Assembly: GCA_013348725.1 (NCBI GenBank)
Contig: CP054689.1
Location: 1,042,501 to 1,106,500 of the forward strand
DNA length: 64,000 nucleotides
From: Ectothiorhodospiraceae bacterium 2226
GTDB lineage: Bacteria > Pseudomonadota > Gammaproteobacteria > GCA-013348725
Reading direction: 5' to 3'
A program made the position numbers and the translations under genes. Each line of letters starts with the position of its first letter. The first letter of the stretch is position 1. Shown piece by piece: positions 1 through 64,000 of the stretch. A model generated the notes under the pieces. That model was not told the origin of the DNA and did no database searches. It worked only from the letters and a program-made list of their open reading frames with translations.

Positions 1-1175
1 CCCAGATCAGGCGGGGCGTACAGGAACACCGCGTCGGCCTCGCGCAGCGAGTCCGCCAGGCTGTCCTTGTGCACGCCCATGCGCATGGTGTTGGAGCGCG
101 GCTCCAGCAGGGCCACCAGGCGACGCGCGGGTGCCCGGCGACGCAGGCCCTGCAGGGTCGTTGCGATGGCGGTGGGGTGATGCGCGAAGTCGTCGTACAC
201 GGCCACGCCGCCGATCTCGCCGCGCAACTCCAGACGCCGCTTGACGCTCTCGAAGCGCCCGAGGGCGGCGCAGCCCTGCTCGATCGCGACGCCCGCGTGG
301 CGGGCGGCCAGCAGGGCGTGCAGCGCGTTCTGCACGTTGTGCGCGCCGAGCAGCCCCCAGCGCACCGTGCCGTGCGGCTGTTCGCCCTGCCACACCTCGA
401 ACGCGCTGCCGTCGGGCTGGGTGAGACGGGCATGCCAGCCGCCCGGGTCGCCGCTGCGCTCGACCGGCGTCCAGCAGCCTTCGGCCAACACCTGGTCGAG
501 GGCCGGGTCGTCGTGCGGGGCGATAATGAGCCCGCTGCCCGGCACCGTGCGCACCAAGTGGTGGAACTGGCGTTGGATGGCGGCGAGGTCGGGAAAGATA
601 TCGGCGTGATCGAACTCGAGGTTGTTCAGCACCGCGGTACGCGGGCGGTAGTGCACGAACTTGGAGCGCTTGTCGAAAAACGCGGTGTCGTACTCATCGG
701 CCTCCACCACGAAGAACGGCGTGTCGCCAAGCCGCGCCGAGACCCCGAAGTTGCGCGGCACGCCGCCGATCAGGAAGCCCGGCGCGAGGCCGGCATCTTC
801 CAGTATCCAGGCCAGCATACTACTGGTGGTGGTCTTGCCGTGCGTGCCGGCCACCGCCAGCACCCAGCGCTCGGCGAGCACGTGGTCGGCCAGGAATGCC
901 GGCCCCGACGTATAGCGTAAGCCGCGATCCAGCACGTGTTCGACCGCCGGATTGCCGCGCGACAGGGCGTTGCCGATGACCACCAGATCAGGCGCGGGCT
1001 CCAGGTGCGCCGGCTCGTATCCCGACGAGACGTCGATGCCCTGCTCGGCCAGCAGCGTGCTCATGGGCGGATAGACGTTGGCGTCGGACCCAGTGACCCG
1101 GTGCCCGAGGGCGCGCGCCAGCAGGGCGGCGCCCCCCATGAAGGTGCCGCATATGCCGAGGATGTGGATGTGCAT
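1..1175 (-). CDS. mpl: UDP-N-acetylmuramate:L-Ala-gamma-D-Glu-meso-DAP ligase, 3' end cut by window edge
   Basis: Murein-peptide recycling ligase: it joins the recovered tripeptide to UDP-MurNAc in the cytoplasm using ATP. The reading frame on the minus strand begins MHIHILGICG and runs 391 codons to the window edge without a stop. The N-terminal Rossmann motif is followed by the Mur-ligase P-loop GTHGKTTTSS at about residues 110-119. The family is about 450 residues, so roughly 60 are missing. The ATG lies one base after the stop codon of the upstream membrane-protein gene, which suggests coupled translation. MurC is the close paralogue; the MHIHILGICGTFM start favours Mpl. Confidence 0.9.
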   Translation of the reverse strand, partial: MHIHILGICGTFMGGAALLARALGHRVTGSDANVYPPMSTLLAEQGIDVSSGYEPAHLEPAPDLVVIGNALSRGNPAVEHVLDRGLRYTSGPAFLADHVLAERWVLAVAGTHGKTTTSSMLAWILEDAGLAPGFLIGGVPRNFGVSARLGDTPFFVVEADEYDTAFFDKRSKFVHYRPRTAVLNNLEFDHADIFPDLAAIQRQFHHLVRTVPGSGLIIAPHDDPALDQVLAEGCWTPVERSGDPGGWHARLTQPDGSAFEVWQGEQPHGTVRWGLLGAHNVQNALHALLAARHAGVAIEQGCAALGRFESVKRRLELRGEIGGVAVYDDFAHHPTAIATTLQGLRRRAPARRLVALLEPRSNTMRMGVHKDSLADSLREADAVFLYAPPDL

Positions 1176-1176
1176 G

Positions 1177-1683
1177 CTACGTCTCCGCATAGAAAAAGGT
1201 GCCGAACACCGTTAGCGCCACGACCCGGTAGCCCAGCGCCACGGCCACCCCGACCAACGGAGAAACCCCCAGGGCATGCCGCAAAATGTGGCTGTGTATC
1301 GCGATACCCCAGACCATGAACCCGAGCCAGGCGAGCGCCGCCGGCAGCGGGGTGGGATCGCTCTCCGCCATCCACAACATCAGCGGCCAAGCGAGGATCC
1401 CGATCAGGGCGTCGCATCCCCCCAGCGCGGCCACGGTCTGACCGGTGCGCGCCGCCTTGCCGCGCGCGAGCAACAGCGCATGGGTGAGGCCCACCATGAT
1501 AAGCGTGGCAACGACGGCCGCAAGCACTGCCTGTCGCGGCGGCAACATGGCGGCCTCCAGCAGCGTGCCCACCGCCCAGTGCGCGCCCAGCGCCAGCAGC
1601 ACCAGCAAGCCCGAGCGCGGCAGCACATCCGGGCCCAGGCGTAGGGTGCAGATCTGCCAGTAGACGCTCACCAGCACGTTCAC
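1177..1683 (-). CDS. small integral membrane protein, function unknown
   Basis: A 168-residue hydrophobic protein with about four to five predicted membrane spans. I recognise no family with certainty. The GTG start at 1683 is preferred because a GGAGGT sits about 12 bases upstream and because the longer ATG frame starting at 1779 would overlap the divergent rnd start. It reads directly into mpl with a single base between them, so the two are probably one transcript. Confidence 0.6.
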   Translation of the reverse strand: MNVLVSVYWQICTLRLGPDVLPRSGLLVLLALGAHWAVGTLLEAAMLPPRQAVLAAVVATLIMVGLTHALLLARGKAARTGQTVAALGGCDALIGILAWPLMLWMAESDPTPLPAALAWLGFMVWGIAIHSHILRHALGVSPLVGVAVALGYRVVALTVFGTFFYAET

Positions 1684-1767
1684 GGGCTGCCACGACCTCC
1701 GATGACGCGGACCGGCGCCGCAAGCGCCCGCCTGCGCGCTTCGCGTGCATGCTGATATGCTGAGCGC

Positions 1768-2934
1768 ATGAGCCTGCAAGACGCCCCGACGGACACCTTC
1801 CTCTACGTAGACACTCCCGATGCTTTACGGGCGCTGTGCGACCGCTTGGCCGCGCAGCCGTGGATCGGGGTGGATACCGAGTTTCTGCGCGAGAAGACTT
1901 ATTACGCGCAGCTATGTCTGATCCAGGTTAGCACGGGGGATGTGGGCGCGTGCGTGGACCCGCTGGCGGTGGACATCGCTCCGCTGCTGGAGGTGCTGTA
2001 TCGCGCCGACATCGTGAAGGTCATGCACGCCGCGCGCCAGGACCTGGAGATTCTGAGCCAGACCCGCAGCGCCCCGCCGCCCAACATCTTCGATACACAG
2101 CTGGCGGCCACCGTACTGGGCTATGGCGATCAGATCGGCTACGCCGGCCTTGTCGAGGCGGTGCTGAACGTGCGCCTCGACAAGGCGCACACGCGCACCG
2201 ACTGGAGCCAGCGGCCGCTCGCCGAGGAGCAATTGCAATACGCGGCGGACGACGTGCGCTACCTGGGGCCGTTGTATGAGCGCCTGGAGAGGGAACTGGT
2301 GCGACGCGGCCGTAGGAATTGGCTGGACGAGGAGTTCGCGGCCCTCAGCGACCCGGCGCTGTACGCCTGGAGCGAGGAAACGGCTTGGCAGAAGGTATCC
2401 GGGGCCCAGGCCCTGCGCGGGCGCCAGTTGGCACTGCTGAACGCGCTCACCGTGTGGCGCGAGCGCAAGGCCATGACGCTCGATCGCCCGCGGCGCTGGG
2501 TGGCGGCCGATCCCGTGCTGATCGACATCGCGCGCCGCGCGCCGCACGATGCCGCGGCGCTCGCGCGCATCCGCGGCGTCGAGGGTGCGCTGCTGAACGA
2601 CGCGCCCGCGGTACTCGCGGTGCTCGCCGAGGCCGCCCGCCTGCCGCGCGATGACTGGCCGGCGGCGTCGGCGCGCGTGCGCTTGGCGGTGCACGAAGAG
2701 GCCCTGGTGGATGCCCTGATGGCCACGGTGCGCACCGTGGCCGCGCGCGAGGGCATCAGTGCGGCGGCGCTGACCTCGCGACGCGAACTCGAACGCTTGG
2801 TGCAGGGCGATGACGATGTCGCCGTCCTACACGGCTGGCGCCAGGCGGTGTGCGGTACCGCCCTGCAAGGCGTGCTGAAGGGCGAGTTGACCCTGCGCGT
2901 TCAAGCCGGGCGCCTCCAACTCCTCGATGCCTGA
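1768..2934 (+). CDS. rnd: ribonuclease D
   Basis: 3'-5' exoribonuclease acting on tRNA precursors and other structured RNAs. The DEDDy exonuclease domain fills the first ~180 residues: DTEF (Asp36, Glu38), a central motif around KVMHAARQDLE, and YAADDVRYL near residue 160 with the tyrosine and aspartate of the third motif. The remainder matches the HRDC helical domains, and 388 residues is normal for the family. The next gene starts inside its last codons (8-base overlap), so the two are probably translated together. Confidence 0.93.
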   Translation: MSLQDAPTDTFLYVDTPDALRALCDRLAAQPWIGVDTEFLREKTYYAQLCLIQVSTGDVGACVDPLAVDIAPLLEVLYRADIVKVMHAARQDLEILSQTRSAPPPNIFDTQLAATVLGYGDQIGYAGLVEAVLNVRLDKAHTRTDWSQRPLAEEQLQYAADDVRYLGPLYERLERELVRRGRRNWLDEEFAALSDPALYAWSEETAWQKVSGAQALRGRQLALLNALTVWRERKAMTLDRPRRWVAADPVLIDIARRAPHDAAALARIRGVEGALLNDAPAVLAVLAEAARLPRDDWPAASARVRLAVHEEALVDALMATVRTVAAREGISAAALTSRRELERLVQGDDDVAVLHGWRQAVCGTALQGVLKGELTLRVQAGRLQLLDA

Positions 2935-4144
2935 GCCGCGCCCGCGCGGCGCGCAACGCCGCCGCGCACGCACCGAACTGCGGCGCCTTCGCTTTGCGTG
3001 GCGAGGCGGCAACCACTTCGAGCTGCTCAACGGCGGCGGTGCGTTCTATCCCCGCATGCTGGGCGATATCGCGCAGGCAAGCCGTTACGTCTTGCTCGAG
3101 ATGTACCTTGTCGAGTCCGGCGCCGTCTTGCAGCGCTTCCTCGACACCCTGATCAGTGCATCGGAACGCGGCGTGCAGGTCTTCATGCTGCTGGACGCCT
3201 TTGGCAGCATGGGAATGTCCCGCGCGGACCGCTTGCGCATCGAGGCAGCGGGCATTCGCCTCGCCTATTACAACCCACTCAAGTTCGCCCACTTTCGGCG
3301 CAACCTGCTACGCAATCACCGCAAGCTGTTGCTGGTCGACGGCGCGGTGGCCTATACCGGCGGCGCTGGACTCACCGATGCCTTCGCGCCCACCGATGGC
3401 GCGGCGCCGTGGCACGAGGTGATGGTGCGCACGGAAGGCCCCGTCGCCGCCGATTGGCGGCACCTGTTCGGCCTCACCTGGGCGCGTTATGCGCAATGGC
3501 CGCTGCGCCTGACGGCATCGGCCGCCGCGCCCCACGCGGATGGCGCGCGGGGACGGGTGACCTTCAGCCACCGGCGGCACAACCGCGACTTGGTGCGCGC
3601 GCTACTCAACCAGACCCGCACCGCGAAGGAGCGCATTTGGATCGCCACAGCGTACTTCCTACCGTCTTGGAAAATGCGTCGCGCGTGGCGCCGCGCGGCG
3701 CGCAACGGCGTGGACGTACGCCTGCTGCTTCCCGGCCCCAACACCGACCACCCGCCCGTGCGCTATGCCGGTCAGCGCTTCTACAGCGGCTTACTGCGGG
3801 CCGGTGTGCGCATCTACGAGTATCAGCCCGCTTGTCTGCACGCCAAGATCGCCTTATGCGATGACTGGTGTTCCATCGGCTCCAGCAACATGGACCGCTG
3901 GAACACGCGCTGGAATCTGGAGGCGAATCAGGAAGTCCGCAGCGCGGCGTTCGCTGCCGAGATACGAAGCTGGTTTACGGAAAGTTTCAGGGTTTCGGTG
4001 GAGTACCGCGACGAGAACTGGCGCGGGCGCTCGCACTACGAGCGCCTGCTCCAGTGGTTCTGGGGCCGGATGGACCTGTGGCTCGATCGCGCCACGCAGG
4101 CCCGCGGCCTCTTGCGTGGCCGACGCCGCCGACGGGAACCGTGA
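2927..4144 (+). CDS. clsB: cardiolipin synthase B-like phospholipase D family protein
   Basis: Phospholipid-transferring enzyme that makes cardiolipin at the inner membrane. Two HKD motifs of the phospholipase D fold are visible: HRKLLLVDG with His131, Lys133 and Asp138, and HAKIALCDDW with a following GSSNMD near residue 305. The protein is 405 residues and lacks the N-terminal membrane spans of ClsA, as ClsB does. It overlaps rnd by 8 bases. The symbol is by family resemblance; substrate choice among ClsB and ClsC types cannot be settled here. Confidence 0.82.
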   Translation: MPEPRPRGAQRRRARTELRRLRFAWRGGNHFELLNGGGAFYPRMLGDIAQASRYVLLEMYLVESGAVLQRFLDTLISASERGVQVFMLLDAFGSMGMSRADRLRIEAAGIRLAYYNPLKFAHFRRNLLRNHRKLLLVDGAVAYTGGAGLTDAFAPTDGAAPWHEVMVRTEGPVAADWRHLFGLTWARYAQWPLRLTASAAAPHADGARGRVTFSHRRHNRDLVRALLNQTRTAKERIWIATAYFLPSWKMRRAWRRAARNGVDVRLLLPGPNTDHPPVRYAGQRFYSGLLRAGVRIYEYQPACLHAKIALCDDWCSIGSSNMDRWNTRWNLEANQEVRSAAFAAEIRSWFTESFRVSVEYRDENWRGRSHYERLLQWFWGRMDLWLDRATQARGLLRGRRRRREP

Positions 4145-4150
4145 ACCGGT

Positions 4151-4175
4151 GCGGGGCCGCGCCTCGCGGCCCCGC
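4151..4175. terminator. perfect GC hairpin between convergent genes
   Basis: A 10-base-pair perfect stem, GCGGGGCCGC with GCGGCCCCGC and a 5-base loop. It lies between the cls stop and the adk stop and could end transcription from either side. No T-run follows, so it is not a classical intrinsic terminator. Confidence 0.45.
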
Positions 4176-4185
4176 ATAGGTGCGC

Positions 4186-5778
<1,593 letters not shown>

Positions 5779-5797
5779 GTGACCCGTGCTCCGTCGT

Positions 5798-5826
5798 TAA
5801 GATTTATTCGTTACTTTTATCGTCAA
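5798..5826 (-). promoter_or_regulatory. candidate sigma-70-type promoter for adk
   Basis: On the minus strand TTGACG (5821-5826) is followed 17 bases later by ATCTTA (5798-5803) in a notably AT-rich patch about 20-50 bases before the adk ATG. The -35 match is good; the -10 is weak. Confidence 0.4.
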
Positions 5827-5960
5827 CAAAAAATTATTTGCTTGGTCACGCCCGCGTTCCGGTAGGCCCCCCGCGCAAAGTTACGTTAAGCTACTCTCAG
5901 CCGAAGGCCCAAGTCAATGAACTATAACGTTGCGGGCAGTGCCGCCCGGGAGTGCACACG

Positions 5961-6218
5961 ATGACCGAGTTTGCGGACTTCGACGATGCCGAACCTTGGG
6001 TGATCAAGAACGCCGCGAAAGAACGCGTCGATCAACCGGTGGCGGCGGAATTCGCCGACACCGAACTGCGGCCGGGCCCCTGCAATTCGACCCTCACCAC
6101 CTGTCCAACCGCTTATCGGCGCGCGTCCCGTGTTATTACAGCGCGTACAGCACCGGCATCGATGAAATTCGATGACGTGGCCGACGGCGCCGTGAGGGTT
6201 TGGAGAGCGACGGATTGA
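5961..6218 (+). pseudogene. small acidic protein gene, probably frameshifted or decayed
   Basis: An ATG with a well-placed GGAG eight bases upstream opens an 85-codon frame. Its first ~50 residues (MTEFADFDDAEPWVIKNAAK, then acidic and ending TTCPTAY) look like real protein. The next stretch is rich in Arg/Ala/Thr and looks like wrong-frame sequence, while the overlapping frame there reads CYYSAYSTGIDEIR before a stop. The original frame then gives FDDVADGAVRVW. The simplest reading is two compensating frameshifts around 6110 and 6160, or an internal deletion. I do not know the function. This entry accounts for most of the gap between adk and pfk. Confidence 0.4.
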
Positions 6219-6318
6219 CCACCACGCCCGAGCGGAACTGAACACCAATTCTGATTTACAACGCCCCGCGCACAAGGGGCGCATGATAACAGCGACGCCA
6301 CCACAAGGAGCACCACGA

Positions 6319-7584
6319 ATGAGCAAAAAAAACGCGTTCTACGCCCAATCCGGTGGCGTAACCGCGGTGATCAATGCGAGTGCCTGCGGCGTGATCGAGA
6401 CGGCGCGGCAGCACAAGGACCGCATCGGCAAGGTGTACGCGGGCCGTAACGGCATTATCGGCGCCCTTACCGAGGACTTGATCGACACCAGCAAAGAGAC
6501 CGCCAAGTCCATCGCCGGGCTGCGCTACACACCGTCTGGGGCGTTCGGCTCGGCGCGGTACAAGCTCAAGGGCCTGGAGGAGAATCGGGCGGAGTACGAG
6601 CGCCTGATCGAGGTCTTCAAGGCACACAACATCGGCTATTTCTTCTACAACGGCGGCGGCGACTCGGCCGACACCTGCCTCAAGGTCTCGCAGATCGGCG
6701 ATGCCATGGGCTACCCGATCCAGGCGGTGCACGTCCCCAAGACCGTGGACAATGACCTGCCCATCACCGACAACTGCCCGGGCTTTGGCTCGGTGGCCAA
6801 GTATGTCGCCGTGTCCATTCGCGAGGCGGGTTTCGACGTCGCCTCCATGGCCAAGACCTCCACCAAGATCTTCGTGATGGAGGTCATGGGCCGACACGCC
6901 GGCTGGATCGCCGCGGCCGGCGGCCTGGCCGCCCAAGCGGAGGGCGACGCGCCGCACCTCATCCTGTTCCCCGAGATCGAATTCGACGAGGGCAAGTTCC
7001 TGAAGCGGGTGGATGAGACCGTGAAGCGCCACGGCTACTGCGCCATCGTGGTGTCCGAGGGCGTGCGCAACAAAGAGGGCAAGTTCCTCGCCGAGGCAGG
7101 TACCCGCGACGCCTTCGGTCACGCCCAGCTCGGCGGCGTGGCCCCGGTGGTGGCGCAGCTCATCAAGGACCAGTTGGGATACAAATATCACTGGGCCGTG
7201 GCCGACTACCTGCAGCGCGCCGCGCGCCATATTGCCTCCAAGACGGACGTGGATCAGGCCTACGCGGTCGGCAAAGCGGCCGTGGAGCTGGCGCTGAAGG
7301 GTCAGAACTCGGTGATGCCGACCATCGTGCGCAAGTCCGACAAGCCTTACCGCTGGACCATCGGCACGGCGCCGCTCAGCAAGGTCGCCAACGTGGAGAA
7401 GTTCATGCCGCGCGACTACATAACCCGCGACGGCTTCCATATCACGGACAAGTGCCGCACCTACCTCGCCCCTCTGATCAAAGGCGAGGACTACCCGCCC
7501 TACAAGGACGGCCTGCCGCAGTACGTGACGCTCAAGAACGTGGCGGTCCCCAAGAAGCTCGCCGGTGAGTTCAAACTACGATGA
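6319..7584 (+). CDS. pfp: diphosphate-dependent 6-phosphofructokinase (PPi-PFK)
   Basis: Interconverts fructose 6-phosphate and fructose 1,6-bisphosphate, here probably with pyrophosphate instead of ATP. The nucleotide/PPi loop reads YNGGGDSADT, with Asp115 at the place where ATP enzymes have glycine, and the catalytic motif is PKTVDND (140-146) with the lysine typical of PPi enzymes. Both are known specificity markers. The ATG at 6319 has AAGGAG eight bases upstream; an in-frame start at 6283 has none. Length is 421 residues. A soluble pyrophosphatase gene follows on the same strand, so two PPi-using enzymes sit together. Confidence 0.85.
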   Translation: MSKKNAFYAQSGGVTAVINASACGVIETARQHKDRIGKVYAGRNGIIGALTEDLIDTSKETAKSIAGLRYTPSGAFGSARYKLKGLEENRAEYERLIEVFKAHNIGYFFYNGGGDSADTCLKVSQIGDAMGYPIQAVHVPKTVDNDLPITDNCPGFGSVAKYVAVSIREAGFDVASMAKTSTKIFVMEVMGRHAGWIAAAGGLAAQAEGDAPHLILFPEIEFDEGKFLKRVDETVKRHGYCAIVVSEGVRNKEGKFLAEAGTRDAFGHAQLGGVAPVVAQLIKDQLGYKYHWAVADYLQRAARHIASKTDVDQAYAVGKAAVELALKGQNSVMPTIVRKSDKPYRWTIGTAPLSKVANVEKFMPRDYITRDGFHITDKCRTYLAPLIKGEDYPPYKDGLPQYVTLKNVAVPKKLAGEFKLR

Positions 7585-7908
7585 CCCTGACGGGGCGGGC
7601 GAACTGCTGACCGTTCAGGCAGCCCTCGGCAGCGGCTACAAGCCGTAACGCGTCAAGCTCATCCACGCGGAGATGACCCGCGAGCGCGGCGCCGAGGCCG
7701 CGCGTCCGGCACAGGACCTGGACCATAGCCGCGGGTTCACTGCGGACACTTGGGCACCGGGCGGCGGTCCGCCGCCGCCCGGCCCCGCCTGCGCGCGACT
7801 CCTATACTCTAAGGTGCAACCCCCATCGGGCGCCTGTCGCTACCCCGGAGGAGCCGCTATACTATGCACCCTTTTTCAAACCCTTCCGAAGTACGAGGCA
7901 CCTCATCC
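7585..7908. other. intergenic stretch between pfp and ppa
   Basis: No gene is visible in these 324 bases; short open frames here are GC-driven. The only clear structure is the perfect hairpin at 7757-7782. Close to ppa the sequence becomes more AT-containing (CTATACTCT, CTATACTATG), so a promoter for ppa may lie there, but no confident pair of boxes is seen. Confidence 0.5.
7757..7782 (+). terminator. 11-bp perfect hairpin, possible terminator
   Basis: CCGGGCGGCGG pairs with CCGCCGCCCGG over a TCCG loop. It lies about 170 bases after pfp. There is no T-run, so it may act as an RNA end stabiliser or a weak terminator. Confidence 0.4.
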
Positions 7909-8457
7909 ATGAATCTGGACAGAGTCACCCCGGGCAGCGCGGTTCCCGATGAAGTCAATGTGATCATCGAGATCCCGGCCCACAGCGACCCGGTGAAGTA
8001 CGAGGTAGACAAGGAAACCGGCGCCATGTTCGTGGACCGCTTCTTGAACACCGCCATGTACTACCCGTGCAACTACGGTTACGTGCCCAACACCCTGTCC
8101 GACGATGGCGATCCGGTCGATGTGCTGGTGGTCACGCCCCATCCACTGATCAGCGGCTCCGTCATTCGCGTGCGTCCGATCGGCATGCTCAAGATGACCG
8201 ATGAGGCCGGCTTCGACGCGAAAGTGATCGCGGTGCCCAACGAAAAGCTGTGCAAGCTGTACAGCCACGCCCAATCGCCCAAGGATCTGTCGGCGGTGCT
8301 GGTGCAGCAGATCGAGCACTTCTTCGCCCACTACAAGGACCTGGAGCCGAACAAGTGGGTCAAGATCGAAGGCTGGACCGACGCCGAGGCGGCTCGCCAG
8401 GAGATCTTGGACAGCATCCAGCGCTATAACGACGCGCCGGAGAAACCGCACTTCTGA
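7909..8457 (+). CDS. ppa: inorganic pyrophosphatase
   Basis: Hydrolyses pyrophosphate to phosphate in the cytoplasm. The family I signature is present: [18 protein letters not shown], then the metal-binding [10 protein letters not shown] with its three aspartates. The ATG at 7909 gives 182 residues, normal for the family, and has GAGG ten bases upstream; the ATG at 7864 would add 15 unlike residues. Its stop overlaps the next start (TGATG). Standing beside a PPi-dependent phosphofructokinase is notable, as the two compete for the same substrate. Confidence 0.95.
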
Positions 8458-8999
8458 TGCGCGTTTGTATCGTTTCGGACAGCCACGACCGCCGTCACCT
8501 GCTGGAGGCCGCCGTCGCCGACGCGCGCGAGCGCGGCGCGGAGGCGGTGCTGCATTGCGGTGACGTCGTCGCACCCACCACGCTGCGCGACCTGCGTCGC
8601 CAAGGCCTGCCGGTGCACGTCATTCACGGCAACAACGTCGGCGACCAGTATCACATGGCGCGCCTTGCGCACGACCCGGAGAGCCTGATCCATTACCACG
8701 GCCAAGATGCCGGCATCACGCTGGCGGGGCGGCGCATATTCCTGGTGCACTACCCGCACTACGCCCAAGCCCTGGCCACCACCGGCGACTGGGATCTGGT
8801 GTGCTGCGGTCACGACCACCGCGCCAATGTAGAGCGGGTCGCGACCGTGAAAGGCGGTCAGACGTGGCTGGTGAACCCCGGCACCGTAGGCGGGGTCGGC
8901 GCACCACCGACCTACGTCATGGGGGATCTTGCGCAGATGCGCTTCGAGGTATGTGCGGTGCCGCAGTCCGAACGCGCCGCGGCGGAGGCCTTGAGCTAG
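8457..8999 (+). CDS. YfcE/MJ0936-type metallophosphodiesterase
   Basis: A small calcineurin-like phosphoesterase of 180 residues. Metal-binding motifs appear in order: SDSHD at residues 7-11, GDVV near 41, GNNVGD near 61, CGHDHRA near 120 and NPGTVGG near 140. These match the YfcE family, which hydrolyses phosphodiesters with Mn2+; the natural substrate is unknown. It overlaps the ppa stop by one base, so the pair is probably one operon. Confidence 0.85.
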   Translation: MRVCIVSDSHDRRHLLEAAVADARERGAEAVLHCGDVVAPTTLRDLRRQGLPVHVIHGNNVGDQYHMARLAHDPESLIHYHGQDAGITLAGRRIFLVHYPHYAQALATTGDWDLVCCGHDHRANVERVATVKGGQTWLVNPGTVGGVGAPPTYVMGDLAQMRFEVCAVPQSERAAAEALS

Positions 9000-9022
9000 G
9001 CGAGCCTCTGATCACAGTGCTT

Positions 9023-9146
9023 CTCCCGACACAGGGAGACGACGCCGTGACCGCGGATCCCAAGCCGTGGATTACGCAGCCGATCGAAAACCACGCTTTT
9101 CGATCTGCGTGGCCTGAGACATCCAGGAGGGATGTATTCAGGCCTT
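9023..9146 (-). repeat. structured 3' repeat, locus 1 (single copy)
   Basis: One diverged copy of the hairpin repeat, read on the minus strand. It starts 3 bases after the stop of the dksA-like gene and points the same way. Stem 1 has the outer arms GGCCTGA/TCAGGCC and inner ACATCC/GGATGT; stem 2 is GATCGAAAA/TTTTCGATC around the GCGTGG loop. These arms differ from the other loci but still pair. The far end carries CTCCC/GGGAG instead of the usual GCGGCACA hairpin. Confidence 0.85.
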
Positions 9147-9147
9147 C

Positions 9148-9546
9148 TCACAGCGTCGGCTTCTGCTCATGGGCGTACAAACGCTCGCGCTTAGCCTGGC
9201 AGTCGATGCAGCGCGCGGCGCTCGGATAGGCATCGAGGCGGTCGACGCCTATATCGATCCCGCAGTCGATGCAGATGCCGTAACTACCCTGGTCGATGCG
9301 GCGCAGCGCATCCTCGATTTCGGCCAGGTCCCGCACATGACCTTCGGTAATGGTCAGGTTGAGGTCGACCAGCAGGTCCGCCACCGACTCCTCGCCGGGA
9401 TCGTGCACACCGCCGGCAAGCTCCAGGAAGCGTTCCTTGTCTTCCGAGCGCTGCAGCTCCTCATGAATCGCCTCAACCAGCTCGCCGTGCCGCTGCGTCA
9501 AACGGTCCTTGAAATCATTGAGCTGGCTGGGCTTGATGCTGGCCAT
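9148..9546 (-). CDS. DksA/TraR-family C4 zinc-finger protein
   Basis: RNA-polymerase secondary-channel regulator family. The N-terminal half is a predicted coiled coil; the C-terminal half holds a four-cysteine zinc finger, GICIDCG followed 17 residues later by CIDC. From the ATG at 9546 (GGGAG close upstream) it has 132 residues. It may be DksA itself or one of the shorter DksA-like paralogues. The coiled-coil tip Asp-x-x-Asp-Ala of true DksA is not obvious, so I give no symbol. The first structured repeat of the window follows its stop directly. Confidence 0.82.
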   Translation of the reverse strand: MASIKPSQLNDFKDRLTQRHGELVEAIHEELQRSEDKERFLELAGGVHDPGEESVADLLVDLNLTITEGHVRDLAEIEDALRRIDQGSYGICIDCGIDIGVDRLDAYPSAARCIDCQAKRERLYAHEQKPTL

Positions 9547-9677
9547 GTCTCCCGCTCCTCGTCGTGTGGGCGCGCATCCTGCGCCGAGATGTGCCCACAA
9601 CAGTAGATAGCGGAATCTGGCAGGTCAACCTGCGGCCGAGCGGGGATACTCCAGGGGTCGAGGGTCCGCGTACGCCC

Positions 9678-10115
9678 TTAATAACCGGGGGTGTTCTTCT
9701 CCACCCAACGCTCGCCGCCCCCGGTGGACTCCTTCTTCCAGAAGGGAGCCCGCGACTTGAGCTCCTCCATGAGAAAGCGCGAGGCCTCGAACGCCGCGGC
9801 GCGATGGGCCGACCAGACAGCCACCAGCACGATGGGGTCCTGCGGACGAATCTCGCCCACCCGGTGCAGGATGAGGGTGTCGAGTAGAGGCCAGCGCTCG
9901 CGCGCGGCGGCGCACATCGCCTCCAGATGCTTCTCGGTCATGCCGGGATAGTGCTCGAGCCGCATGGCCTGCACCGCATCGCCTTCGTTGAAGTCGCGCA
10001 TCGTGCCGACGAACACCGCCGTTGCGCCGTACTTGCCGGTGGGTATCGCGGCGGCTTGGTGCGCGGCCACGGCCTGCCAGGGATCGAACGGTGTTTCGTG
10101 GATGGCGACGGGCAT
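9678..10115 (-). CDS. moaE: molybdopterin synthase catalytic subunit
   Basis: Transfers sulfur from MoaD to precursor Z to form molybdopterin. The 145-residue sequence shows the family landmarks: FVGTMRDFN, MRLEHYPGM, HRVGEI, VWSAHRAAAFEA and KSRAPFWKKE with the catalytic lysines near the end. It follows moaD with three bases between. The two subunits form the MoaD2MoaE2 complex. Confidence 0.96.
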   Translation of the reverse strand: MPVAIHETPFDPWQAVAAHQAAAIPTGKYGATAVFVGTMRDFNEGDAVQAMRLEHYPGMTEKHLEAMCAAARERWPLLDTLILHRVGEIRPQDPIVLVAVWSAHRAAAFEASRFLMEELKSRAPFWKKESTGGGERWVEKNTPGY

Positions 10116-10118
10116 TGG

Positions 10119-10352
10119 TCAGCCTCCGGTCACTGGCGGAAAAAACGCGACCTCGTCACCGTCACGCACCGGATGGCTCGGATCCGCGTATTCCTGGTTG
10201 ACCGCCATAAGCACGTTGCCCGGCAGCGCCTCGGTCGGCGCCACCCGCGCCCACACCTCGCCGACGGTATGCAAGCCATCCGTGTCGAGCGCGTCTTCCG
10301 CGCGCCCGATGCGCTCCCGCATGCTCGCAAAGTACTTGACCGTAATGGCCAT
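10119..10352 (-). CDS. moaD: molybdopterin synthase sulfur-carrier subunit
   Basis: Ubiquitin-like sulfur carrier of 77 residues. It begins MAITVKYFASMRERIG and ends in the required Gly-Gly (PPVTGG), which is adenylated and thiocarboxylated. The longer open frame running upstream through moaC is a shadow; the ATG at 10352 fits the family length. It is transcribed with moaE and divergently from moaC, leaving an 84-base shared control region. Confidence 0.94.
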   Translation of the reverse strand: MAITVKYFASMRERIGRAEDALDTDGLHTVGEVWARVAPTEALPGNVLMAVNQEYADPSHPVRDGDEVAFFPPVTGG

Positions 10353-10436
10353 TTTGCACACTCCGTAGGGTAGACTGGTTTGCAGGCAGTAACGCTTCAG
10401 CCTATCATGGTTCGCCCCTGCAACCAACGAGCCCCC

Positions 10437-10919
10437 ATGAGCGAGCTGACGCATTTCAACCAGTCCGGCGAGGCCCATATGGTCGACGTCGGGGCCAAGG
10501 ACGTCACCCACCGCATCGCGATCGCCGAGGGCAGCATCCACATGCAGCCCGAGACGCTGCGCCTCATCACCGAGGGCGGTCACAAGAAAGGGGATGTGCT
10601 CGGTATCGCGCGGGTGGCGGGGATCATGGCCAGCAAGAAGACCGCCGACCTCATTCCGCTGTGCCATCCCCTCGCCCTCACCCACGTGGAGATCGACCTC
10701 ACGCCGCGGGGTGATACACCGGCGATCGACTGCCGCGTGCGCGTGGAGACGGCGGGCCAGACCGGCGTGGAAATGGAAGCGCTCACTGCGGTGCAGGTGA
10801 CGCTGCTCACCATTTACGACATGTGCAAGGCGGTCGACCGCGGCATGACCATCACCGACGTGCGCCTGGTCGAGAAGGCGGGCGGCAAGTCGGGGCATTG
10901 GCGCCGCGAGGGCTATTAG
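10437..10919 (+). CDS. moaC: cyclic pyranopterin monophosphate synthase
   Basis: Second step of molybdenum cofactor synthesis, acting after MoaA. The 160-residue protein has the typical start [19 protein letters not shown] and the core motifs [33 protein letters not shown] and [11 protein letters not shown], followed by KSGHW. The upstream ATG at 10380 would add 19 unlike residues. MoaA is not in this window. Its stop is followed after two bases by a pair of the structured repeats. Confidence 0.96.
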
Positions 10920-10920
10920 A

Positions 10921-11034
10921 AGTCTGAATCCATCCATCCTGGATGGCTCAGACCACGCAAAGCGAAAAACGTAGTTTCCGCTCTGATTCGTGATCAACGG
11001 CTGGCGCCGTTGCTCACGGCGGCGGCTGTTAGAG
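10921..11034 (+). repeat. structured 3' repeat, locus 2, first copy
   Basis: Starts two bases after the moaC stop in the same direction. Stem 1: GTCTGA/TCAGAC around CCATCCA/TGGATGG. Stem 2 is poorly kept in this copy. Stem 3: AACGGC/GCCGTT. It ends in the linker CGGCGGCGGCTGTT that joins it to the next copy. Confidence 0.85.
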
Positions 11035-11153
11035 GTCTGAATCCATCCATCCTGGATGGCTCAGACCACGCGGAGCGAAAAGCGTGGTTTTCGCTCCGCT
11101 TCGTGATCAACGGCTTGCGCCGTCGATCACGGCGGCACATCCCTGTGCCGCGG
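11035..11153 (+). repeat. structured 3' repeat, locus 2, terminal copy
   Basis: Stem 2 is a perfect 12-base-pair arm, GCGGAGCGAAAA with TTTTCGCTCCGC, around GCGTGG. Stem 3 is GTGATC/GATCAC around ACGGC/GCCGT. The copy ends in the terminal hairpin GCGGCACA-TCCC-TGTGCCGC. The arms differ in sequence from loci 1 and 3 yet still pair. Confidence 0.87.
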
Positions 11154-11187
11154 GGCGATCGGGGCTTGCTTAGGCGCGGACACTCTC

Positions 11188-11523
11188 CTACCCCTCCTCC
11201 TCCACGCCCAGCACCGCGCCCTCCGGCAACTCGAGATGCACGTACTCGAGCCGAGGACCGAGCATCACGATGACGCCACCGCGCCGGTCAGCACCGGTGG
11301 TGGTGAACTCGAAGGCGTAGTAGCGCCGCACGCGCATCCGCCCCGCGTCGTCGCGCGCCAGCCCCAGCTTACGCAGGTGCACGGTTTGATCGAGGAGTTG
11401 GACGCGATGGCGGTCGCAGGCGCGGGCACCGAAATAACCGGCGCGCTCGTGCAGGCGCATGGCGCTCACCCACCACGCCACCGCACCGGCGCAGGCCAGT
11501 AGCCACCAGTAGGCGGTGCTCAT
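11188..11523 (-). CDS. DUF3301 domain protein
   Basis: A 111-residue protein with one N-terminal membrane anchor (WWLLACAGAVAWWVSAM) and then a basic/hydrophobic domain containing ACDRHRVQLLDQTV and RRYYAFEF, which fits my memory of DUF3301 proteins of gammaproteobacteria. Function is unknown. It starts 24 bases downstream of the 3' end of tRNA-Asp on the same strand, so it may be read from the tRNA transcript. No clear ribosome binding site is seen. Confidence 0.7.
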   Translation of the reverse strand: MSTAYWWLLACAGAVAWWVSAMRLHERAGYFGARACDRHRVQLLDQTVHLRKLGLARDDAGRMRVRRYYAFEFTTTGADRRGGVIVMLGPRLEYVHLELPEGAVLGVEEEG

Positions 11524-11547
11524 GGGTGAGAAAACACGAGAGGAAAA

Positions 11548-11624
11548 TGGCGGAGCGGACGGGACTCGAACCCGCGACCCCCGGCGTGACAGGCCGGTAT
11601 TCTAACCAACTGAACTACCGCTCC
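11548..11624 (-). tRNA. tRNA-Asp (anticodon GTC)
   Basis: On the minus strand a 77-base tRNA runs from GGAGCGGTAGTTC to the encoded CCA. The acceptor stem GGAGCGG/CCGCTCC pairs fully, the anticodon loop is CTGTCAC with GTC, and the T arm contains GGTTCGAGTCC. It closely matches the known gammaproteobacterial tRNA-Asp. Confidence 0.97.
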
Positions 11625-11778
11625 GCTGTAGCGCTTCACCGAAACCTCGTTGAGCCGTGCCCGGTGAAGCCCGCTATTCTAGGCGAGCGGGCCGGCGGAC
11701 GCCAGTGCTTTCTAGGGAAGCTCTGACAGAAAACCGGGCGGGGCGTAATCAGACCTTCCCGCGCCCCGGCGGCGACGC

Positions 11779-13818
<2,040 letters not shown>

Positions 13819-13944
13819 CTGCGGATCGGTAAAGTTATAGGATAGGCGCCACGTTATCAAGGCGGGGTCCCAGCAGCATCTTGCCACCTCCGGTCAAACG
13901 CCTTACCCTTGACGGCTCTCCCACGCTTGCCGGAAGAACGCGCA

Positions 13945-14607
13945 ATGATCGAAGCCAATCTCGAACAGGCACGCTTCAACATGATCGAGCAGCAGATCCG
14001 TACCTGGGAGGTGCTGGATCAGCGTGTGCTCGACCTGCTCGCCGGAGCGCCGCGCGAGGCGTTCGTGCCCGAGCGCTACCGCAAGCTGGCGTTCGCCGAC
14101 ATGAACATCCCGCTGGGCCGCGATCAGGTCATGATGCCGCCCAAGCTCGAAGCCCGCATGCTCCAGGCGCTGAACCCGCAGCCGCACGAGACGGTTCTGG
14201 AGGTCGGTACCGGTAGCGGCTTCGTCACCTATTTGCTCTCGCGCTTGGCGCGCCACGTCTACAGCGTCGACATCATTCCCGAGTTCAAGACCGCGGCGCA
14301 GGAGAAGTTGAGCGCACAGGGCGCGACCAATGTGTCGTTGGACGTCGGTGACGCGGCGCGCGGTTGGCCGCGCCATGCCCCGTACGACGTCATCGCCATC
14401 ACGGGCTCGCTGCCCCTGCCGCCGGAGGACTTCCTGTCCGATCTCGCGCTGGGCGGCCGGCTGTTCGCCGTCGTCGGCGACGCCCCGGTGATGGAGGCGC
14501 GCCTCATCACGCGGGTTGCCGAAGACGAGTGGGTGCATGAATCCTTGTTCGAGACGGAGTTGACGCCGCTGATCAACGCGCCGCAACCGCCCCGTTTCAC
14601 CCTCTGA
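13945..14607 (+). CDS. protein-L-isoaspartate O-methyltransferase family protein
   Basis: SAM-dependent methyltransferase of 221 residues. The SAM-binding motif VLEVGTGSGFVTYLL and the following acidic strand end (SVDIIPEF) are clear, with the family start NMIEQQIRTWEVLD. This short Pcm-like type often stands upstream of tolC in gammaproteobacteria and may not repair isoaspartate in every case. A GGAAG lies upstream of the ATG at 13945. It is the first gene of an apparent operon with the rhodanese and TolC-like genes. Confidence 0.85.
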   Translation: MIEANLEQARFNMIEQQIRTWEVLDQRVLDLLAGAPREAFVPERYRKLAFADMNIPLGRDQVMMPPKLEARMLQALNPQPHETVLEVGTGSGFVTYLLSRLARHVYSVDIIPEFKTAAQEKLSAQGATNVSLDVGDAARGWPRHAPYDVIAITGSLPLPPEDFLSDLALGGRLFAVVGDAPVMEARLITRVAEDEWVHESLFETELTPLINAPQPPRFTL

Positions 14608-14615
14608 GGACGTCC

Positions 14616-14936
14616 ATGCGCCACCTGACACCGGTGGAGCTGCAGGCGTATCTCGAGGAGGCGGAGACGGCCCCGTTGTTGCTCGACGTGCGCGAACCCT
14701 GGGAGTTCCACCACGCCCACATCGCCGGCTCTCAGCTTCTGCCCATGGGTCGCCTGCCCGCGCAGGTCGAGCAGCTCGACCCCAAGCAGGAGATCGTGGT
14801 GATCTGCCATCACGGGGTGCGCAGCCAGCAAGTGGCGTTCTATCTTGAACATATCGGCTTTGAACGCATCATCAACCTGGCCGGCGGCGTGGACGCATGG
14901 GCACGCGAGGTCGATCCCGCCATGCCGCGCTACTGA
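14616..14936 (+). CDS. single-domain rhodanese-like protein
   Basis: A 106-residue sulfurtransferase domain. It has the start LLLDVREPWEF and the active-site loop CHHGVRS with the persulfide-carrying cysteine near residue 69, then NLAGGVDAWA. GAGGA precedes the ATG. It is eight bases downstream of the methyltransferase and just upstream of the TolC-like gene. The physiological sulfur acceptor is unknown. Confidence 0.88.
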   Translation: MRHLTPVELQAYLEEAETAPLLLDVREPWEFHHAHIAGSQLLPMGRLPAQVEQLDPKQEIVVICHHGVRSQQVAFYLEHIGFERIINLAGGVDAWAREVDPAMPRY

Positions 14937-14954
14937 CCGCCATTGCGAGCTGCT

Positions 14955-16253
14955 ATGTCACGTCTGATCGTTGCTCTGCTGTGCCTACTGACTTTGCCCG
15001 CCGCGCACGCCCGCGACTCACTGCTCGACGTCTATCACAAGGCGCTGCAGGCGGACCCGCAGGTGCGCGCCGCCGCGGCTGCGCGCGATGCGGCTCAGGA
15101 GGGGTTACCGCAAGCGCGCGCCGGGCGCCTGCCCAACGCCAATCTCGGCGCCGATGCCGGGCAAACCTGGCAGAGCATCGGCGGCCAGAGCACCGACTTC
15201 ACCAGCTACAGCTACCAGTTGCGCCTGGCGCAGCCGCTCTACGACGCGGCGGTACGGCCCGCCATCGATCAAGCCGAAGCGGGCGTGGCACGCTCCGAGG
15301 CGGAGCTGGAGCTCGTCCATCAGAGCCTGATGCTGCGCGTCAGCGAGGCCTACTTCGGCATCCTGGCCGCGCGCGACACCCTCGAGTTCGCCCAAGCCGA
15401 ACAGCGCGCCATCGAACGTCAGCTAGAGCAGGCGCAGGAGCGGTTCGAGGTGGGCTTGGTGGCGATCACCGACGTCCATGAAGCACGCGCGCGATTCGAT
15501 CTGGCACAGGCGCAGGTCATCGCCGCCGAGAATCAGCTTGCCCTGGCGCGTGAGGCCCTGCGCGAGATCATCGGCGAGCAGCCGGACCCGGTCGCCCCGC
15601 TGGCGGCCGATCTGCCCCTGCAGCGCCCCGCCGAGGCGGCCGACCAGTGGGTGGACGCCGCACGTACGCGCAATCCGCGCGTCACGGCGCTCGAACAGGC
15701 AGTCGCGAGCGCGCGGGCCGAGATCGACCGGCGCGGCGCGGGGCACCGGCCCCGCGTGGACTTGGTCGGCACACAGAGCTACAGCGATCGCGCGCTGACG
15801 ATACCGGGCGCCAGCCCGACCGACCGGCGTTCCACGCTGGTCGGCATTCAACTGAACGTCCCGCTCTACCAAGGCGGGGCGATCTCCGCCGCCGTGCGTC
15901 AGGCACACCACCAGCTCGCGACGGCACAGGAACAACTAGAACAAGAGCGGCGCGCACTGGAGCGTGAGTCGCGCGCTGCCTACCTCAATGTGGTGGCCGG
16001 CATCAGCCAAGTGCATGCGCTCGAGCAGGCGGTCGTCTCCAACGAGACCGCCCTCGAAGCAACGCAGGCCGGCTTCGAGGTCGGCACCCGCACCGCGGTC
16101 GAGGTGCTTAACGCGCAGCAGGAGCTGTTTCGCGCGCGCCGCGACCTCGCCCAAGCCCGCTACCAGTTCGTACTCGACGGGCTGCGCCTGAAGCTCGCCG
16201 CCGGGCAGCTCGCGCCCGAGGACCTCGAGCAACTCGATCGCTGGCTACGCTGA
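14955..16253 (+). CDS. tolC: TolC family outer membrane efflux protein
   Basis: Outer-membrane channel of type I secretion and multidrug efflux. A signal peptide (MSRLIVALLCLLTLPAAHA) is followed by a mature protein of the TolC type (about 410 residues) with two outer-membrane-efflux repeats rich in Ala/Gln/Glu helices; both repeats include a YxxxLRLAQPLYD- or GIQLNVPLYQGG-like strand. The start at 14955 is chosen because the signal peptide begins there. No efflux pump partner is adjacent. The symbol follows family and position. Confidence 0.85.
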   Translation: MSRLIVALLCLLTLPAAHARDSLLDVYHKALQADPQVRAAAAARDAAQEGLPQARAGRLPNANLGADAGQTWQSIGGQSTDFTSYSYQLRLAQPLYDAAVRPAIDQAEAGVARSEAELELVHQSLMLRVSEAYFGILAARDTLEFAQAEQRAIERQLEQAQERFEVGLVAITDVHEARARFDLAQAQVIAAENQLALAREALREIIGEQPDPVAPLAADLPLQRPAEAADQWVDAARTRNPRVTALEQAVASARAEIDRRGAGHRPRVDLVGTQSYSDRALTIPGASPTDRRSTLVGIQLNVPLYQGGAISAAVRQAHHQLATAQEQLEQERRALERESRAAYLNVVAGISQVHALEQAVVSNETALEATQAGFEVGTRTAVEVLNAQQELFRARRDLAQARYQFVLDGLRLKLAAGQLAPEDLEQLDRWLR

Positions 16254-16258
16254 AGCCC

Positions 16259-17185
16259 ATGGGGCAGGCCACCACGGACCTTGCCGCCGCGTGCGGCTCG
16301 CCCCGCCACTGGCCGCTGCGGGCCACGCTCGGCCTGCTGCGCGCCGGCACCCGTTTGCCCATCCGCTGGCAAATGGCCCTGGGCGCTCGCCTCGGTGACC
16401 TCACCCGCTGGTTGCTGCCCCCGCGCCGGCGCATCGCCGATGCGAACATCGCGGCGGCCTTTCCCGCCCTCCCGCGCGCCGAACGCCGCACGCTGGTTAG
16501 AGAGACCTTTCGCGACACGGGGCGTGCGCTCTTCGAAGGCGCCCTAGCCTGGTGGGCCAGCGACGCGCACCTCGCCGAACTCTATGAAGTGGACGGACTG
16601 GAACACCTGGACGCCGCCCGGGCGGGCGGGCGCGGCGTGATACTGCTCGGCGGGCACTACACCACGCTGGAGCTCAGCGGGCGCCTGATGATGCGCCACG
16701 CCCCCGACATCGCGCCGGTGTACAAGCCACCACGCAACCCGTGCATGGCTCACCTGATGGCGCACTACCGCCGTCGCTACTACCACGACCTGTTCGAGCG
16801 GCGGGATTTTCGCGGCATGCTGCGGCATCTGAAACAGGGCAAAACGCTGTGGATGGCCCCCGACCAGGACTTCGGCCTGCGCTCGGCCGTATTCGCGCCG
16901 TTCATGGGCGTGCCCACCGCCACCATCGATGCCCCCGCGCGACTGGCAAAACTGGCCGGCGCCCCGGTGCTGCCCTTTTATTCGGAGCGGTTGGCGCAGG
17001 GGCGTTACCGACTGCGCATCGAGGCGCCCATCGACGGCTTCCCCAGCATGGACGCAGTGCGCGACGCCACTGCGATCAACCGCGCCATCGAGCGACAGGT
17101 CCAGCGCAGGCCCTCGCAGTACCTGTGGGTGCATAAACGGTTCCGCTCCCGCCCCGAGGGGCAGCCGTCGCTGTACGGCAAGTGA
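16259..17185 (+). CDS. lpxL: lipid A biosynthesis acyltransferase (LpxL/HtrB family)
   Basis: Adds a secondary acyl chain to Kdo2-lipid A at the inner membrane. The 308-residue sequence has the HxxxxE catalytic motif in GGHYTTLEL near residue 137 and a MAPDQDFGLR-like block near 200. It begins six bases after tolC and ends one base before waaA, so it belongs to the LPS transcript. LpxL and LpxM types cannot be separated with certainty from sequence alone. Confidence 0.88.
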   Translation: MGQATTDLAAACGSPRHWPLRATLGLLRAGTRLPIRWQMALGARLGDLTRWLLPPRRRIADANIAAAFPALPRAERRTLVRETFRDTGRALFEGALAWWASDAHLAELYEVDGLEHLDAARAGGRGVILLGGHYTTLELSGRLMMRHAPDIAPVYKPPRNPCMAHLMAHYRRRYYHDLFERRDFRGMLRHLKQGKTLWMAPDQDFGLRSAVFAPFMGVPTATIDAPARLAKLAGAPVLPFYSERLAQGRYRLRIEAPIDGFPSMDAVRDATAINRAIERQVQRRPSQYLWVHKRFRSRPEGQPSLYGK

Positions 17186-17186
17186 C

Positions 17187-18437
17187 GTGCGCCGCTACCG
17201 CCTGCTCACGTGGCTGCTGCTCCCCTTGCTGGTGGGTCACACGGCATGGAGCGCGCTGCGGGCGCGCGAGCTGCGCTACCTCACGCAGCGTTTTGGCTGG
17301 GGCGCGCGCCTGCCGACCGACTACTGGATCCATGCCGCCTCGGTCGGCGAGGTCAAGGCAGCCGCGCCGCTGCTGCGCGGCCTGCGGCGCGCGGCACCCC
17401 ACGCGCGGCTGACACTCACCACCACCACGCCCACCGGCGCCGCCGTGGCGCGTACCCTGCCGCAGGTCGCCCATGCCTACCTTCCGCTTGACACAGGGGG
17501 CGCGGTGCGGCGATTTCTGCGCCGCGCGCGCCCGCGCTGCGCCGTCATCATGGAAACCGAGTTGTGGCCCCAACTCTATCGGGCGTGCGCGCGCCGCGAG
17601 ATCCCTCTCGTGATCGTCAACGCCCGCCTCTCATCACGCACCCTGCGCGCCGGGCCGTGGCTGCGCGGCCTGTACGCCGAGGCGTTGGGTCATGTCAGCG
17701 CGGTACTGGCCCGCTCGGCGGAGGACGCGGCGGCCTACCGCTCGCTCGGCGCGCCCGCCGAGCGCGTAACGGTCGTCGGCAACATCAAGTTCGCCGCCGA
17801 GGCGCAGGCGCCGCCCGCGCCACCGCTGCCGCGCCCGTTCCTGCTCGCGGCGTCCACCCACGACGACGAGGAACTACGCCTCACGCGCGCTTGGCTCGCG
17901 CAGCCCTGGCACGCCGACTGGTTGCTCGTGCTCGCGCCGCGCCACCCGCCGCGCGTGCCGGAACTCCTGCGCCGGCTCGAGGCGCTCGGGGTACGCCCTG
18001 TAGTGCACAGCCGCGGCGACCGGGTGCAGGCGGATACGCGGGTGTACGTGATCGACGTGGTGGGCCAACTCGCGCCGTTCCTCGCGCATGCGCACGCGGT
18101 GTTCGTCGGCGGTTCGCTGATCCCGCGCGGCGGACACAACGTACTGGAACCCGCGTTGTATGGGCGGCCCGTGTTGTTCGGCCCCCACATGGACAACTTC
18201 GCCGACGAGGCACGGGCCTTACTCGCCAGCGATGCCGCGCTCGAGGTCGCCGACGACGCGGCGTTGGCGACCGCCCTGCGCTCGCTCCACGCCGCGCCGG
18301 ACGTATGGGAGGCGCGCGGAGCGCGCGGGGCGGCTTGGTGCGCCCGCCAGGTGCAGGTGGCGCAGGACTACGCCGAGGCGATCATGGCGCGCTGTCCGCC
18401 CGATAACCCGCCAGCAGGGCCTGCCACGGCCGACTGA
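17187..18437 (+). CDS. waaA: 3-deoxy-D-manno-octulosonic acid transferase
   Basis: Attaches Kdo to lipid A precursor at the inner-membrane face. From the GTG at 17187 it has 416 residues with an N-terminal anchor (LLTWLLLPLLVGHTAW), the WIHAASVGEVKAA motif, METELWP, and the C-terminal GGSLIPRGGHNVLEP block typical of the family. The longer frame starting inside lpxL is rejected. The last 56 bases overlap the 3' end of kdkA, which runs the other way. Confidence 0.94.
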   Translation: MRRYRLLTWLLLPLLVGHTAWSALRARELRYLTQRFGWGARLPTDYWIHAASVGEVKAAAPLLRGLRRAAPHARLTLTTTTPTGAAVARTLPQVAHAYLPLDTGGAVRRFLRRARPRCAVIMETELWPQLYRACARREIPLVIVNARLSSRTLRAGPWLRGLYAEALGHVSAVLARSAEDAAAYRSLGAPAERVTVVGNIKFAAEAQAPPAPPLPRPFLLAASTHDDEELRLTRAWLAQPWHADWLLVLAPRHPPRVPELLRRLEALGVRPVVHSRGDRVQADTRVYVIDVVGQLAPFLAHAHAVFVGGSLIPRGGHNVLEPALYGRPVLFGPHMDNFADEARALLASDAALEVADDAALATALRSLHAAPDVWEARGARGAAWCARQVQVAQDYAEAIMARCPPDNPPAGPATAD

Positions 18438-19098
18438 GCCGCCCCTCGACGTCGGAGGGCGCAAGCTTGCGCAGCGAGCGCTGGAGGCGTTGCAGATTAC
18501 GCGCCTGCCACGCGCCGGGTGGCCGCCGGCGCCCGCGGTCGAAGTCCAGCACGTAGACCTGGTCGCCGGCGAGCAGGACGTTATGCGCGTTGAGATCGGC
18601 GTGGTAGATACCCGACCGGTGGAAGCGGCGCAGACAGGCGCCGATGCGGGGCCAGGCCTCGTCGGGCACGGCATCCAGGCGCCAGAGGTCGGCCAGCGGG
18701 CGCGCCTCGGCGATCGCCTCGGTCAACAGGTCCGCCCGGTAACGCAGCCCCGCGCGAACCACCTGTGCCGCGACGGGCCGCGGCACCGGCAGGCCCGCCC
18801 GATACATCTCGGCCAATAGTTGGAATTCGCGCCAGGCGCGCGTGCGCGCGAGCCCGGTCCACAAGTAGTGGTCGCCGAGCAGCGGCCCGAACAGCCCGCC
18901 GCGGCGGTAGTGACGCAACACATACACGCGCTCGACGTCACGCACGAAGCTCACGCTGCCCCGGCCGCGCGCCTCCGAGGTGGCGCCGCCCTGGGCCTGC
19001 CAGGCGTGGGGCTCGAACAGCGACGGCGCCGCGTGTTCAAGACGCGCGGCGTCGTATAGGATGTGCGCGTTTTCGACTTGGAGGTAGCGGGGCTTCAT
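18382..19098 (-). CDS. kdkA: 3-deoxy-D-manno-octulosonic acid kinase
   Basis: Phosphorylates the Kdo residue of the LPS inner core. The kinase-like fold shows HADLNAHNVLL (catalytic loop) and VLDFDRGRRR (metal-binding DFD). The ATG at 19098 gives 238 residues, the family size, and has GGAAGG just upstream; the longer frame to 19302 enters the divergent gene. Its start codon overlaps that of the heptosyltransferase head to head. It overlaps the end of waaA by 56 bases. Confidence 0.9.
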   Translation of the reverse strand: MKPRYLQVENAHILYDAARLEHAAPSLFEPHAWQAQGGATSEARGRGSVSFVRDVERVYVLRHYRRGGLFGPLLGDHYLWTGLARTRAWREFQLLAEMYRAGLPVPRPVAAQVVRAGLRYRADLLTEAIAEARPLADLWRLDAVPDEAWPRIGACLRRFHRSGIYHADLNAHNVLLAGDQVYVLDFDRGRRRPPGAWQARNLQRLQRSLRKLAPSDVEGRLSRPWQALLAGYRADSAP

Positions 19099-20188
19099 GC
19101 GTCCTTCCTTACCACTCACCACACCGCCGACCTCGTTGTGTCTGCTACGCCTCTCGGCGCTGGGCGACGTATGCAATGCCGTGCCCGTGGTGCGTACGCT
19201 GCAAAAGTTCTGGCCCGAGACGCGCCTGACCTGGGTGGTCGGCAAGCTGGAGGCGGGCCTGGTCGGCGACATCCCGGGCGTGGAGTTTATCACCTTCGAC
19301 AAACGCGCCGGCTGGCGCGCCTATCGCGCCCTGCGTCGGCGCCTGCGCGACCGGCGCTTCGATGTGCTGCTGCACATGCAGGTGGCGCTGCGCGCCAACC
19401 TCGCAGGCCTCATGATTCCGGCGCGGATGCGGCTGGGCTTCGATCGCGCACGCGCCAAGGACGGCCACACGTGGGTGACCAACGCGCGCATCGCTGGGCA
19501 GCCCCGCCAGCACGTGGTGGACGGGTTCTTCGGCTTTCTGGAGGCACTCGGTCTGCCGGAGCGCGAACTGCGCTGGGACCTCCCGATTCCGCCCGCGGCG
19601 CGCGCCTTTGCCGAGCAACACCTGCCCGGCACGCAGCCCACCCTGATCATCAGTCCCTGCTCCAGTGTGCGCGCACGCAACTTCCGCAACTGGAGCGCCG
19701 AGGGCTATGCCGCGGTGGCCGACTATGCTGCGGAAAAGCTCGGCATGCGCGTGGTGCTGACCGGCGGCCCCACCGACCTCGAGCGCGACTACGCCGCCGC
19801 CATCGGCCGCCTTGCCAAACAGCCGCCCATCGACCTGATCGGCCAGACCAGCCTCAAGGAACTGCTGGCCGTGCTCGAACGGGCGACCGCACTCGTCTCG
19901 CCCGACTCCGGCCCCGCGCACATGGCCACCGCCGTCGGCACGCCGGTCATCGGCCTGTACGTGACCTCGAATCCCGACCGCACCGGCCCCTACCTCAGCC
20001 GCGAGTGGGTGGTAAACAAGTACCCGGAAGCGGTGCAGGCGGAGTTCGGCAAGCGGGTGGAAGACATCGCATGGGGGCGTCGCGTGCGCGACCCCGCGGC
20101 GGTGAACTCGGTGCGAGTCGCCGACGTCACCGACACACTAATGCGCGTAATGTCGAGCAGCAACGCCCCCATTAACATGAGCCGATGA
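19097..20188 (+). CDS. ADP-heptose:LPS heptosyltransferase family protein (GT9)
   Basis: Glycosyltransferase family 9, inner-core heptose transfer. The N-terminus LCLLRLSALGDVCNAVP is the acceptor-side motif, and SPDSGPAHMATAVGTPVIGLY near residue 275 is the ADP-heptose-binding block. It has 363 residues with GGAGGT eleven bases before the ATG. WaaC, WaaF and WaaQ types are too alike to name here. The ATG shares CATG with the divergent kdkA start, so each gene's translation start lies within the other's leader. Confidence 0.88.
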   Translation: MRPSLPLTTPPTSLCLLRLSALGDVCNAVPVVRTLQKFWPETRLTWVVGKLEAGLVGDIPGVEFITFDKRAGWRAYRALRRRLRDRRFDVLLHMQVALRANLAGLMIPARMRLGFDRARAKDGHTWVTNARIAGQPRQHVVDGFFGFLEALGLPERELRWDLPIPPAARAFAEQHLPGTQPTLIISPCSSVRARNFRNWSAEGYAAVADYAAEKLGMRVVLTGGPTDLERDYAAAIGRLAKQPPIDLIGQTSLKELLAVLERATALVSPDSGPAHMATAVGTPVIGLYVTSNPDRTGPYLSREWVVNKYPEAVQAEFGKRVEDIAWGRRVRDPAAVNSVRVADVTDTLMRVMSSSNAPINMSR

Positions 20189-21420
20189 ACGGAGCATCTC
20201 TTGACATGCAGCGCAAGCCGCGTTTTTGCCATGTTCTCAACCTGCACACCCTCGGCGGAGTGCAGCGGAGCTTTGCGGGTTTCTTACAGGCAGTGGTCGA
20301 GGAGGGCACGCATGGCCACTATGGAGTGATCGGCGATCATCCCCACGCGCAGCTTGGCGCTGAGTTGGGAGGCGCAGTGAATCGCTTGCGCTACTTCAAA
20401 CGACTCGGTCCATTAAAGATACCTCCCCACCCCAAGTCCCTGCGGCAGTTCCAACTCAACCGCCTACTTGCGCGCGCTCGGCCCGACGTTGTCGTCCTCT
20501 GGAATCATGCGCGCGACGTAGATACGGCGCGGCATGCACGCTCTTTGGGTGCGCGAGTTGTGTACTTTGAGCACGGAGCTGCCTGGAGTTTGCGCAAAGA
20601 AGAGCAGGCCGCGCGCGCACTTGGCCTCGCGCACGGGGTCGTTGCAGTATCGCATGCAGCTCGACGGGTATTGGAACTACGCTGGAACGTTCGGCAACCC
20701 ATCCGTGTGCAGCTCAACGCACTGCTACCCGCCAGTGCGCCTTTCCAGCCGACATGGAAGACGCTCGACCCGAATCGGCCCCTCGTCCTCGGAACTGCGG
20801 GAAGACTCGTGTCGCTCAAGGGTATTAGCTTGGCGCTTCGCACCCTGAGCGAGCTCCGGAAACGTGGAGTCCAGTGCGAGCTGCGCATCGCTGGGACGGG
20901 ACCTCAAGAGCAACAGCTACGCGACCTCTCGAAGAAGCTAGGGATTTCCGACGCGGTGCGTTTCCTTGGGCTCGTAGGGGATATGGGCCGTTTCTTCTCC
21001 GAGTCCGACATCTTTCTCTACCCTTCACTGGGCGACGCATACGGCTTGGTAAGCCTGGAGGCCCAAGCTTGGGGATGTCCAGTGCTGACGAGTCGGATCG
21101 ATGGTCTGCCGGAGACTCTCCTTGAGGGGCGAACGGGTTATACCGTTCCTGCGACGCTCAGTCCATCGGAGTTCCCCGAATACCGCGATGGGCGCTGGCT
21201 GGGCGAGAGGCTTACTTATGATCCGGAAAAGGACCGGCTGATGCAGCCACGGCTACCTGCCCCAGAGGCATTCGCAGACTATGTCATGAAGCTGATCGAT
21301 TCCCCGACACTATTCGCCAAAATGAGTGACGCGGCGTCGAAGCATGCTGCAGAACGCTCGGATTTCGCGCGCTACTCTTCAAACCTCGTCGCTGCATTCC
21401 GTGCCGTGGCATCTCTCTAA
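20185..21420 (+). CDS. glycosyltransferase family 4 (GT-B)
   Basis: 411 residues with an N-terminal acceptor domain (HVLNLHTLGGVQRSFAGF) and a C-terminal nucleotide-sugar domain: GTAGRLVSLKG near 213 and a later DAYGLVSLEAQAWGCPV block with the EX7E glutamates. It overlaps the heptosyltransferase stop by the ATGA arrangement. Base use becomes visibly richer in A and T from here, so it may have been acquired. Probable outer-core or O-chain sugar transferase; sugar unknown. Confidence 0.85.
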   Translation: MNGASLDMQRKPRFCHVLNLHTLGGVQRSFAGFLQAVVEEGTHGHYGVIGDHPHAQLGAELGGAVNRLRYFKRLGPLKIPPHPKSLRQFQLNRLLARARPDVVVLWNHARDVDTARHARSLGARVVYFEHGAAWSLRKEEQAARALGLAHGVVAVSHAARRVLELRWNVRQPIRVQLNALLPASAPFQPTWKTLDPNRPLVLGTAGRLVSLKGISLALRTLSELRKRGVQCELRIAGTGPQEQQLRDLSKKLGISDAVRFLGLVGDMGRFFSESDIFLYPSLGDAYGLVSLEAQAWGCPVLTSRIDGLPETLLEGRTGYTVPATLSPSEFPEYRDGRWLGERLTYDPEKDRLMQPRLPAPEAFADYVMKLIDSPTLFAKMSDAASKHAAERSDFARYSSNLVAAFRAVASL

Positions 21421-21566
21421 TGGGACGGGGCGTGCCCTAGCTTCGTCAACTTCCGCACTTGGTGGATCTTCATGGGGTCCATGGAATCGAGCGCGGCTTC
21501 CTGGCCTCCGTAAGAACCGCCAGCAAAGGGGTCGGTCACCAATGATGTGAGCATGAAAGGCGAAAC

Positions 21567-23003
21567 CTATCGCCCGCCGCCACCCCGCAAATCGCGAATC
21601 GCGCCGATGATACTGGTGGTAGAGCAGCCTTCAAGGTAACGGAGAATGCGTACGTCGCCACCGGCAGCGGAGACGCATTCGCCTCCAGCCACTTCATCAG
21701 GACGGTAGTCGCCGCCCTTTACAAGCACCTGCGGCTTGATGCGGCAAATCAACCTTTCGGGGGTGTCCTCCGAGAAAGGCACGACCCAATCCACGCTGCG
21801 CAGGCCGGCAAGCACCGTCATCCGATCATCGCCGCTGTTTATCGGGCGGCCCTCGCCCTTGAGGCGTCGGACCGACGCATCATCGTTGACCGCCACGACC
21901 AGACGGTCACCCAGCCGCCGGGCCTGCTCAAGGTACTGAACGTGCCCCGGATGCAGAATATCGAAGCATCCATTGGTCATGACTATCCGCTCCCCTCGAG
22001 CACGCGCTGCTTGAACTTGCTCCACCAGTCGGTCCTCGTCGATGACGCCCTGGGGAAGCTGCGGGTCGTGATCGCCCTTGAGTTCCTCGCGGCTAACCGT
22101 TGCCGCCCCCAACTTGCCGACGACGATACCCGCGGCCCGGTTTGCCAGCGCGCTCGCGGCCGGCAGTGCCCCTACAGCAGCCAACGTGGCTGCCAACACT
22201 GCGATAACGGTGTCCCCCGCCCCGGTGACGTCATACACGTCCCGGGCTTCGGCAGGAAAATGAAGCGGGTCGTCGTTCCGGCGCAGCAGAGTCATACCCC
22301 GCTCGCCCCGGGTAATGAGTAACGCCTCAAGCTCCAGCGCCTCAATCATGCCCATCCCACGACCGACGAGGTCGCTCTCGTACTCGCAGCGGCCTGCGAC
22401 CAGCTCGAACTCATGCTGATTCGGGGTAAGCATTGTCGCCCCGCGGTAACGGCTGAAATCGAGCCCCTTAGGGTCCACCAGCACGGGCACGCCGGCCTCA
22501 CGGCCCAATCGAATGAATGCCTGCGCGTCGCAGAGCGTACCTTTGGCGTAGTCTGACAGCACGAGCACATCGACCGCTGAAAGCTGGGCCTCGACAATCC
22601 CGGCGAGGAGTTCGCTGCTGCGCCGATGGAATCCGTCCTCGAAGTCGAGTCGGATCAGCTGCTGGTGGCGACTTAGCACGCGCAGCTTTGTGATAGTGGC
22701 CAACCCAGGCACCTCAGCGATGGCCATCTTGACCTGGGTCCCTTCCAACGCTCTGCAAAGGGCGCGTCCCGCGTCGTCGTCGCCAACCAGTCCTGCAAGA
22801 GCAACTTGCGCGCCTAACGCCGCGATATTCAACGCGACATTGCCTGCACCGCCGGCACGCTCCTCTGCCTCACTGATATGGACGACCGGAACCGGCGCTT
22901 CTGGCGAAATTCGGGAAGTAGCGCCGTACCAGTAGCGGTCGAGCATCAGATCGCCGACTACCAGGGCACGCACCGTTGAAAAGTCTGGTACATGTATAGT
23001 CAT
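21567..23003 (-). CDS. hldE: bifunctional heptose 7-phosphate kinase / heptose 1-phosphate adenylyltransferase
   Basis: Makes ADP-glycero-manno-heptose for the LPS core. Residues 1 to about 320 are the ribokinase-like kinase (GGAGNVALNIAALGA; VTGAGDTVIAVLA), and about 345-478 the adenylyltransferase, with TNGCFDILHPGH. Length 478 is normal for HldE. It heads the minus-strand gene group toward the FkbM gene, from which it is separated by 44 bases. The ADP-heptose it makes is the substrate of the GT9 gene nearby. Confidence 0.96.
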   Translation of the reverse strand: MTIHVPDFSTVRALVVGDLMLDRYWYGATSRISPEAPVPVVHISEAEERAGGAGNVALNIAALGAQVALAGLVGDDDAGRALCRALEGTQVKMAIAEVPGLATITKLRVLSRHQQLIRLDFEDGFHRRSSELLAGIVEAQLSAVDVLVLSDYAKGTLCDAQAFIRLGREAGVPVLVDPKGLDFSRYRGATMLTPNQHEFELVAGRCEYESDLVGRGMGMIEALELEALLITRGERGMTLLRRNDDPLHFPAEARDVYDVTGAGDTVIAVLAATLAAVGALPAASALANRAAGIVVGKLGAATVSREELKGDHDPQLPQGVIDEDRLVEQVQAARARGERIVMTNGCFDILHPGHVQYLEQARRLGDRLVVAVNDDASVRRLKGEGRPINSGDDRMTVLAGLRSVDWVVPFSEDTPERLICRIKPQVLVKGGDYRPDEVAGGECVSAAGGDVRILRYLEGCSTTSIIGAIRDLRGGGGR

Positions 23004-23047
23004 TGGCTACATTCCCCGGATTCAATCGTGGCGCGATTCGCGCATCA

Positions 23048-24067
23048 TCACATGCGAAGGAGGTTTTGCACGGCGTGACCAATTGCCTTCGCCGCTATAC
23101 GATACTGCTGCCCACGTTCGTTCCGCGCAACGGCACGGGACATTCTCGCGAACTCGGACTTCGAATCTACGCCATAGCGCTCCCTCAGATAGCGTTCGGC
23201 ATCAGGCTCCGACAGCAGCGCAAGCGCGTGATCGACATACCCATAGGCTATGGCCAGTAGCGCCGCCTTAAGCAACAGCGGCACACGCGCTTCTCCCGCA
23301 TCGGCGAGCACACGAGGATCCTTCATGAATAGGACATCACCGTGTGAAAGCTGCCCTCTAGAGTAAGGAACCGACCCGCGAGTCACTGCAGGATACTTGC
23401 GCTTGGTGGTGCGGCGCCATGCATGCAATTCTATGAACCCCATGGCATAGAAGCCGTACGAATGAAGGAACAGGCTGACGTCGTGAAACAGCGGCTGGTT
23501 GTGGTAGATCTCGAAAAACTCCACCTCCGCCCGCACGGCGAGGACGCTCCGATCCAACAAATCGGTACCGGTCTCGAACACTTCCAACTCGGCGCCTTGG
23601 ACGTCAATCTTGATGTAAGACGCCTCCTGGAAACCGAGACGTTGCGCCGCCGTGTCCAATGCAACCGTGTCCAGTGTCGCTTCGCCGTCGTCCTCATAGT
23701 AGCCACTGCGGCTGAACCGTGCCGCGAGGTCCCGATCGGCCTCGAGCAGCGACGAACATCCGCGCTGCTTATAGAGGTGCAGGATCCTGCCCTGCGCTTC
23801 CTTTCCTAGGGCAATAGGGTGGAAGGTGAGGCTTTTCCAAGGGGCAACTTTCTTGGACCTTACTCTGTTCAGGCGCGCGCATTCTTCAGCATCCGGCTCA
23901 AACCCGTGTGCCTCAATGGCGCGCGCAAGAGGAAGCAAGTCGCTCGTGAATCCATCGCGGGCTCCGATATCCAGTGCCTGGATCGTTACATCATTGAGCA
24001 GTTCGCCGAAGCCCCGCGAACCCATAAACTTTTCCGCCATCTCAGGCTTTCCCCCATGCATGCCCAT
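23048..24067 (-). CDS. FkbM family methyltransferase
   Basis: SAM-dependent O-methyltransferase, probably acting on a sugar of the surface glycan. Motifs: ALDIGARDGFTSDLL (SAM loop), TLDTVALDT, YIKIDVQGAELEVFETG, which is the FkbM signature. The ATG at 24067 follows the stop of the upstream glycosyltransferase by one base; a longer frame to 24154 would overlap that gene. Another ATG lies two codons in. Length 339 residues. Base use is AT-richer than in the housekeeping genes. Confidence 0.82.
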   Translation of the reverse strand: MGMHGGKPEMAEKFMGSRGFGELLNDVTIQALDIGARDGFTSDLLPLARAIEAHGFEPDAEECARLNRVRSKKVAPWKSLTFHPIALGKEAQGRILHLYKQRGCSSLLEADRDLAARFSRSGYYEDDGEATLDTVALDTAAQRLGFQEASYIKIDVQGAELEVFETGTDLLDRSVLAVRAEVEFFEIYHNQPLFHDVSLFLHSYGFYAMGFIELHAWRRTTKRKYPAVTRGSVPYSRGQLSHGDVLFMKDPRVLADAGEARVPLLLKAALLAIAYGYVDHALALLSEPDAERYLRERYGVDSKSEFARMSRAVARNERGQQYRIAAKAIGHAVQNLLRM

Positions 24068-24068
24068 G

Positions 24069-25016
24069 TCACCAGACTTCTCCAGCCTGCGCACGTCGAT
24101 AATAAGCCATGCATCCTTCGTAGGTACGCTCAATGGAGAAGTTTGCCTCCACATGTTCGCGACAGTAATGCGGGTTGATGGTCGGAAGTGCCTCTACTGC
24201 TTCCCTCATCTCCAACTCGTCGGAGCAGACAAAGCCGGTGCGGCCATGAACAACGATCTCCTCTACAGCGCCGCGCTTGAACGCAATGACGGGTGTCCCG
24301 CACGCCATTGCCTCGATTAGTACGAGACCGAAGGGTTCATCCCAATGAATCGGGAAGAGCAGCGCCTTCGCGCTCTGCAGCAACCTGATCTTGAGGGCGC
24401 CGTAGACAACCCCCACGGCACGGACGCCAGGATACCCAGGTAACCAAGTCGCGGGTGTCGCCAGCCGTCGCCCCCCCGCGATCACTAGCGGATAGCTCGT
24501 ATGTCGCGCGACACGAACTGCCGCATCTATCCCTTTATTACGCCTACGTACCTTGCTCAGAAACAATAATGAATCATCCTTCGTGGAGTTGTAGCTATAC
24601 TGGCCGAGAGGCACGCCGTTGTATACGAAGTGGACGGATCCGTGGTTAGCTGCATGGCTCTTGGATACATAGATCCTGTTACGCAGCGGACGTTCGCTTC
24701 CTAAATGATTCCCATGGACATGTGTGACATACGGCGCCCAAGACCGCTGAAGGGCGGCATCAAGCGATTCATTGGAGAAATGAAGGTGCACGATATCCAA
24801 TCCGGAAGGAAGTAACCGCACAAGGTTATCTCCGCTGAGCAGGTTTCTACTGGGGATATAACGATAGCCGGCGTCGGAGTGGCCGCTTGGACTTATGATC
24901 GAGACGGTGTGCCCCTGCCGTACCTGCTCCTCCGCGAGCCAAGCTACGTATTGGGGAGCACCGCCGTCGGCACCAGTAGGCGGAACCCTCTTGTTCACTA
25001 CGTGTACGATGTGCAT
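24069..25016 (-). CDS. glycosyltransferase family 4, short
   Basis: 315-residue GT-B glycosyltransferase. It begins MHIVHVVNKRVPPTG, with the GGAPQYVAWLAEEQVRQGH acceptor block, and carries the C-terminal DEPFGLVLIEAMACGTPVI motif with both glutamates of EX7E. It resembles glycosyltransferases that recognise GGxE/GGAPxY-type N-termini; the sugar is not known. One base separates it from the FkbM gene and 15 bases from the gene upstream, so these form one transcript. Confidence 0.85.
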   Translation of the reverse strand: MHIVHVVNKRVPPTGADGGAPQYVAWLAEEQVRQGHTVSIISPSGHSDAGYRYIPSRNLLSGDNLVRLLPSGLDIVHLHFSNESLDAALQRSWAPYVTHVHGNHLGSERPLRNRIYVSKSHAANHGSVHFVYNGVPLGQYSYNSTKDDSLLFLSKVRRRNKGIDAAVRVARHTSYPLVIAGGRRLATPATWLPGYPGVRAVGVVYGALKIRLLQSAKALLFPIHWDEPFGLVLIEAMACGTPVIAFKRGAVEEIVVHGRTGFVCSDELEMREAVEALPTINPHYCREHVEANFSIERTYEGCMAYYRRAQAGEVW

Positions 25017-25031
25017 GGTGCGATGTATCGC

Positions 25032-26066
25032 TTAGCGAAGCCTGTAGTAACGGAAGCGCGCCCGCATCTGGAGTCGGCGCCATACATTGGGTGGCTTATG
25101 CCGCAGGCTCGCCTGCGTCGAGAGAGAGCGATCGACGGCATCAAGTATCCGTTCGCTTGAGCGTCCGTCCCGGTAAGGATGCACATAGTTGCAAAAGGCA
25201 CGGATAGCCCGCAGCCGCGCCTCTTCCGGCTGGAGCGCGCGCGCGAGCGCAGTAGGCAATTCGCTGGGTGTTTGTATATCGATCAAGTGCGGCCCTGGCT
25301 TCATGTTGCGGAGCGTGACCACCGGCTTGTCGAGCATCAAGAACTCGAACACGATGGACGAGGTATCGGAAACCATCACGTCGGCGACCTTCAAAAGCGG
25401 CAGCACGTCATCCGTTTCCACGTACCGAAGATGAGGACCCTCGAGCGCTTTGTATCGCGCGACTACTTCCGGATCCATCTTCGGATGGAGCGTAACCAAC
25501 CAGTCTAGATCCCCGCTTTCTGCAAGCGCCGCTATCTGATCCGCAAGCCAAGGCGCGGAGGTCAAAGAACGCGTAAACGTCGACGCATACAGAATCCGTG
25601 GACGATTGCTGCGGCGGTACGAGGGTTGCGCAGCGTCTTCAGGTGCAAAAAGCGGGTCGATCTTGGGCCAACCGGTCTCAGCCACGAAGAAGTGCTTATG
25701 GCGCTCTGCCAGCGCTTGGAAGCGCTCGGTGGTGAACGGGCCGTGGGTGCAGTAGAGATCGAACAGGCCGCGGATGCGAAAGTGGTCTTTCGGGTTCTTG
25801 GTCTCCAAGCCGTGGAACACTTGCACCTTCAATCCTGGAATGAAGTCCGGAACCCAGTTGCCGGGCACAAATACCGCATCCGGCCGAAAGGCTTTGATTG
25901 CTTCGATGCTGTCAAGGTAGCGCTCGTCGGGCAAGAGGTGGTCCGCACCCGCGCCGTGGAAAAACCATGCCGACTCGCCACCGCGCGCGCGGATCGCTGC
26001 CTGCAAGGGGCGCAGGATGGCGAGCGAGTACGGCTGGTGGACAAAGAAGAGGTAACGTCGGCTCAT
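25032..26066 (-). CDS. CDP-glycerol glycerophosphotransferase-like protein (TagB/TagF family)
   Basis: 344 residues related to the wall-teichoic-acid polymerase family, which transfers glycerol phosphate from CDP-glycerol. The family-like blocks are LHPKMDPEVVARY, the DVMVSDTSSIVFEFLMLDKP motif near residue 245, and a histidine/arginine set near PYRDGRSSERI. In Gram-negative LPS clusters such proteins probably add glycerol phosphate or a related phosphodiester. Its start overlaps the stop of the GT2 gene (ATGA). Confidence 0.78.
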   Translation of the reverse strand: MSRRYLFFVHQPYSLAILRPLQAAIRARGGESAWFFHGAGADHLLPDERYLDSIEAIKAFRPDAVFVPGNWVPDFIPGLKVQVFHGLETKNPKDHFRIRGLFDLYCTHGPFTTERFQALAERHKHFFVAETGWPKIDPLFAPEDAAQPSYRRSNRPRILYASTFTRSLTSAPWLADQIAALAESGDLDWLVTLHPKMDPEVVARYKALEGPHLRYVETDDVLPLLKVADVMVSDTSSIVFEFLMLDKPVVTLRNMKPGPHLIDIQTPSELPTALARALQPEEARLRAIRAFCNYVHPYRDGRSSERILDAVDRSLSTQASLRHKPPNVWRRLQMRARFRYYRLR

Positions 26067-26866
26067 GCGCCTCTCCGCCTACTGCTCGCACGTTCCAGGC
26101 GCTCCATGCGGCGGATGGCCCACAAGCCGGCATACTTATTGAACTCTACCTGGCTGTAGATGACCGCCATCAAGTAGCCGACCCGACCATCCAGAAACCC
26201 ACCCCGAAACACATAGATATGCACGAAGACCCACGCCGCGCGCAGCGATGCCAGGAACAGACCGCCGCCTCGTTTGCCTGCGGCGTGCTTCTTCTGCGCG
26301 CCGAGCCACGCGTACTTGGCCGCCTTGTCCAATGCATGGCCGAAATCCCGATGCGTGTAGTGAAGCAGGCGCCCGCCGAGGGTCCCGAGCTTACCGGGAG
26401 CCACGATGAGCTTTTCGTGGACTTGGTCGGGCGAGAAACGCCCGGCCGCGCGGCGGAATAAGCGCAGCGGCGCTCGGGCACTGCGACCATAGTCGAGGCG
26501 CTTGCCATAAATCGTCACGCCCCAAGGGAGGCGATACGCCACCTCCTCGGCATCATTCGTAAGGAGTTTGCGAATGGAGGCCTGCATCTTCGCATCAAGC
26601 GCCTCGTCGCAGTCGATGGACAGCACCCAGTCGCCCGTTGCATAGTCCAGCGCACGCTGCTTTTGGGGCCCATAACCTGGCCAATCGGTCACGTAGACCT
26701 TGTCGGTGTAGCGCCGTGCGATCTCCACCGTGCGGTCGTCGCTTCCGCTGTCGACGACGATGATCTCGTCGGCGACCGGCGCCACCGAGGATAGGCACGC
26801 GTCGATGCGGTCCTCCTCATTGAAGGAGATGACGATCACGGACAGCGTACTGCGGCGTTCGTTCAT
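26063..26866 (-). CDS. glycosyltransferase family 2 (WaaE/KdtX-like)
   Basis: 267 residues, GT-A fold. SVIVISFNEEDRID starts the domain; EIIVVDSGSDDRTVE and LSIDCDEALD give the DxD-like metal site. The pattern including WPGYGPQKQRAL matches the LPS core glucosyltransferase WaaE/KdtX group. The ATG at 26866 is chosen by motif position and a GGAG 13 bases upstream. Translation is coupled to the downstream gene. Confidence 0.86.
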   Translation of the reverse strand: MNERRSTLSVIVISFNEEDRIDACLSSVAPVADEIIVVDSGSDDRTVEIARRYTDKVYVTDWPGYGPQKQRALDYATGDWVLSIDCDEALDAKMQASIRKLLTNDAEEVAYRLPWGVTIYGKRLDYGRSARAPLRLFRRAAGRFSPDQVHEKLIVAPGKLGTLGGRLLHYTHRDFGHALDKAAKYAWLGAQKKHAAGKRGGGLFLASLRAAWVFVHIYVFRGGFLDGRVGYLMAVIYSQVEFNKYAGLWAIRRMERLERASSRRRGA

Positions 26867-26952
26867 CGGACAGCAGACTCCTGGATATGCGGCGTTCTGC
26901 CGTGATGACGGAGCGCGATGCAATCAAAGTACGCATCGATGAGCGGCATCGC

Positions 26953-28068
26953 TCAGCCCTGCGCCATGAGTTCTTGGTAAACGCGCATCGTCTCGTGCAC
27001 CGTCCGCTCGACATTGAAGTCATCGCGAATGCGCCGCTGCGCCGCCCGGCCATACTTCAGCCGCTTATCGCGGTCGAGCAATAGTTCTTCCAAGGCTTCG
27101 GTCAGCGCCCCTTCGTCACCCGCCGGCACCACGCGACCGCTCACGCGATCTTGAACCAGCTCCGGGCTGCCGCCCGAGTCGGTCACGATCGGCGCGATCC
27201 CCTGCGCCATCGCCTCGATGACCGCGCGCGGCAAACCCTCGCGGCGCAGGGAAGGCAGAACGAAAACGTCAAACCCGCCCACCAACGCGGCCGCCTCGGG
27301 CCGAAACCCAAGAACATGAATTCGGTCGCGGCGCGGACTGGCGGCGATGGCACGATCGATCGTCTTGTCCTGTCCGCGGCCGAGCAGCACGAGGTGCGCG
27401 CCCAGTTGCTCGGGAAGGCGGTCGAACGCACGCACCAGCACATCGATGCCCTTGCGCGGACGCATACGGGCAACGCATCCGATAACGGGCGCGCCATTGG
27501 GTATGCCGATCGTTGCCAGATCGGGCTGAGCCTCCTGCTGGTACCACTCCAGACGGTGGCCCTTGTAGATCGTAACCACCTTCTCCGGCGGAACACGCAG
27601 CCACAGGAAGCGCATATTCAGGAAATAGCGCCGAATAGCCTCGCATACGCAGATAATCCGATCCACTCGAGGATTGAGAAACGACGCCCAGGAAAGCGGA
27701 TCCAGGAAGCTGAGATTACCGACGATGCCGCGATAGGCCACGATGCGTACCGGCATGCCCTTGCTTGCGCGCAAAGTGTTGGAGAGCGCGATCTTGGTGA
27801 ACACGTGCACAATATCGAATGCCCCGCTCTCCAGCCTGCGCCGCAGAGCGTTGATTGCCGTGCGGTCGAAGCGGTGTTGCAGGGGCAGTTCGTGCACCAC
27901 GATACCGGCGTCCCGCAAAATGGACCGGCGCGCGGCTTGTGGGTCGCAGATGACCTCGAAGTCGAGACCCCGGGCTTTCAAGCCAAGCACGGTATGGCAC
28001 TCACCCCGATCGATCTGGGTGAACACAAACAACACTCGCATTGCCGAACGGGCGGCGCTAGTCTCCAT
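26953..28068 (-). CDS. glycosyltransferase family 4
   Basis: 371 residues, GT-B. It has MRVLFVFTQIDRGECHTVLGL, a GCVARMRPRKGIDVLVRA block near residue 195 and the REGLPRAVIEAMAQG motif with EX7E. The ATG at 28068 overlaps the end of the upstream ligase-like gene by 11 bases; a second ATG at 28041 immediately precedes the conserved RVLFVF strand and could be the true start. Probable LPS outer-core or O-antigen transferase. Confidence 0.85.
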   Translation of the reverse strand: METSAARSAMRVLFVFTQIDRGECHTVLGLKARGLDFEVICDPQAARRSILRDAGIVVHELPLQHRFDRTAINALRRRLESGAFDIVHVFTKIALSNTLRASKGMPVRIVAYRGIVGNLSFLDPLSWASFLNPRVDRIICVCEAIRRYFLNMRFLWLRVPPEKVVTIYKGHRLEWYQQEAQPDLATIGIPNGAPVIGCVARMRPRKGIDVLVRAFDRLPEQLGAHLVLLGRGQDKTIDRAIAASPRRDRIHVLGFRPEAAALVGGFDVFVLPSLRREGLPRAVIEAMAQGIAPIVTDSGGSPELVQDRVSGRVVPAGDEGALTEALEELLLDRDKRLKYGRAAQRRIRDDFNVERTVHETMRVYQELMAQG

Positions 28069-29425
28069 AGACCTGCCCCGGGGTTTGCCGTTGCATTGAG
28101 GAGTGGCCGTTCGTCTCCGTCACGTCGGCCGGCTGCGTCGCCGGCGCCAGATGGAAGCTGTACGCCAAGCCGGCAAAGAACGCGAAGTAGATCCATCCGA
28201 TCTGTCGATCGACATAGGCCTCGGCGAAATTGACGACGATGAACAGCAACAGGACAGAGGCGAAGAAGAACGCCAGATCACCCGGCAGTTTCCCTGAGCG
28301 CCACGCCGCGTGGACCTGACGCACGAGAACCAGGAGCACGGCGAGCGTCAACAACAGTCCCACTAAACCGCCGCGCACCAGCATCTCAATTGGCGTGTTG
28401 TGAAACTGGGCCATTTGCGACACCGGTCTCGGCTGCCCACTGTCGGCGATCAGCTCGGGAGGCGTACCTGGACCCCAGCCGAACCATTTGCGCTCCGACC
28501 ACTTCTCGAGACCTACATGCCACAGCCGCACACGGATCCCAAACGAGGTAAGGGGCGCGTCCTGAGGGCCGGCAGCGATCAGCTGCGTTATCGCGCTCTT
28601 CTCCTGCGCGAAACGCTCGCTAACCCCCTCGTAATGGTAGGCCACTAGCCCGACCGCGCTGGCGACCGCCAAGGCCACCACCAACACGTGGAGACCCGAC
28701 AGGCGCTCCATTCCCCGTCGGCGTACCCAAATCTGGTAGGACACGTAGAACGCGACCCAGAATAGGATCGCGAGCCACGCCGCCCGGACCTGCGTCGCCA
28801 ACAAGGCAGAAACCAACAGAAAGAAGGTCGCGAGCCAGAATGCGATGCTCGCCCATCGGCCGAGCCGCGCCTCGGAGACTCTCAAGAGGCGCGGCGCGAG
28901 AACGACCCAGCCAACGATGGCAGTGGCAAAGAACAGGCCGATATGCTGGGCGTTCTGGCCGAGCAACAAGCGGGCGCGCCCCGCCAACAAGGAGACGAGG
29001 CTGTTCCATTCCACATAGGCGACGAGCGCCAGCAGGAGCCCGACGAGCGCCACCGCGAGCAGACGCAGCATCGTCTCCACGCGCCCGCTGACCCACCACG
29101 CCACCGCCAGCACCAACAGGATCCGCGCCATGCGGCGCACCTCGTCGAGCTGCTCGGCCAAAAGATCCGGGAACTCCCATGCCGCGACCGCCGCCCGGAT
29201 CGCGAAGTAGGAAAGCCATAGTGTGAGAACCTGGGCGAGTGGATCGCGACGCAGGATCGGCCATGCGCGCGGAAGCTGCCACAAGAATGCTCCTCCAAGC
29301 AGAACCATACCGGCGCTCTGGGCGGCCTTGGAGCTCCCCAAACCCAGCGCCAGCAGAATGAGTCCGGCGATGGCGAACCAGTGGACGACAGCGGCACTCC
29401 CGACTCCGCTCCGTTCGCCTAACAC
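28058..29425 (-). CDS. O-antigen ligase / WaaL family membrane protein
   Basis: Polytopic inner-membrane protein with about ten to twelve spans and a large periplasmic loop containing RLWHVGLEKWSERKWFGWGPG and QFHNTPIEMLVRGGL, which match the Wzy_C (O-antigen ligase/polymerase) pattern. Ligase and polymerase cannot be separated by sequence alone. The start is uncertain: GTG at 29425 with AGGA nine bases before it is preferred; ATG at 29500 or 29584 would add residues without family likeness. Gene placement beside GT genes supports a role in joining or extending the glycan. Confidence 0.8.
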   Translation of the reverse strand: MLGERSGVGSAAVVHWFAIAGLILLALGLGSSKAAQSAGMVLLGGAFLWQLPRAWPILRRDPLAQVLTLWLSYFAIRAAVAAWEFPDLLAEQLDEVRRMARILLVLAVAWWVSGRVETMLRLLAVALVGLLLALVAYVEWNSLVSLLAGRARLLLGQNAQHIGLFFATAIVGWVVLAPRLLRVSEARLGRWASIAFWLATFFLLVSALLATQVRAAWLAILFWVAFYVSYQIWVRRRGMERLSGLHVLVVALAVASAVGLVAYHYEGVSERFAQEKSAITQLIAAGPQDAPLTSFGIRVRLWHVGLEKWSERKWFGWGPGTPPELIADSGQPRPVSQMAQFHNTPIEMLVRGGLVGLLLTLAVLLVLVRQVHAAWRSGKLPGDLAFFFASVLLLFIVVNFAEAYVDRQIGWIYFAFFAGLAYSFHLAPATQPADVTETNGHSSMQRQTPGQVYGD

Positions 29426-29702
29426 AACTTGGAGTCCTGGCGCCCGCGCGCTCTCCAAGGGCGTTCGCCGACAGTCACCGCACTCGTGACGAGGGGGCAT
29501 CTTGGAGTATGTATCAGCATGCGGATGAGCGTGGCTTGATTGGACGCTGGCGCGCGCTGGCGAACGGATCGTTGACCGCGACAAGTCCTGCTAGCACCGA
29601 GACGTGAGGGATGGGTCGATAGCTTGCGCAGCAAAATCCCGATGGTGAGCCTCCGCCGTGCAATGCGCATCGCACACCGTGGGAGGCCACTGCCATGCCA
29701 TG

Positions 29703-29909
29703 TTACCGATCCACCAACACATACTCCGCCCCGCAGTACGGACACTTGGCCATACCGGTCTCTTCGATGGGGAGGTAGACGCGCGGGTGGGAGTTCCACA
29801 GGCTCATGCCGTCCATGGGGCAGTGCAGCGGGACGTCGGCGCGCGTCACCTCGTAGCGGTTGGCGGCGTTGGGTTCGATGGTCTGCGGCTTCTCGGACAG
29901 CTTCGGCAC
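29703..29909 (-). CDS. zf-CHCC domain protein
   Basis: 68-residue protein ending with a zinc-binding pattern: LHCPMDGMSLWNSHPRVYLP then KCPYCGAEYVLVD, i.e. Cys, His, CxxC. This is the zf-CHCC fold, related to the NDUFS6 subunit of complex I. Its role in bacteria is not established. It follows ilvE and belongs to the same strand. About 280 bases upstream, toward the ligase gene, hold no recognised gene. Confidence 0.8.
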   Translation of the reverse strand: MPKLSEKPQTIEPNAANRYEVTRADVPLHCPMDGMSLWNSHPRVYLPIEETGMAKCPYCGAEYVLVDR

Positions 29910-29939
29910 GGGCTGCTTCCTCCAGTCGGTAATACCTGC

Positions 29940-30869
29940 TCAGCCTTCGCTCACCAGGGTGAGCCATTCGGGATGCTCGCGACGGCGGCCATGTACCTGA
30001 TCGAAGTACAAGGTCTGCAGGCGCTCGGTGATGGGGCCGCGCCCGCCCTCGCCGATCACCCGCCCGTCGAGCTCGCGGATCGGCGTCACTTCGGCGGCGG
30101 TGCCGGTGAAGAAGGCCTCGTCGGCGATATAGACCTCGTCGCGGGTGATGCGCTTCTCGCGCACCGGCACGCCGATCTCAGCCGCGAGCTGGATCACCGT
30201 ATCGCGCGTGATGCCGTCCAGGGCGGAGGTCAGCTCGGGCGTGTAGATCACCCCGTCGCGCACCATGAAGAAGTTCTCGCCGCTGCCTTCGGCCACGAAG
30301 CCCTCGGTATCGAGCAGCAGCGCTTCGTCCGCGCCGCAGGCCAGCGCTTCCTGCAGCGCCAGCATGGAGTTCATGTAATTGCCGTTGGCCTTGGCCTTGG
30401 TCATGGTGATATTGACGTGGTGGCGCGTGTATGAGGAGGTGCGAATGCGGATGCCCTTCTCGATCCCCTCCGCCCCCAGATACGAGCCCCACGACCAGGC
30501 GGCGACGATCACGTGCACCTTGAGATTATCGGCGCGCAGTCCCATGCCCTCCGAGCCGTAGAAGCACATGGGGCGGATGTAGGCCGACTCCAGGCCGTTC
30601 TCGCGCACCACCTCGCACTGCGCCGCGTTCAGCGTGTCCTTATCCCAGGGCATCGCCATACGCAGGATCTTGGCCGAACGGAATAGCCGGTCGGTGTGCT
30701 CCTTGAGCCGAAAGATCGCCGCGCCGCGCGGGGTCTTGTAGGCGCGCACGCCCTCGAACACGCCCATGCCGTAGTGCAAGGTGTGCGTCAGCACGTGGGT
30801 CTTGGCTTCGCGCCAAGGAACCAGCTGGCCGTCATACCAGATGACGCCGTCGCGGTCGTCCATCGTCAT
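29940..30869 (-). CDS. ilvE: branched-chain amino acid aminotransferase
   Basis: PLP enzyme for the last step of Ile, Leu and Val synthesis. The 309-residue protein has GMGVFEGVRAY, the Schiff-base lysine in TMTKAKANGNYMNS, EGFVAEGSGENFF and the FFTGTAAEVTPI block. The ATG at 30869 has AAGGAG eleven bases upstream and fits family length; the frame to 31001 is longer than the family. It follows glnE on the same strand with about 110 bases between. Confidence 0.95.
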   Translation of the reverse strand: MTMDDRDGVIWYDGQLVPWREAKTHVLTHTLHYGMGVFEGVRAYKTPRGAAIFRLKEHTDRLFRSAKILRMAMPWDKDTLNAAQCEVVRENGLESAYIRPMCFYGSEGMGLRADNLKVHVIVAAWSWGSYLGAEGIEKGIRIRTSSYTRHHVNITMTKAKANGNYMNSMLALQEALACGADEALLLDTEGFVAEGSGENFFMVRDGVIYTPELTSALDGITRDTVIQLAAEIGVPVREKRITRDEVYIADEAFFTGTAAEVTPIRELDGRVIGEGGRGPITERLQTLYFDQVHGRRREHPEWLTLVSEG

Positions 30870-30976
30870 CACTGCGAAATCTCCTTCAGCATCGCCGCCG
30901 GGGATCAATTGGCGATCACCGGGCGACACTGGAATATCGAGGTAAGATGCTGTCATGTCAGGGCGACGCGCCCCGC

Positions 30977-33868
30977 TCAGGGCTCCATCAGCGTCTGCCA
31001 CACCCGGCTCACGGCCTCGCGCTCGGCGGCATACTCATCGGCCGGCACGACGGGAGGCAGCCCCTGCAGCGTCAGGCGGTGCAGGCGCGCGCGGAAGGTC
31101 CGGTAAGCGTCGCTGAGCAACTGGGCCTGTTCGGGCGGCAACAACCCCGCCTCGGCGAAGCCGGCCAGCAAGCGGATATTGTCCGTATAGCGCAGCAGGG
31201 CGGGATGCTTATGCGCCCATGACAGAACGCCGTATTGGACCATAAATTCGATATCCGCGATACCTCCGGCGCCTTGCTTGAGGTCGAAGCCCGCCGCCGC
31301 CGGCGCGGCCAACGCTTCGCGCATGCGGGCACGCATGGCGCGCACGTCCTCGCGCAAGGCCGCGGCGTCACGCGCGCGGCTCAGCACCTCGGCGCGCACC
31401 TTCCCGAAGCCGTCCGCGATCAAGGGATCGCCCGCAACCACCCGCGCCCGCACCAACGCCTGATGCTCCCAGGTCCAGGCCTCGCTGCGCTGGTACTCCG
31501 CTAGGGCGTCAAGCCCCGTCACCAGCAGCCCCGAGGCTCCGCTCGGGCGCAAGCGCAGGTCGACTTCGTACAACACGCCGGCGGCGGTGTGGGCGGTGAG
31601 TAGATGGATGATGCGCTGGCCCAGACGCGCGAAGAACTGGGCGTTGGGGATGGGCCGGTCGCCCTCGGTCAGGCGTGCGTCGTCGTCGCCCCCGTGCACG
31701 AACACGACATCGAGGTCGGAACCGTAGCCGAGCTCGATGCCGCCGAGCTTGCCGTAGGCCACGATGGCGAAGCCTTTGTCGCAGACCGTGCCGTCGGCGC
31801 TGCACACCGGGCGCCCGTGGCGGGCCACCAAGTGCCCCCAGGCAAGCTCCAGCACCTCGTCCAGCACCACTTCGGCCAGCCAGGTGAGGTGATCGCTGAC
31901 CACCATCAAAGGCATGGCGGCGGCGACGTCGGCCGCCGCCACGCGCAGGGTCTGCGCCTGCTTGAAGTGGCGCAGCGCGTCCATGCGCTGCTCCAGGTCC
32001 TCGGGGTCCAGCCGCGCCAGGCGCGCGCGCAGCTCGGCGGCCATGGCCGCCTTGTCGGGCGGCGCGTACAGGGCACGCGGATCGAGCAGCTCGTCCAGCA
32101 GCAGCGGGTGCTGGGCGAGCAACGACGTGACCCAGGAACTCGCGCTGCACAGGCGTACCAGCTGCGACAGCGCCATCGGATTCTCGACCAACAGGGCGAG
32201 GTAGGCGGTGCGCTGCGCGATTACCTCGATCAGGTGCACCACCCGGCCGAGCGTCCGGTCGGGCTCCTCTGCCTGGCCGACCGCGCCGATCAGCAAGGGC
32301 ATGAGGCGCTCCAGGCGCGTGCGGCCGCGCCCGCTCAGACTGCGGCCGGTGTGTCCCTCGCGCAGTCCGGTGAGCCGCGCGCGCGCCGCAGCGGGATCGG
32401 CGAACCCTGCCGCCTGCAGGGCGCTCTCGGCCGCCGCCGGCTCGAGCGTATCGAGCCACACGCCGGCCAGATCGAGTTCGTCGGCTTCGGCGTGCCGTGT
32501 CTGCGGCGCTTCGAACACCTGGGCGAACTGTTCGTGCACGCGGCCCCGATGACTGGCCAACTCGGCCGCGAAGGCCTCCCAGCTCGCGTAGCCCATGCCG
32601 TAGGCGAGCCGCGCCCGCCCCTCGGGGTCCTGCGGCAGCGCGTGCGTCTGCTGATCGGCGAACTGTTGCACACGGTGTTCAGTGCGGCGCAAGAAGCGAT
32701 AAGACGCGCGCAAAGCCTCGGCCACATAGTGCGGCAGGTAGTTAAGGGCGGCCAAACGCTCCAGGATCACCAGTAGGCTGCGCTCCTGCAGCTCCGGCTC
32801 GCGGCCGCCGCGGATCAACTGAAACGCCTGGGCGATGAACTCCACCTCACGGATGCCGCCCGCCCCGAGTTTCACGTTCTCGTCCATGCCCTTGCGCCGC
32901 ACCTCCTGGTTGATGAGCTGCTTCATCTCACGCAGGGATTCGAAGGAGCCGAAATCGAGGTAGCGGCGATAGACGAAGGGGCGCAGCAACGCCATGAGCT
33001 GGCGCACGTCCTCGGGGTCGCCGGTGAGCGGGCGCGCCTTCAGCATCGCGTAGCGCTCCCACTCCCGGCCGTGGACCTGGTAGTACTGCTCCAGGGCGTC
33101 GAACGAGAGGGCGAGCGGGCCGCTGTCGCCAAACGGGCGCAGCCGCACGTCGACGCGAAACACGAACCCCTCCGGGGTCGGCTGACTCAGCAGGCCGATC
33201 AGGCGCCGCCCCAGGCGGGTGAAGAACTCCTCGTTGGCGCGCGCGCGCCCCGGCCCGCCCCGCGTCTCACCCTCCTCCGGATAGGCAAAGATAAGGTCGA
33301 CGTCGGAGGAGAAGTTCAGCTCGCCGCCGCCCAGCTTTCCCATGCCGAGCACCACCATGTGCTGCGGCCGACCGCCGGCGTCGCACGGCGTACCGAGCTC
33401 GGCGCACTGCCAGCGGTACAGACGCGCCAGCGCCGCGCCGATGGCGGCATCGGCGAAGGCCGACAGCGCGGCCACGACCTCCTCGAGCGGCGCCACGCCG
33501 GCGATATCGCGTAACGCGAGCTGCATCCACACCCGCCGCCGCGCCCGGCGCAGCGCCTCGCCCAGCTCGGCCTCGCCCCTCGCCTCGTCCGGCACGCCTT
33601 GCAAGGCCTCGGCCAAGGCGGCCTGCACCGCTTCCGGCGTGACCGCCTCGCGCAGCACTCCCTGCGCCTCCCAGCGCGCCACCAGTGCCGGCTCGCGCGC
33701 GAGGCCTTGGGCGACAAAGTCGCTGACGGCCAGTGCGCGCACCAGCGCGGCGGCCAGCGCAGGGTCCTGTGGCCAGGCGGCACCCCGCTCAGACAGCTGT
33801 TCTTGTACCCGGCGCACGCGGGCCTGCAGCGTGGCCGGCAGGTCTTCAGGAAGGGTCGGATCGGACAT
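30977..33868 (-). CDS. glnE: bifunctional glutamine synthetase adenylyltransferase/deadenylylase
   Basis: Controls glutamine synthetase by adding and removing AMP. With 963 residues it contains the duplicated nucleotidyltransferase: first GMGKLGGGELNFSSDVDLIFAY, second YGKLGGIELGYGSDLDVVFVH, each with the GS/SSDxD metal motif. The ATG at 33868 matches the family start region; the in-frame ATG at 33967 lies in the groEL terminator. No strong ribosome site is visible. Confidence 0.96.
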   Translation of the reverse strand: MSDPTLPEDLPATLQARVRRVQEQLSERGAAWPQDPALAAALVRALAVSDFVAQGLAREPALVARWEAQGVLREAVTPEAVQAALAEALQGVPDEARGEAELGEALRRARRRVWMQLALRDIAGVAPLEEVVAALSAFADAAIGAALARLYRWQCAELGTPCDAGGRPQHMVVLGMGKLGGGELNFSSDVDLIFAYPEEGETRGGPGRARANEEFFTRLGRRLIGLLSQPTPEGFVFRVDVRLRPFGDSGPLALSFDALEQYYQVHGREWERYAMLKARPLTGDPEDVRQLMALLRPFVYRRYLDFGSFESLREMKQLINQEVRRKGMDENVKLGAGGIREVEFIAQAFQLIRGGREPELQERSLLVILERLAALNYLPHYVAEALRASYRFLRRTEHRVQQFADQQTHALPQDPEGRARLAYGMGYASWEAFAAELASHRGRVHEQFAQVFEAPQTRHAEADELDLAGVWLDTLEPAAAESALQAAGFADPAAARARLTGLREGHTGRSLSGRGRTRLERLMPLLIGAVGQAEEPDRTLGRVVHLIEVIAQRTAYLALLVENPMALSQLVRLCSASSWVTSLLAQHPLLLDELLDPRALYAPPDKAAMAAELRARLARLDPEDLEQRMDALRHFKQAQTLRVAAADVAAAMPLMVVSDHLTWLAEVVLDEVLELAWGHLVARHGRPVCSADGTVCDKGFAIVAYGKLGGIELGYGSDLDVVFVHGGDDDARLTEGDRPIPNAQFFARLGQRIIHLLTAHTAAGVLYEVDLRLRPSGASGLLVTGLDALAEYQRSEAWTWEHQALVRARVVAGDPLIADGFGKVRAEVLSRARDAAALREDVRAMRARMREALAAPAAAGFDLKQGAGGIADIEFMVQYGVLSWAHKHPALLRYTDNIRLLAGFAEAGLLPPEQAQLLSDAYRTFRARLHRLTLQGLPPVVPADEYAAEREAVSRVWQTLMEP

Positions 33869-33933
33869 GGGAGAGAGCTTACGGCGCCGCGCGGGCGGCG
33901 CCAAGCACGGGCGGGTCATGCAGGCGGAAAAAG

Positions 33934-33959
33934 AAAAGCCCCGCCGAGGCGGGGCTTTT
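33934..33959 (-). terminator. intrinsic terminator of groEL
   Basis: AAAAGCCCCGCC pairs with GGCGGGGCTTTT over a two-base loop, followed on the minus strand by TTTTC and TTTTT. It lies 22 bases after the groEL stop. Confidence 0.9.
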
Positions 33960-33980
33960 CGGTGCACCGGGGTGCGCGGC

Positions 33981-35666
<1,686 letters not shown>

Positions 35667-35957
35667 TTAGCCTTCGATGACGCCCATGATGTCTTCTTCG
35701 CGCATCACGAGCAGCTCTTCCCCGCTGATCTTCACTTCGCTCCCGGCGTACTTGCCGAACAGCACCTTGTCACCGGGCTTGACGTCGAGCTTGCGCACCT
35801 CGCCGTTCTCCAGGATCTTGCCATTACCCACAGCGACAACCTCGCCCTGAGCCGGCTTCTCCTTGGCCGTGTCCGGAATCACGATGCCGCCCGCGGAGGT
35901 GCGCTCTTCCTCCATGCGGCGAACGATCACGCGATCATGCAACGGACGAATGTTCAT
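35667..35957 (-). CDS. groS: co-chaperonin GroES
   Basis: 10-kDa cap of GroEL. 96 residues: [14 protein letters not shown], the mobile loop around [16 protein letters not shown] and the ending [10 protein letters not shown]. The ATG at 35957 is preferred over the one at 35975 by family length. The upstream operator is a perfect CIRCE. Confidence 0.99.
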
Positions 35958-36020
35958 TATCCTCTTTCTCCCCAAAGCAGAGTGGAAACGTGAGTCACGA
36001 GGGCGCCCAGCTGTCGCTTG

Positions 36021-36047
36021 TTAGCACTCACTCGTTACGAGTGCTAA
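36021..36047 (-). promoter_or_regulatory. CIRCE operator (HrcA site) upstream of groES
   Basis: TTAGCACTC - nine bases - GAGTGCTAA, an exact match to the CIRCE consensus with the standard 9-base spacer. It ends 64 bases before the groES start. This indicates that HrcA represses groESL here, unlike the sigma-32-only control of enteric bacteria. hrcA itself is not in the window. Confidence 0.95.
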
Positions 36048-36147
36048 TAATACCCAGGGTCAACCGAGAGTCAAGCGTCTCCCGGTGCGGGTTTTGAACG
36101 CCGGCACAGTCAGTTAGGACAGGGGCTGGGAAGGGGCGTCGGCAGGG

Positions 36148-36585
36148 CTAGCGATCGTCTTCGCGGCGGAACTGGCCCTCGATGGTGCGCGGGCCGGAAC
36201 GCCCCGCCGGGCGCTGCCACACGCCGGCCAACACCCGCCCCATCGCCCACAGCACCAGCGCGCGACGCGTGACCGGCAGCAGGCAGAGGAAGCCGATCGC
36301 ATCGGTGACGAAGCCCGGCGTCAGCAGCAAGGTCCCGCCGACCAGCAGCACCACCCCCTCCAGCATGGCCTGGGCAGGCGCCTCGCCGCGCATCAAGGCC
36401 GCGCGCACCCGCAGAAACGTCGCAATGCCTTGATAGCGCAGCATCACCGCGCCGAGGAGGGCCGTGAATACCACCAGGAAGACCGTCGGCCAGGCGCCGA
36501 TGATGCCGCCGACCTGGATCAGGACGTAGATCTCGACCAGGGGAACGATGAGAAACAGTAGAAACAACGCACGTAGGGATCGCAT
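36148..36585 (-). CDS. fxsA: FxsA family cytoplasmic membrane protein
   Basis: 145-residue inner-membrane protein with three to four spans: an N-terminal FLLFLIVPLVEIYVLIQVGG and a TPGFVTDAIGFLCLLP segment characteristic of FxsA, then a charged C-terminus. In E. coli overproduction of FxsA lessens phage T7 exclusion by the F plasmid; its normal job is not known. The ATG at 36585 follows the family start MRS(L). It lies next to groES, a common arrangement. Confidence 0.88.
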   Translation of the reverse strand: MRSLRALFLLFLIVPLVEIYVLIQVGGIIGAWPTVFLVVFTALLGAVMLRYQGIATFLRVRAALMRGEAPAQAMLEGVVLLVGGTLLLTPGFVTDAIGFLCLLPVTRRALVLWAMGRVLAGVWQRPAGRSGPRTIEGQFRREDDR

Positions 36586-36656
36586 CCCGCCAGTATAAGG
36601 GGCGGGGCGGGGGCGCGCCCATTGTGCGGCCGCGCGGGGGACGTTAATGTTCGAAC

Positions 36657-36986
36657 ATGGACGAAACAACGACCCATCTACTCGTACTGACCACCTGCCC
36701 GGACCGCGACAGCGCGCGCCAGGTGGCCGACGCCCTGGTCGCACAACGCCTCGCCGCCTGTGTGAACATCGTGCCGGGACTCGAGTCGGTGTACCACTGG
36801 AAGGGCGCGGTCGAGCGTGACGAGGAACTGCTGCTGGTGATCAAGACCCGCGCGGATCGGTACCCTGCCGTGGAAGCCGCGGTGTGCGAGCAGCATCCCT
36901 ATGAACTTCCCGAAGTTATCGCAGTCCCAATGGCCAGAGGGCTGCGCCCCTACCTTCGCTGGATCGACGACAACCTGGACCAATAG
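36657..36986 (+). CDS. cutA: divalent-cation tolerance protein CutA
   Basis: 109-residue trimeric protein linked to copper tolerance. Motifs: TTCPDRDSARQVADALV, RLAACVNIVPGLESVYHWKG and HPYELPEVIAVP. It is 4 bases upstream of dsbD, as in E. coli. Confidence 0.95.
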   Translation: MDETTTHLLVLTTCPDRDSARQVADALVAQRLAACVNIVPGLESVYHWKGAVERDEELLLVIKTRADRYPAVEAAVCEQHPYELPEVIAVPMARGLRPYLRWIDDNLDQ

Positions 36987-36990
36987 AACG

Positions 36991-39360
36991 ATGACGAAAG
37001 CGTACCACTGGCCCTGGCGGGCCGTGATGGCGGTGCTGTGCCTGGTGCTAGCGACGGGATTCGCGGCGGGTGTCGGTGCCCAGGAAGACGAGCTGCTCGA
37101 CCCGGATGAGGCGTTCGCGCTCGAGGTCGAGGCCGTGGATGCCAATACGGTGCGCGCGACCTGGACCATCGCGGACGGCTATTACATGTACCGCGAGCGC
37201 TTCAAGTTCGAGACCGACACCCAGGGCGTGCGGCTCGGCGAGCCGAACATCCCACCGGGCAAGGTCACCACCGACGAGTTCTTCGGCGAGGTCGAGACCT
37301 ACCGCAACAGCGTTGCGGTGGAGATCCCCGTCGAGCGCGAGCAGGGTGCGTCCGACACTTTCACGCTGCTGGCCACCTCCCAGGGCTGCGCGGACCTCGG
37401 GGTCTGCTACCCGCCGCATCGCCAGGAGGTCGAGGTCACGCTCGCGGCCGCCGACGGCGCGGCCGCGCCGCGCGCCCCGCCCGCCGCGGCAGAGACGCCC
37501 GCGCAGACCCAGCCCCAGCAGCGCAGCAATCCCCTCGCCGCCCTGAGTCGCCTCGGCGACCGCCTCGGCCTCCAGAGCCAGGACGATTTCCTCGATCCCG
37601 ACGACGCCTTCCGCTTCACCGTGCAGCCCGACGGTGATGCGCTCGTCGTGGACTTCCAGATCGCGGACGGTTACTACCTCTACCGCGAGCAGTTCAAGTT
37701 CAACCTGAAGGACGCCGATGGCGCGCGCCTCGGCGAGCCGCAGCTGCCCGAGGGTAAGGCGAAGGAAGACGAGTTCTTCGGCAAGACCGAGGTCTACTAC
37801 AACGCCGTGCAGGTGCGCCTGCCGGTGCAGGGCGCCAGCTCCGCCGACGCCGCGTTGCTGGAGGCCACCTTCCAGGGCTGTGCCGACGCGGGCATTTGCT
37901 ATCCGCCCATGACGCGCGAGGCGCGCGTGGACCTTGCCGCGCTGACCGGCGAGGCGCCCGCGGCACAGGCGGCCCCGGCGCAGCCGACCACGCCCGCGCA
38001 GGCCCCGGCCGCGGCACCAGCGGAGACCGACGCGCCGCCGCTTTCGGAACAGGATCGCATCGCGGCTAGCCTCGCCGACGGGCGCCTGTGGCTCAACGTG
38101 CTGGTGTTCTTCGGCCTGGGCCTGCTGCTCGCCTTCACGCCGTGCGTGTTCCCGATGATCCCCATCCTGTCCAGCATCATCGCCGGGCAGGGCGCCACCA
38201 TCACCACGCGGCGCGCGTTCACCATGTCCCTGGTGTTCGTGCTGGCCATGGCCGTCACCTACACCATTGCCGGCGTGCTGGCCGGCCTGTTCGGCGCCAA
38301 CTTGCAGGCCACTTTCCAGAACCCGTGGATCCTCGGCACCTTTGCGCTGATCTTCGTGCTGCTGTCGCTGGCCATGTTCGGCTTCTACAACCTGCAGCTG
38401 CCGAGCGCCCTGCAGAGCAAGCTCGCCGAGGTCAGCAACCGCCAGCAGGGCGGCACTCTGGTGGGCGTGGGGATCATGGGCTTCCTGTCGGCGCTGATCG
38501 TCGGGCCGTGTGTGGCGGCGCCGCTGATGGGCGCGCTGATCTACATCGGCCAGACCGGCGACGCGGTGCTTGGCGGGGCGGCACTGTTCGCCATGAGCCT
38601 GGGCATGGGCGTGCCGCTGCTCGCCATCGGCACCTCGGCCGGCAAGCTGTTGCCCAAGGCGGGGCCGTGGATGGACGCCATCAAGGCGGTGTTCGGCGTG
38701 CTGCTGCTGGCGGTGGCGATCTGGCTCGTCGAGCGTGTGCTGCCGGCGACCGTGGCGCTCCTGCTGTGGGCCTCGCTGTTCATCATCGCCGCCATCTACA
38801 TGGGCGCCCTGGAGCCGATCCGCGAGGGCGCCTCGGGCTGGCGGCGCCTGTGGAAGGGCATCGGCTGGTTGCTCATCCTCTGGGGCGTGCTGATGCTGAT
38901 CGGCGCGGCCCTGGGCGGGCGCGGCGACCTGCTGCAGCCCATGCGCGACGTCGGCTTCGCCGGCGGCGGCGGCGCGGCCGTCCAGGCCCAGCAGGTCGAG
39001 TTCCAGAAGGTCAAGAGCGTGGAGGACGTGCAGCGCGCCGTCGCCGCCTCGGCACAGGCCGGACGCCCGGTGATGCTGGACTTCTACGCCGACTGGTGCG
39101 TGGATTGCATCCGCATGGAACGCACCACCTTCCGCGATCAGGGCGTGATCCAGGCCATGTCCAATTTCACGCTGCTGAAGGCGGACGTGACCGCCAACGA
39201 CGCGCAGGACCGCGAACTGCTGCGCCACTTCGGCCTGATCGGCCCGCCCATGATGCTGTTCTTCGACAGCAACGGCGAGGAGATGCGCAACTACCGCGTG
39301 GTGGGCTACATGGACGCGGCTAACTTCCGCCCGCACCTGGAGCGCGCCGCGCAGCGCTGA
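36991..39360 (+). CDS. dsbD: thiol:disulfide interchange protein DsbD with duplicated N-terminal domain
   Basis: Carries electrons from cytoplasmic thioredoxin across the inner membrane to periplasmic DsbC/DsbE. It has a signal peptide (about 1-30), then two DsbD-alpha domains (about 33-145 and 195-315), each with its own cysteine pair (QGCADLGVCYPP and QGCADAGICYPP), an Ala/Pro/Gln linker between and after them, eight membrane spans with Cys near 383 (FTPCVFP) and 507 (GPCVAAP), and a C-terminal thioredoxin domain with CVDC (703-706). At 789 residues it is about 200 longer than usual because of the extra alpha domain. Confidence 0.94.
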   Translation: MTKAYHWPWRAVMAVLCLVLATGFAAGVGAQEDELLDPDEAFALEVEAVDANTVRATWTIADGYYMYRERFKFETDTQGVRLGEPNIPPGKVTTDEFFGEVETYRNSVAVEIPVEREQGASDTFTLLATSQGCADLGVCYPPHRQEVEVTLAAADGAAAPRAPPAAAETPAQTQPQQRSNPLAALSRLGDRLGLQSQDDFLDPDDAFRFTVQPDGDALVVDFQIADGYYLYREQFKFNLKDADGARLGEPQLPEGKAKEDEFFGKTEVYYNAVQVRLPVQGASSADAALLEATFQGCADAGICYPPMTREARVDLAALTGEAPAAQAAPAQPTTPAQAPAAAPAETDAPPLSEQDRIAASLADGRLWLNVLVFFGLGLLLAFTPCVFPMIPILSSIIAGQGATITTRRAFTMSLVFVLAMAVTYTIAGVLAGLFGANLQATFQNPWILGTFALIFVLLSLAMFGFYNLQLPSALQSKLAEVSNRQQGGTLVGVGIMGFLSALIVGPCVAAPLMGALIYIGQTGDAVLGGAALFAMSLGMGVPLLAIGTSAGKLLPKAGPWMDAIKAVFGVLLLAVAIWLVERVLPATVALLLWASLFIIAAIYMGALEPIREGASGWRRLWKGIGWLLILWGVLMLIGAALGGRGDLLQPMRDVGFAGGGGAAVQAQQVEFQKVKSVEDVQRAVAASAQAGRPVMLDFYADWCVDCIRMERTTFRDQGVIQAMSNFTLLKADVTANDAQDRELLRHFGLIGPPMMLFFDSNGEEMRNYRVVGYMDAANFRPHLERAAQR

Positions 39361-39366
39361 GCGACC

Positions 39367-39410
39367 CGCCTCCGGCACCGGCCCACGCCGGTGCCGGAGG
39401 CGTCTTTCTC
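39367..39410 (+). terminator. terminator after dsbD
   Basis: A perfect 16-base-pair stem, CGCCTCCGGCACCGGC with its complement and a CCAC loop, ending at 39402 and followed by TCTTTCTCC. It starts six bases after the dsbD stop. Confidence 0.8.
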
Positions 39411-39496
39411 CCCTTCCCCGCTGGCGGCTATGGTAGGCTGACGCGCCCGCGTCTCGCGGTTGCCAAGTCTAAGCACAACGACCCAGCGCGCACGCG

Positions 39497-40282
39497 ATGA
39501 CCCTCTTTCTTTACCTCATGATCGGCGCTCTGGCGGGCACCTTGGCGGGCCTGCTCGGCGTCGGCGGCGGCTTGGTGGTGGTACCGGCACTGGCCTTCCT
39601 GTTCGCCGCGCAGGAGGTCGATGCCGGGGTGATCATGCACCTCGCGCTCGGCACCTCGCTGGCCACCATCGTGGTCACCGCCGCCTCCTCAAGCTATGCC
39701 CATCACCGGCGCGGCGCCGTGTTGTGGGACGTGGTGGCCCGCCTGACGCCGGGCCTCGTCGTGGGCGTGTTTGTCGGCGCCCTGATGGCCGATCACCTGC
39801 CGACGCGGGCCCTCACCGTCATCGTGGGCCTGTTCGCCCTCAGCGTGGCGGCACAAATGGCCTTCGGCGCGCCGCCCAGACCGCACCGCACCCTGCCCGG
39901 CACGGGCGGCCAAGTGGGCGCCGGCGCGCTCATCGGCGGCGTGTCGGCATTCGTCGGTATCGGCGGGGGCTCGCTCACCGTGCCCTACCTCGCCTGGTGC
40001 AACATCGCCCTGCAGCGGGCGGTCGCCACCTCGGCCGCATGCGGCTTGCCCATCGCCCTGGCGGGCGCCTTGGGCTACATGGCGGCCGGGCGCGGCGCCG
40101 AGGCGCTGCCCGCCGGGAGCACGGGCTATGTCTACTGGCCGGCGTTTATCGGCATCGCGTTCACCAGCCTGCTGTTCGCACCGCTCGGTGCCCGCTTCGC
40201 GCATGCGCTGCCTACCCGCATCTTGAAGCGAGTGTTCGCGCTGGTACTGGCCCTTGTGGGGCTGCGCATGCTGCTGTGGTAA
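39497..40282 (+). CDS. sulfite exporter TauE/SafE family permease
   Basis: 261-residue polytopic membrane protein with about seven to eight spans and two repeats of the GxxAGxxxGLLGVGGG/GGVSAFVGIGGG glycine pattern typical of TauE/SafE. Members export sulfite, sulfoacetate or other anions; which one here is not known. It is the only gene between the dsbD terminator and the helicase gene. Confidence 0.88.
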   Translation: MTLFLYLMIGALAGTLAGLLGVGGGLVVVPALAFLFAAQEVDAGVIMHLALGTSLATIVVTAASSSYAHHRRGAVLWDVVARLTPGLVVGVFVGALMADHLPTRALTVIVGLFALSVAAQMAFGAPPRPHRTLPGTGGQVGAGALIGGVSAFVGIGGGSLTVPYLAWCNIALQRAVATSAACGLPIALAGALGYMAAGRGAEALPAGSTGYVYWPAFIGIAFTSLLFAPLGARFAHALPTRILKRVFALVLALVGLRMLLW

Positions 40283-40426
40283 CACAATCGCACGCCGGCC
40301 CCCTGCCGGCTCTGTTACAATGGCGCCCGCGGCGACCTCAAATACCTGCCCCGCCGCGCAAATCTTCCCGTATCGATAAGGCTGGCGCCGGGCGGGCGCG
40401 GGCCGACTTTTGTCTCTAGGAGTGCT

Positions 40427-41695
40427 ATGAGCTTTTCCGAACTCGGCCTGTCCCCCGCGATCGTGCGCGCCGTCAATGAACACGGCTACACCACCCCGAC
40501 GCCGATCCAGCGCCAGGCCATCCCTGCCGTGCTGGGCGGCGGCGACCTGCTCGCCGGCGCCCAGACCGGCACCGGCAAGACCGCCGGTTTCACGCTGCCC
40601 ATCCTGCAGCGCCTGAGCGACACCCCGCGCGCCGGGCGCCGCCACGTGCGCGCCCTGATCCTCGCCCCGACGCGCGAGTTGGCCGCGCAGGTGGAGGAAA
40701 GCGTGCGGGTGTACGGCAAGCACGTCGCGCTGAAGTCCATGGCCATGTTCGGCGGCGTGGGCATCAACCCCCAGATCCAGCGCCTGCGCAGCGGCGTGGA
40801 CATCCTGGTGGCGACGCCGGGGCGCCTGCTCGACCACGTGCAGCAGGGCACCTTGGACCTCTCGCACGTCGAGATTCTGGTGCTGGACGAGGCCGACCGC
40901 ATGCTCGACATGGGCTTCATCCACGACATCCGCAAGGTCCTGGCCCTGTTGCCGCCCCGGCGGCAGAACCTGCTGTTCTCCGCGACCTTCTCCGACGAGA
41001 TCAAGGCGCTCGCCGACCGCCTGCTCGACAGCCCCGCGATGATCGAGGTGGCGCGCCGCAACGCCGCGGCCGAAACCGTCGAGCAGAAGGTCTATCTGGT
41101 GGACCGCGACAAGAAGCGCCAGCTGCTGGCCGAATTGATCCGCCAGCACAATTGGCACCAGGTGCTGGTCTTCACCCGCACCAAGCACGGCGCCAATCGC
41201 CTGGCCGAACAGCTCGGCAAGGACGGCATTCCCGCACTGGCCATCCACGGGAACAAGAGCCAAACGGCGCGCACGCGCGCGCTCACCGAGTTCAAGGCGG
41301 GAACGCTACAGGTGCTGGTGGCGACCGACATCGCGGCGCGCGGCATCGACATCAGCGAACTGCCGCACGTGGTGAACTTCGAGCTGCCGAACGTGGCCGA
41401 GGACTACGTGCACCGCATCGGGCGCACCGGCCGCGCGGGCGCCGAGGGCGAGGCAACCTCCCTGGTCTGTGTGGACGAACATAAGCTGATGGCCAACATC
41501 GAACGCCTGCTCAAGCGCGAGTTGCCCAAGCTGGTGCTACCGGGCTTCGAGCCGGACCTCAACGCCCAGCCCGAACCCATCCCCAACGGCCAGAATCGTG
41601 GCGGGCGGCGCCCCGGTCCGGGCCGCGGCGGCCGTCCCGCCGGCCAGGCGGCGCCGCGCCGACCCGCGGTGCGCCGCGCCGGCGGTAACCGCTGA
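40427..41695 (+). CDS. rhlE: DEAD-box RNA helicase (RhlE-like)
   Basis: ATP-dependent RNA helicase of 422 residues. Motifs in order: Q motif near residue 25, AQTGTGKT (44-51), [33 protein letters not shown], and IGRTGRAG. A basic Gly/Arg/Pro-rich tail follows residue ~380, as in RhlE. AGGAG precedes the ATG. It ends at a GC hairpin facing the minus-strand propeller gene. Confidence 0.93.
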
Positions 41696-41709
41696 GCCGA
41701 GGCTGAGGT

Positions 41710-41736
41710 GACGGCGGCAGCCGAACTGCCGCCGTC
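41710..41736. terminator. GC hairpin between convergent genes
   Basis: GACGGCGGCAG pairs with CTGCCGCCGTC over CCGAA. It lies between the rhlE stop and the stop of the opposing gene. No T-run; possible bidirectional terminator. Confidence 0.5.
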
Positions 41737-41741
41737 CCGGT

Positions 41742-42962
41742 TCACCGCGCCCGTTTTCCGAAGCTGTACAGGAGTTCGGTCGGGCCGTTCTGGCTCTCGC
41801 GGTTGAGCCACACCAGGTGCAGATTACCTTCGGCATCGGCCGCCATGGCAGGCGCACCCTGATAACCGCCCCCGCTGGCGGGCGGAACGTACAGATCGTC
41901 GCTCCAGCTGTCCGCGCCCTCGCGCCACGACAGCAGGATGTCCGACACGTCGTCACGCGTATCCTCCCAGACCGCCACCGCGCCCTCGGGGCCGAGCACG
42001 GCCGCGGGATGCCATTGGGCGGCGGTCCCGCCGAAGACGTCCTGCACCGCCTCGTTGGCCCCGAAGCGACGCCCACCGTCGGTACTGAGGGCGGCGTAGA
42101 TCTTGTAACCGAACTCGAACACGCGCTTGTCCATCCACACCGCGAGCACCTGCTCGTCGCGCGCCGCAAGGCTCACCCGCGCCACGCCGCTGCCCTGTCC
42201 GTAGATCTCGCTCTGGCGCGGCGGCTGCTCGTTCAGCAGGCGGTGGGTGGAGAAGGTCAGCGCCTCGGCGGCGGTCGCCGCGTAGGCATGGAACAGACGC
42301 GTGTGGCCGTGGCGGCGGTCTTCCCAGGCCACGGCGACACCGCTCTCGGTGACCGCCAAGGCCGGGTAAGACTGTTCGGCCGCGGGCACCTCGGCGTCGG
42401 CCGGCGCGCGGCGCACGAGATCCATCGCGGCGTCGTCCTGCACGCCGAGTTCGGCCACCACGATTTGCTTGTGCCGCCCCGCCTGCTCGGCCCAGGCGGC
42501 GTACACGCGCCCTGCGCGCGCCGCCACCGTGGGATAGGCCGCGGGCTGCTTCGAGAGCGACAGCGGCGCGCCGGCGCTTTCCGGACCGACCACGCGCGCC
42601 CACACCGCATCATCCTCCTCCCACACCACCACGAAGCGCCCATCGCCGAGCCCCGTAATGGCCGGCTCGTAGGCATCGCGCTCACCGCTCACGCGGCGCT
42701 CACCCGTAAAGGCGCCACCCTGGCGAAACGCGACATAGGCGCGCGGCGCGCCGTCACGGTTGTCCGTCCAGGCGACCGCCACCGTCGCGCCCGAAGCGGC
42801 CACGCTGCGCCGCCCGGCGGCCTCGAGTTGATGAAACAACGCGGCCCCTTGCGCGGCAGTCACCGGCATGGCGCTGTCGAACTGCCAGGGCTCGGCCTGC
42901 GCCGGGACGCTATGGACGCTCAGCACCAGCAGCGCGCCCGTACACCATCCGAGGACGCGCAT
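41742..42962 (-). CDS. secreted beta-propeller-like protein, function unknown
   Basis: 406 residues with a signal peptide (GWCTGALLVLSVHSVPAQA). The body repeats strands such as VAVAWTDNRDGAPRAYVAF, FVVVWEEDD, VAVAWEDRRHGHTRLF and VAVWEDTRDDVSDILLSW, i.e. the WxD/WED-R-G pattern of sialidase-like (BNR) propellers, with about six to eight blades. No sialidase catalytic residues can be claimed. Its start overlaps the stop of the thioredoxin-like gene (TGATG), so they are made together. Periplasmic. Confidence 0.7.
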   Translation of the reverse strand: MRVLGWCTGALLVLSVHSVPAQAEPWQFDSAMPVTAAQGAALFHQLEAAGRRSVAASGATVAVAWTDNRDGAPRAYVAFRQGGAFTGERRVSGERDAYEPAITGLGDGRFVVVWEEDDAVWARVVGPESAGAPLSLSKQPAAYPTVAARAGRVYAAWAEQAGRHKQIVVAELGVQDDAAMDLVRRAPADAEVPAAEQSYPALAVTESGVAVAWEDRRHGHTRLFHAYAATAAEALTFSTHRLLNEQPPRQSEIYGQGSGVARVSLAARDEQVLAVWMDKRVFEFGYKIYAALSTDGGRRFGANEAVQDVFGGTAAQWHPAAVLGPEGAVAVWEDTRDDVSDILLSWREGADSWSDDLYVPPASGGGYQGAPAMAADAEGNLHLVWLNRESQNGPTELLYSFGKRAR

Positions 42963-43480
42963 CAAAGCGTGCCCGCCTCTTCCGCGGCCAGAAATTCAGT
43001 CAGGCTGAGGTGCTGGTAGTGGCCGCCGCGCACATAGCGGTCGATGTCCTTGAAGTCCTCCACCGTCTTGAAGCCCGGCGCGGAATACAGGCGCTCGCCC
43101 TGCGAATCGAGGTAGGCAAACACCGGCGTGGCGAACACGCGCAGGCGCACCCCCAGCTCCATCTCGGTGATGCGCTCCCCCGTGGGCAAGGTCAGGCGCC
43201 GGCCGCTTTCGGCATCGACATACACCAACACGTAGTTCTCGGTGTAGCGCTCGCGCAGCGCCGCGTCGGAGAAGGTCTCCTTGTTGGTTTTGTCGCACCA
43301 GCCGCAGCCCTCGCGGCCGAAGTAGAGAAAGATGGGTTTGTCCTCGGCCTGCGCCTGGCGCACACCTTCTTCATATGTCACAAAGGGATAGCCGGCCGGC
43401 GGTTCCGCCTGTACCGTGCCCACAGCGCCGGCGAGCGCCAGCGCCATCACCCCTGCCCACACACTGCTACACCTTGCCAT
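42962..43480 (-). CDS. periplasmic thioredoxin-like protein (SoxW-like)
   Basis: 172 residues; signal peptide ending near VQAEPP, then a thioredoxin fold with the active site GCGWCDK (CxxC) and TPVFAYLDSQG carrying the cis-proline. Such proteins belong to the SoxW/DsbD-partner group and may reduce periplasmic disulfides. It is divergent from the TlpA-like gene across 208 bases and translated with the propeller protein. Confidence 0.82.
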   Translation of the reverse strand: MARCSSVWAGVMALALAGAVGTVQAEPPAGYPFVTYEEGVRQAQAEDKPIFLYFGREGCGWCDKTNKETFSDAALRERYTENYVLVYVDAESGRRLTLPTGERITEMELGVRLRVFATPVFAYLDSQGERLYSAPGFKTVEDFKDIDRYVRGGHYQHLSLTEFLAAEEAGTL

Positions 43481-43688
43481 GCCACACCTCCGTCACACCG
43501 AACGGGCGGTTTGCACACGCCACCCCTTGAGCGGCCCGCCGTTTCCCCCTAACGTAGCGCACGATTGCGCACTGCCGACCTATCTATCGCGGACCGCCAC
43601 GCCACGCTTTGATCTGGCGCAACGCGGTGTCGTTAATCTGGTCAAATGCCTATTAGTATCTTTTACCACTTGCGCGCCAAGGAGTTCC

Positions 43689-44234
43689 ATGTCGGCTCGA
43701 TTCGTACTGCTGCTCATCCTGGTCGCGCTGATTGGCGCGGGTGGCGGTTTTGCCTTCCACCAATGGCTCACCGCGCCGCCGGCCCCGCTCGCGGAAGCGC
43801 CTCGCTCGCCGCAGGCGCCCGAGACGCGACCCGACTTTCACCTGCCCGACTTGTCCGGCAACATGCGCAGCGCCGACGAGTGGGACGGCCAGGTGGTATT
43901 GGTCAACTTTTGGGCAACCTGGTGCCCGCCCTGCGTGCGCGAGATCCCGGAGTTGGTGCGCCTGCAGGAGCTGCATCACGAGAACGGGCTAGTGGTACTC
44001 GGGATCGCCATCGACGAACCCGAGGCCGTGGAGGCCTTCCTGGCCGACATGGCCGTGAACTACCCGATCCTACTCGGGCGCCAGGGCGGCATCGCCCTGG
44101 CGCAGGAATTCGGGAACCGTCACGGGATTCTGCCCTACACCGTGGTGTACGATCGGAACGGGCGCATTACCCACACCCACGCCGGCGAACTGGACCTCAA
44201 GGCGGCCGAGACGATGGTCTTACCGCTGCTGTAG
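43689..44234 (+). CDS. TlpA/ResA-like membrane-anchored thiol-disulfide oxidoreductase
   Basis: 181 residues with an N-terminal anchor ([19 protein letters not shown]) and a periplasmic thioredoxin-type domain with [16 protein letters not shown]. The pattern with [13 protein letters not shown] fits TlpA/ResA proteins that serve cytochrome maturation or DsbD. AAGGAG is four bases before the ATG at 43689; the frame starting at 43416 is rejected. It stands just before aroQ. Confidence 0.86.
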
Positions 44235-44379
44235 CGTCAGGAAGTCACTGGCAGCGGTAAACTTTGCGGGCATCTGCGCCGAACACGCAAGGAATAGACA
44301 AGTTCCCGCCGTTCGTGCACAATGGCGCGATCTGCCCGGCGCCCGCCGCCGCGGCCGGCCCGCAACGAGGTTTTCCACC

Positions 44380-44838
44380 ATGGCCACGCTCTGGGTGCTG
44401 AACGGCCCCAACCTCAACTTGCTCGGCACGCGCGAGCCGCACCTGTACGGGGCGCGCACGCTGGCCGACATCGATGGCGAATTGGCCGAGGCGGCCGCCG
44501 CGGCCGGGTTGGACTTCGCGACCTTCCAGAGCAATGCTGAGCACGCGCTGATCGAGCGCGTGCACGCGGCGCAGTCGCAGCGGGTCGATTTTCTCATTAT
44601 CAACCCGGCCGCCTACACGCATACCAGCGTCGCCCTGCGTGACGCGCTGGCGGCCGTGCGCATCCCGTTCATCGAGGTGCACCTGTCTAACATTCATGCC
44701 CGCGAGGCCTTCCGCCGCCATTCCTATTTTTCGGATCTGGCGGTGGGGGTCATCAGCGGGCTGGGCGCGCAGGGCTACAGCCTTGCGCTGCAGGCGGCAG
44801 TGCACCATTTGCATCAACAACAAGCTGCCGCAGGTTAG
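44380..44838 (+). CDS. aroQ: type II 3-dehydroquinate dehydratase
   Basis: Third step of the shikimate pathway. 152 residues: [50 protein letters not shown] and [18 protein letters not shown] with the catalytic histidine and arginines. It begins the aroQ-accB-accC order common in gammaproteobacteria, six bases before accB. Confidence 0.97.
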
Positions 44839-44844
44839 TCCCAC

Positions 44845-45300
44845 ATGGATATCCGCAAAGTCAAAAAACTCATAGAACTGCTGGACGAGTCGGGGGTCGC
44901 CGAGATCGAGATCCGCGAGGGGGAGGAGTCGGTGCGCATCAGCCGGCACAGCCAGATGCCGGCCGCTGCGGCCTACGCGCCGGCGCCTGCGCCGGCCATG
45001 GCCGCTCCGGCCGCGGCGCCTGCCGCCGCACCCGCCGCCGAGGCGCCGGCCGCCCCCGAGATCAGCGGCCACGTGGTCAAGTCGCCGATGGTGGGCACCT
45101 TCTACCGCGCGCCCTCACCGACCGCCAAACCGTTCGTCGAGATCGGTCACAGCGTCGGGGTGGGCGACATCCTGTGCATCGTCGAGGCGATGAAGCTGCT
45201 CAACCAGATCGAGTCCGATAAGGCGGGCGTCATCAAGGCCATCCTGGTCGAGAACGGGCAGCCCGTCGAGTACGGGCAGCCGCTGTTCATCATCGAATAG
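44845..45300 (+). CDS. accB: acetyl-CoA carboxylase biotin carboxyl carrier protein
   Basis: 151 residues. The N-terminal domain (1-35) is followed by an Ala/Pro linker (about 38-71) and the biotinyl domain with the acceptor lysine Lys117 in IVEAMKLLN. The linker is unusually pure Ala/Pro. It lies 6 bases downstream of aroQ and ten bases upstream of accC; the product works in malonyl-CoA synthesis. Confidence 0.97.
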
Positions 45301-45310
45301 TCGGGCCGTC

Positions 45311-46651
45311 ATGTTCGAGAAGATCGTCATTGCAAACCGCGGTGAGATCGCGCTGCGCATCCAACGCGCCTGCCGCGAACTCGGTATCAAGACGGTGGCC
45401 GTGCATTCGGACGCCGACCGCGAACTCAAGCATGTGCGCCTCGCGGACGAGTCCGTGTGCATCGGCCCGGCCGCCTCCGCGCAGAGCTACCTCAACATCC
45501 CGGCGGTGATTGCCGCCACCGAGGTCACCGACGCCACCGCCATCCACCCGGGCTACGGCTTCCTGTCCGAGAACGCCGACTTCGCCGAGCGCGTGGAACA
45601 GAGCGGCTTCGTGTTCATCGGCCCGCGCCCGGACACCATTCGCTTGATGGGCGACAAGGTTTCCGCCATCAGGGCCATGAAAGAGTCCGGGGTGCCCTGC
45701 GTGCCCGGCTCCGACGGTCCGCTCGGCGACGACGACGCAGAGAACCTGCGCATCGCGCAGGAGATCGGCTATCCCGTGATCATCAAGGCCGCCGGCGGCG
45801 GCGGCGGGCGCGGCATGCGCGTGGTGCACAGCGAGGCCGCCCTGATCACCGCCATCTCGCTCACCCGCAGCGAGGCGCACGCGGCGTTCGGCAACGACAC
45901 GGTCTACATGGAGAAGTTTCTCGAGAACCCGCGCCACATCGAGTTCCAGGTGCTGGCCGACGAGCACGGCAATGCGGTGCACCTGGGCGAGCGCGACTGC
46001 TCCATGCAGCGGCGCCACCAGAAGGTCATCGAGGAGGCGCCGGCACCGGGCATCAGCGACGAGCTGCGCGAGCGCATGGGCGAGCGCTGCGCGGCTGCCT
46101 GCCGGGCCATCGGCTATCGCGGGGCCGGTACCTTCGAGTTCCTCTACCAGGACGGCGAGTTCTATTTCATCGAAATGAACACCCGCGTGCAGGTCGAGCA
46201 CCCGGTCACCGAGATGATCACCGGCGTGGACATCGTCAAGGAGCAGCTGCGGATCGCCGCAGGCGAGCGCCTCGCCTGGCGCCAGGAGGACATCGTCATC
46301 CGCGGTCACGCGATCGAGTGCCGCCTGAACGCCGAAGACCCCAAGCGCTTCATGCCCTCACCCGGCACCATTACCGCGTTCCACACCGCGGGGGGGCCGG
46401 GCATCCGCATCGACTCGCACCTGTACAACGGCTATGTGGTGCCGCCGTACTACGATTCCCTGATCGGCAAGCTGATCGCCCACGGCGAGACGCGCGAGAG
46501 CGCCATCGCCCGCATGCGCAACGCCTTGGCCGAGATGGTGATCGAGGGCATCAAGACCAACATCCCGCTGCACGAGGATATGGTGCGCGACGCCGCCTTC
46601 ATCGCCGGCGGCACCAATATCCACTACCTGGAGAAGAAGCTCAGCTCCTGA
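45311..46651 (+). CDS. accC: acetyl-CoA carboxylase biotin carboxylase subunit
   Basis: 446 residues; carboxylates the biotin of AccB with ATP and bicarbonate. Motifs: [17 protein letters not shown], the glycine-rich ATP loop [32 protein letters not shown] and [18 protein letters not shown]. Normal length. It is in one operon with accB and prmA. Confidence 0.98.
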
Positions 46652-46660
46652 GGTAAGCGC

Positions 46661-47536
46661 ATGGGCTGGCTGCACATCATCGCGCGGGTCGATCAGGCGC
46701 ACGCCGAGGCCGCGGCCGAGGCGCTGGAACTGGCCGGCGCCGCGGCCGTGACGCTGCGTGACGCGGCCGACCAACCGCTGTACGAGCCCGCACCCGGCAC
46801 GACGCCCCTGTGGGCGTCCACCGAGGCGGTGGGCCTGTTCCCCGACGACACCGCACCCGAACCGGTGCTGGCCGCGCTGGTCGCCCGCTTGGGCTTTCTG
46901 CCGATCTGGCAGGTGGAACCGCTGGAGGATCAGGACTGGAGCCGCGCCTGGCTGAAGCACTTTCGGCCGCTGCGCTTCGGGCGGCGGCTGTGGATCGTGC
47001 CGAGCGGCTTCGAGGCGCCCGATCCGCAGGGGCTGAACCTGCTGCTCGACCCCGGGCTCGCCTTCGGCACCGGCAGTCATCCCACCACGGCGCTGTGCCT
47101 GGAGTGGCTGGACGCCCATCCGCCGCGGGACGCGACGGTCATCGACTACGGCTGCGGCTCCGGCATCCTTGCCCTGGCGGCGCTGCGGCTCGGCGCGCAG
47201 CGGGTGGTCGCGGTGGACAACGACCCACAGGCGCTGGAGGCCACCCGCGCCAACGCGCGCAAGAACGCGCTCGAAGACTCGCTCGAGGCCGTGGCACCGG
47301 AGGATCTGCCGCCGGTGCAGGCCGAGGCGGTGGTCGCCAACATCCTCGCCGGCCCGCTGATCGCGCTCGCACCCCGCCTCACGGCGCTCACCGCACCAGG
47401 CGGCAGCTTGGTCTTGTCGGGCATACTCGCCGACCAGGCGCGCGACGTGCTAGCCGCCTATGTCGCGGCCGGTTGCGATCCGGTCTCGGAAACAACGCGC
47501 GAGGGCTGGGTCCGCCTATGTCTCGCCCGCCCCTGA
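46661..47536 (+). CDS. prmA: ribosomal protein L11 methyltransferase
   Basis: 291 residues; trimethylates L11. N-terminal substrate-binding domain and a SAM domain with the motif VIDYGCGSGILALAALRLGA, preceded by LDPGLAFGTGSHPTT and followed by VVANILAGPL. It follows accC by nine bases, as in many gammaproteobacteria. Confidence 0.97.
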   Translation: MGWLHIIARVDQAHAEAAAEALELAGAAAVTLRDAADQPLYEPAPGTTPLWASTEAVGLFPDDTAPEPVLAALVARLGFLPIWQVEPLEDQDWSRAWLKHFRPLRFGRRLWIVPSGFEAPDPQGLNLLLDPGLAFGTGSHPTTALCLEWLDAHPPRDATVIDYGCGSGILALAALRLGAQRVVAVDNDPQALEATRANARKNALEDSLEAVAPEDLPPVQAEAVVANILAGPLIALAPRLTALTAPGGSLVLSGILADQARDVLAAYVAAGCDPVSETTREGWVRLCLARP

Positions 47537-47588
47537 AGCGTGACGGGGTTCAGCCACGCGTGCGCCGATCCTCGGCAAGATGCCGCTT

Positions 47589-48176
47589 ATGAGTGACGAT
47601 CTCGCCATGCGCAAAACCCGCCGCCCGAAACTCAAGGCCCCGTCGCCGCGCGCGCGCGACCTCCTGATCGCCGACCTGGAGGGCCGCCCACGGCGGCGCC
47701 GGCTGCGCCTCGGCACCCTGCTGTGGGCGTTGCTCACCGTGGTGCTGGCCGTTGGGGCGAGCGCACAGGTGATCCGCCACCAAGCGGGGCAGATCGCCGC
47801 GTGGTGGCCCGACAGCCGGCCGCTGCTGGAGCGGGCCTGCCTGACGCTGAACTGCACCCTGCCGCCGCAGCGTGACGTCGGCGCGATCGCCGTGTTGCGC
47901 CCCGAGATCCGCAAGCACCCCGAGGTCGAGAACGCGCTGCTGGTCACCGCGATGCTGCGCAACCAGGCGGGCTACGCGCAGCCGCTGCCCGCCCTCGAAC
48001 TCACCCTCTTCGACCTCACCGGACGGCCCGTGGCGAGTCGGCGCTTCACGCCCGCCACCTACCTGCGCGAAGGACGCGGCCACGCGCCCATGGCGGCCGA
48101 CGCGGAGGTCGACGTCGCCATCGAGATCATGGACCCGGGCCGCCGCGCGCACGGCTTCGAGATTGCGCTGTACTGA
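47589..48176 (+). CDS. DUF3426 domain protein lacking the usual N-terminal zinc ribbon
   Basis: About 195 residues with a single membrane span (LLWALLTVVLAVGASAQVI) and a periplasmic domain ending GFEIALY that matches DUF3426. Homologues generally begin with a CxxC zinc ribbon before the span; there is no such segment here and prmA ends 52 bases earlier. The start is uncertain among in-frame ATGs at 47580, 47589 and 47607. Four structured repeats follow its stop. Confidence 0.75.
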   Translation: MSDDLAMRKTRRPKLKAPSPRARDLLIADLEGRPRRRRLRLGTLLWALLTVVLAVGASAQVIRHQAGQIAAWWPDSRPLLERACLTLNCTLPPQRDVGAIAVLRPEIRKHPEVENALLVTAMLRNQAGYAQPLPALELTLFDLTGRPVASRRFTPATYLREGRGHAPMAADAEVDVAIEIMDPGRRAHGFEIALY

Positions 48177-48182
48177 TTTGAA

Positions 48183-48306
48183 GGTCTGAATCCATCCATC
48201 CCTGGATGGCTCAGACCACGCCAAGCGAAAAGCGTGGTTTCCGCTTGGCTTCGTGATCAACGGCCTGCGGCCGTCGCTCACGGCGACACATCCTGTGCCG
48301 CGGGAA
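48183..48306 (+). repeat. structured 3' repeat, locus 3, copy A (single unit with terminal hairpin)
   Basis: Begins six bases after the DUF3426 stop. Stem 1: GGTCTGA/TCAGACC with CCATCCA/TGGATGG inside. Stem 2: CCAAGCGAAAA with TTTCCGCTTGG (one mismatch). Stem 3: ACGGCC/GGCCGT. It ends with a CACATCCTGTGCCGCGG terminal element, so copy A looks like a complete one-unit array. Confidence 0.85.
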
Positions 48307-48422
48307 GGTCTGAATCCATCCATCCCTGGATGGCTCAGACCACACCAAGCGAAAAGCGTGGTTTCCGCTTGGCTTCGTGATCAACGGCCTGCGGCCGTCG
48401 CCCACGGCGGCGGCTGTTTGGC
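48307..48422 (+). repeat. structured 3' repeat, locus 3, copy B
   Basis: 116-base unit nearly identical to its neighbours. It ends in the linker CGGCGGCGGCTGTTT. In stem 1's flank the sequence is ACCACACC instead of ACCACGCC. Confidence 0.86.
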
Positions 48423-48538
48423 GGTCTGAATCCATCCATCCCTGGATGGCTCAGACCACGCCAAGCGAAAAGCGTGGTTTTCGCTTGGCTTCGTGATCAA
48501 CGGCCTGCGGCCGCCGCTCACGGCGGCGGCTGTTTGTC
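48423..48538 (+). repeat. structured 3' repeat, locus 3, copy C
   Basis: 116-base unit, with a perfect stem 2 (CCAAGCGAAAA/TTTTCGCTTGG, loop GCGTGG) and the linker CGGCGGCGGCTGTTT. Confidence 0.86.
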
Positions 48539-48660
48539 GGTCTGAATCCATCCATCCCTGGATGGCTCAGACCACGCCAAGCGAAAAGCGTGGTTTTCGC
48601 TTGGCTTCGTGATCAACGGCCTGCGGCCGTCGCCCACGGCGGCACATCCCTGTGCCGCGG
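48539..48660 (+). repeat. structured 3' repeat, locus 3, copy D (terminal)
   Basis: Stem 2 is perfect, as in copy C. The unit ends with the terminal hairpin GCGGCACA-TCCC-TGTGCCGC instead of the linker. Together the four copies and the 140 bases after them fill the whole gap between the DUF3426 gene and dusB. Confidence 0.86.
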
Positions 48661-48735
48661 TGCCATACCGCGCAATGGGCTCAACGATCCACCCCCCATC
48701 CGCGTTCCGCCGGCCCGCCGGGGTCGGGATGCGGC

Positions 48736-48765
48736 TTTACCCTCTCACGCCGCAGCGGGTATGAT
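48736..48765 (+). promoter_or_regulatory. candidate sigma-70 promoter of dusB-fis
   Basis: TTTACC (48736-48741), 18 bases, TATGAT (48760-48765), about 38 bases before the dusB ATG. The -10 box is close to consensus. This would separate dusB-fis transcription from the acc-prmA group. Confidence 0.5.
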
Positions 48766-48802
48766 GCAACGCTCGCTCCGTGTCACCACCCGAGCCGTTT
48801 CC

Positions 48803-49789
48803 ATGCGGATAGGCTGCTTTACGCCCAGTAACAATCTCGTCTTGGCGCCGATGGCCGGTGTCACCGATCGGCCCTTCCGGCAGCTGTGCAAGAGCCTGGG
48901 CGCCGGCATGGCCGTGTCCGAGATGGTCAGTTCCAACTCCCTGCTGTGGGGCAGCGAGAAGACCCTGCGCCGCGCCAATCATGCCGGCGAGACCGAACCG
49001 CGCTCGGTGCAGATCGCCGGCGCGGATCCGGCCATGATGGCCGAGGCCGCGCGCTTCAACGCCGACAACGGCGCCCAGATCATCGACATCAACATGGGCT
49101 GCCCCGCCAAAAAGGTCTGCAACGTCATGGCCGGCTCCGCGCTGCTGCGCGACGAGCCGCTGGTGGGTCGCATTCTGGAGGCGGTGGTCGGCGCCGTGGA
49201 GGTGCCGGTCACCCTCAAGATCCGCACCGGCTGGGACACGGCGCATCGCAACGCGGTCGAGGTCGCACGCATCGCCGAACAGGCCGGCGTGCAGGCACTC
49301 GCCATCCATGGCCGCACGCGCGCCTGCGCCTACACGGGCGAGGCAGAATATGCCACCATCGCCGCGGTGAAGCAGGCGGTGCGCATTCCGGTGATCGCCA
49401 ACGGCGACATCACCACGCCCGAGAAGGCCCAACGGGTGCTGGCCGAGACCGGGGCCGACGCGGTGATGATCGGCCGCGCCGCCCAGGGGCGGCCGTGGAT
49501 CTTCCGCGAGATCGATCACTACCTGCGCACCGGCGAGCACCTGCCGGAGCCGAGCCCCGCCGAGGTGCGCGAGATTCTCCTGGGGCACCTGGAGAATCTG
49601 TACGCCTTCTACGGCGAACATACGGGAGTGCGCGTGGCACGCAAGCACATCTCCTGGTACAGCAAGGGCCAGCCCCACGGCGGCGCCTTTCGCCAGGCGG
49701 TCAACCGCGTCGAAACCGTGAAGGAGCAATTGGCCATGACTCGGGAGTTCTTCGACCGCCTTGCCGAGGGCAAGGAGCTGGCCGCATGA
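48803..49789 (+). CDS. dusB: tRNA-dihydrouridine synthase B
   Basis: FMN enzyme that reduces U17-type uridines in tRNA. 328 residues from the ATG at 48803 (MRIGCFTPSNNLVLAPMAG): TDRPFR, catalytic cysteine in NMGCPAKKV, HGRTRACAYTG and MIGRAAQGRPW. It overlaps fis by ATGA, as in E. coli where dusB and fis are one operon. Confidence 0.96.
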   Translation: MRIGCFTPSNNLVLAPMAGVTDRPFRQLCKSLGAGMAVSEMVSSNSLLWGSEKTLRRANHAGETEPRSVQIAGADPAMMAEAARFNADNGAQIIDINMGCPAKKVCNVMAGSALLRDEPLVGRILEAVVGAVEVPVTLKIRTGWDTAHRNAVEVARIAEQAGVQALAIHGRTRACAYTGEAEYATIAAVKQAVRIPVIANGDITTPEKAQRVLAETGADAVMIGRAAQGRPWIFREIDHYLRTGEHLPEPSPAEVREILLGHLENLYAFYGEHTGVRVARKHISWYSKGQPHGGAFRQAVNRVETVKEQLAMTREFFDRLAEGKELAA

Positions 49790-50061
49790 CCGGCAACGTC
49801 CCCACCCTGGCGGTGTCCGCCGAAAGCGCCAACGAGCAACCCCTGCACGCCTGCGTGCGCGCGGCGCTGGAGAACTATTTCCGCGACCTGGACGGGCACC
49901 CGCCGGGCGATCTCTACCAGATGGTGATGATCGAGATCGAACGACCGGTGCTGGAGACCGTGATGCGCTACACCGGCGGCAACCAGAGCCGCGCCGCCGC
50001 CATTCTGGGCCTCAACCGCGGGACGCTGCGCAAGAAACTCGCGCGCTACGGCATCGAGTGA
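49786..50061 (+). CDS. fis: DNA-binding protein Fis
   Basis: Nucleoid-associated regulator of 91 residues. It ends with the helix-turn-helix NQSRAAAILGLNRGTLRKKL and has the conserved YQMVMIEIERPVLETVM dimerisation helix. It is translated in overlap with dusB. Confidence 0.97.
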   Translation: MTGNVPTLAVSAESANEQPLHACVRAALENYFRDLDGHPPGDLYQMVMIEIERPVLETVMRYTGGNQSRAAAILGLNRGTLRKKLARYGIE

Positions 50062-50205
50062 TGCGCCTCACGACGGCCGCCGCAGCACGTCGCACGGTCC
50101 AACTCCCTTAAGCTCCTGTTGCATAAGCCCGCGTCGACGGGTTAACTGGATTCGGCCGGGGCCCGCAGGGGGCCTTGGAACTTTAATGGACGTCAAAGGA
50201 TAGCT

Positions 50206-51768
50206 ATGAGCGTCGTGAAACGCGCCCTGATCAGTGTGTCGGACAAGACCGGTGTGGTGGAGTTTGCCCAGGATCTCGCCGCGATGGGCGTGGAGATCCT
50301 CTCCACTGGCGGTACGGCCAAGCTGCTGGCGGACGCCGGCGTCCGGGTCGTCGAGGTCTCCGACTACACCGGTTTTCCGGAGATGATGGACGGGCGCCTG
50401 AAGACCCTGCACCCCAAGATCCACGGCGGCATCCTGGGCCGCCGCGGCACCGACGACGCGGCCATGCAGGCGCACGGGATCGACGGCATCGACCTCGTGG
50501 TGGTCAACCTCTACCCGTTCGAACGCACCACCGCGCGCCCGGACTGCACCCTCGCCGAAGCGATCGAGCAGATCGACATCGGCGGGCCCACCATGGTGCG
50601 CGCGGCGGCCAAGAACCACGCGCACGTGGCGGTGGTGGTGGACGCGGCCGACTATCCCCTGATACTCGCCGAGCTGCGCGCCGGCAGCGGCACGCTCCAG
50701 CCGGCGGTGCGTTTCGATCTGGCCATCAAGGCCTTCGAGCACACCGCGCGCTACGACGCCGCCATCGCGACCTATCTGGGGGCGATCCAGCCCGACGGTA
50801 GCCGCACGCCCTTCCCGCGCACCCTGAACCTGCAGTTTCGCCGCGCACAGCCGCTGCGCTACGGTGAGAACCCCCATCAGCAGGCGGCCTTTTATGTCGA
50901 TCACCTGCCCGCGGAGCCCTCGGTCGCCACGGCGCGGCAGCTGCAGGGCAAGGAGTTGTCGTTCAACAACATCGCCGACACCGATGCGGCGCTGGAGTGC
51001 GTCAAGCTGTTCGAGCAGCCGAGCTGCGTGATCGTCAAACACGCCAACCCTTGCGGCGTGGCCACCGCCGCCACCCTGCAGGAGGCCTATGAGCGCGCCT
51101 ACGCCACCGACCCGACCTCGGCCTTCGGCGGCATCATCGCCTTCAACCGGCCGCTGGACGCACCCACCGCACGTGCCATCATCGACCGCCAGTTCGTGGA
51201 GGTGATCATCGCGCCCGAGGTCGAGGCCGAGGCGCTGCACTTTCTCGGCGAGAAAAAGAACGTCCGCGTGCTGAACTGCGGCCATTGGGACAGCGCCGTG
51301 GCGGGGTTAGACCTGCGGAGGGTCACCGGCGGCGTGCTCGCCCAGGAGCGCGACATCGCGATGGTGGGCCTGGATCAACTTCGGGTGGTCACCGAGCGAG
51401 CGCCGAGCGAGGCCGAACGGCGCGACCTGTTGTTCGCGTGGAAGGTCGCCAAGTTCGTCAAATCCAACGCCATCGTCTATGCGCGTGACGCGCAGACCAT
51501 CGGCGTGGGCGCCGGGCAGATGAGCCGCGTCTACAGCGCGCGCATCGCCGCGATCAAGGCGCAGGACGCCGGCCTCGAGGTGCGCGGCACGGTGATGGCC
51601 TCCGACGCCTTCTTCCCGTTTCGCGACGGGCTGGACGCCGCGGCCGAGGCGGGTGTCACGGCGGTCATCCAGCCGGGCGGCTCGCTGCGCGATCAGGAGG
51701 TGATCGACGCGGCGAACGAACACGGCATCGCCATGGTCTTCACCGGCATGCGCCATTTCCGCCACTGA
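50206..51768 (+). CDS. purH: bifunctional AICAR transformylase / IMP cyclohydrolase
   Basis: Last two steps of purine synthesis, to IMP. 520 residues: N-terminal IMP cyclohydrolase ([29 protein letters not shown]) and C-terminal transformylase (KHANPCGVA; the [22 protein letters not shown] block). It is followed by purD 31 bases later. The 144-base leader after fis has no clear promoter, but TTTAATGG lies near 50180. Confidence 0.98.
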
Positions 51769-51799
51769 CGCGCGCACGTTTTCGCACGAGAGGATTGCG

Positions 51800-53092
51800 A
51801 TGAAGGTCTTGATCATCGGCGGCGGCGGGCGCGAGCACGCCCTCGCCTGGAAGGCGGCACAGTCGCCGCGCGTCACGGAGGTGCTGGTCGCGCCGGGCAA
51901 TGCGGGCACCGCGCGCGAGGCGCGGGTGCGCAACGTGCCGGTGGCGGCCGATGACGTCGAAGAGCTGCGCGCGCTGGCGCAGCGCGAACAGGTCGCGCTG
52001 ACCATCGTCGGTCCCGAGGTCCCCCTGGTGGCCGGCGTGGTGGATGCCTTCCGGGCGGCGGGCCTGCGCTGCTTCGGCCCCACCGCCGCCGCGGCACAGC
52101 TCGAGGGCTCGAAGGCCTTCAGCAAGGACTTCCTGGCCCGCCACGATATCCCTACCGCCGCCTACGCGGTGTTTACCGATGCCGACGAAGCCGAGCGCTA
52201 CATCCGCGCCCAGGGCGCGCCGCTGGTGGTCAAGGCCGACGGTCTGGCGGCCGGTAAGGGCGTGATCATCGCGCACGACACGGACGAGGCGGTGGCCGCC
52301 GCGCGTGACATGCTCGCCGGCGGCGCCTTCGGCAGCGCCGGCCGGCGCGTGGTGGTGGAAGAGTTCCTCGAAGGCGAAGAGGCCAGCTTCATCGTCATGG
52401 TCGGCGGCGAGCAGGTCCTCGCGCTGGCCTCCTCGCAAGACCATAAGGCCCGCGACGAGGGCGACACCGGTCCCAACACGGGCGGGATGGGCGCCTACTC
52501 GCCGGCCCCGGTGGTGACGCCCGCGGTACACGCGCGGGTGATGCGCGAGGTGATCGAGCCGACCGTGCAGGGCCTGGCCGCTGAAGGGATCCCCTACACG
52601 GGCTTCCTGTACGCCGGTTTGATGATCGCGGCCGATGGCAGCCCCAAGGTGCTGGAGTACAACTGCCGCTTCGGTGACCCCGAGACGCAGCCCATCCTCA
52701 TGCGACTGCGCTCGGACCTGACCGAGCTATGCGAGGCGGCGCTCGACGGTCGCCTGGCCGAAGTCGAGGCACAGTGGGATCCGCGCGCCGCGCTCGGCGT
52801 GGTAATGGCCGCTGGCGGCTATCCGGCCGCCTATCGCCAGGGCGACCGGATCACCGGGCTGCCGTCGGCCGCGGCCGACGACGTCAAGGTGTTCCACGCC
52901 GGCACGGCGGAGCGCGACGGGGAGGTCGTTACCGCGGGCGGGCGCGTGCTCTGCTGCGTGGGGCTGGGCGATACCGTCGCGGCGGCGGCCCGGCGCGCCT
53001 ATGCCCTGGTCGATGCCATCCACTGGGACGGCGCCTACTGCCGGCGCGACATCGGCCACCGGGCCATTGCGCGCGAGACCGCCGCCGGCTGA
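51800..53092 (+). CDS. purD: phosphoribosylamine-glycine ligase
   Basis: Second step of purine synthesis. 430 residues: MKVLIIGGGGREHALAW, ATP-grasp blocks KADGLAAGKGVI and DHKARDEGDTGPNTGGMGAYSP (split pattern), and EYNCRFGDPETQ. GAGAGGA precedes the ATG. Operon with purH. Confidence 0.98.
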   Translation: MKVLIIGGGGREHALAWKAAQSPRVTEVLVAPGNAGTAREARVRNVPVAADDVEELRALAQREQVALTIVGPEVPLVAGVVDAFRAAGLRCFGPTAAAAQLEGSKAFSKDFLARHDIPTAAYAVFTDADEAERYIRAQGAPLVVKADGLAAGKGVIIAHDTDEAVAAARDMLAGGAFGSAGRRVVVEEFLEGEEASFIVMVGGEQVLALASSQDHKARDEGDTGPNTGGMGAYSPAPVVTPAVHARVMREVIEPTVQGLAAEGIPYTGFLYAGLMIAADGSPKVLEYNCRFGDPETQPILMRLRSDLTELCEAALDGRLAEVEAQWDPRAALGVVMAAGGYPAAYRQGDRITGLPSAAADDVKVFHAGTAERDGEVVTAGGRVLCCVGLGDTVAAAARRAYALVDAIHWDGAYCRRDIGHRAIARETAAG

Positions 53093-53262
53093 CCGCCGGC
53101 GCGTGCTTGGGCACGGCTGCCGGCCGTGCTATCCTTGACCGCCTTTTCCTCGCCTGAGGAACCGCGCCGCGACAGGCTGCCCCGCAAGAGGCGCCGCGCG
53201 GCGCAGGCCGGAAGCGCGCGGCGCTTCCCTACCGAATTGTCTTGTCTTGTTGAGGATCGCAA

Positions 53263-54141
53263 ATGTCTGAGAAGCATCCCGTCATCGCCGTCACCGGCTC
53301 CTCCGGCGCCGGCACGACTACGGTCAAGCGCGCCTTCGAGCACATCTTCTTCCGCGAGCGCATCAACCCCACCGTGATCGAGGGCGACAGCTATCACCGC
53401 TACGATCGCGCCGCCATGAAGGAAGCGATCAAGGAATACGCCACCCAAGGCAAGACCCTGTCGCACTTCGGCCCCGAGGCCAACCTGTTCGACAAGCTGG
53501 AGGAGACCTTCCGCCAGTACGGCGAAACGGGTAGCTGCCTGCGCCGTTACTACCTGCACAGCGAGGAAGAGGCCAAGCCGTACGGCCAGAAGCCCGGCGA
53601 GTTTACCCAGTGGGAAGAGGTCGGTCCCGGCACGGACCTGCTGTTCTACGAGGGCCTGCACGGCGGCGTGGTGACCGGCGAGGTCAACGTCGCGCAGTTC
53701 GTGGACCTGCTGATCGGCGTGGTGCCCATCGTCAACCTGGAGTGGATCCAGAAGATCCACCGTGACGCGGGCGAGCGCGGCTACTCCGCCGAGGCCATCG
53801 TCGACACCATCCTGCGCCGTATGCCGGACTATGTCACCTGCATCACGCCGCAGTTCTCCCGCACGCACATCAACTTCCAGCGCGTGCCGACGGTGGATAC
53901 CTCCAACCCGTTCATCGCGCGCGACGTGCCGACGCCGGACGAGAGCTTCGTGGTGATCCGCTTCCGCGACCCCAAGGCCCTGGGGATCGACTTCCCCTAC
54001 CTGCTGAACATGATCAAGGACTCGTTCATGTCGCGCCGCAACAGCATCGTGGTGCCCGGCGGCAAGATGGGCTTCGCGATGGAGATCATCCTGACTCCGC
54101 TCATCCACGAGATGATGGAGAAGGCCAAGCGCGTGCGCTAA
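53263..54141 (+). CDS. prk: phosphoribulokinase
   Basis: Calvin-cycle enzyme making ribulose 1,5-bisphosphate from ribulose 5-phosphate and ATP. 292 residues of the proteobacterial type: P-loop-like GSSGAGTTTVKRAF near 12, IEGDSYHRYDR with the catalytic aspartate, YEGLHGGVV and RFRDPKALGIDFPYL. GAGGA lies upstream of the ATG. It stands alone, without Rubisco or other cbb genes nearby, and has its own terminator. It is the main evidence for autotrophy. Confidence 0.96.
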   Translation: MSEKHPVIAVTGSSGAGTTTVKRAFEHIFFRERINPTVIEGDSYHRYDRAAMKEAIKEYATQGKTLSHFGPEANLFDKLEETFRQYGETGSCLRRYYLHSEEEAKPYGQKPGEFTQWEEVGPGTDLLFYEGLHGGVVTGEVNVAQFVDLLIGVVPIVNLEWIQKIHRDAGERGYSAEAIVDTILRRMPDYVTCITPQFSRTHINFQRVPTVDTSNPFIARDVPTPDESFVVIRFRDPKALGIDFPYLLNMIKDSFMSRRNSIVVPGGKMGFAMEIILTPLIHEMMEKAKRVR

Positions 54142-54160
54142 ACGCCGCGCACCGGCACCC

Positions 54161-54192
54161 GAAGGCCCGCCTCGCGCGGGCCTTCGTTTTTT
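54161..54192 (+). terminator. intrinsic terminator of prk
   Basis: GAAGGCCCGC pairs with GCGGGCCTTC over CTCGC, followed by GTTTTTT; 20 bases after the prk stop. Confidence 0.93.
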
Positions 54193-54215
54193 GTGCCGCG
54201 CGACGCCCCGCCGCG

Positions 54216-54290
54216 GCGCGGCACAGGGATGTGCCGCCACGCTTTTCGCTTTGCGTGGTCTGAGCCGTCCAGGATGGACGGATTCAGACC
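54216..54290 (-). repeat. structured 3' repeat, locus 4, distal shortened copy
   Basis: On the minus strand: stem 1 GGTCTGA/TCAGACC with inner arms CCGTCCA/TGGACGG (a paired A-to-G and T-to-C change against CCATCCA/TGGATGG). Then CCACGC...GCGTGG is kept, but the right arm of stem 2 and stem 3 are missing and the copy runs directly into the terminal hairpin GCGGCACA-TCCC-TGTGCCGC. Confidence 0.83.
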
Positions 54291-54410
54291 TTCAAACAGC
54301 CGCCGCCGTGATCGACGGCCGCAGGCCGTGGGTCACGCAGCAAAGCGAAAACCACGCTTTTCGCGGCGCGTGGTCTGAGCCCTCCACGATGGATGGACGG
54401 GTTCAGACCT
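54291..54410 (-). repeat. structured 3' repeat, locus 4, copy next to the gene
   Basis: Starts 3 bases after the stop of the gene ending at 54413 and points the same way. Outer arms GGTCTGA/TCAGACC; inner stem less regular. Stem 2 core GCGAAAA/TTTTCGC around GCGTGG; stem 3 ACGGCC/GGCCGT. It ends in the linker GGCGGCGGCTGTTTG. Confidence 0.83.
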
Positions 54411-54412
54411 AC

Positions 54413-54865
54413 TTACAGCGAAAAACCGTACGGCGTCTCCACGCTGTTCTCCTCAGGCGGCAGACCGCGCTCGACCCGGAACCCGCCGCCGTCCGGATAC
54501 AGGATGGCGTGGTAGCGCTGCTCGAGTTCATCGAGGATCCAGGCGATCTCGCTCGGATGCATGGCCATGTCGTAGCGCGTCAGGTGACGCACGCGCAGCG
54601 CCTCCTCGCGCACCTGGATAAACAACGGGTGGGGCAGACCGAGCGGCAGCACGAACTCATGCACCACCCACTCGATCGGCGTGGGCTCGCCCTCGGGCAC
54701 GCGGCGGGCATCGAGCCGAAAGTGGCCGCCACCGCCCGGTTGCTTCAACAATTCCTCGAACCACTCGTCGGGGAACCCCGAGTGCACGATGATGCTGCGT
54801 CCGCTGTAGCGGCGCATGAAGCGGGTGCGCCGATCGCCCTTGCTGCGCCTGAACAGTCCGAGCAC
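54413..54865 (-). CDS. hypothetical protein, 150 residues
   Basis: I do not recognise the family. The protein is soluble by appearance, with a basic start (FRRSKGDRRTRFMRRYSGR), Trp-rich middle and a regular acidic C-terminal half (SEIAWILDELEQRYHAILYP). Codon use matches neighbouring genes, so it looks real. It is divergent from the FIST gene across about 115 bases, and its stop is followed by the fourth repeat array. Confidence 0.65.
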   Translation of the reverse strand: MLGLFRRSKGDRRTRFMRRYSGRSIIVHSGFPDEWFEELLKQPGGGGHFRLDARRVPEGEPTPIEWVVHEFVLPLGLPHPLFIQVREEALRVRHLTRYDMAMHPSEIAWILDELEQRYHAILYPDGGGFRVERGLPPEENSVETPYGFSL

Positions 54866-54981
54866 TGCGCCTCCTCCAAGATCCGATCTGGTTCCATTGT
54901 AAACCAGGGCCGGGGGTGTGATCGGGACATGGGCCCGCCTATAGTAGAGACACTCTCAAGCATCGGATGCGACGACTTCGA

Positions 54982-56109
54982 ATGAGTGCCTTTCGTGCCG
55001 GACATGCCAGCGGGACCGACTGGAAGGACGTGATGCGCGCCTGTCTCGCGCAGCTCGGCACCGACCACGGCGCCGACGCCCTGGGCTTTCTGTACGTCAC
55101 CGACGATCTCGCCGCGCAGCTAGGACCCTTGCTGCACGGCTTACGCGATGGCACCGGTGTCGGCCACTGGGTGGGCACTGTCGGGCTCGGGGTGTGCGCG
55201 AGCGGTATCGAGTACTACGATCGGCCCGCCGCCGCCGCGCTGGTGGCCGATTTCGGCCCGAACCAATACCGCGTCATCGGGGCGGTGGACGGCGAGCGGC
55301 TGCACACACCCGACGACCAACCGTGGCGGGCGCTCGGCGAGCGCCACCTCGCGGTACTCCATGGCGACCCGCGTAATGCCCACCTGGCGGATGTCGTCGC
55401 GCGCCTGCCCCAACTGGTGCCAGGCGTGTTCGCGGTCGGGGGGCTTAGCTCCTCGCGCCACACCTACTACCAGGTCGCGGATTTCCTGAACGAGGGACAG
55501 ATCTCAGGGGTCATGCTCGCGGGCGACGTCCCGGTCACGGTCGGTCTCAGCCAGGGCTGCACCCCGATCGGCCCGGTGCGCACCATCACCCAGGCGCAGC
55601 GCAACATCCTGGTCAGCATCGACGGGCGGCCCGCGCTGGAGGTGTTCAAGGAGGACATCGGCGAGATCCTCGCCCGTGACCTGCGCCGCGCGGCCGGGTA
55701 CATCTTCGCCGCGCTACCGGTGCCGGGCGCGGAGGGCCGGGGCGGGCGCGGGGACTACCTGGTGCGCAACGTCATCGGCGTGGACACGCACAACAACCTG
55801 GTCGGCATCGGCGATCAGGTCGAGACCGGCGCGCCCATCATGTTCGCCCGGCGCGACGCACCCGCCGCCACCGAGGACCTGCAGGCGATGCTCGCCGACG
55901 TCAAGGCGCGCCTGCCGGGTCCGCCGCGCGCGGCGCTCTACCACACCTGCCTCGGGCGCGGCCGCAGCCTGTTCGGCGAGGGCTCGGTGGAGCTCGGCAT
56001 CGTGCGCGACGCGCTGGGCGACATCCCGCTCGCGGGCTTCTATGCCAACGGCGAGATCTGCGGCGAGCGCCTGTACGGCTACACCGGCGTACTGACCGTA
56101 TTCAGCTGA
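54982..56109 (+). CDS. FIST domain sensor-type protein
   Basis: 375 residues with FIST_N and FIST_C features, found in proteins thought to bind small ligands such as amino acids. The conserved parts are the central GGLSSSRHTYYQ region, SQGCTPIGP near residue 185 and the C-terminal GFYANGEICG. No transmitter domain is attached. The ATG at 54982 is taken as the start; the one at 54967 adds only MRRLR. Partner unknown. Confidence 0.82.
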   Translation: MSAFRAGHASGTDWKDVMRACLAQLGTDHGADALGFLYVTDDLAAQLGPLLHGLRDGTGVGHWVGTVGLGVCASGIEYYDRPAAAALVADFGPNQYRVIGAVDGERLHTPDDQPWRALGERHLAVLHGDPRNAHLADVVARLPQLVPGVFAVGGLSSSRHTYYQVADFLNEGQISGVMLAGDVPVTVGLSQGCTPIGPVRTITQAQRNILVSIDGRPALEVFKEDIGEILARDLRRAAGYIFAALPVPGAEGRGGRGDYLVRNVIGVDTHNNLVGIGDQVETGAPIMFARRDAPAATEDLQAMLADVKARLPGPPRAALYHTCLGRGRSLFGEGSVELGIVRDALGDIPLAGFYANGEICGERLYGYTGVLTVFS

Positions 56110-56156
56110 CGCCACCGCGCGTCACCCTGTTTGTTGCAACTGGAGGATTGCCTCTT

Positions 56157-57197
56157 ATGGAGTACCGGCCGCTCGGACGCACCGACGTACAAGTCAGCGT
56201 CATCTGCCTCGGCACCATGACCTGGGGCGAGCAGAACACCGAAGCCGACGCGCATGCGCAGCTCGATCTCGCGCTGGAGCGCGGCGTCAACTTCGTCGAC
56301 ACCGCCGAACTGTACGCGGTGCCGCCCCGGCCGGAGACCTACGGCCTCACCGAGCAGTACATCGGGTCCTGGCTGGCGCGCGGCGGCCGCCGCGAGCGCA
56401 TCGTACTGGCGAGCAAAGTCGCGGGGCCGGCGCAAAGCGCGGCGCATATCCGCGGCGGGGAATCCTATTTCACACGCGCCAACATCACCGAGGCCCTGCA
56501 CGCCAGCCTGAAGCGCCTGCGCACCGACTATCTGGACCTCTACCAGCTGCACTGGCCCGACCGCCCGACCAACTTCTTCGGCCGTCTGGGCTACGAGCCG
56601 CAGGACGACCCGCGGGCCACGCCCATCGAGGAGACGCTACAGGTGTTGGGCGACCTGGTGGCCGAGGGCAAGGTGCGCCATATCGGCCTGTCCAACGAAA
56701 CGCCGTGGGGCATCATGCGCTTCCTGGCGGCCGCCGAACGGCTCGGCCTGCCGCGCGTGGTCAGCGTGCAAAACCCCTACAGCCTGTTGAACCGCACCTT
56801 CGAGGTGGGCAGCGCCGAGATCGCTCACCGCGAGCAGGTCGGCCTGCTGGCCTACTCGCCGCTCGGCTTCGGCGTCCTGAGCGGCAAGTACCTGGACGGT
56901 GCCCGTCCCGCCGGCGCGCGCCTGACCCTGTTCCCGCATTTCTCCCGCTACAGCAACCCGCAGGCGGAGGCCGCCACGGCCGCCTATGTGGCGCTCGCGC
57001 GCGAGCACGGCCTGGACCCGGCGCAGATGGCGCTGGCCTATGTGAACACCCGCCCCATCCTCACCGCCAACATCATCGGCGCGACCTCCCTGGCGCAGCT
57101 GGAGTCCGACATCGCCAGCATCGACGTGACGCTGACGCCGGCGGTGTTGGAGGCCATCGAGGGCATTCATCAACGCTATCCGAACCCCAGCCCCTGA
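56157..57197 (+). CDS. tas: aldo/keto reductase, Tas-like
   Basis: NADPH-dependent oxidoreductase, TIM barrel. 346 residues, the same length as E. coli Tas. Motifs: LGTMTWGEQNTEADAHAQLD, FVDTAELYAVPP (catalytic Asp and Tyr), the catalytic-lysine strand VLASKVAGP, and LDLYQLHWPDR. GGAGG is ten bases before the ATG at 56157. Natural substrate unknown. Confidence 0.9.
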   Translation: MEYRPLGRTDVQVSVICLGTMTWGEQNTEADAHAQLDLALERGVNFVDTAELYAVPPRPETYGLTEQYIGSWLARGGRRERIVLASKVAGPAQSAAHIRGGESYFTRANITEALHASLKRLRTDYLDLYQLHWPDRPTNFFGRLGYEPQDDPRATPIEETLQVLGDLVAEGKVRHIGLSNETPWGIMRFLAAAERLGLPRVVSVQNPYSLLNRTFEVGSAEIAHREQVGLLAYSPLGFGVLSGKYLDGARPAGARLTLFPHFSRYSNPQAEAATAAYVALAREHGLDPAQMALAYVNTRPILTANIIGATSLAQLESDIASIDVTLTPAVLEAIEGIHQRYPNPSP

Positions 57198-57240
57198 CGG
57201 GGCGGAGCGCGCGTTCCGGCATCAGCAAAACGGAGATCCC

Positions 57241-57579
57241 ATGGACTGCATCTTCTGCCGCTTGGCCGAGGGCGACGAGGGCTCGCTGCTGTACCGCGAC
57301 GAGCACGTGGCCGCCTTCCGTGACATCAACCCGCAGGCACCGCACCACATCCTGATCGTCCCGCGGCGCCACCTGGCCACGCTCAACGCCCTCGAGGCGG
57401 CCGACGCGGAGGTGGCCGGCCGGCTCACGCTCACGGCCCAACGCCTGGCCAACGAGCTCGGCTTTGCCGAGGCGGGCTACCGCGTGGTGATGAACTGCAA
57501 CGGGCACGGCGGGCAGACGGTCTTCCACATCCACCTGCACCTGCTGGGCGGCCGCGCGATGGGCTGGCCCCCCGGCTAA
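57241..57579 (+). CDS. hinT: HIT family histidine-triad protein (HinT-like)
   Basis: 112 residues; hydrolyses purine nucleoside phosphoramidates. It has CIFCRLAEGDE at the start and the triad HIHLHLLGG near residue 98. It lies 43 bases after the Tas-like gene. Confidence 0.94.
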   Translation: MDCIFCRLAEGDEGSLLYRDEHVAAFRDINPQAPHHILIVPRRHLATLNALEAADAEVAGRLTLTAQRLANELGFAEAGYRVVMNCNGHGGQTVFHIHLHLLGGRAMGWPPG

Positions 57580-57627
57580 GCAGTCACCAACGAGCGCAGA
57601 ACGTGCACTGGTTGGGGGCGAATCGTT

Positions 57628-58152
57628 TCAGTTTGAGAGGCTGCGCAGGAACGCCAGGTAAGGGGCGGTATCCCACTCGCGCCCGCCCAGCACCTGGTAG
57701 CGGACCTGTCCCCGCGGGTCGACCAAGTAGGTCGCGGGCAGGCCGCGCGGCTGCCAGTCTTCAGTGACCAGGCCGTCGTAGTCCATCAGGGTATCCAGCA
57801 GCTCGGGCGCCACCCCGCCGAGGAAGGTCCACACCGTGTCGTCGTCCTCGGCGGTGTTGATCATCACGATCTCCAGGGGCTCCCCCTCGAGCGCCGCGAC
57901 CATGCGCTCCAGCGCCGGCAGTTCGCGGCGGCAGGGGCCGCACCAACTGGCCCAGAAGTGCACGAACGCCCAGCGCCCGCGCGCCTCCTGCAGGTCATAG
58001 TCATTGCCGTCCATGTCGCTCAGACGCAGGGACGGTGCGGGCCTCGGCTCCTCCAGCGCGATCACCCCGGGCGGCAGCGCCGCCTCGGCCGCCGCCGCGC
58101 CGTGCCAGGCACCGGCCAGCGCCACCATCACCGCGAGCAAAAAGGCTCTCAT
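57628..58152 (-). CDS. secreted TlpA-like thioredoxin protein
   Basis: 174 residues: signal peptide (LLAVMVALAGAWHGAAA), then the WASWCGPCRREL active site near residue 69 and GLPATYLVDPRG with the cis-proline. Periplasmic thiol-disulfide oxidoreductase of the TlpA/DsbE type. Its ATG overlaps the stop of the upstream secreted protein gene, so the two are translated together. Confidence 0.86.
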   Translation of the reverse strand: MRAFLLAVMVALAGAWHGAAAAEAALPPGVIALEEPRPAPSLRLSDMDGNDYDLQEARGRWAFVHFWASWCGPCRRELPALERMVAALEGEPLEIVMINTAEDDDTVWTFLGGVAPELLDTLMDYDGLVTEDWQPRGLPATYLVDPRGQVRYQVLGGREWDTAPYLAFLRSLSN

Positions 58153-58745
58153 GGGTTCGGATCCTCCGCGCAGCGTATGTCGTCGATGCGCACCGCGATG
58201 CGCTCGCCGTCCTGCTCCTTGCCGGCCACGAACGTGGCCTGCAGCGACATGGCGGCGGCGCTGCGCGCGAGCACCACGTTGCCGCCCTCCGCCTCGCCGG
58301 GCAGGAAGTCGTGCGTCTCGGGCATCAATGTCCAGCGGAAGGTCGATTGCGCGGGCATAGGGGCATCGAGCTCGTCCCAGCGGGTCCGCCAGTAGGCACG
58401 GTCATAACGTCGTACCGCGCCGTCGGTGCTCGTGAACCGCCAGTTGTCGAGCGCCAGCCACAAAATGTCGTCGCTCTTGTTGCGCACCCCGACGGTGATG
58501 AAGCAGCGCGCCTTCAGCGCGTCCACCATGGCGGGCGGGAAACCGCGCGCCTCGTAGAACGCCGCCACCTGCTGCGGCGTGCGCGGCGTGAGGCGCAGGG
58601 TCAGCCGCGGGTGCTCGAAGCGGTGCCCCTGCAAGGCCTCCGGGCCGGCCAGCGTATCGCCCGGTGCCTCGTCGGCCGTCGCCTGGCCCCAGGCGGGCCC
58701 GCCGAGCAGCAACACTAACGGGGCGAGCGGCAACCAAACGCGCAT
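58149..58745 (-). CDS. secreted protein of unknown function
   Basis: 198 residues with a signal peptide (WLPLAPLVLLLGGPAWG). I do not recognise the family. A predicted beta-sandwich-like part (ITVGVRNKSDDILWLALDN) occupies the middle. AGGAG is seven bases upstream of the ATG at 58745; the longer frame at 58826 is rejected. Coupled to the TlpA-like gene, so it may be a periplasmic partner. Confidence 0.7.
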   Translation of the reverse strand: MRVWLPLAPLVLLLGGPAWGQATADEAPGDTLAGPEALQGHRFEHPRLTLRLTPRTPQQVAAFYEARGFPPAMVDALKARCFITVGVRNKSDDILWLALDNWRFTSTDGAVRRYDRAYWRTRWDELDAPMPAQSTFRWTLMPETHDFLPGEAEGGNVVLARSAAAMSLQATFVAGKEQDGERIAVRIDDIRCAEDPNP

Positions 58746-58809
58746 GCGGTTCTCCTGATCGTCATCCCGAGGCAACGGCAGCACGACACGAACGTCCATG
58801 CACACGCGG

Positions 58810-59664
58810 TCACCCGGCTTGGGCATAAGGGTAGGTAAACAGCGCCAAGTGCGCGAGATTGAGGCCGAAGTGGACCAACATGGCCGCCTCCAGACGCTCG
58901 CCCGCGAGTTGATAGGTCAGCCCATAGCCCACGCCGGCGGCCGTGGCCAGCCCTACGTACCACCAACCGCCGCCGACATGTGCCAGCCCGAAGGCGAGTG
59001 CCGCCACCCCGATGGCCACCGCGCCCGGCAGCACCCGCACCAGCCCGCGCTGCAGCAGGCCGCGAAAGAAACCCTCCTCCACGGCGCACACCACCAGCAG
59101 GTTCATCACCATCCAGGCCAGCGTGAGCGGCCACGGCGGCAGCCCGGGCATCCACGCGACGTAATCGACGGCCAGCGCCGCCGCGCCCACTACCGCCAGG
59201 GTCACGCCGCCGACCGGCAACGCCACCCCCGCCACCCGCCGCCACGCCGCCGCGTCGCGCGCCAGCGGCACCAGCCACAACAACAGGGGCACGGCGATGA
59301 GTGCCTTGTCCAGGCGCAGACGTAAGGCAAACGGCGCGCTCTCGGGCTTGAGCACGGCGGCCTCACTCAACGCCACGGGGAAAAAGCCCGGTAACAGCCC
59401 GAAGCCGAGCGCGAGCCCGAGCAGCACGAAACCGACCCACCCCGCGGCGCGCAGGCGCGCACCGTGCGCCGCCCACCAGGCGCTGGCGAATAGCAGCGTG
59501 AGCCACAGCAAGCCCACCGGCGCCAGGGCGCCGAACGCGAGCGCGACGGCCAAGGTCGCCAGCACCAACGCCCCTGCCGCCGGCAGGCGCACCCGTGCGG
59601 GCAGCCACGCGGCGGCAATGCTCGCCGCGGTGAGCGTGAGCAGCAGCGCGGACACACCCGACAT
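58810..59664 (-). CDS. CPBP family intramembrane glutamic endopeptidase
   Basis: 284 residues with about eight membrane spans. The Abi/CPBP motifs are present near the end: EEGFFRGLLQR (EExxxR), FGLAHVGGG (FxxxH) and HFGLN. Such proteases process membrane peptides, and some protect against bacteriocins; the substrate here is unknown. Confidence 0.88.
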   Translation of the reverse strand: MSGVSALLLTLTAASIAAAWLPARVRLPAAGALVLATLAVALAFGALAPVGLLWLTLLFASAWWAAHGARLRAAGWVGFVLLGLALGFGLLPGFFPVALSEAAVLKPESAPFALRLRLDKALIAVPLLLWLVPLARDAAAWRRVAGVALPVGGVTLAVVGAAALAVDYVAWMPGLPPWPLTLAWMVMNLLVVCAVEEGFFRGLLQRGLVRVLPGAVAIGVAALAFGLAHVGGGWWYVGLATAAGVGYGLTYQLAGERLEAAMLVHFGLNLAHLALFTYPYAQAG

Positions 59665-59684
59665 CAGCGGCTAGCGGAGAGTAC

Positions 59685-60320
59685 TTAGAGTTCGAGCGCC
59701 GCGTGTACGGCGGCGTTGACGGCGGCGGCGGCGCCGGGCCCGAAGCGGGTCGCGCCGGGCACGAAGTCGTCCGTGAAGGCGTAGTCGAAGGTGACGTCCT
59801 GCAGACCCAGGGCGCCGAACATGCGGCTCTCGAACGAATGGTCGTCCGCGTGCTGGACCAGCGTGGGCCAGCCGTCGGGGCCGGGTTCGAGGATGGGGCC
59901 GAAGAACACCACGCCGGGCAGGTTCTTCAGGCGCAGCGCGCAACTGCCGCGCGTGCGCCCCGACATGGGCAGGAAGTCGATGGTGCGGGTGAGCTTGGAC
60001 TTGTTGTCCAGCGTGATGTCGATGCTACCGGCGATGGCCTCCACCTCCGGCTCATACGCCATCGCCTCGGCTTCGAGCGCGGCGCGCCAGCGATCGAGAT
60101 CGCGCACGCCGAGGCGGCTCGGCAGAAACACGAAGCGCGCACCGCCCGCGGCCTGAATGGCGGCCAGCAGGGCCTCGTCGAACGCCGGGGTGTTGATGAG
60201 GATGCCGCCCGCCTCCTTGTCCTGCACCAGATAGCAGGCCGGCTCGTCCACGCCGCCCGCCACGAGATAGATCTCGCGGCCGGGGACGCTCAGCAGGTGT
60301 TGGAGATTGGGCTCGGACAC
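59685..60320 (-). CDS. metallo-beta-lactamase-fold protein lacking all metal ligands
   Basis: 211 residues. The order of elements matches an MBL hydrolase: a strand ending GGILINTPAFDE, then RFVFLPSRLGVRD where active enzymes have THxHxDH, then PMSGRTRGSCALRL where they have GHTPGSCALRL, and VVFFGPIL where they have FxGDxL. Every metal-binding His and Asp is replaced. It is probably a non-catalytic member with a binding or structural role. Confidence 0.7.
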   Translation of the reverse strand: MSEPNLQHLLSVPGREIYLVAGGVDEPACYLVQDKEAGGILINTPAFDEALLAAIQAAGGARFVFLPSRLGVRDLDRWRAALEAEAMAYEPEVEAIAGSIDITLDNKSKLTRTIDFLPMSGRTRGSCALRLKNLPGVVFFGPILEPGPDGWPTLVQHADDHSFESRMFGALGLQDVTFDYAFTDDFVPGATRFGPGAAAAVNAAVHAALEL

Positions 60321-60355
60321 GCGTGGTAGTCTAACAGTTTTTGTACGCCCGGATT

Positions 60356-60976
60356 ATGAGCGAAACCCTGTTGTTACTGAGCGGCGGCGTCGAGAGCGCC
60401 ACGCTGTTGTACACGCTGCGCGACGCGGCGCCGCGCGCGCTGTTTCTCGACTACGGCCAGCGCGCCGCCGCGCGCGAGCGGGCCGCGTCCGAGGCGCTGT
60501 GCGCGCGGGTGGGCGCGGCGCTGGTCGCGCTGGATCTGGCTGCGGTGGGCGAGCGCTTTCGCCGTGACCAGAGCAAGAAGCTGCATGTGCCCATCCCCCA
60601 CCGCAATCTGATCGCCCTGAGCCTGGGGCTCAGCTACGCCGAACAGTGCGGGGCGCGGCGCCTCGCGCTGGGCTTGAACCGCGACGACCGCGACGCCTAT
60701 GCCTCGGCCGGCGACGACTTCATCGCGCGCTTTCGCGCGCTCGCCCAAACGTTGAGCCCGCAGGTGGCGGTGGTCACGCCGCTGATCGCGTGGGACAAGG
60801 CCGAGGTGGTGCGGCGCGGCGAGGCCTTGGGGGTGCCCTGGTCGCTGACCTACTCCTGCCTGCTCGGCTACGCCGACCCTTGCGGGGCCTGCCCCCAGTG
60901 CAGCAAACGCCGCGCGGCATTCGCTGCCGCGGGCGTCGCGGAGCCCGGCGTCCGCTACGGGCGGGGGCACGCATGA
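60356..60976 (+). CDS. queC: QueC-like 7-cyano-7-deazaguanine synthase family protein
   Basis: 206 residues, N-type ATP pyrophosphatase related to QueC/ExsB. The ATP loop reads LLLLSGGVESATLL, where most members have SGGxDS, so a glutamate replaces the usual aspartate. A four-cysteine zinc site, SCLLGYADPCGACPQC, is near the C-terminus as in QueC. The gene stands apart from other queuosine genes, and its overlap with the GST gene is ATGA. Function as QueC is likely but not certain. Confidence 0.65.
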   Translation: MSETLLLLSGGVESATLLYTLRDAAPRALFLDYGQRAAARERAASEALCARVGAALVALDLAAVGERFRRDQSKKLHVPIPHRNLIALSLGLSYAEQCGARRLALGLNRDDRDAYASAGDDFIARFRALAQTLSPQVAVVTPLIAWDKAEVVRRGEALGVPWSLTYSCLLGYADPCGACPQCSKRRAAFAAAGVAEPGVRYGRGHA

Positions 60977-61632
60977 CGCTACGCCTGGTGGGGGTGCCGC
61001 TCTGTCCCTATGTCCAGCGCGTGGCGATCGTGCTGCACGAGCAGGGGCTGGCGTACGAGCGGGTGGACATCGATCTCAAGTGGCCGCCCGACTGGTTTCT
61101 CGCGCGCTCGCCGCTGTTGCGGGTGCCGCTGCTGCTGGACGGCGAACGCGCGCTGTTCGAGTCGCTGGTGATTTGCGACTACCTCGATGCGCTGGCGAGG
61201 CCATCACTCGCGCCGCCCGCCGCGTGGCAGCAGGCGCGCGAACGCGCCTACGCGGCGCTCGCCGACGAGTTGCTCGCGGCGCAGTACCGGGCCATGGACG
61301 CCATCGACGAGGAGGCGTGGGAGGCGGCGCGCGCCACCGAGCGGCGCGTGCTCGAGCACCTGGAGCGCGAACTCGCCGGGCGGTACTTCGGCGGCGAAGG
61401 TTACCGCTTGGTGGACGCGGCCTATGCGCCCTATGCCCAGCGACTCACGCTGCTGGAGGCGTGGCGGCGGGATCGTGCCGAGGCGGATCTGCGCGAGGGC
61501 CTGCCGCGCATCACGTCATGGTTGGCGGCACTCGCCCGGCGCGCGTCCACGCGCGCGGCGGCGGAGGCGGACTTCGCCGAACGCTTTCGCGCCGCCCTGC
61601 ATGCTCAGCGCGGTGCGCACCACTACGTCTGA
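60973..61632 (+). CDS. glutathione S-transferase family protein
   Basis: 219 residues with the thioredoxin-like N-terminal domain (LCPYVQRVAIVLHEQGLAYE) and RVPLLLDGERALFESLVICDYL as the glutathione-binding part, then a helical C-terminal domain. The start at 60973 is inside the last codons of the queC-like gene. Substrate unknown; the CPY start is like that of the omega and beta classes. Confidence 0.85.
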   Translation: MTLRLVGVPLCPYVQRVAIVLHEQGLAYERVDIDLKWPPDWFLARSPLLRVPLLLDGERALFESLVICDYLDALARPSLAPPAAWQQARERAYAALADELLAAQYRAMDAIDEEAWEAARATERRVLEHLERELAGRYFGGEGYRLVDAAYAPYAQRLTLLEAWRRDRAEADLREGLPRITSWLAALARRASTRAAAEADFAERFRAALHAQRGAHHYV

Positions 61633-61952
61633 CACCTCGCCTCGAGCTCCACCCGACCGTCACGCACCCGCACCGGGATCGCGGTGAGGCTGCGCCCCCG
61701 GCAGGGACCCCATTCGCAGTAGCCGTCTTCCAGACGGAACAACGCAGCGTGCATGGCGCACTGGATCATCCGGTACTCGGGATTGATGAAGTCGTGCGGC
61801 TGCCAGTTGAGCGCGACCCCGGTATGCGGGCAGCTGTTGCGGTAACCCCATACGCGCCCGCCGCGCCGCACCAGGAAGATGTCGCCGAGGAAGGTGCTGA
61901 ACGCGCGCGCCCCCTCCTCCGGGATCTCGTCCAACGCGCACAGCACCGCCAT
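61623..61952 (-). CDS. Rieske [2Fe-2S] domain protein
   Basis: 109 residues. SCPHTG and QCAMHAALF supply the two Cys-x-His/Cys-x-x-His ligands (CxH near 43, CxxH near 62). It resembles the small ferredoxin parts of nitrite reductase or ring dioxygenases. The ATG at 61952 overlaps the stop of the NTF2-like gene (TGATG); its stop overlaps the GST 3' end by ten bases. Partner unknown. Confidence 0.87.
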   Translation of the reverse strand: MAVLCALDEIPEEGARAFSTFLGDIFLVRRGGRVWGYRNSCPHTGVALNWQPHDFINPEYRMIQCAMHAALFRLEDGYCEWGPCRGRSLTAIPVRVRDGRVELEARCQT

Positions 61953-62365
61953 CAATGCAGGCCCGCGCGCGCCGCGCGACCGCTGCGAAACGGCGGCGAG
62001 GCGTGGTGCAGAATGAGGTGCCAACCGGCGCCCGAGCGCCGGTAGACATTGGTCGCCAGCACCTGCGCCGCCGGCTGTGCCGGCACCTGCAGCGTTTCGG
62101 TGAGCGTATGGAGCGCCACGGCGCCATCGACCACGATCTGGCGGTCAGCTAGCGTGAAGCGCGCGCCCCCGGCGGCCCCGAGGATGGCCTCCCAGCTGCG
62201 GCGCACGGCCTCTTGCCCGCGCAGGCGCGGCCCGTGCGGGTGGATACACTCGATGGTCTCATCGGGCGCCCACACCGCCATCATCGCCTGCACGTCGCCG
62301 CGCTCGAAGGCCGCGTAAAAGGCCCGTTCTGCCGCCTCGGAGCTCTCAAATGCCTGCTGCAGCAT
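61952..62365 (-). CDS. NTF2-like / SnoaL-like protein
   Basis: 137 residues with the cone-shaped NTF2 fold signals: AAERAFYAAFERGDVQAMMAVWAPD, then HPHGPRLRG and W-rich strands ending HLILHHAS. These often bind small molecules or isomerise ketosteroids. AGGAGG is seven bases before the ATG at 62365. Coupled with the Rieske gene. Confidence 0.86.
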   Translation of the reverse strand: MLQQAFESSEAAERAFYAAFERGDVQAMMAVWAPDETIECIHPHGPRLRGQEAVRRSWEAILGAAGGARFTLADRQIVVDGAVALHTLTETLQVPAQPAAQVLATNVYRRSGAGWHLILHHASPPFRSGRAARAGLH

Positions 62366-62482
62366 CGCTCGCCTCCTAAAAACCCGAGAAAAATCGCTTC
62401 CGCAGCGCAAAAGCCTCTGGTGTTCGTGATGCGTTTTGATATTTTATAGCCACCCATACCACACCGAAGCAGGAGCAAGCGA

Positions 62483-62929
62483 ATGGCCACCACCAAAAAG
62501 AAAGCCGCGTCCAAGAACGCGCCCAAGAAAAAAACCGCTGCCCGCGCCAAGAAACCCGCTGCTGCCAAGGCGGTAGCTCCCAAGGCGGCAGCCCCCAAAG
62601 CGGCGGCTCCGCTGAAAGCGGTGTCGGACCCGTTCACCAAGTCTGCTTTGTTCAACCACATCGCCGAGCGGACCGAGCTCAAGCGTAAAGACGTGGCCGC
62701 CGTGTTCGACGAACTGGCCAACGTCATCAACGCACACGTCAAGAAGCGTGGCGCCGGTCAGTTCACCCTGCCGGGTCTGGCCAAGATCAAGGTCGTGCGC
62801 AAGCCCGCCACGCGCGCGCGCAAGGGCGTCAACCCCTTCACCGGCGAGGAAACGGTGTTCAAGGCCAAGCCCGCGCGCAACGTCGTGAAACTGCAGCCCC
62901 TCAAGGGCCTCAAGGACATGGTCAAGTAG
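62483..62929 (+). CDS. HU/IHF family DNA-binding protein with basic N-terminal extension
   Basis: 148 residues. Residues 1-45 are Lys/Ala/Pro-rich (ATTKKKAASKNAPKKKTA, later VAPKAAAPKAAAP); residues 46-148 match the HU core, with NPFTGEETVFKAKPARNVVK as its DNA-binding arm and tail. Ordinary HU has about 90 residues. The extension resembles H1 tails. AGGAG precedes the ATG, and a terminator follows the gene. Confidence 0.88.
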   Translation: MATTKKKAASKNAPKKKTAARAKKPAAAKAVAPKAAAPKAAAPLKAVSDPFTKSALFNHIAERTELKRKDVAAVFDELANVINAHVKKRGAGQFTLPGLAKIKVVRKPATRARKGVNPFTGEETVFKAKPARNVVKLQPLKGLKDMVK

Positions 62930-62953
62930 ACCTCGTCCTGCACGCGGTACCCG

Positions 62954-62983
62954 ACGCCCCGTGGGAGTCCACGGGGCGTTTTT
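62954..62983 (+). terminator. terminator of the HU-like gene
   Basis: ACGCCCCGTGG pairs with CCACGGGGCGT over GAGT, followed by TTTT; 24 bases after the stop. Confidence 0.9.
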
Positions 62984-63076
62984 CGTTATGGGGTCAGCGA
63001 CCCCGTTTATTTGCAAACGCGTCCCCCATGGGGTATCAAGAAATCACGGCCCTCCCAAACGACGAAGGAGGTACAC

Positions 63077-63676
63077 ATGACCGCGTTTGCTCCACTGCCG
63101 TACACCACGCTGCCGGATGGCATGTCATTCCGCCGCCCGCCGCAGCGCCTGCCCGACGAGGTGCAGCCTGACGATCCTGCGGTCAGCGTCATGACCGACC
63201 TCGACAAGGTCGCGGCGGTCACCATCGGCCGGCGCGCCACCATCGAACAGGCGAACCAGAAGATGATCGCCAGCGGCGTCCGTCTGCTGCTGGTCACCGA
63301 TGAACACAACGATGTCCAAGGACTGATTACCTCGCGCGACATCCTCGGCGAGAAACCGATGCTCTACATGCAGCGCATGGGGGGGACGCGCGACGAGATC
63401 CTGGTCGAGCACATCATGACCCCCCGTGACGAATTGGAGGTGCTGCACTGGGTGGACGTGCTGCGTGCGCGCGTCGGCGATGTGGTGGCGACCCTCAAGC
63501 ACATGGGGCGTCAGCACGCGCTGGTGGTGGACGTGGACGAATACACCCGCCGGCCCGCGGTGCGCGGCATCTTCTCGGCGACGCAGATCGGCAAGCAGCT
63601 TGGCGTGCAGGTCGAGCCGGCGGAGATCGCCAAGACCTTCGCGGAGTTGGAGTCGGCCATCGCCGCACCGGCCTGA
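63077..63676 (+). CDS. CBS-domain pair protein
   Basis: 199 residues. Two CBS motifs: around IEQANQKMIASGVRLLLVTDEHNDVQGLI and around VGDVVATLKHMGRQHALVVDVDEYTR. These pairs usually sense adenosine nucleotides. No catalytic domain is attached. AAGGAGG is six bases before the ATG at 63077. A bidirectional terminator follows. Confidence 0.88.
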   Translation: MTAFAPLPYTTLPDGMSFRRPPQRLPDEVQPDDPAVSVMTDLDKVAAVTIGRRATIEQANQKMIASGVRLLLVTDEHNDVQGLITSRDILGEKPMLYMQRMGGTRDEILVEHIMTPRDELEVLHWVDVLRARVGDVVATLKHMGRQHALVVDVDEYTRRPAVRGIFSATQIGKQLGVQVEPAEIAKTFAELESAIAAPA

Positions 63677-63693
63677 GTTCGCGACGCCCCACG

Positions 63694-63727
63694 AAAAAGA
63701 CGCCGGCGCAAGGCCGGCGTCTTTTTT
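63694..63727. terminator. bidirectional intrinsic terminator
   Basis: AAAAAGACGCCGGC pairs with GCCGGCGTCTTTTT over a 5-base loop; A-run on one side and T-run on the other. It ends the CBS gene and the opposing YfaZ-like gene. Confidence 0.92.
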
Positions 63728-63765
63728 GCTACAACGACCGTCCGGGCATCGGCCCGGCGCCGTCG

Positions 63766-64000
63766 TCAGAACAATAGTTTGAAGCCGAGGTGCGCACCGC
63801 GGTCAACGCGCTCGGTACCGTTCGACAGTTTCATGCGGATGTCGCGGTGTCCTACATAGATGAAGGCATGTGGAATGAGCTGGTAGTCCAGCCGCACCCC
63901 GACTTCCTGCACGCGGTCGGCATCCAGAAACGAGACGATACGCGGGGCGTAGTAGAGGTGTCCGCCGAGACCCACGCCGCCGAGTTCGGGCGGCGCCCAG
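63766..64000 (-). CDS. YfaZ-like outer-membrane protein, 5' end beyond window
   Basis: C-terminal 77 codons of a beta-barrel protein. Alternating strands (VQEVGVRLDYQLIPHAFIYVG, HRDIRMKL) and the end GAHLGFKLLF with the terminal phenylalanine match outer-membrane proteins of the YfaZ type. Its start lies past the right edge. The function of YfaZ is not known. Confidence 0.72.
   Translation of the reverse strand, partial: WAPPELGGVGLGGHLYYAPRIVSFLDADRVQEVGVRLDYQLIPHAFIYVGHRDIRMKLSNGTERVDRGAHLGFKLLF

Follow-up and report, generated by a model that had tools for sequence, protein, structure and literature searches.

A tandem array of four repeat units lies between the genes for a DUF3426 protein and a tRNA dihydrouridine synthase (Dus), at positions 48183-48658 of the window, by which we mean the whole 64-kb stretch of DNA that was analysed. 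Aligned as four 117-nt copies at 48177-48649, the repeats are 91-96% identical with a spacing of 124/116/116, and the array units are 111-120 bp long. Each unit carries hairpins 1-3, followed either by hairpin 4, which is the closing hairpin or cap, or by a linker. The array folds with z-scores of -8 to -9, and it matched no Rfam family at the gathering threshold. Gene context was taken from codon-scored calls; the dus gene beside the array was missed there and was identified on the plus strand by Pfam. The locus contains the following features, with bit scores from covariance model R1 unless stated otherwise.

47580-48176, plus strand: upstream gene, DUF3426 protein (E 3e-41); 6 nt separate the end of its stop codon from unit 1
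48183-48301, plus strand: unit 1, hairpins 1-4, with a degenerate cap GCGACACATCCTGTGCCGC at 48283-48301; 114.7 bits
48307-48417, plus strand: unit 2, hairpins 1-3, with linker GGCTGTTTGGC in place of hairpin 4; 86.9 bits
48423-48533, plus strand: unit 3, hairpins 1-3, followed by linker GGCTGTTTGTC; 97.3 bits
48539-48658, plus strand: unit 4, hairpins 1-4 with a complete cap; 126.5 bits
48405-48418 and 48521-48534, plus strand: exact copies of the linker CGGCGGCGGCTGTT
48639-48658, plus strand: closing hairpin, which is hairpin 4, GCGGCACATCCCTGTGCCGC
48179-48306, minus strand: full-length match to RsmW (RF02809) below threshold; 37.4 bits, gathering 52
48803-49780, plus strand: downstream gene, Dus (Pfam, E 8e-111); the end coordinate is the end of the scanned stretch

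The same parts recur elsewhere in the window. Exact caps GCGGCACATCCCTGTGCCGC lie at 11132, 48639 and, on the minus strand, 54218, where 0.05 were expected and no shuffle contained three; exact linkers are found at 11017, 48405, 48521 and 54295 (minus strand). The repeat units, linkers and closing hairpins described in an earlier note on this DNA are thus genuine, and within the window they are far too frequent to be due to chance. The first copy of the array does already have a closing element, although in the degenerate form listed above. Three further loci carry the element.

10921-11151, plus strand: two-unit array, linker then cap, with the exact cap at 11132-11151
54218-54409, minus strand: two-unit array with a truncated second unit, linker then cap
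9026-9144, minus strand: single diverged copy; 82.6 bits

A mini-derivative of about 50 bp at 11713-11762 has the same ends (TAGGGAAGCTCTGA ... TCAGACCTTCCC) without hairpins 2-4, and similar mini-derivatives occur at genome positions 735462-735509 and 254032. Ordinary Rfam matches in the window were a TPP riboswitch (13727-13826, minus strand) and a tRNA (11551-11624, minus strand).

Caps, linkers and the growth of arrays

The earlier note had proposed a modular array in which linker units lie inside and a fixed terminal cap closes each array. This order holds at the three window loci and also at 524 kb and 1.398 Mb. The 2.96-Mb genome contains 62 unit matches by BLAST and about 95 by the covariance model, and junctions were counted by hand over 17 arrays of the whole genome, one very diverged array (549 kb) being omitted. 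Among the 33 inner junctions, 18 had a cap and 15 a linker, whereas the array ends comprised 13 caps, 4 truncated units and no linker (Fisher P = 0.004). The array at 13.8-14.5 kb runs linker, cap, cap, cap, linker, end cap, and the arrays at 2.569, 1.949, 1.594 and 2.150 Mb have a cap at every inner junction. When all arrays are considered, therefore, a cap that always comes last is refuted on the earlier note's own terms by the 18 inner caps, and nearly all single copies have the cap as well. As a general model the fixed terminal cap is very improbable, and what is left standing is the weaker rule that a linker is never at the end of an array. What was called the cap is the fourth of the element's five hairpins, not a terminal element, and few single copies lack it; the linker junctions look like a derived form. 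Linker units would be copies that have lost hairpin 4, and linker junctions at different loci have a common GCTGTTTGAA-like stretch.

The part of the earlier proposal that concerns growth by duplication fared better than its fixed cap. For 30 of 36 array units, the nearest relative was found within the same array, against a mean of 1.4 and a maximum of 7 under permutation, and unit identity was 0.95 within arrays versus 0.73 between arrays. Since units are most alike within their own array, the arrays grew locally, and their origin by local tandem duplication of hairpins 1-4 is supported. Capped junctions read ...CCGC-GGGAA-GGTCTGAAT, and in the full junction, CCGCGGGAAGGTCTGAAT, the element start (GGGAAGGTCTGAAT) directly follows the left arm of hairpin 5 (GGGAAGCTCTGAAT). 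Unequal exchange between the element start and the start of hairpin 5 fits these capped junctions, and arrays may thus grow when the direct repeats GGGAAGSTCTGAAT at those two starts recombine unequally. At 508768-509228, 549320-550125, 2799358-2799750 and 910580-910805, the same genome contains further tandem arrays that keep this architecture but differ widely in their stem sequences, and we read them as separate subfamilies in one genome.

Mobile-element identity and conservation of the hairpins

Full single copies have IS5-type ends (GGAAGSTCTGA) and 4-bp YTAR target duplications, in the layout YTAR-GGAAGGTCTGAAT..hairpin 1..hairpin 2..hairpin 3..hairpin 4..GGGAAGCTCTGAATNNATCAGAGCTTCCC-YTAR. 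The element is about 150-170 bp long, below the 300 bp used as a criterion for MITEs, and consists of four to five hairpins without coding capacity. An exact 4-bp duplication together with matching terminal repeats was found in 19 of 59 elements tested; 14 of these duplications were YTAR, mostly at the same offsets. Many copies in the window's genome are decayed or have no right end, and the copies look old. The carrier genomes G261, G124, G303 and G080 contain insertion sequences that have similar ends and are flanked by YTAR. Their transposases match NCBIfam transpos_IS5_4 with E values of 1e-96 or lower, and in G261 the sequence GGAAACGCTGA is used by both the insertion sequence and the MITE. 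In the stretches of the window's genome that were read, no autonomous partner was found, the two PF01609 matches being without element ends; these DDE_Tnp_1 matches were rejected as partners and belong to other elements. A partner of this kind is to be expected for an active MITE but may disappear afterwards. At genome positions 603893-606239, a DDE_Tnp_1 transposase gene is split by an apparent IS3-type insertion sequence. The element is very probably a non-autonomous MITE of IS5 type. Many copies start a few bases past a stop codon, largely because YTAR contains TAA/TAG.

The covariance model, based on a seed alignment of 24 elements that were drawn from several genera and span four hairpins, detected this architecture in 61 of the 369 genomes searched in the class (48 of 272 genera) and in 46 of 398 genomes of a phylum sample. 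Changes on both sides of a pair were seen in 33 of 46 pairs, with 140 such cells compared to 37 in shuffles, none of which reached as high, and one-sided stem changes were few. Sliding the structures reduced the paired share from 91% to about 35-44%. Computation thus shows that the hairpins are kept by compensatory change across genera. Between some genera the stems are almost wholly different (for example in G015), while the loops persist.

Mismatches in the stems were compared by strand. Read on the plus strand, A.C mismatches numbered 156 and G.T mismatches 124 (58 versus 54 when counted by columns), whereas nine tRNAs had 16 G.T and no A.C. Selection on a plus-strand RNA was rejected, since G.T equals A.C in the stems, and strong stem selection on the minus strand was rejected too, the excess there being only slight. 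With so little strand preference among the mismatches, the palindromes may be kept at the DNA level. Two side observations concern the hairpins themselves. Elements in an NC_groundwater MAG have extra nested hairpin modules inserted among the standard ones, which points to an exchange of modules, and an exact 20-mer hairpin core, GCGAAAAGCGTGGTTTTCGC, is the core of a repeat in Gastranaerophilales MAGs, inside a different surrounding palindrome.

Conserved minus-strand loops and co-occurrence with CsrA

Six GGA apical loops lie on the minus strand of the window array, which is antisense to both flanking genes.

48198-48203, minus strand: hairpin 1 loop of unit 1, AGGGAT
48322-48327, 48438-48443 and 48554-48559, minus strand: hairpin 1 loops of units 2-4, AGGGAT, as in unit 1
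48290-48294, minus strand: cap loop of unit 1, AGGAT
48646-48651, minus strand: hairpin 4 loop of unit 4, AGGGAT, an ANGGAN hexaloop

Over 48 loci of the window's genome, GGA apical loops numbered 98 on the minus strand and 4 on the plus strand, with 7.6 in shuffled sequence. On the minus strand the loop of hairpin 1 reads NGGAN and that of hairpin 4 C-ANGGAN-G, and GGA is retained in 119 of 131 hairpin 1 loops and at 104 of 131 hairpin 4 positions. Taking one sequence per genome from 36 genomes, the loop of hairpin 4, closed by C-G, had entropies of 0.19 (A), 1.29 (N), 0 (G), 0.19 (G), 0 (A) and 1.31 (N) bits, and the NGGAN of hairpin 1 showed a similar pattern (1.48, 0, 0.31, 0.18 and 0.97 bits); the mean for paired columns in the 36 genomes was 0.81. 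Hairpin 2 is conserved too, with two loop positions and an A/T stem that are invariant or nearly so. Its loop, which sits on an AAAA/TTTT stem and reads YCRCRY on the minus strand (RYGYGR on the plus strand), is preserved between genera; it lies at window positions 48455-48494, with the same form in all units, and fits no motif known to us.

The consensus for CsrA binding is RUACARGGAUGU, the repeat of CsrB is CAGGA(U/A/C)G, and RsmE recognizes an ANGGAN hexaloop (PMC7652899). Judged by their letters, the minus-strand loops of hairpins 1 and 4 match this CsrA/RsmE recognition loop, being variable exactly at the N positions. Within the literature collection consulted, searches on the motif sequences and on MITEs that bind CsrA turned up no previous description.

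CsrA was present in 24 of 25 carriers tested, some of them outside the class. In the phylum sample of 398 genomes, 44 of 46 carriers had CsrA, as did 176 of 352 non-carriers, and by genus the figures were 20 of 20 carrier and 79 of 193 non-carrier genera. The two carriers without CsrA are MAGs that are 69% and 74% complete. Because carriers cluster in about ten families, with many from one family, the association is weaker than the genome count suggests, and it is partly phylogenetic.

A predicted CsrA-binding module, its alternatives and related systems

On balance, we favour the prediction that the element is a mobile, amplifiable CsrA-binding RNA module. The window array would then be a locally amplified MITE copy whose internal cargo is the four adjacent hairpins. 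Its minus strand would be transcribed through a 3' UTR, by read-through or from a promoter of its own; a promoter scan of 48150-49100 returned zero minus-strand sites. Once transcribed, hairpins 4 and 1 would present ANGGAN/CAGGAUG loops to CsrA dimers, with two sites per single copy and up to about ten per tandem array, and the element would either titrate CsrA, as CsrB and RsmZ do, or mark the 3' end of the host transcript for CsrA. Binding of CsrA by the minus-strand RNA is likely, if finely balanced, and a physiological role as a CsrA sponge is plausible but on the improbable side. More tentatively than the binding itself, and with somewhat better prospects than the sponge role, the element may represent a class spread by IS5 across many families of Pseudomonadota, with a two-site CsrA-binding RNA as cargo and arrays that serve as home-grown CsrA sponges.

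The strongest alternative is an ordinary IS5-type MITE without RNA function, in which hairpins and loops derive from a common ancestor, are copied by transposition, and contain a GGA that is meaningless to the host. Its MITE anatomy is well supported, and MITEPsy1, which has nearly the same ends, is a known mobile MITE (PMC3189936). Gene context likewise gives it some support, because the orientation of elements relative to neighbouring genes (++ 14, +- 14, -- 9, -+ 8) shows that the GGA strand is not preferentially the sense strand. However, stems are replaced wholesale between genera while in the loop the letters A, G, G and A are retained and variation falls on the two N positions, and common descent alone does not single out those loop positions. 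Together with the co-occurrence of CsrA, this makes a MITE without RNA function unlikely.

Less probable still, and quite doubtful, is a bidirectional 3'-end element, in which intergenic hairpins act on both strands as terminators or mRNA stabilizers, as proposed for REP/BIME. Copies do begin a few nucleotides past stop codons, and convergent genes frequently flank them (14 of 46, compared with 10 of the window's 62 gene pairs); the mismatches are strand-symmetric, as a constraint on two strands predicts, and the folding z-scores of -8 to -9 agree. But the YTAR target largely accounts for the location past stop codons, no U-tract follows the array hairpins, where just two weak terminator-like matches were seen, and the conservation of the loops is left unexplained. 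Finally, maintenance of the palindromes by a mutational process (template switching or quasi-palindrome correction) instead of selection would fit the equal G.T and A.C mismatches and the few one-sided changes, as expected of a strand-neutral correction, but is hardly credible, since correction acts on stems, would not conserve loop letters, and gives no reason for GGA on the minus strand.

Csr/Rsm sponge RNAs vary widely between lineages and their origin is unclear, and a CsrA-binding mobile module would be a concrete, testable source. If the prediction is true, CsrB/RsmZ-like regulators could arise from mobile DNA, and selfish DNA would be linked to a global post-transcriptional regulator through CsrA loops, insertion at gene ends and tandem multiplication. 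The covariance model also annotates a widespread repeat that has no Rfam family of its own.

Among known RNAs, RsmW (RF02809) is the best Rfam match of the window array, over its full length and on the minus strand, at an E value of 1e-4 and with a score below gathering. The minus strand of the element aligns with RsmW as a GGA hairpin, two hairpins and a GGA hairpin. RsmW arises by processing of a 3' UTR and is a ligand of RsmA (PMC4950607); it differs in that it is not known as a mobile repeat. Membership of the RsmW family was rejected on the score of 37.4 bits against a gathering threshold of 52, and again in the reverse direction, where model R1 gave at most 15.2 bits on true RsmW loci; 20 element loci of other genera had no Rfam match at E 0.1. 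The true RsmW locus of one genome (G498) adjoins CTCTAAGGCTCTGAGTCAGAGCC, which resembles the end palindrome of the element, a resemblance too weak to claim a link. With the CsrB/RsmX/Y/Z class (Rfam clan CL00106), the element has in common loops that match the CsrA/RsmE consensus.

Among mobile elements, the closest likeness is to MITEPsy1/ISPsy2 (IS5 family) of Pseudomonas syringae, with a terminal repeat of GGAAGGTCTGAAAAAGCC, compared to GGAAGGTCTGAATAAATCC here, and a 4-nt target of CTAG or YTAA, compared to YTAR here (PMC3189936). MITEPsy1 is mobile, is about 100 nt long and was probably mobilized by an IS5-family transposase. The comparison covers ends, target and length, and the passages of that paper drawn on here mention neither hairpins as cargo nor tandem arrays nor a CsrA motif for MITEPsy1. 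BOX of pneumococcus and REP/BIME are likewise intergenic palindromic modular repeats with a variable number of internal copies. In contrast to these, the element described here has IS5-type ends and YTAR duplications, unlike the GTAG-tagged REP, and a loop motif and architecture that are common to several genera.
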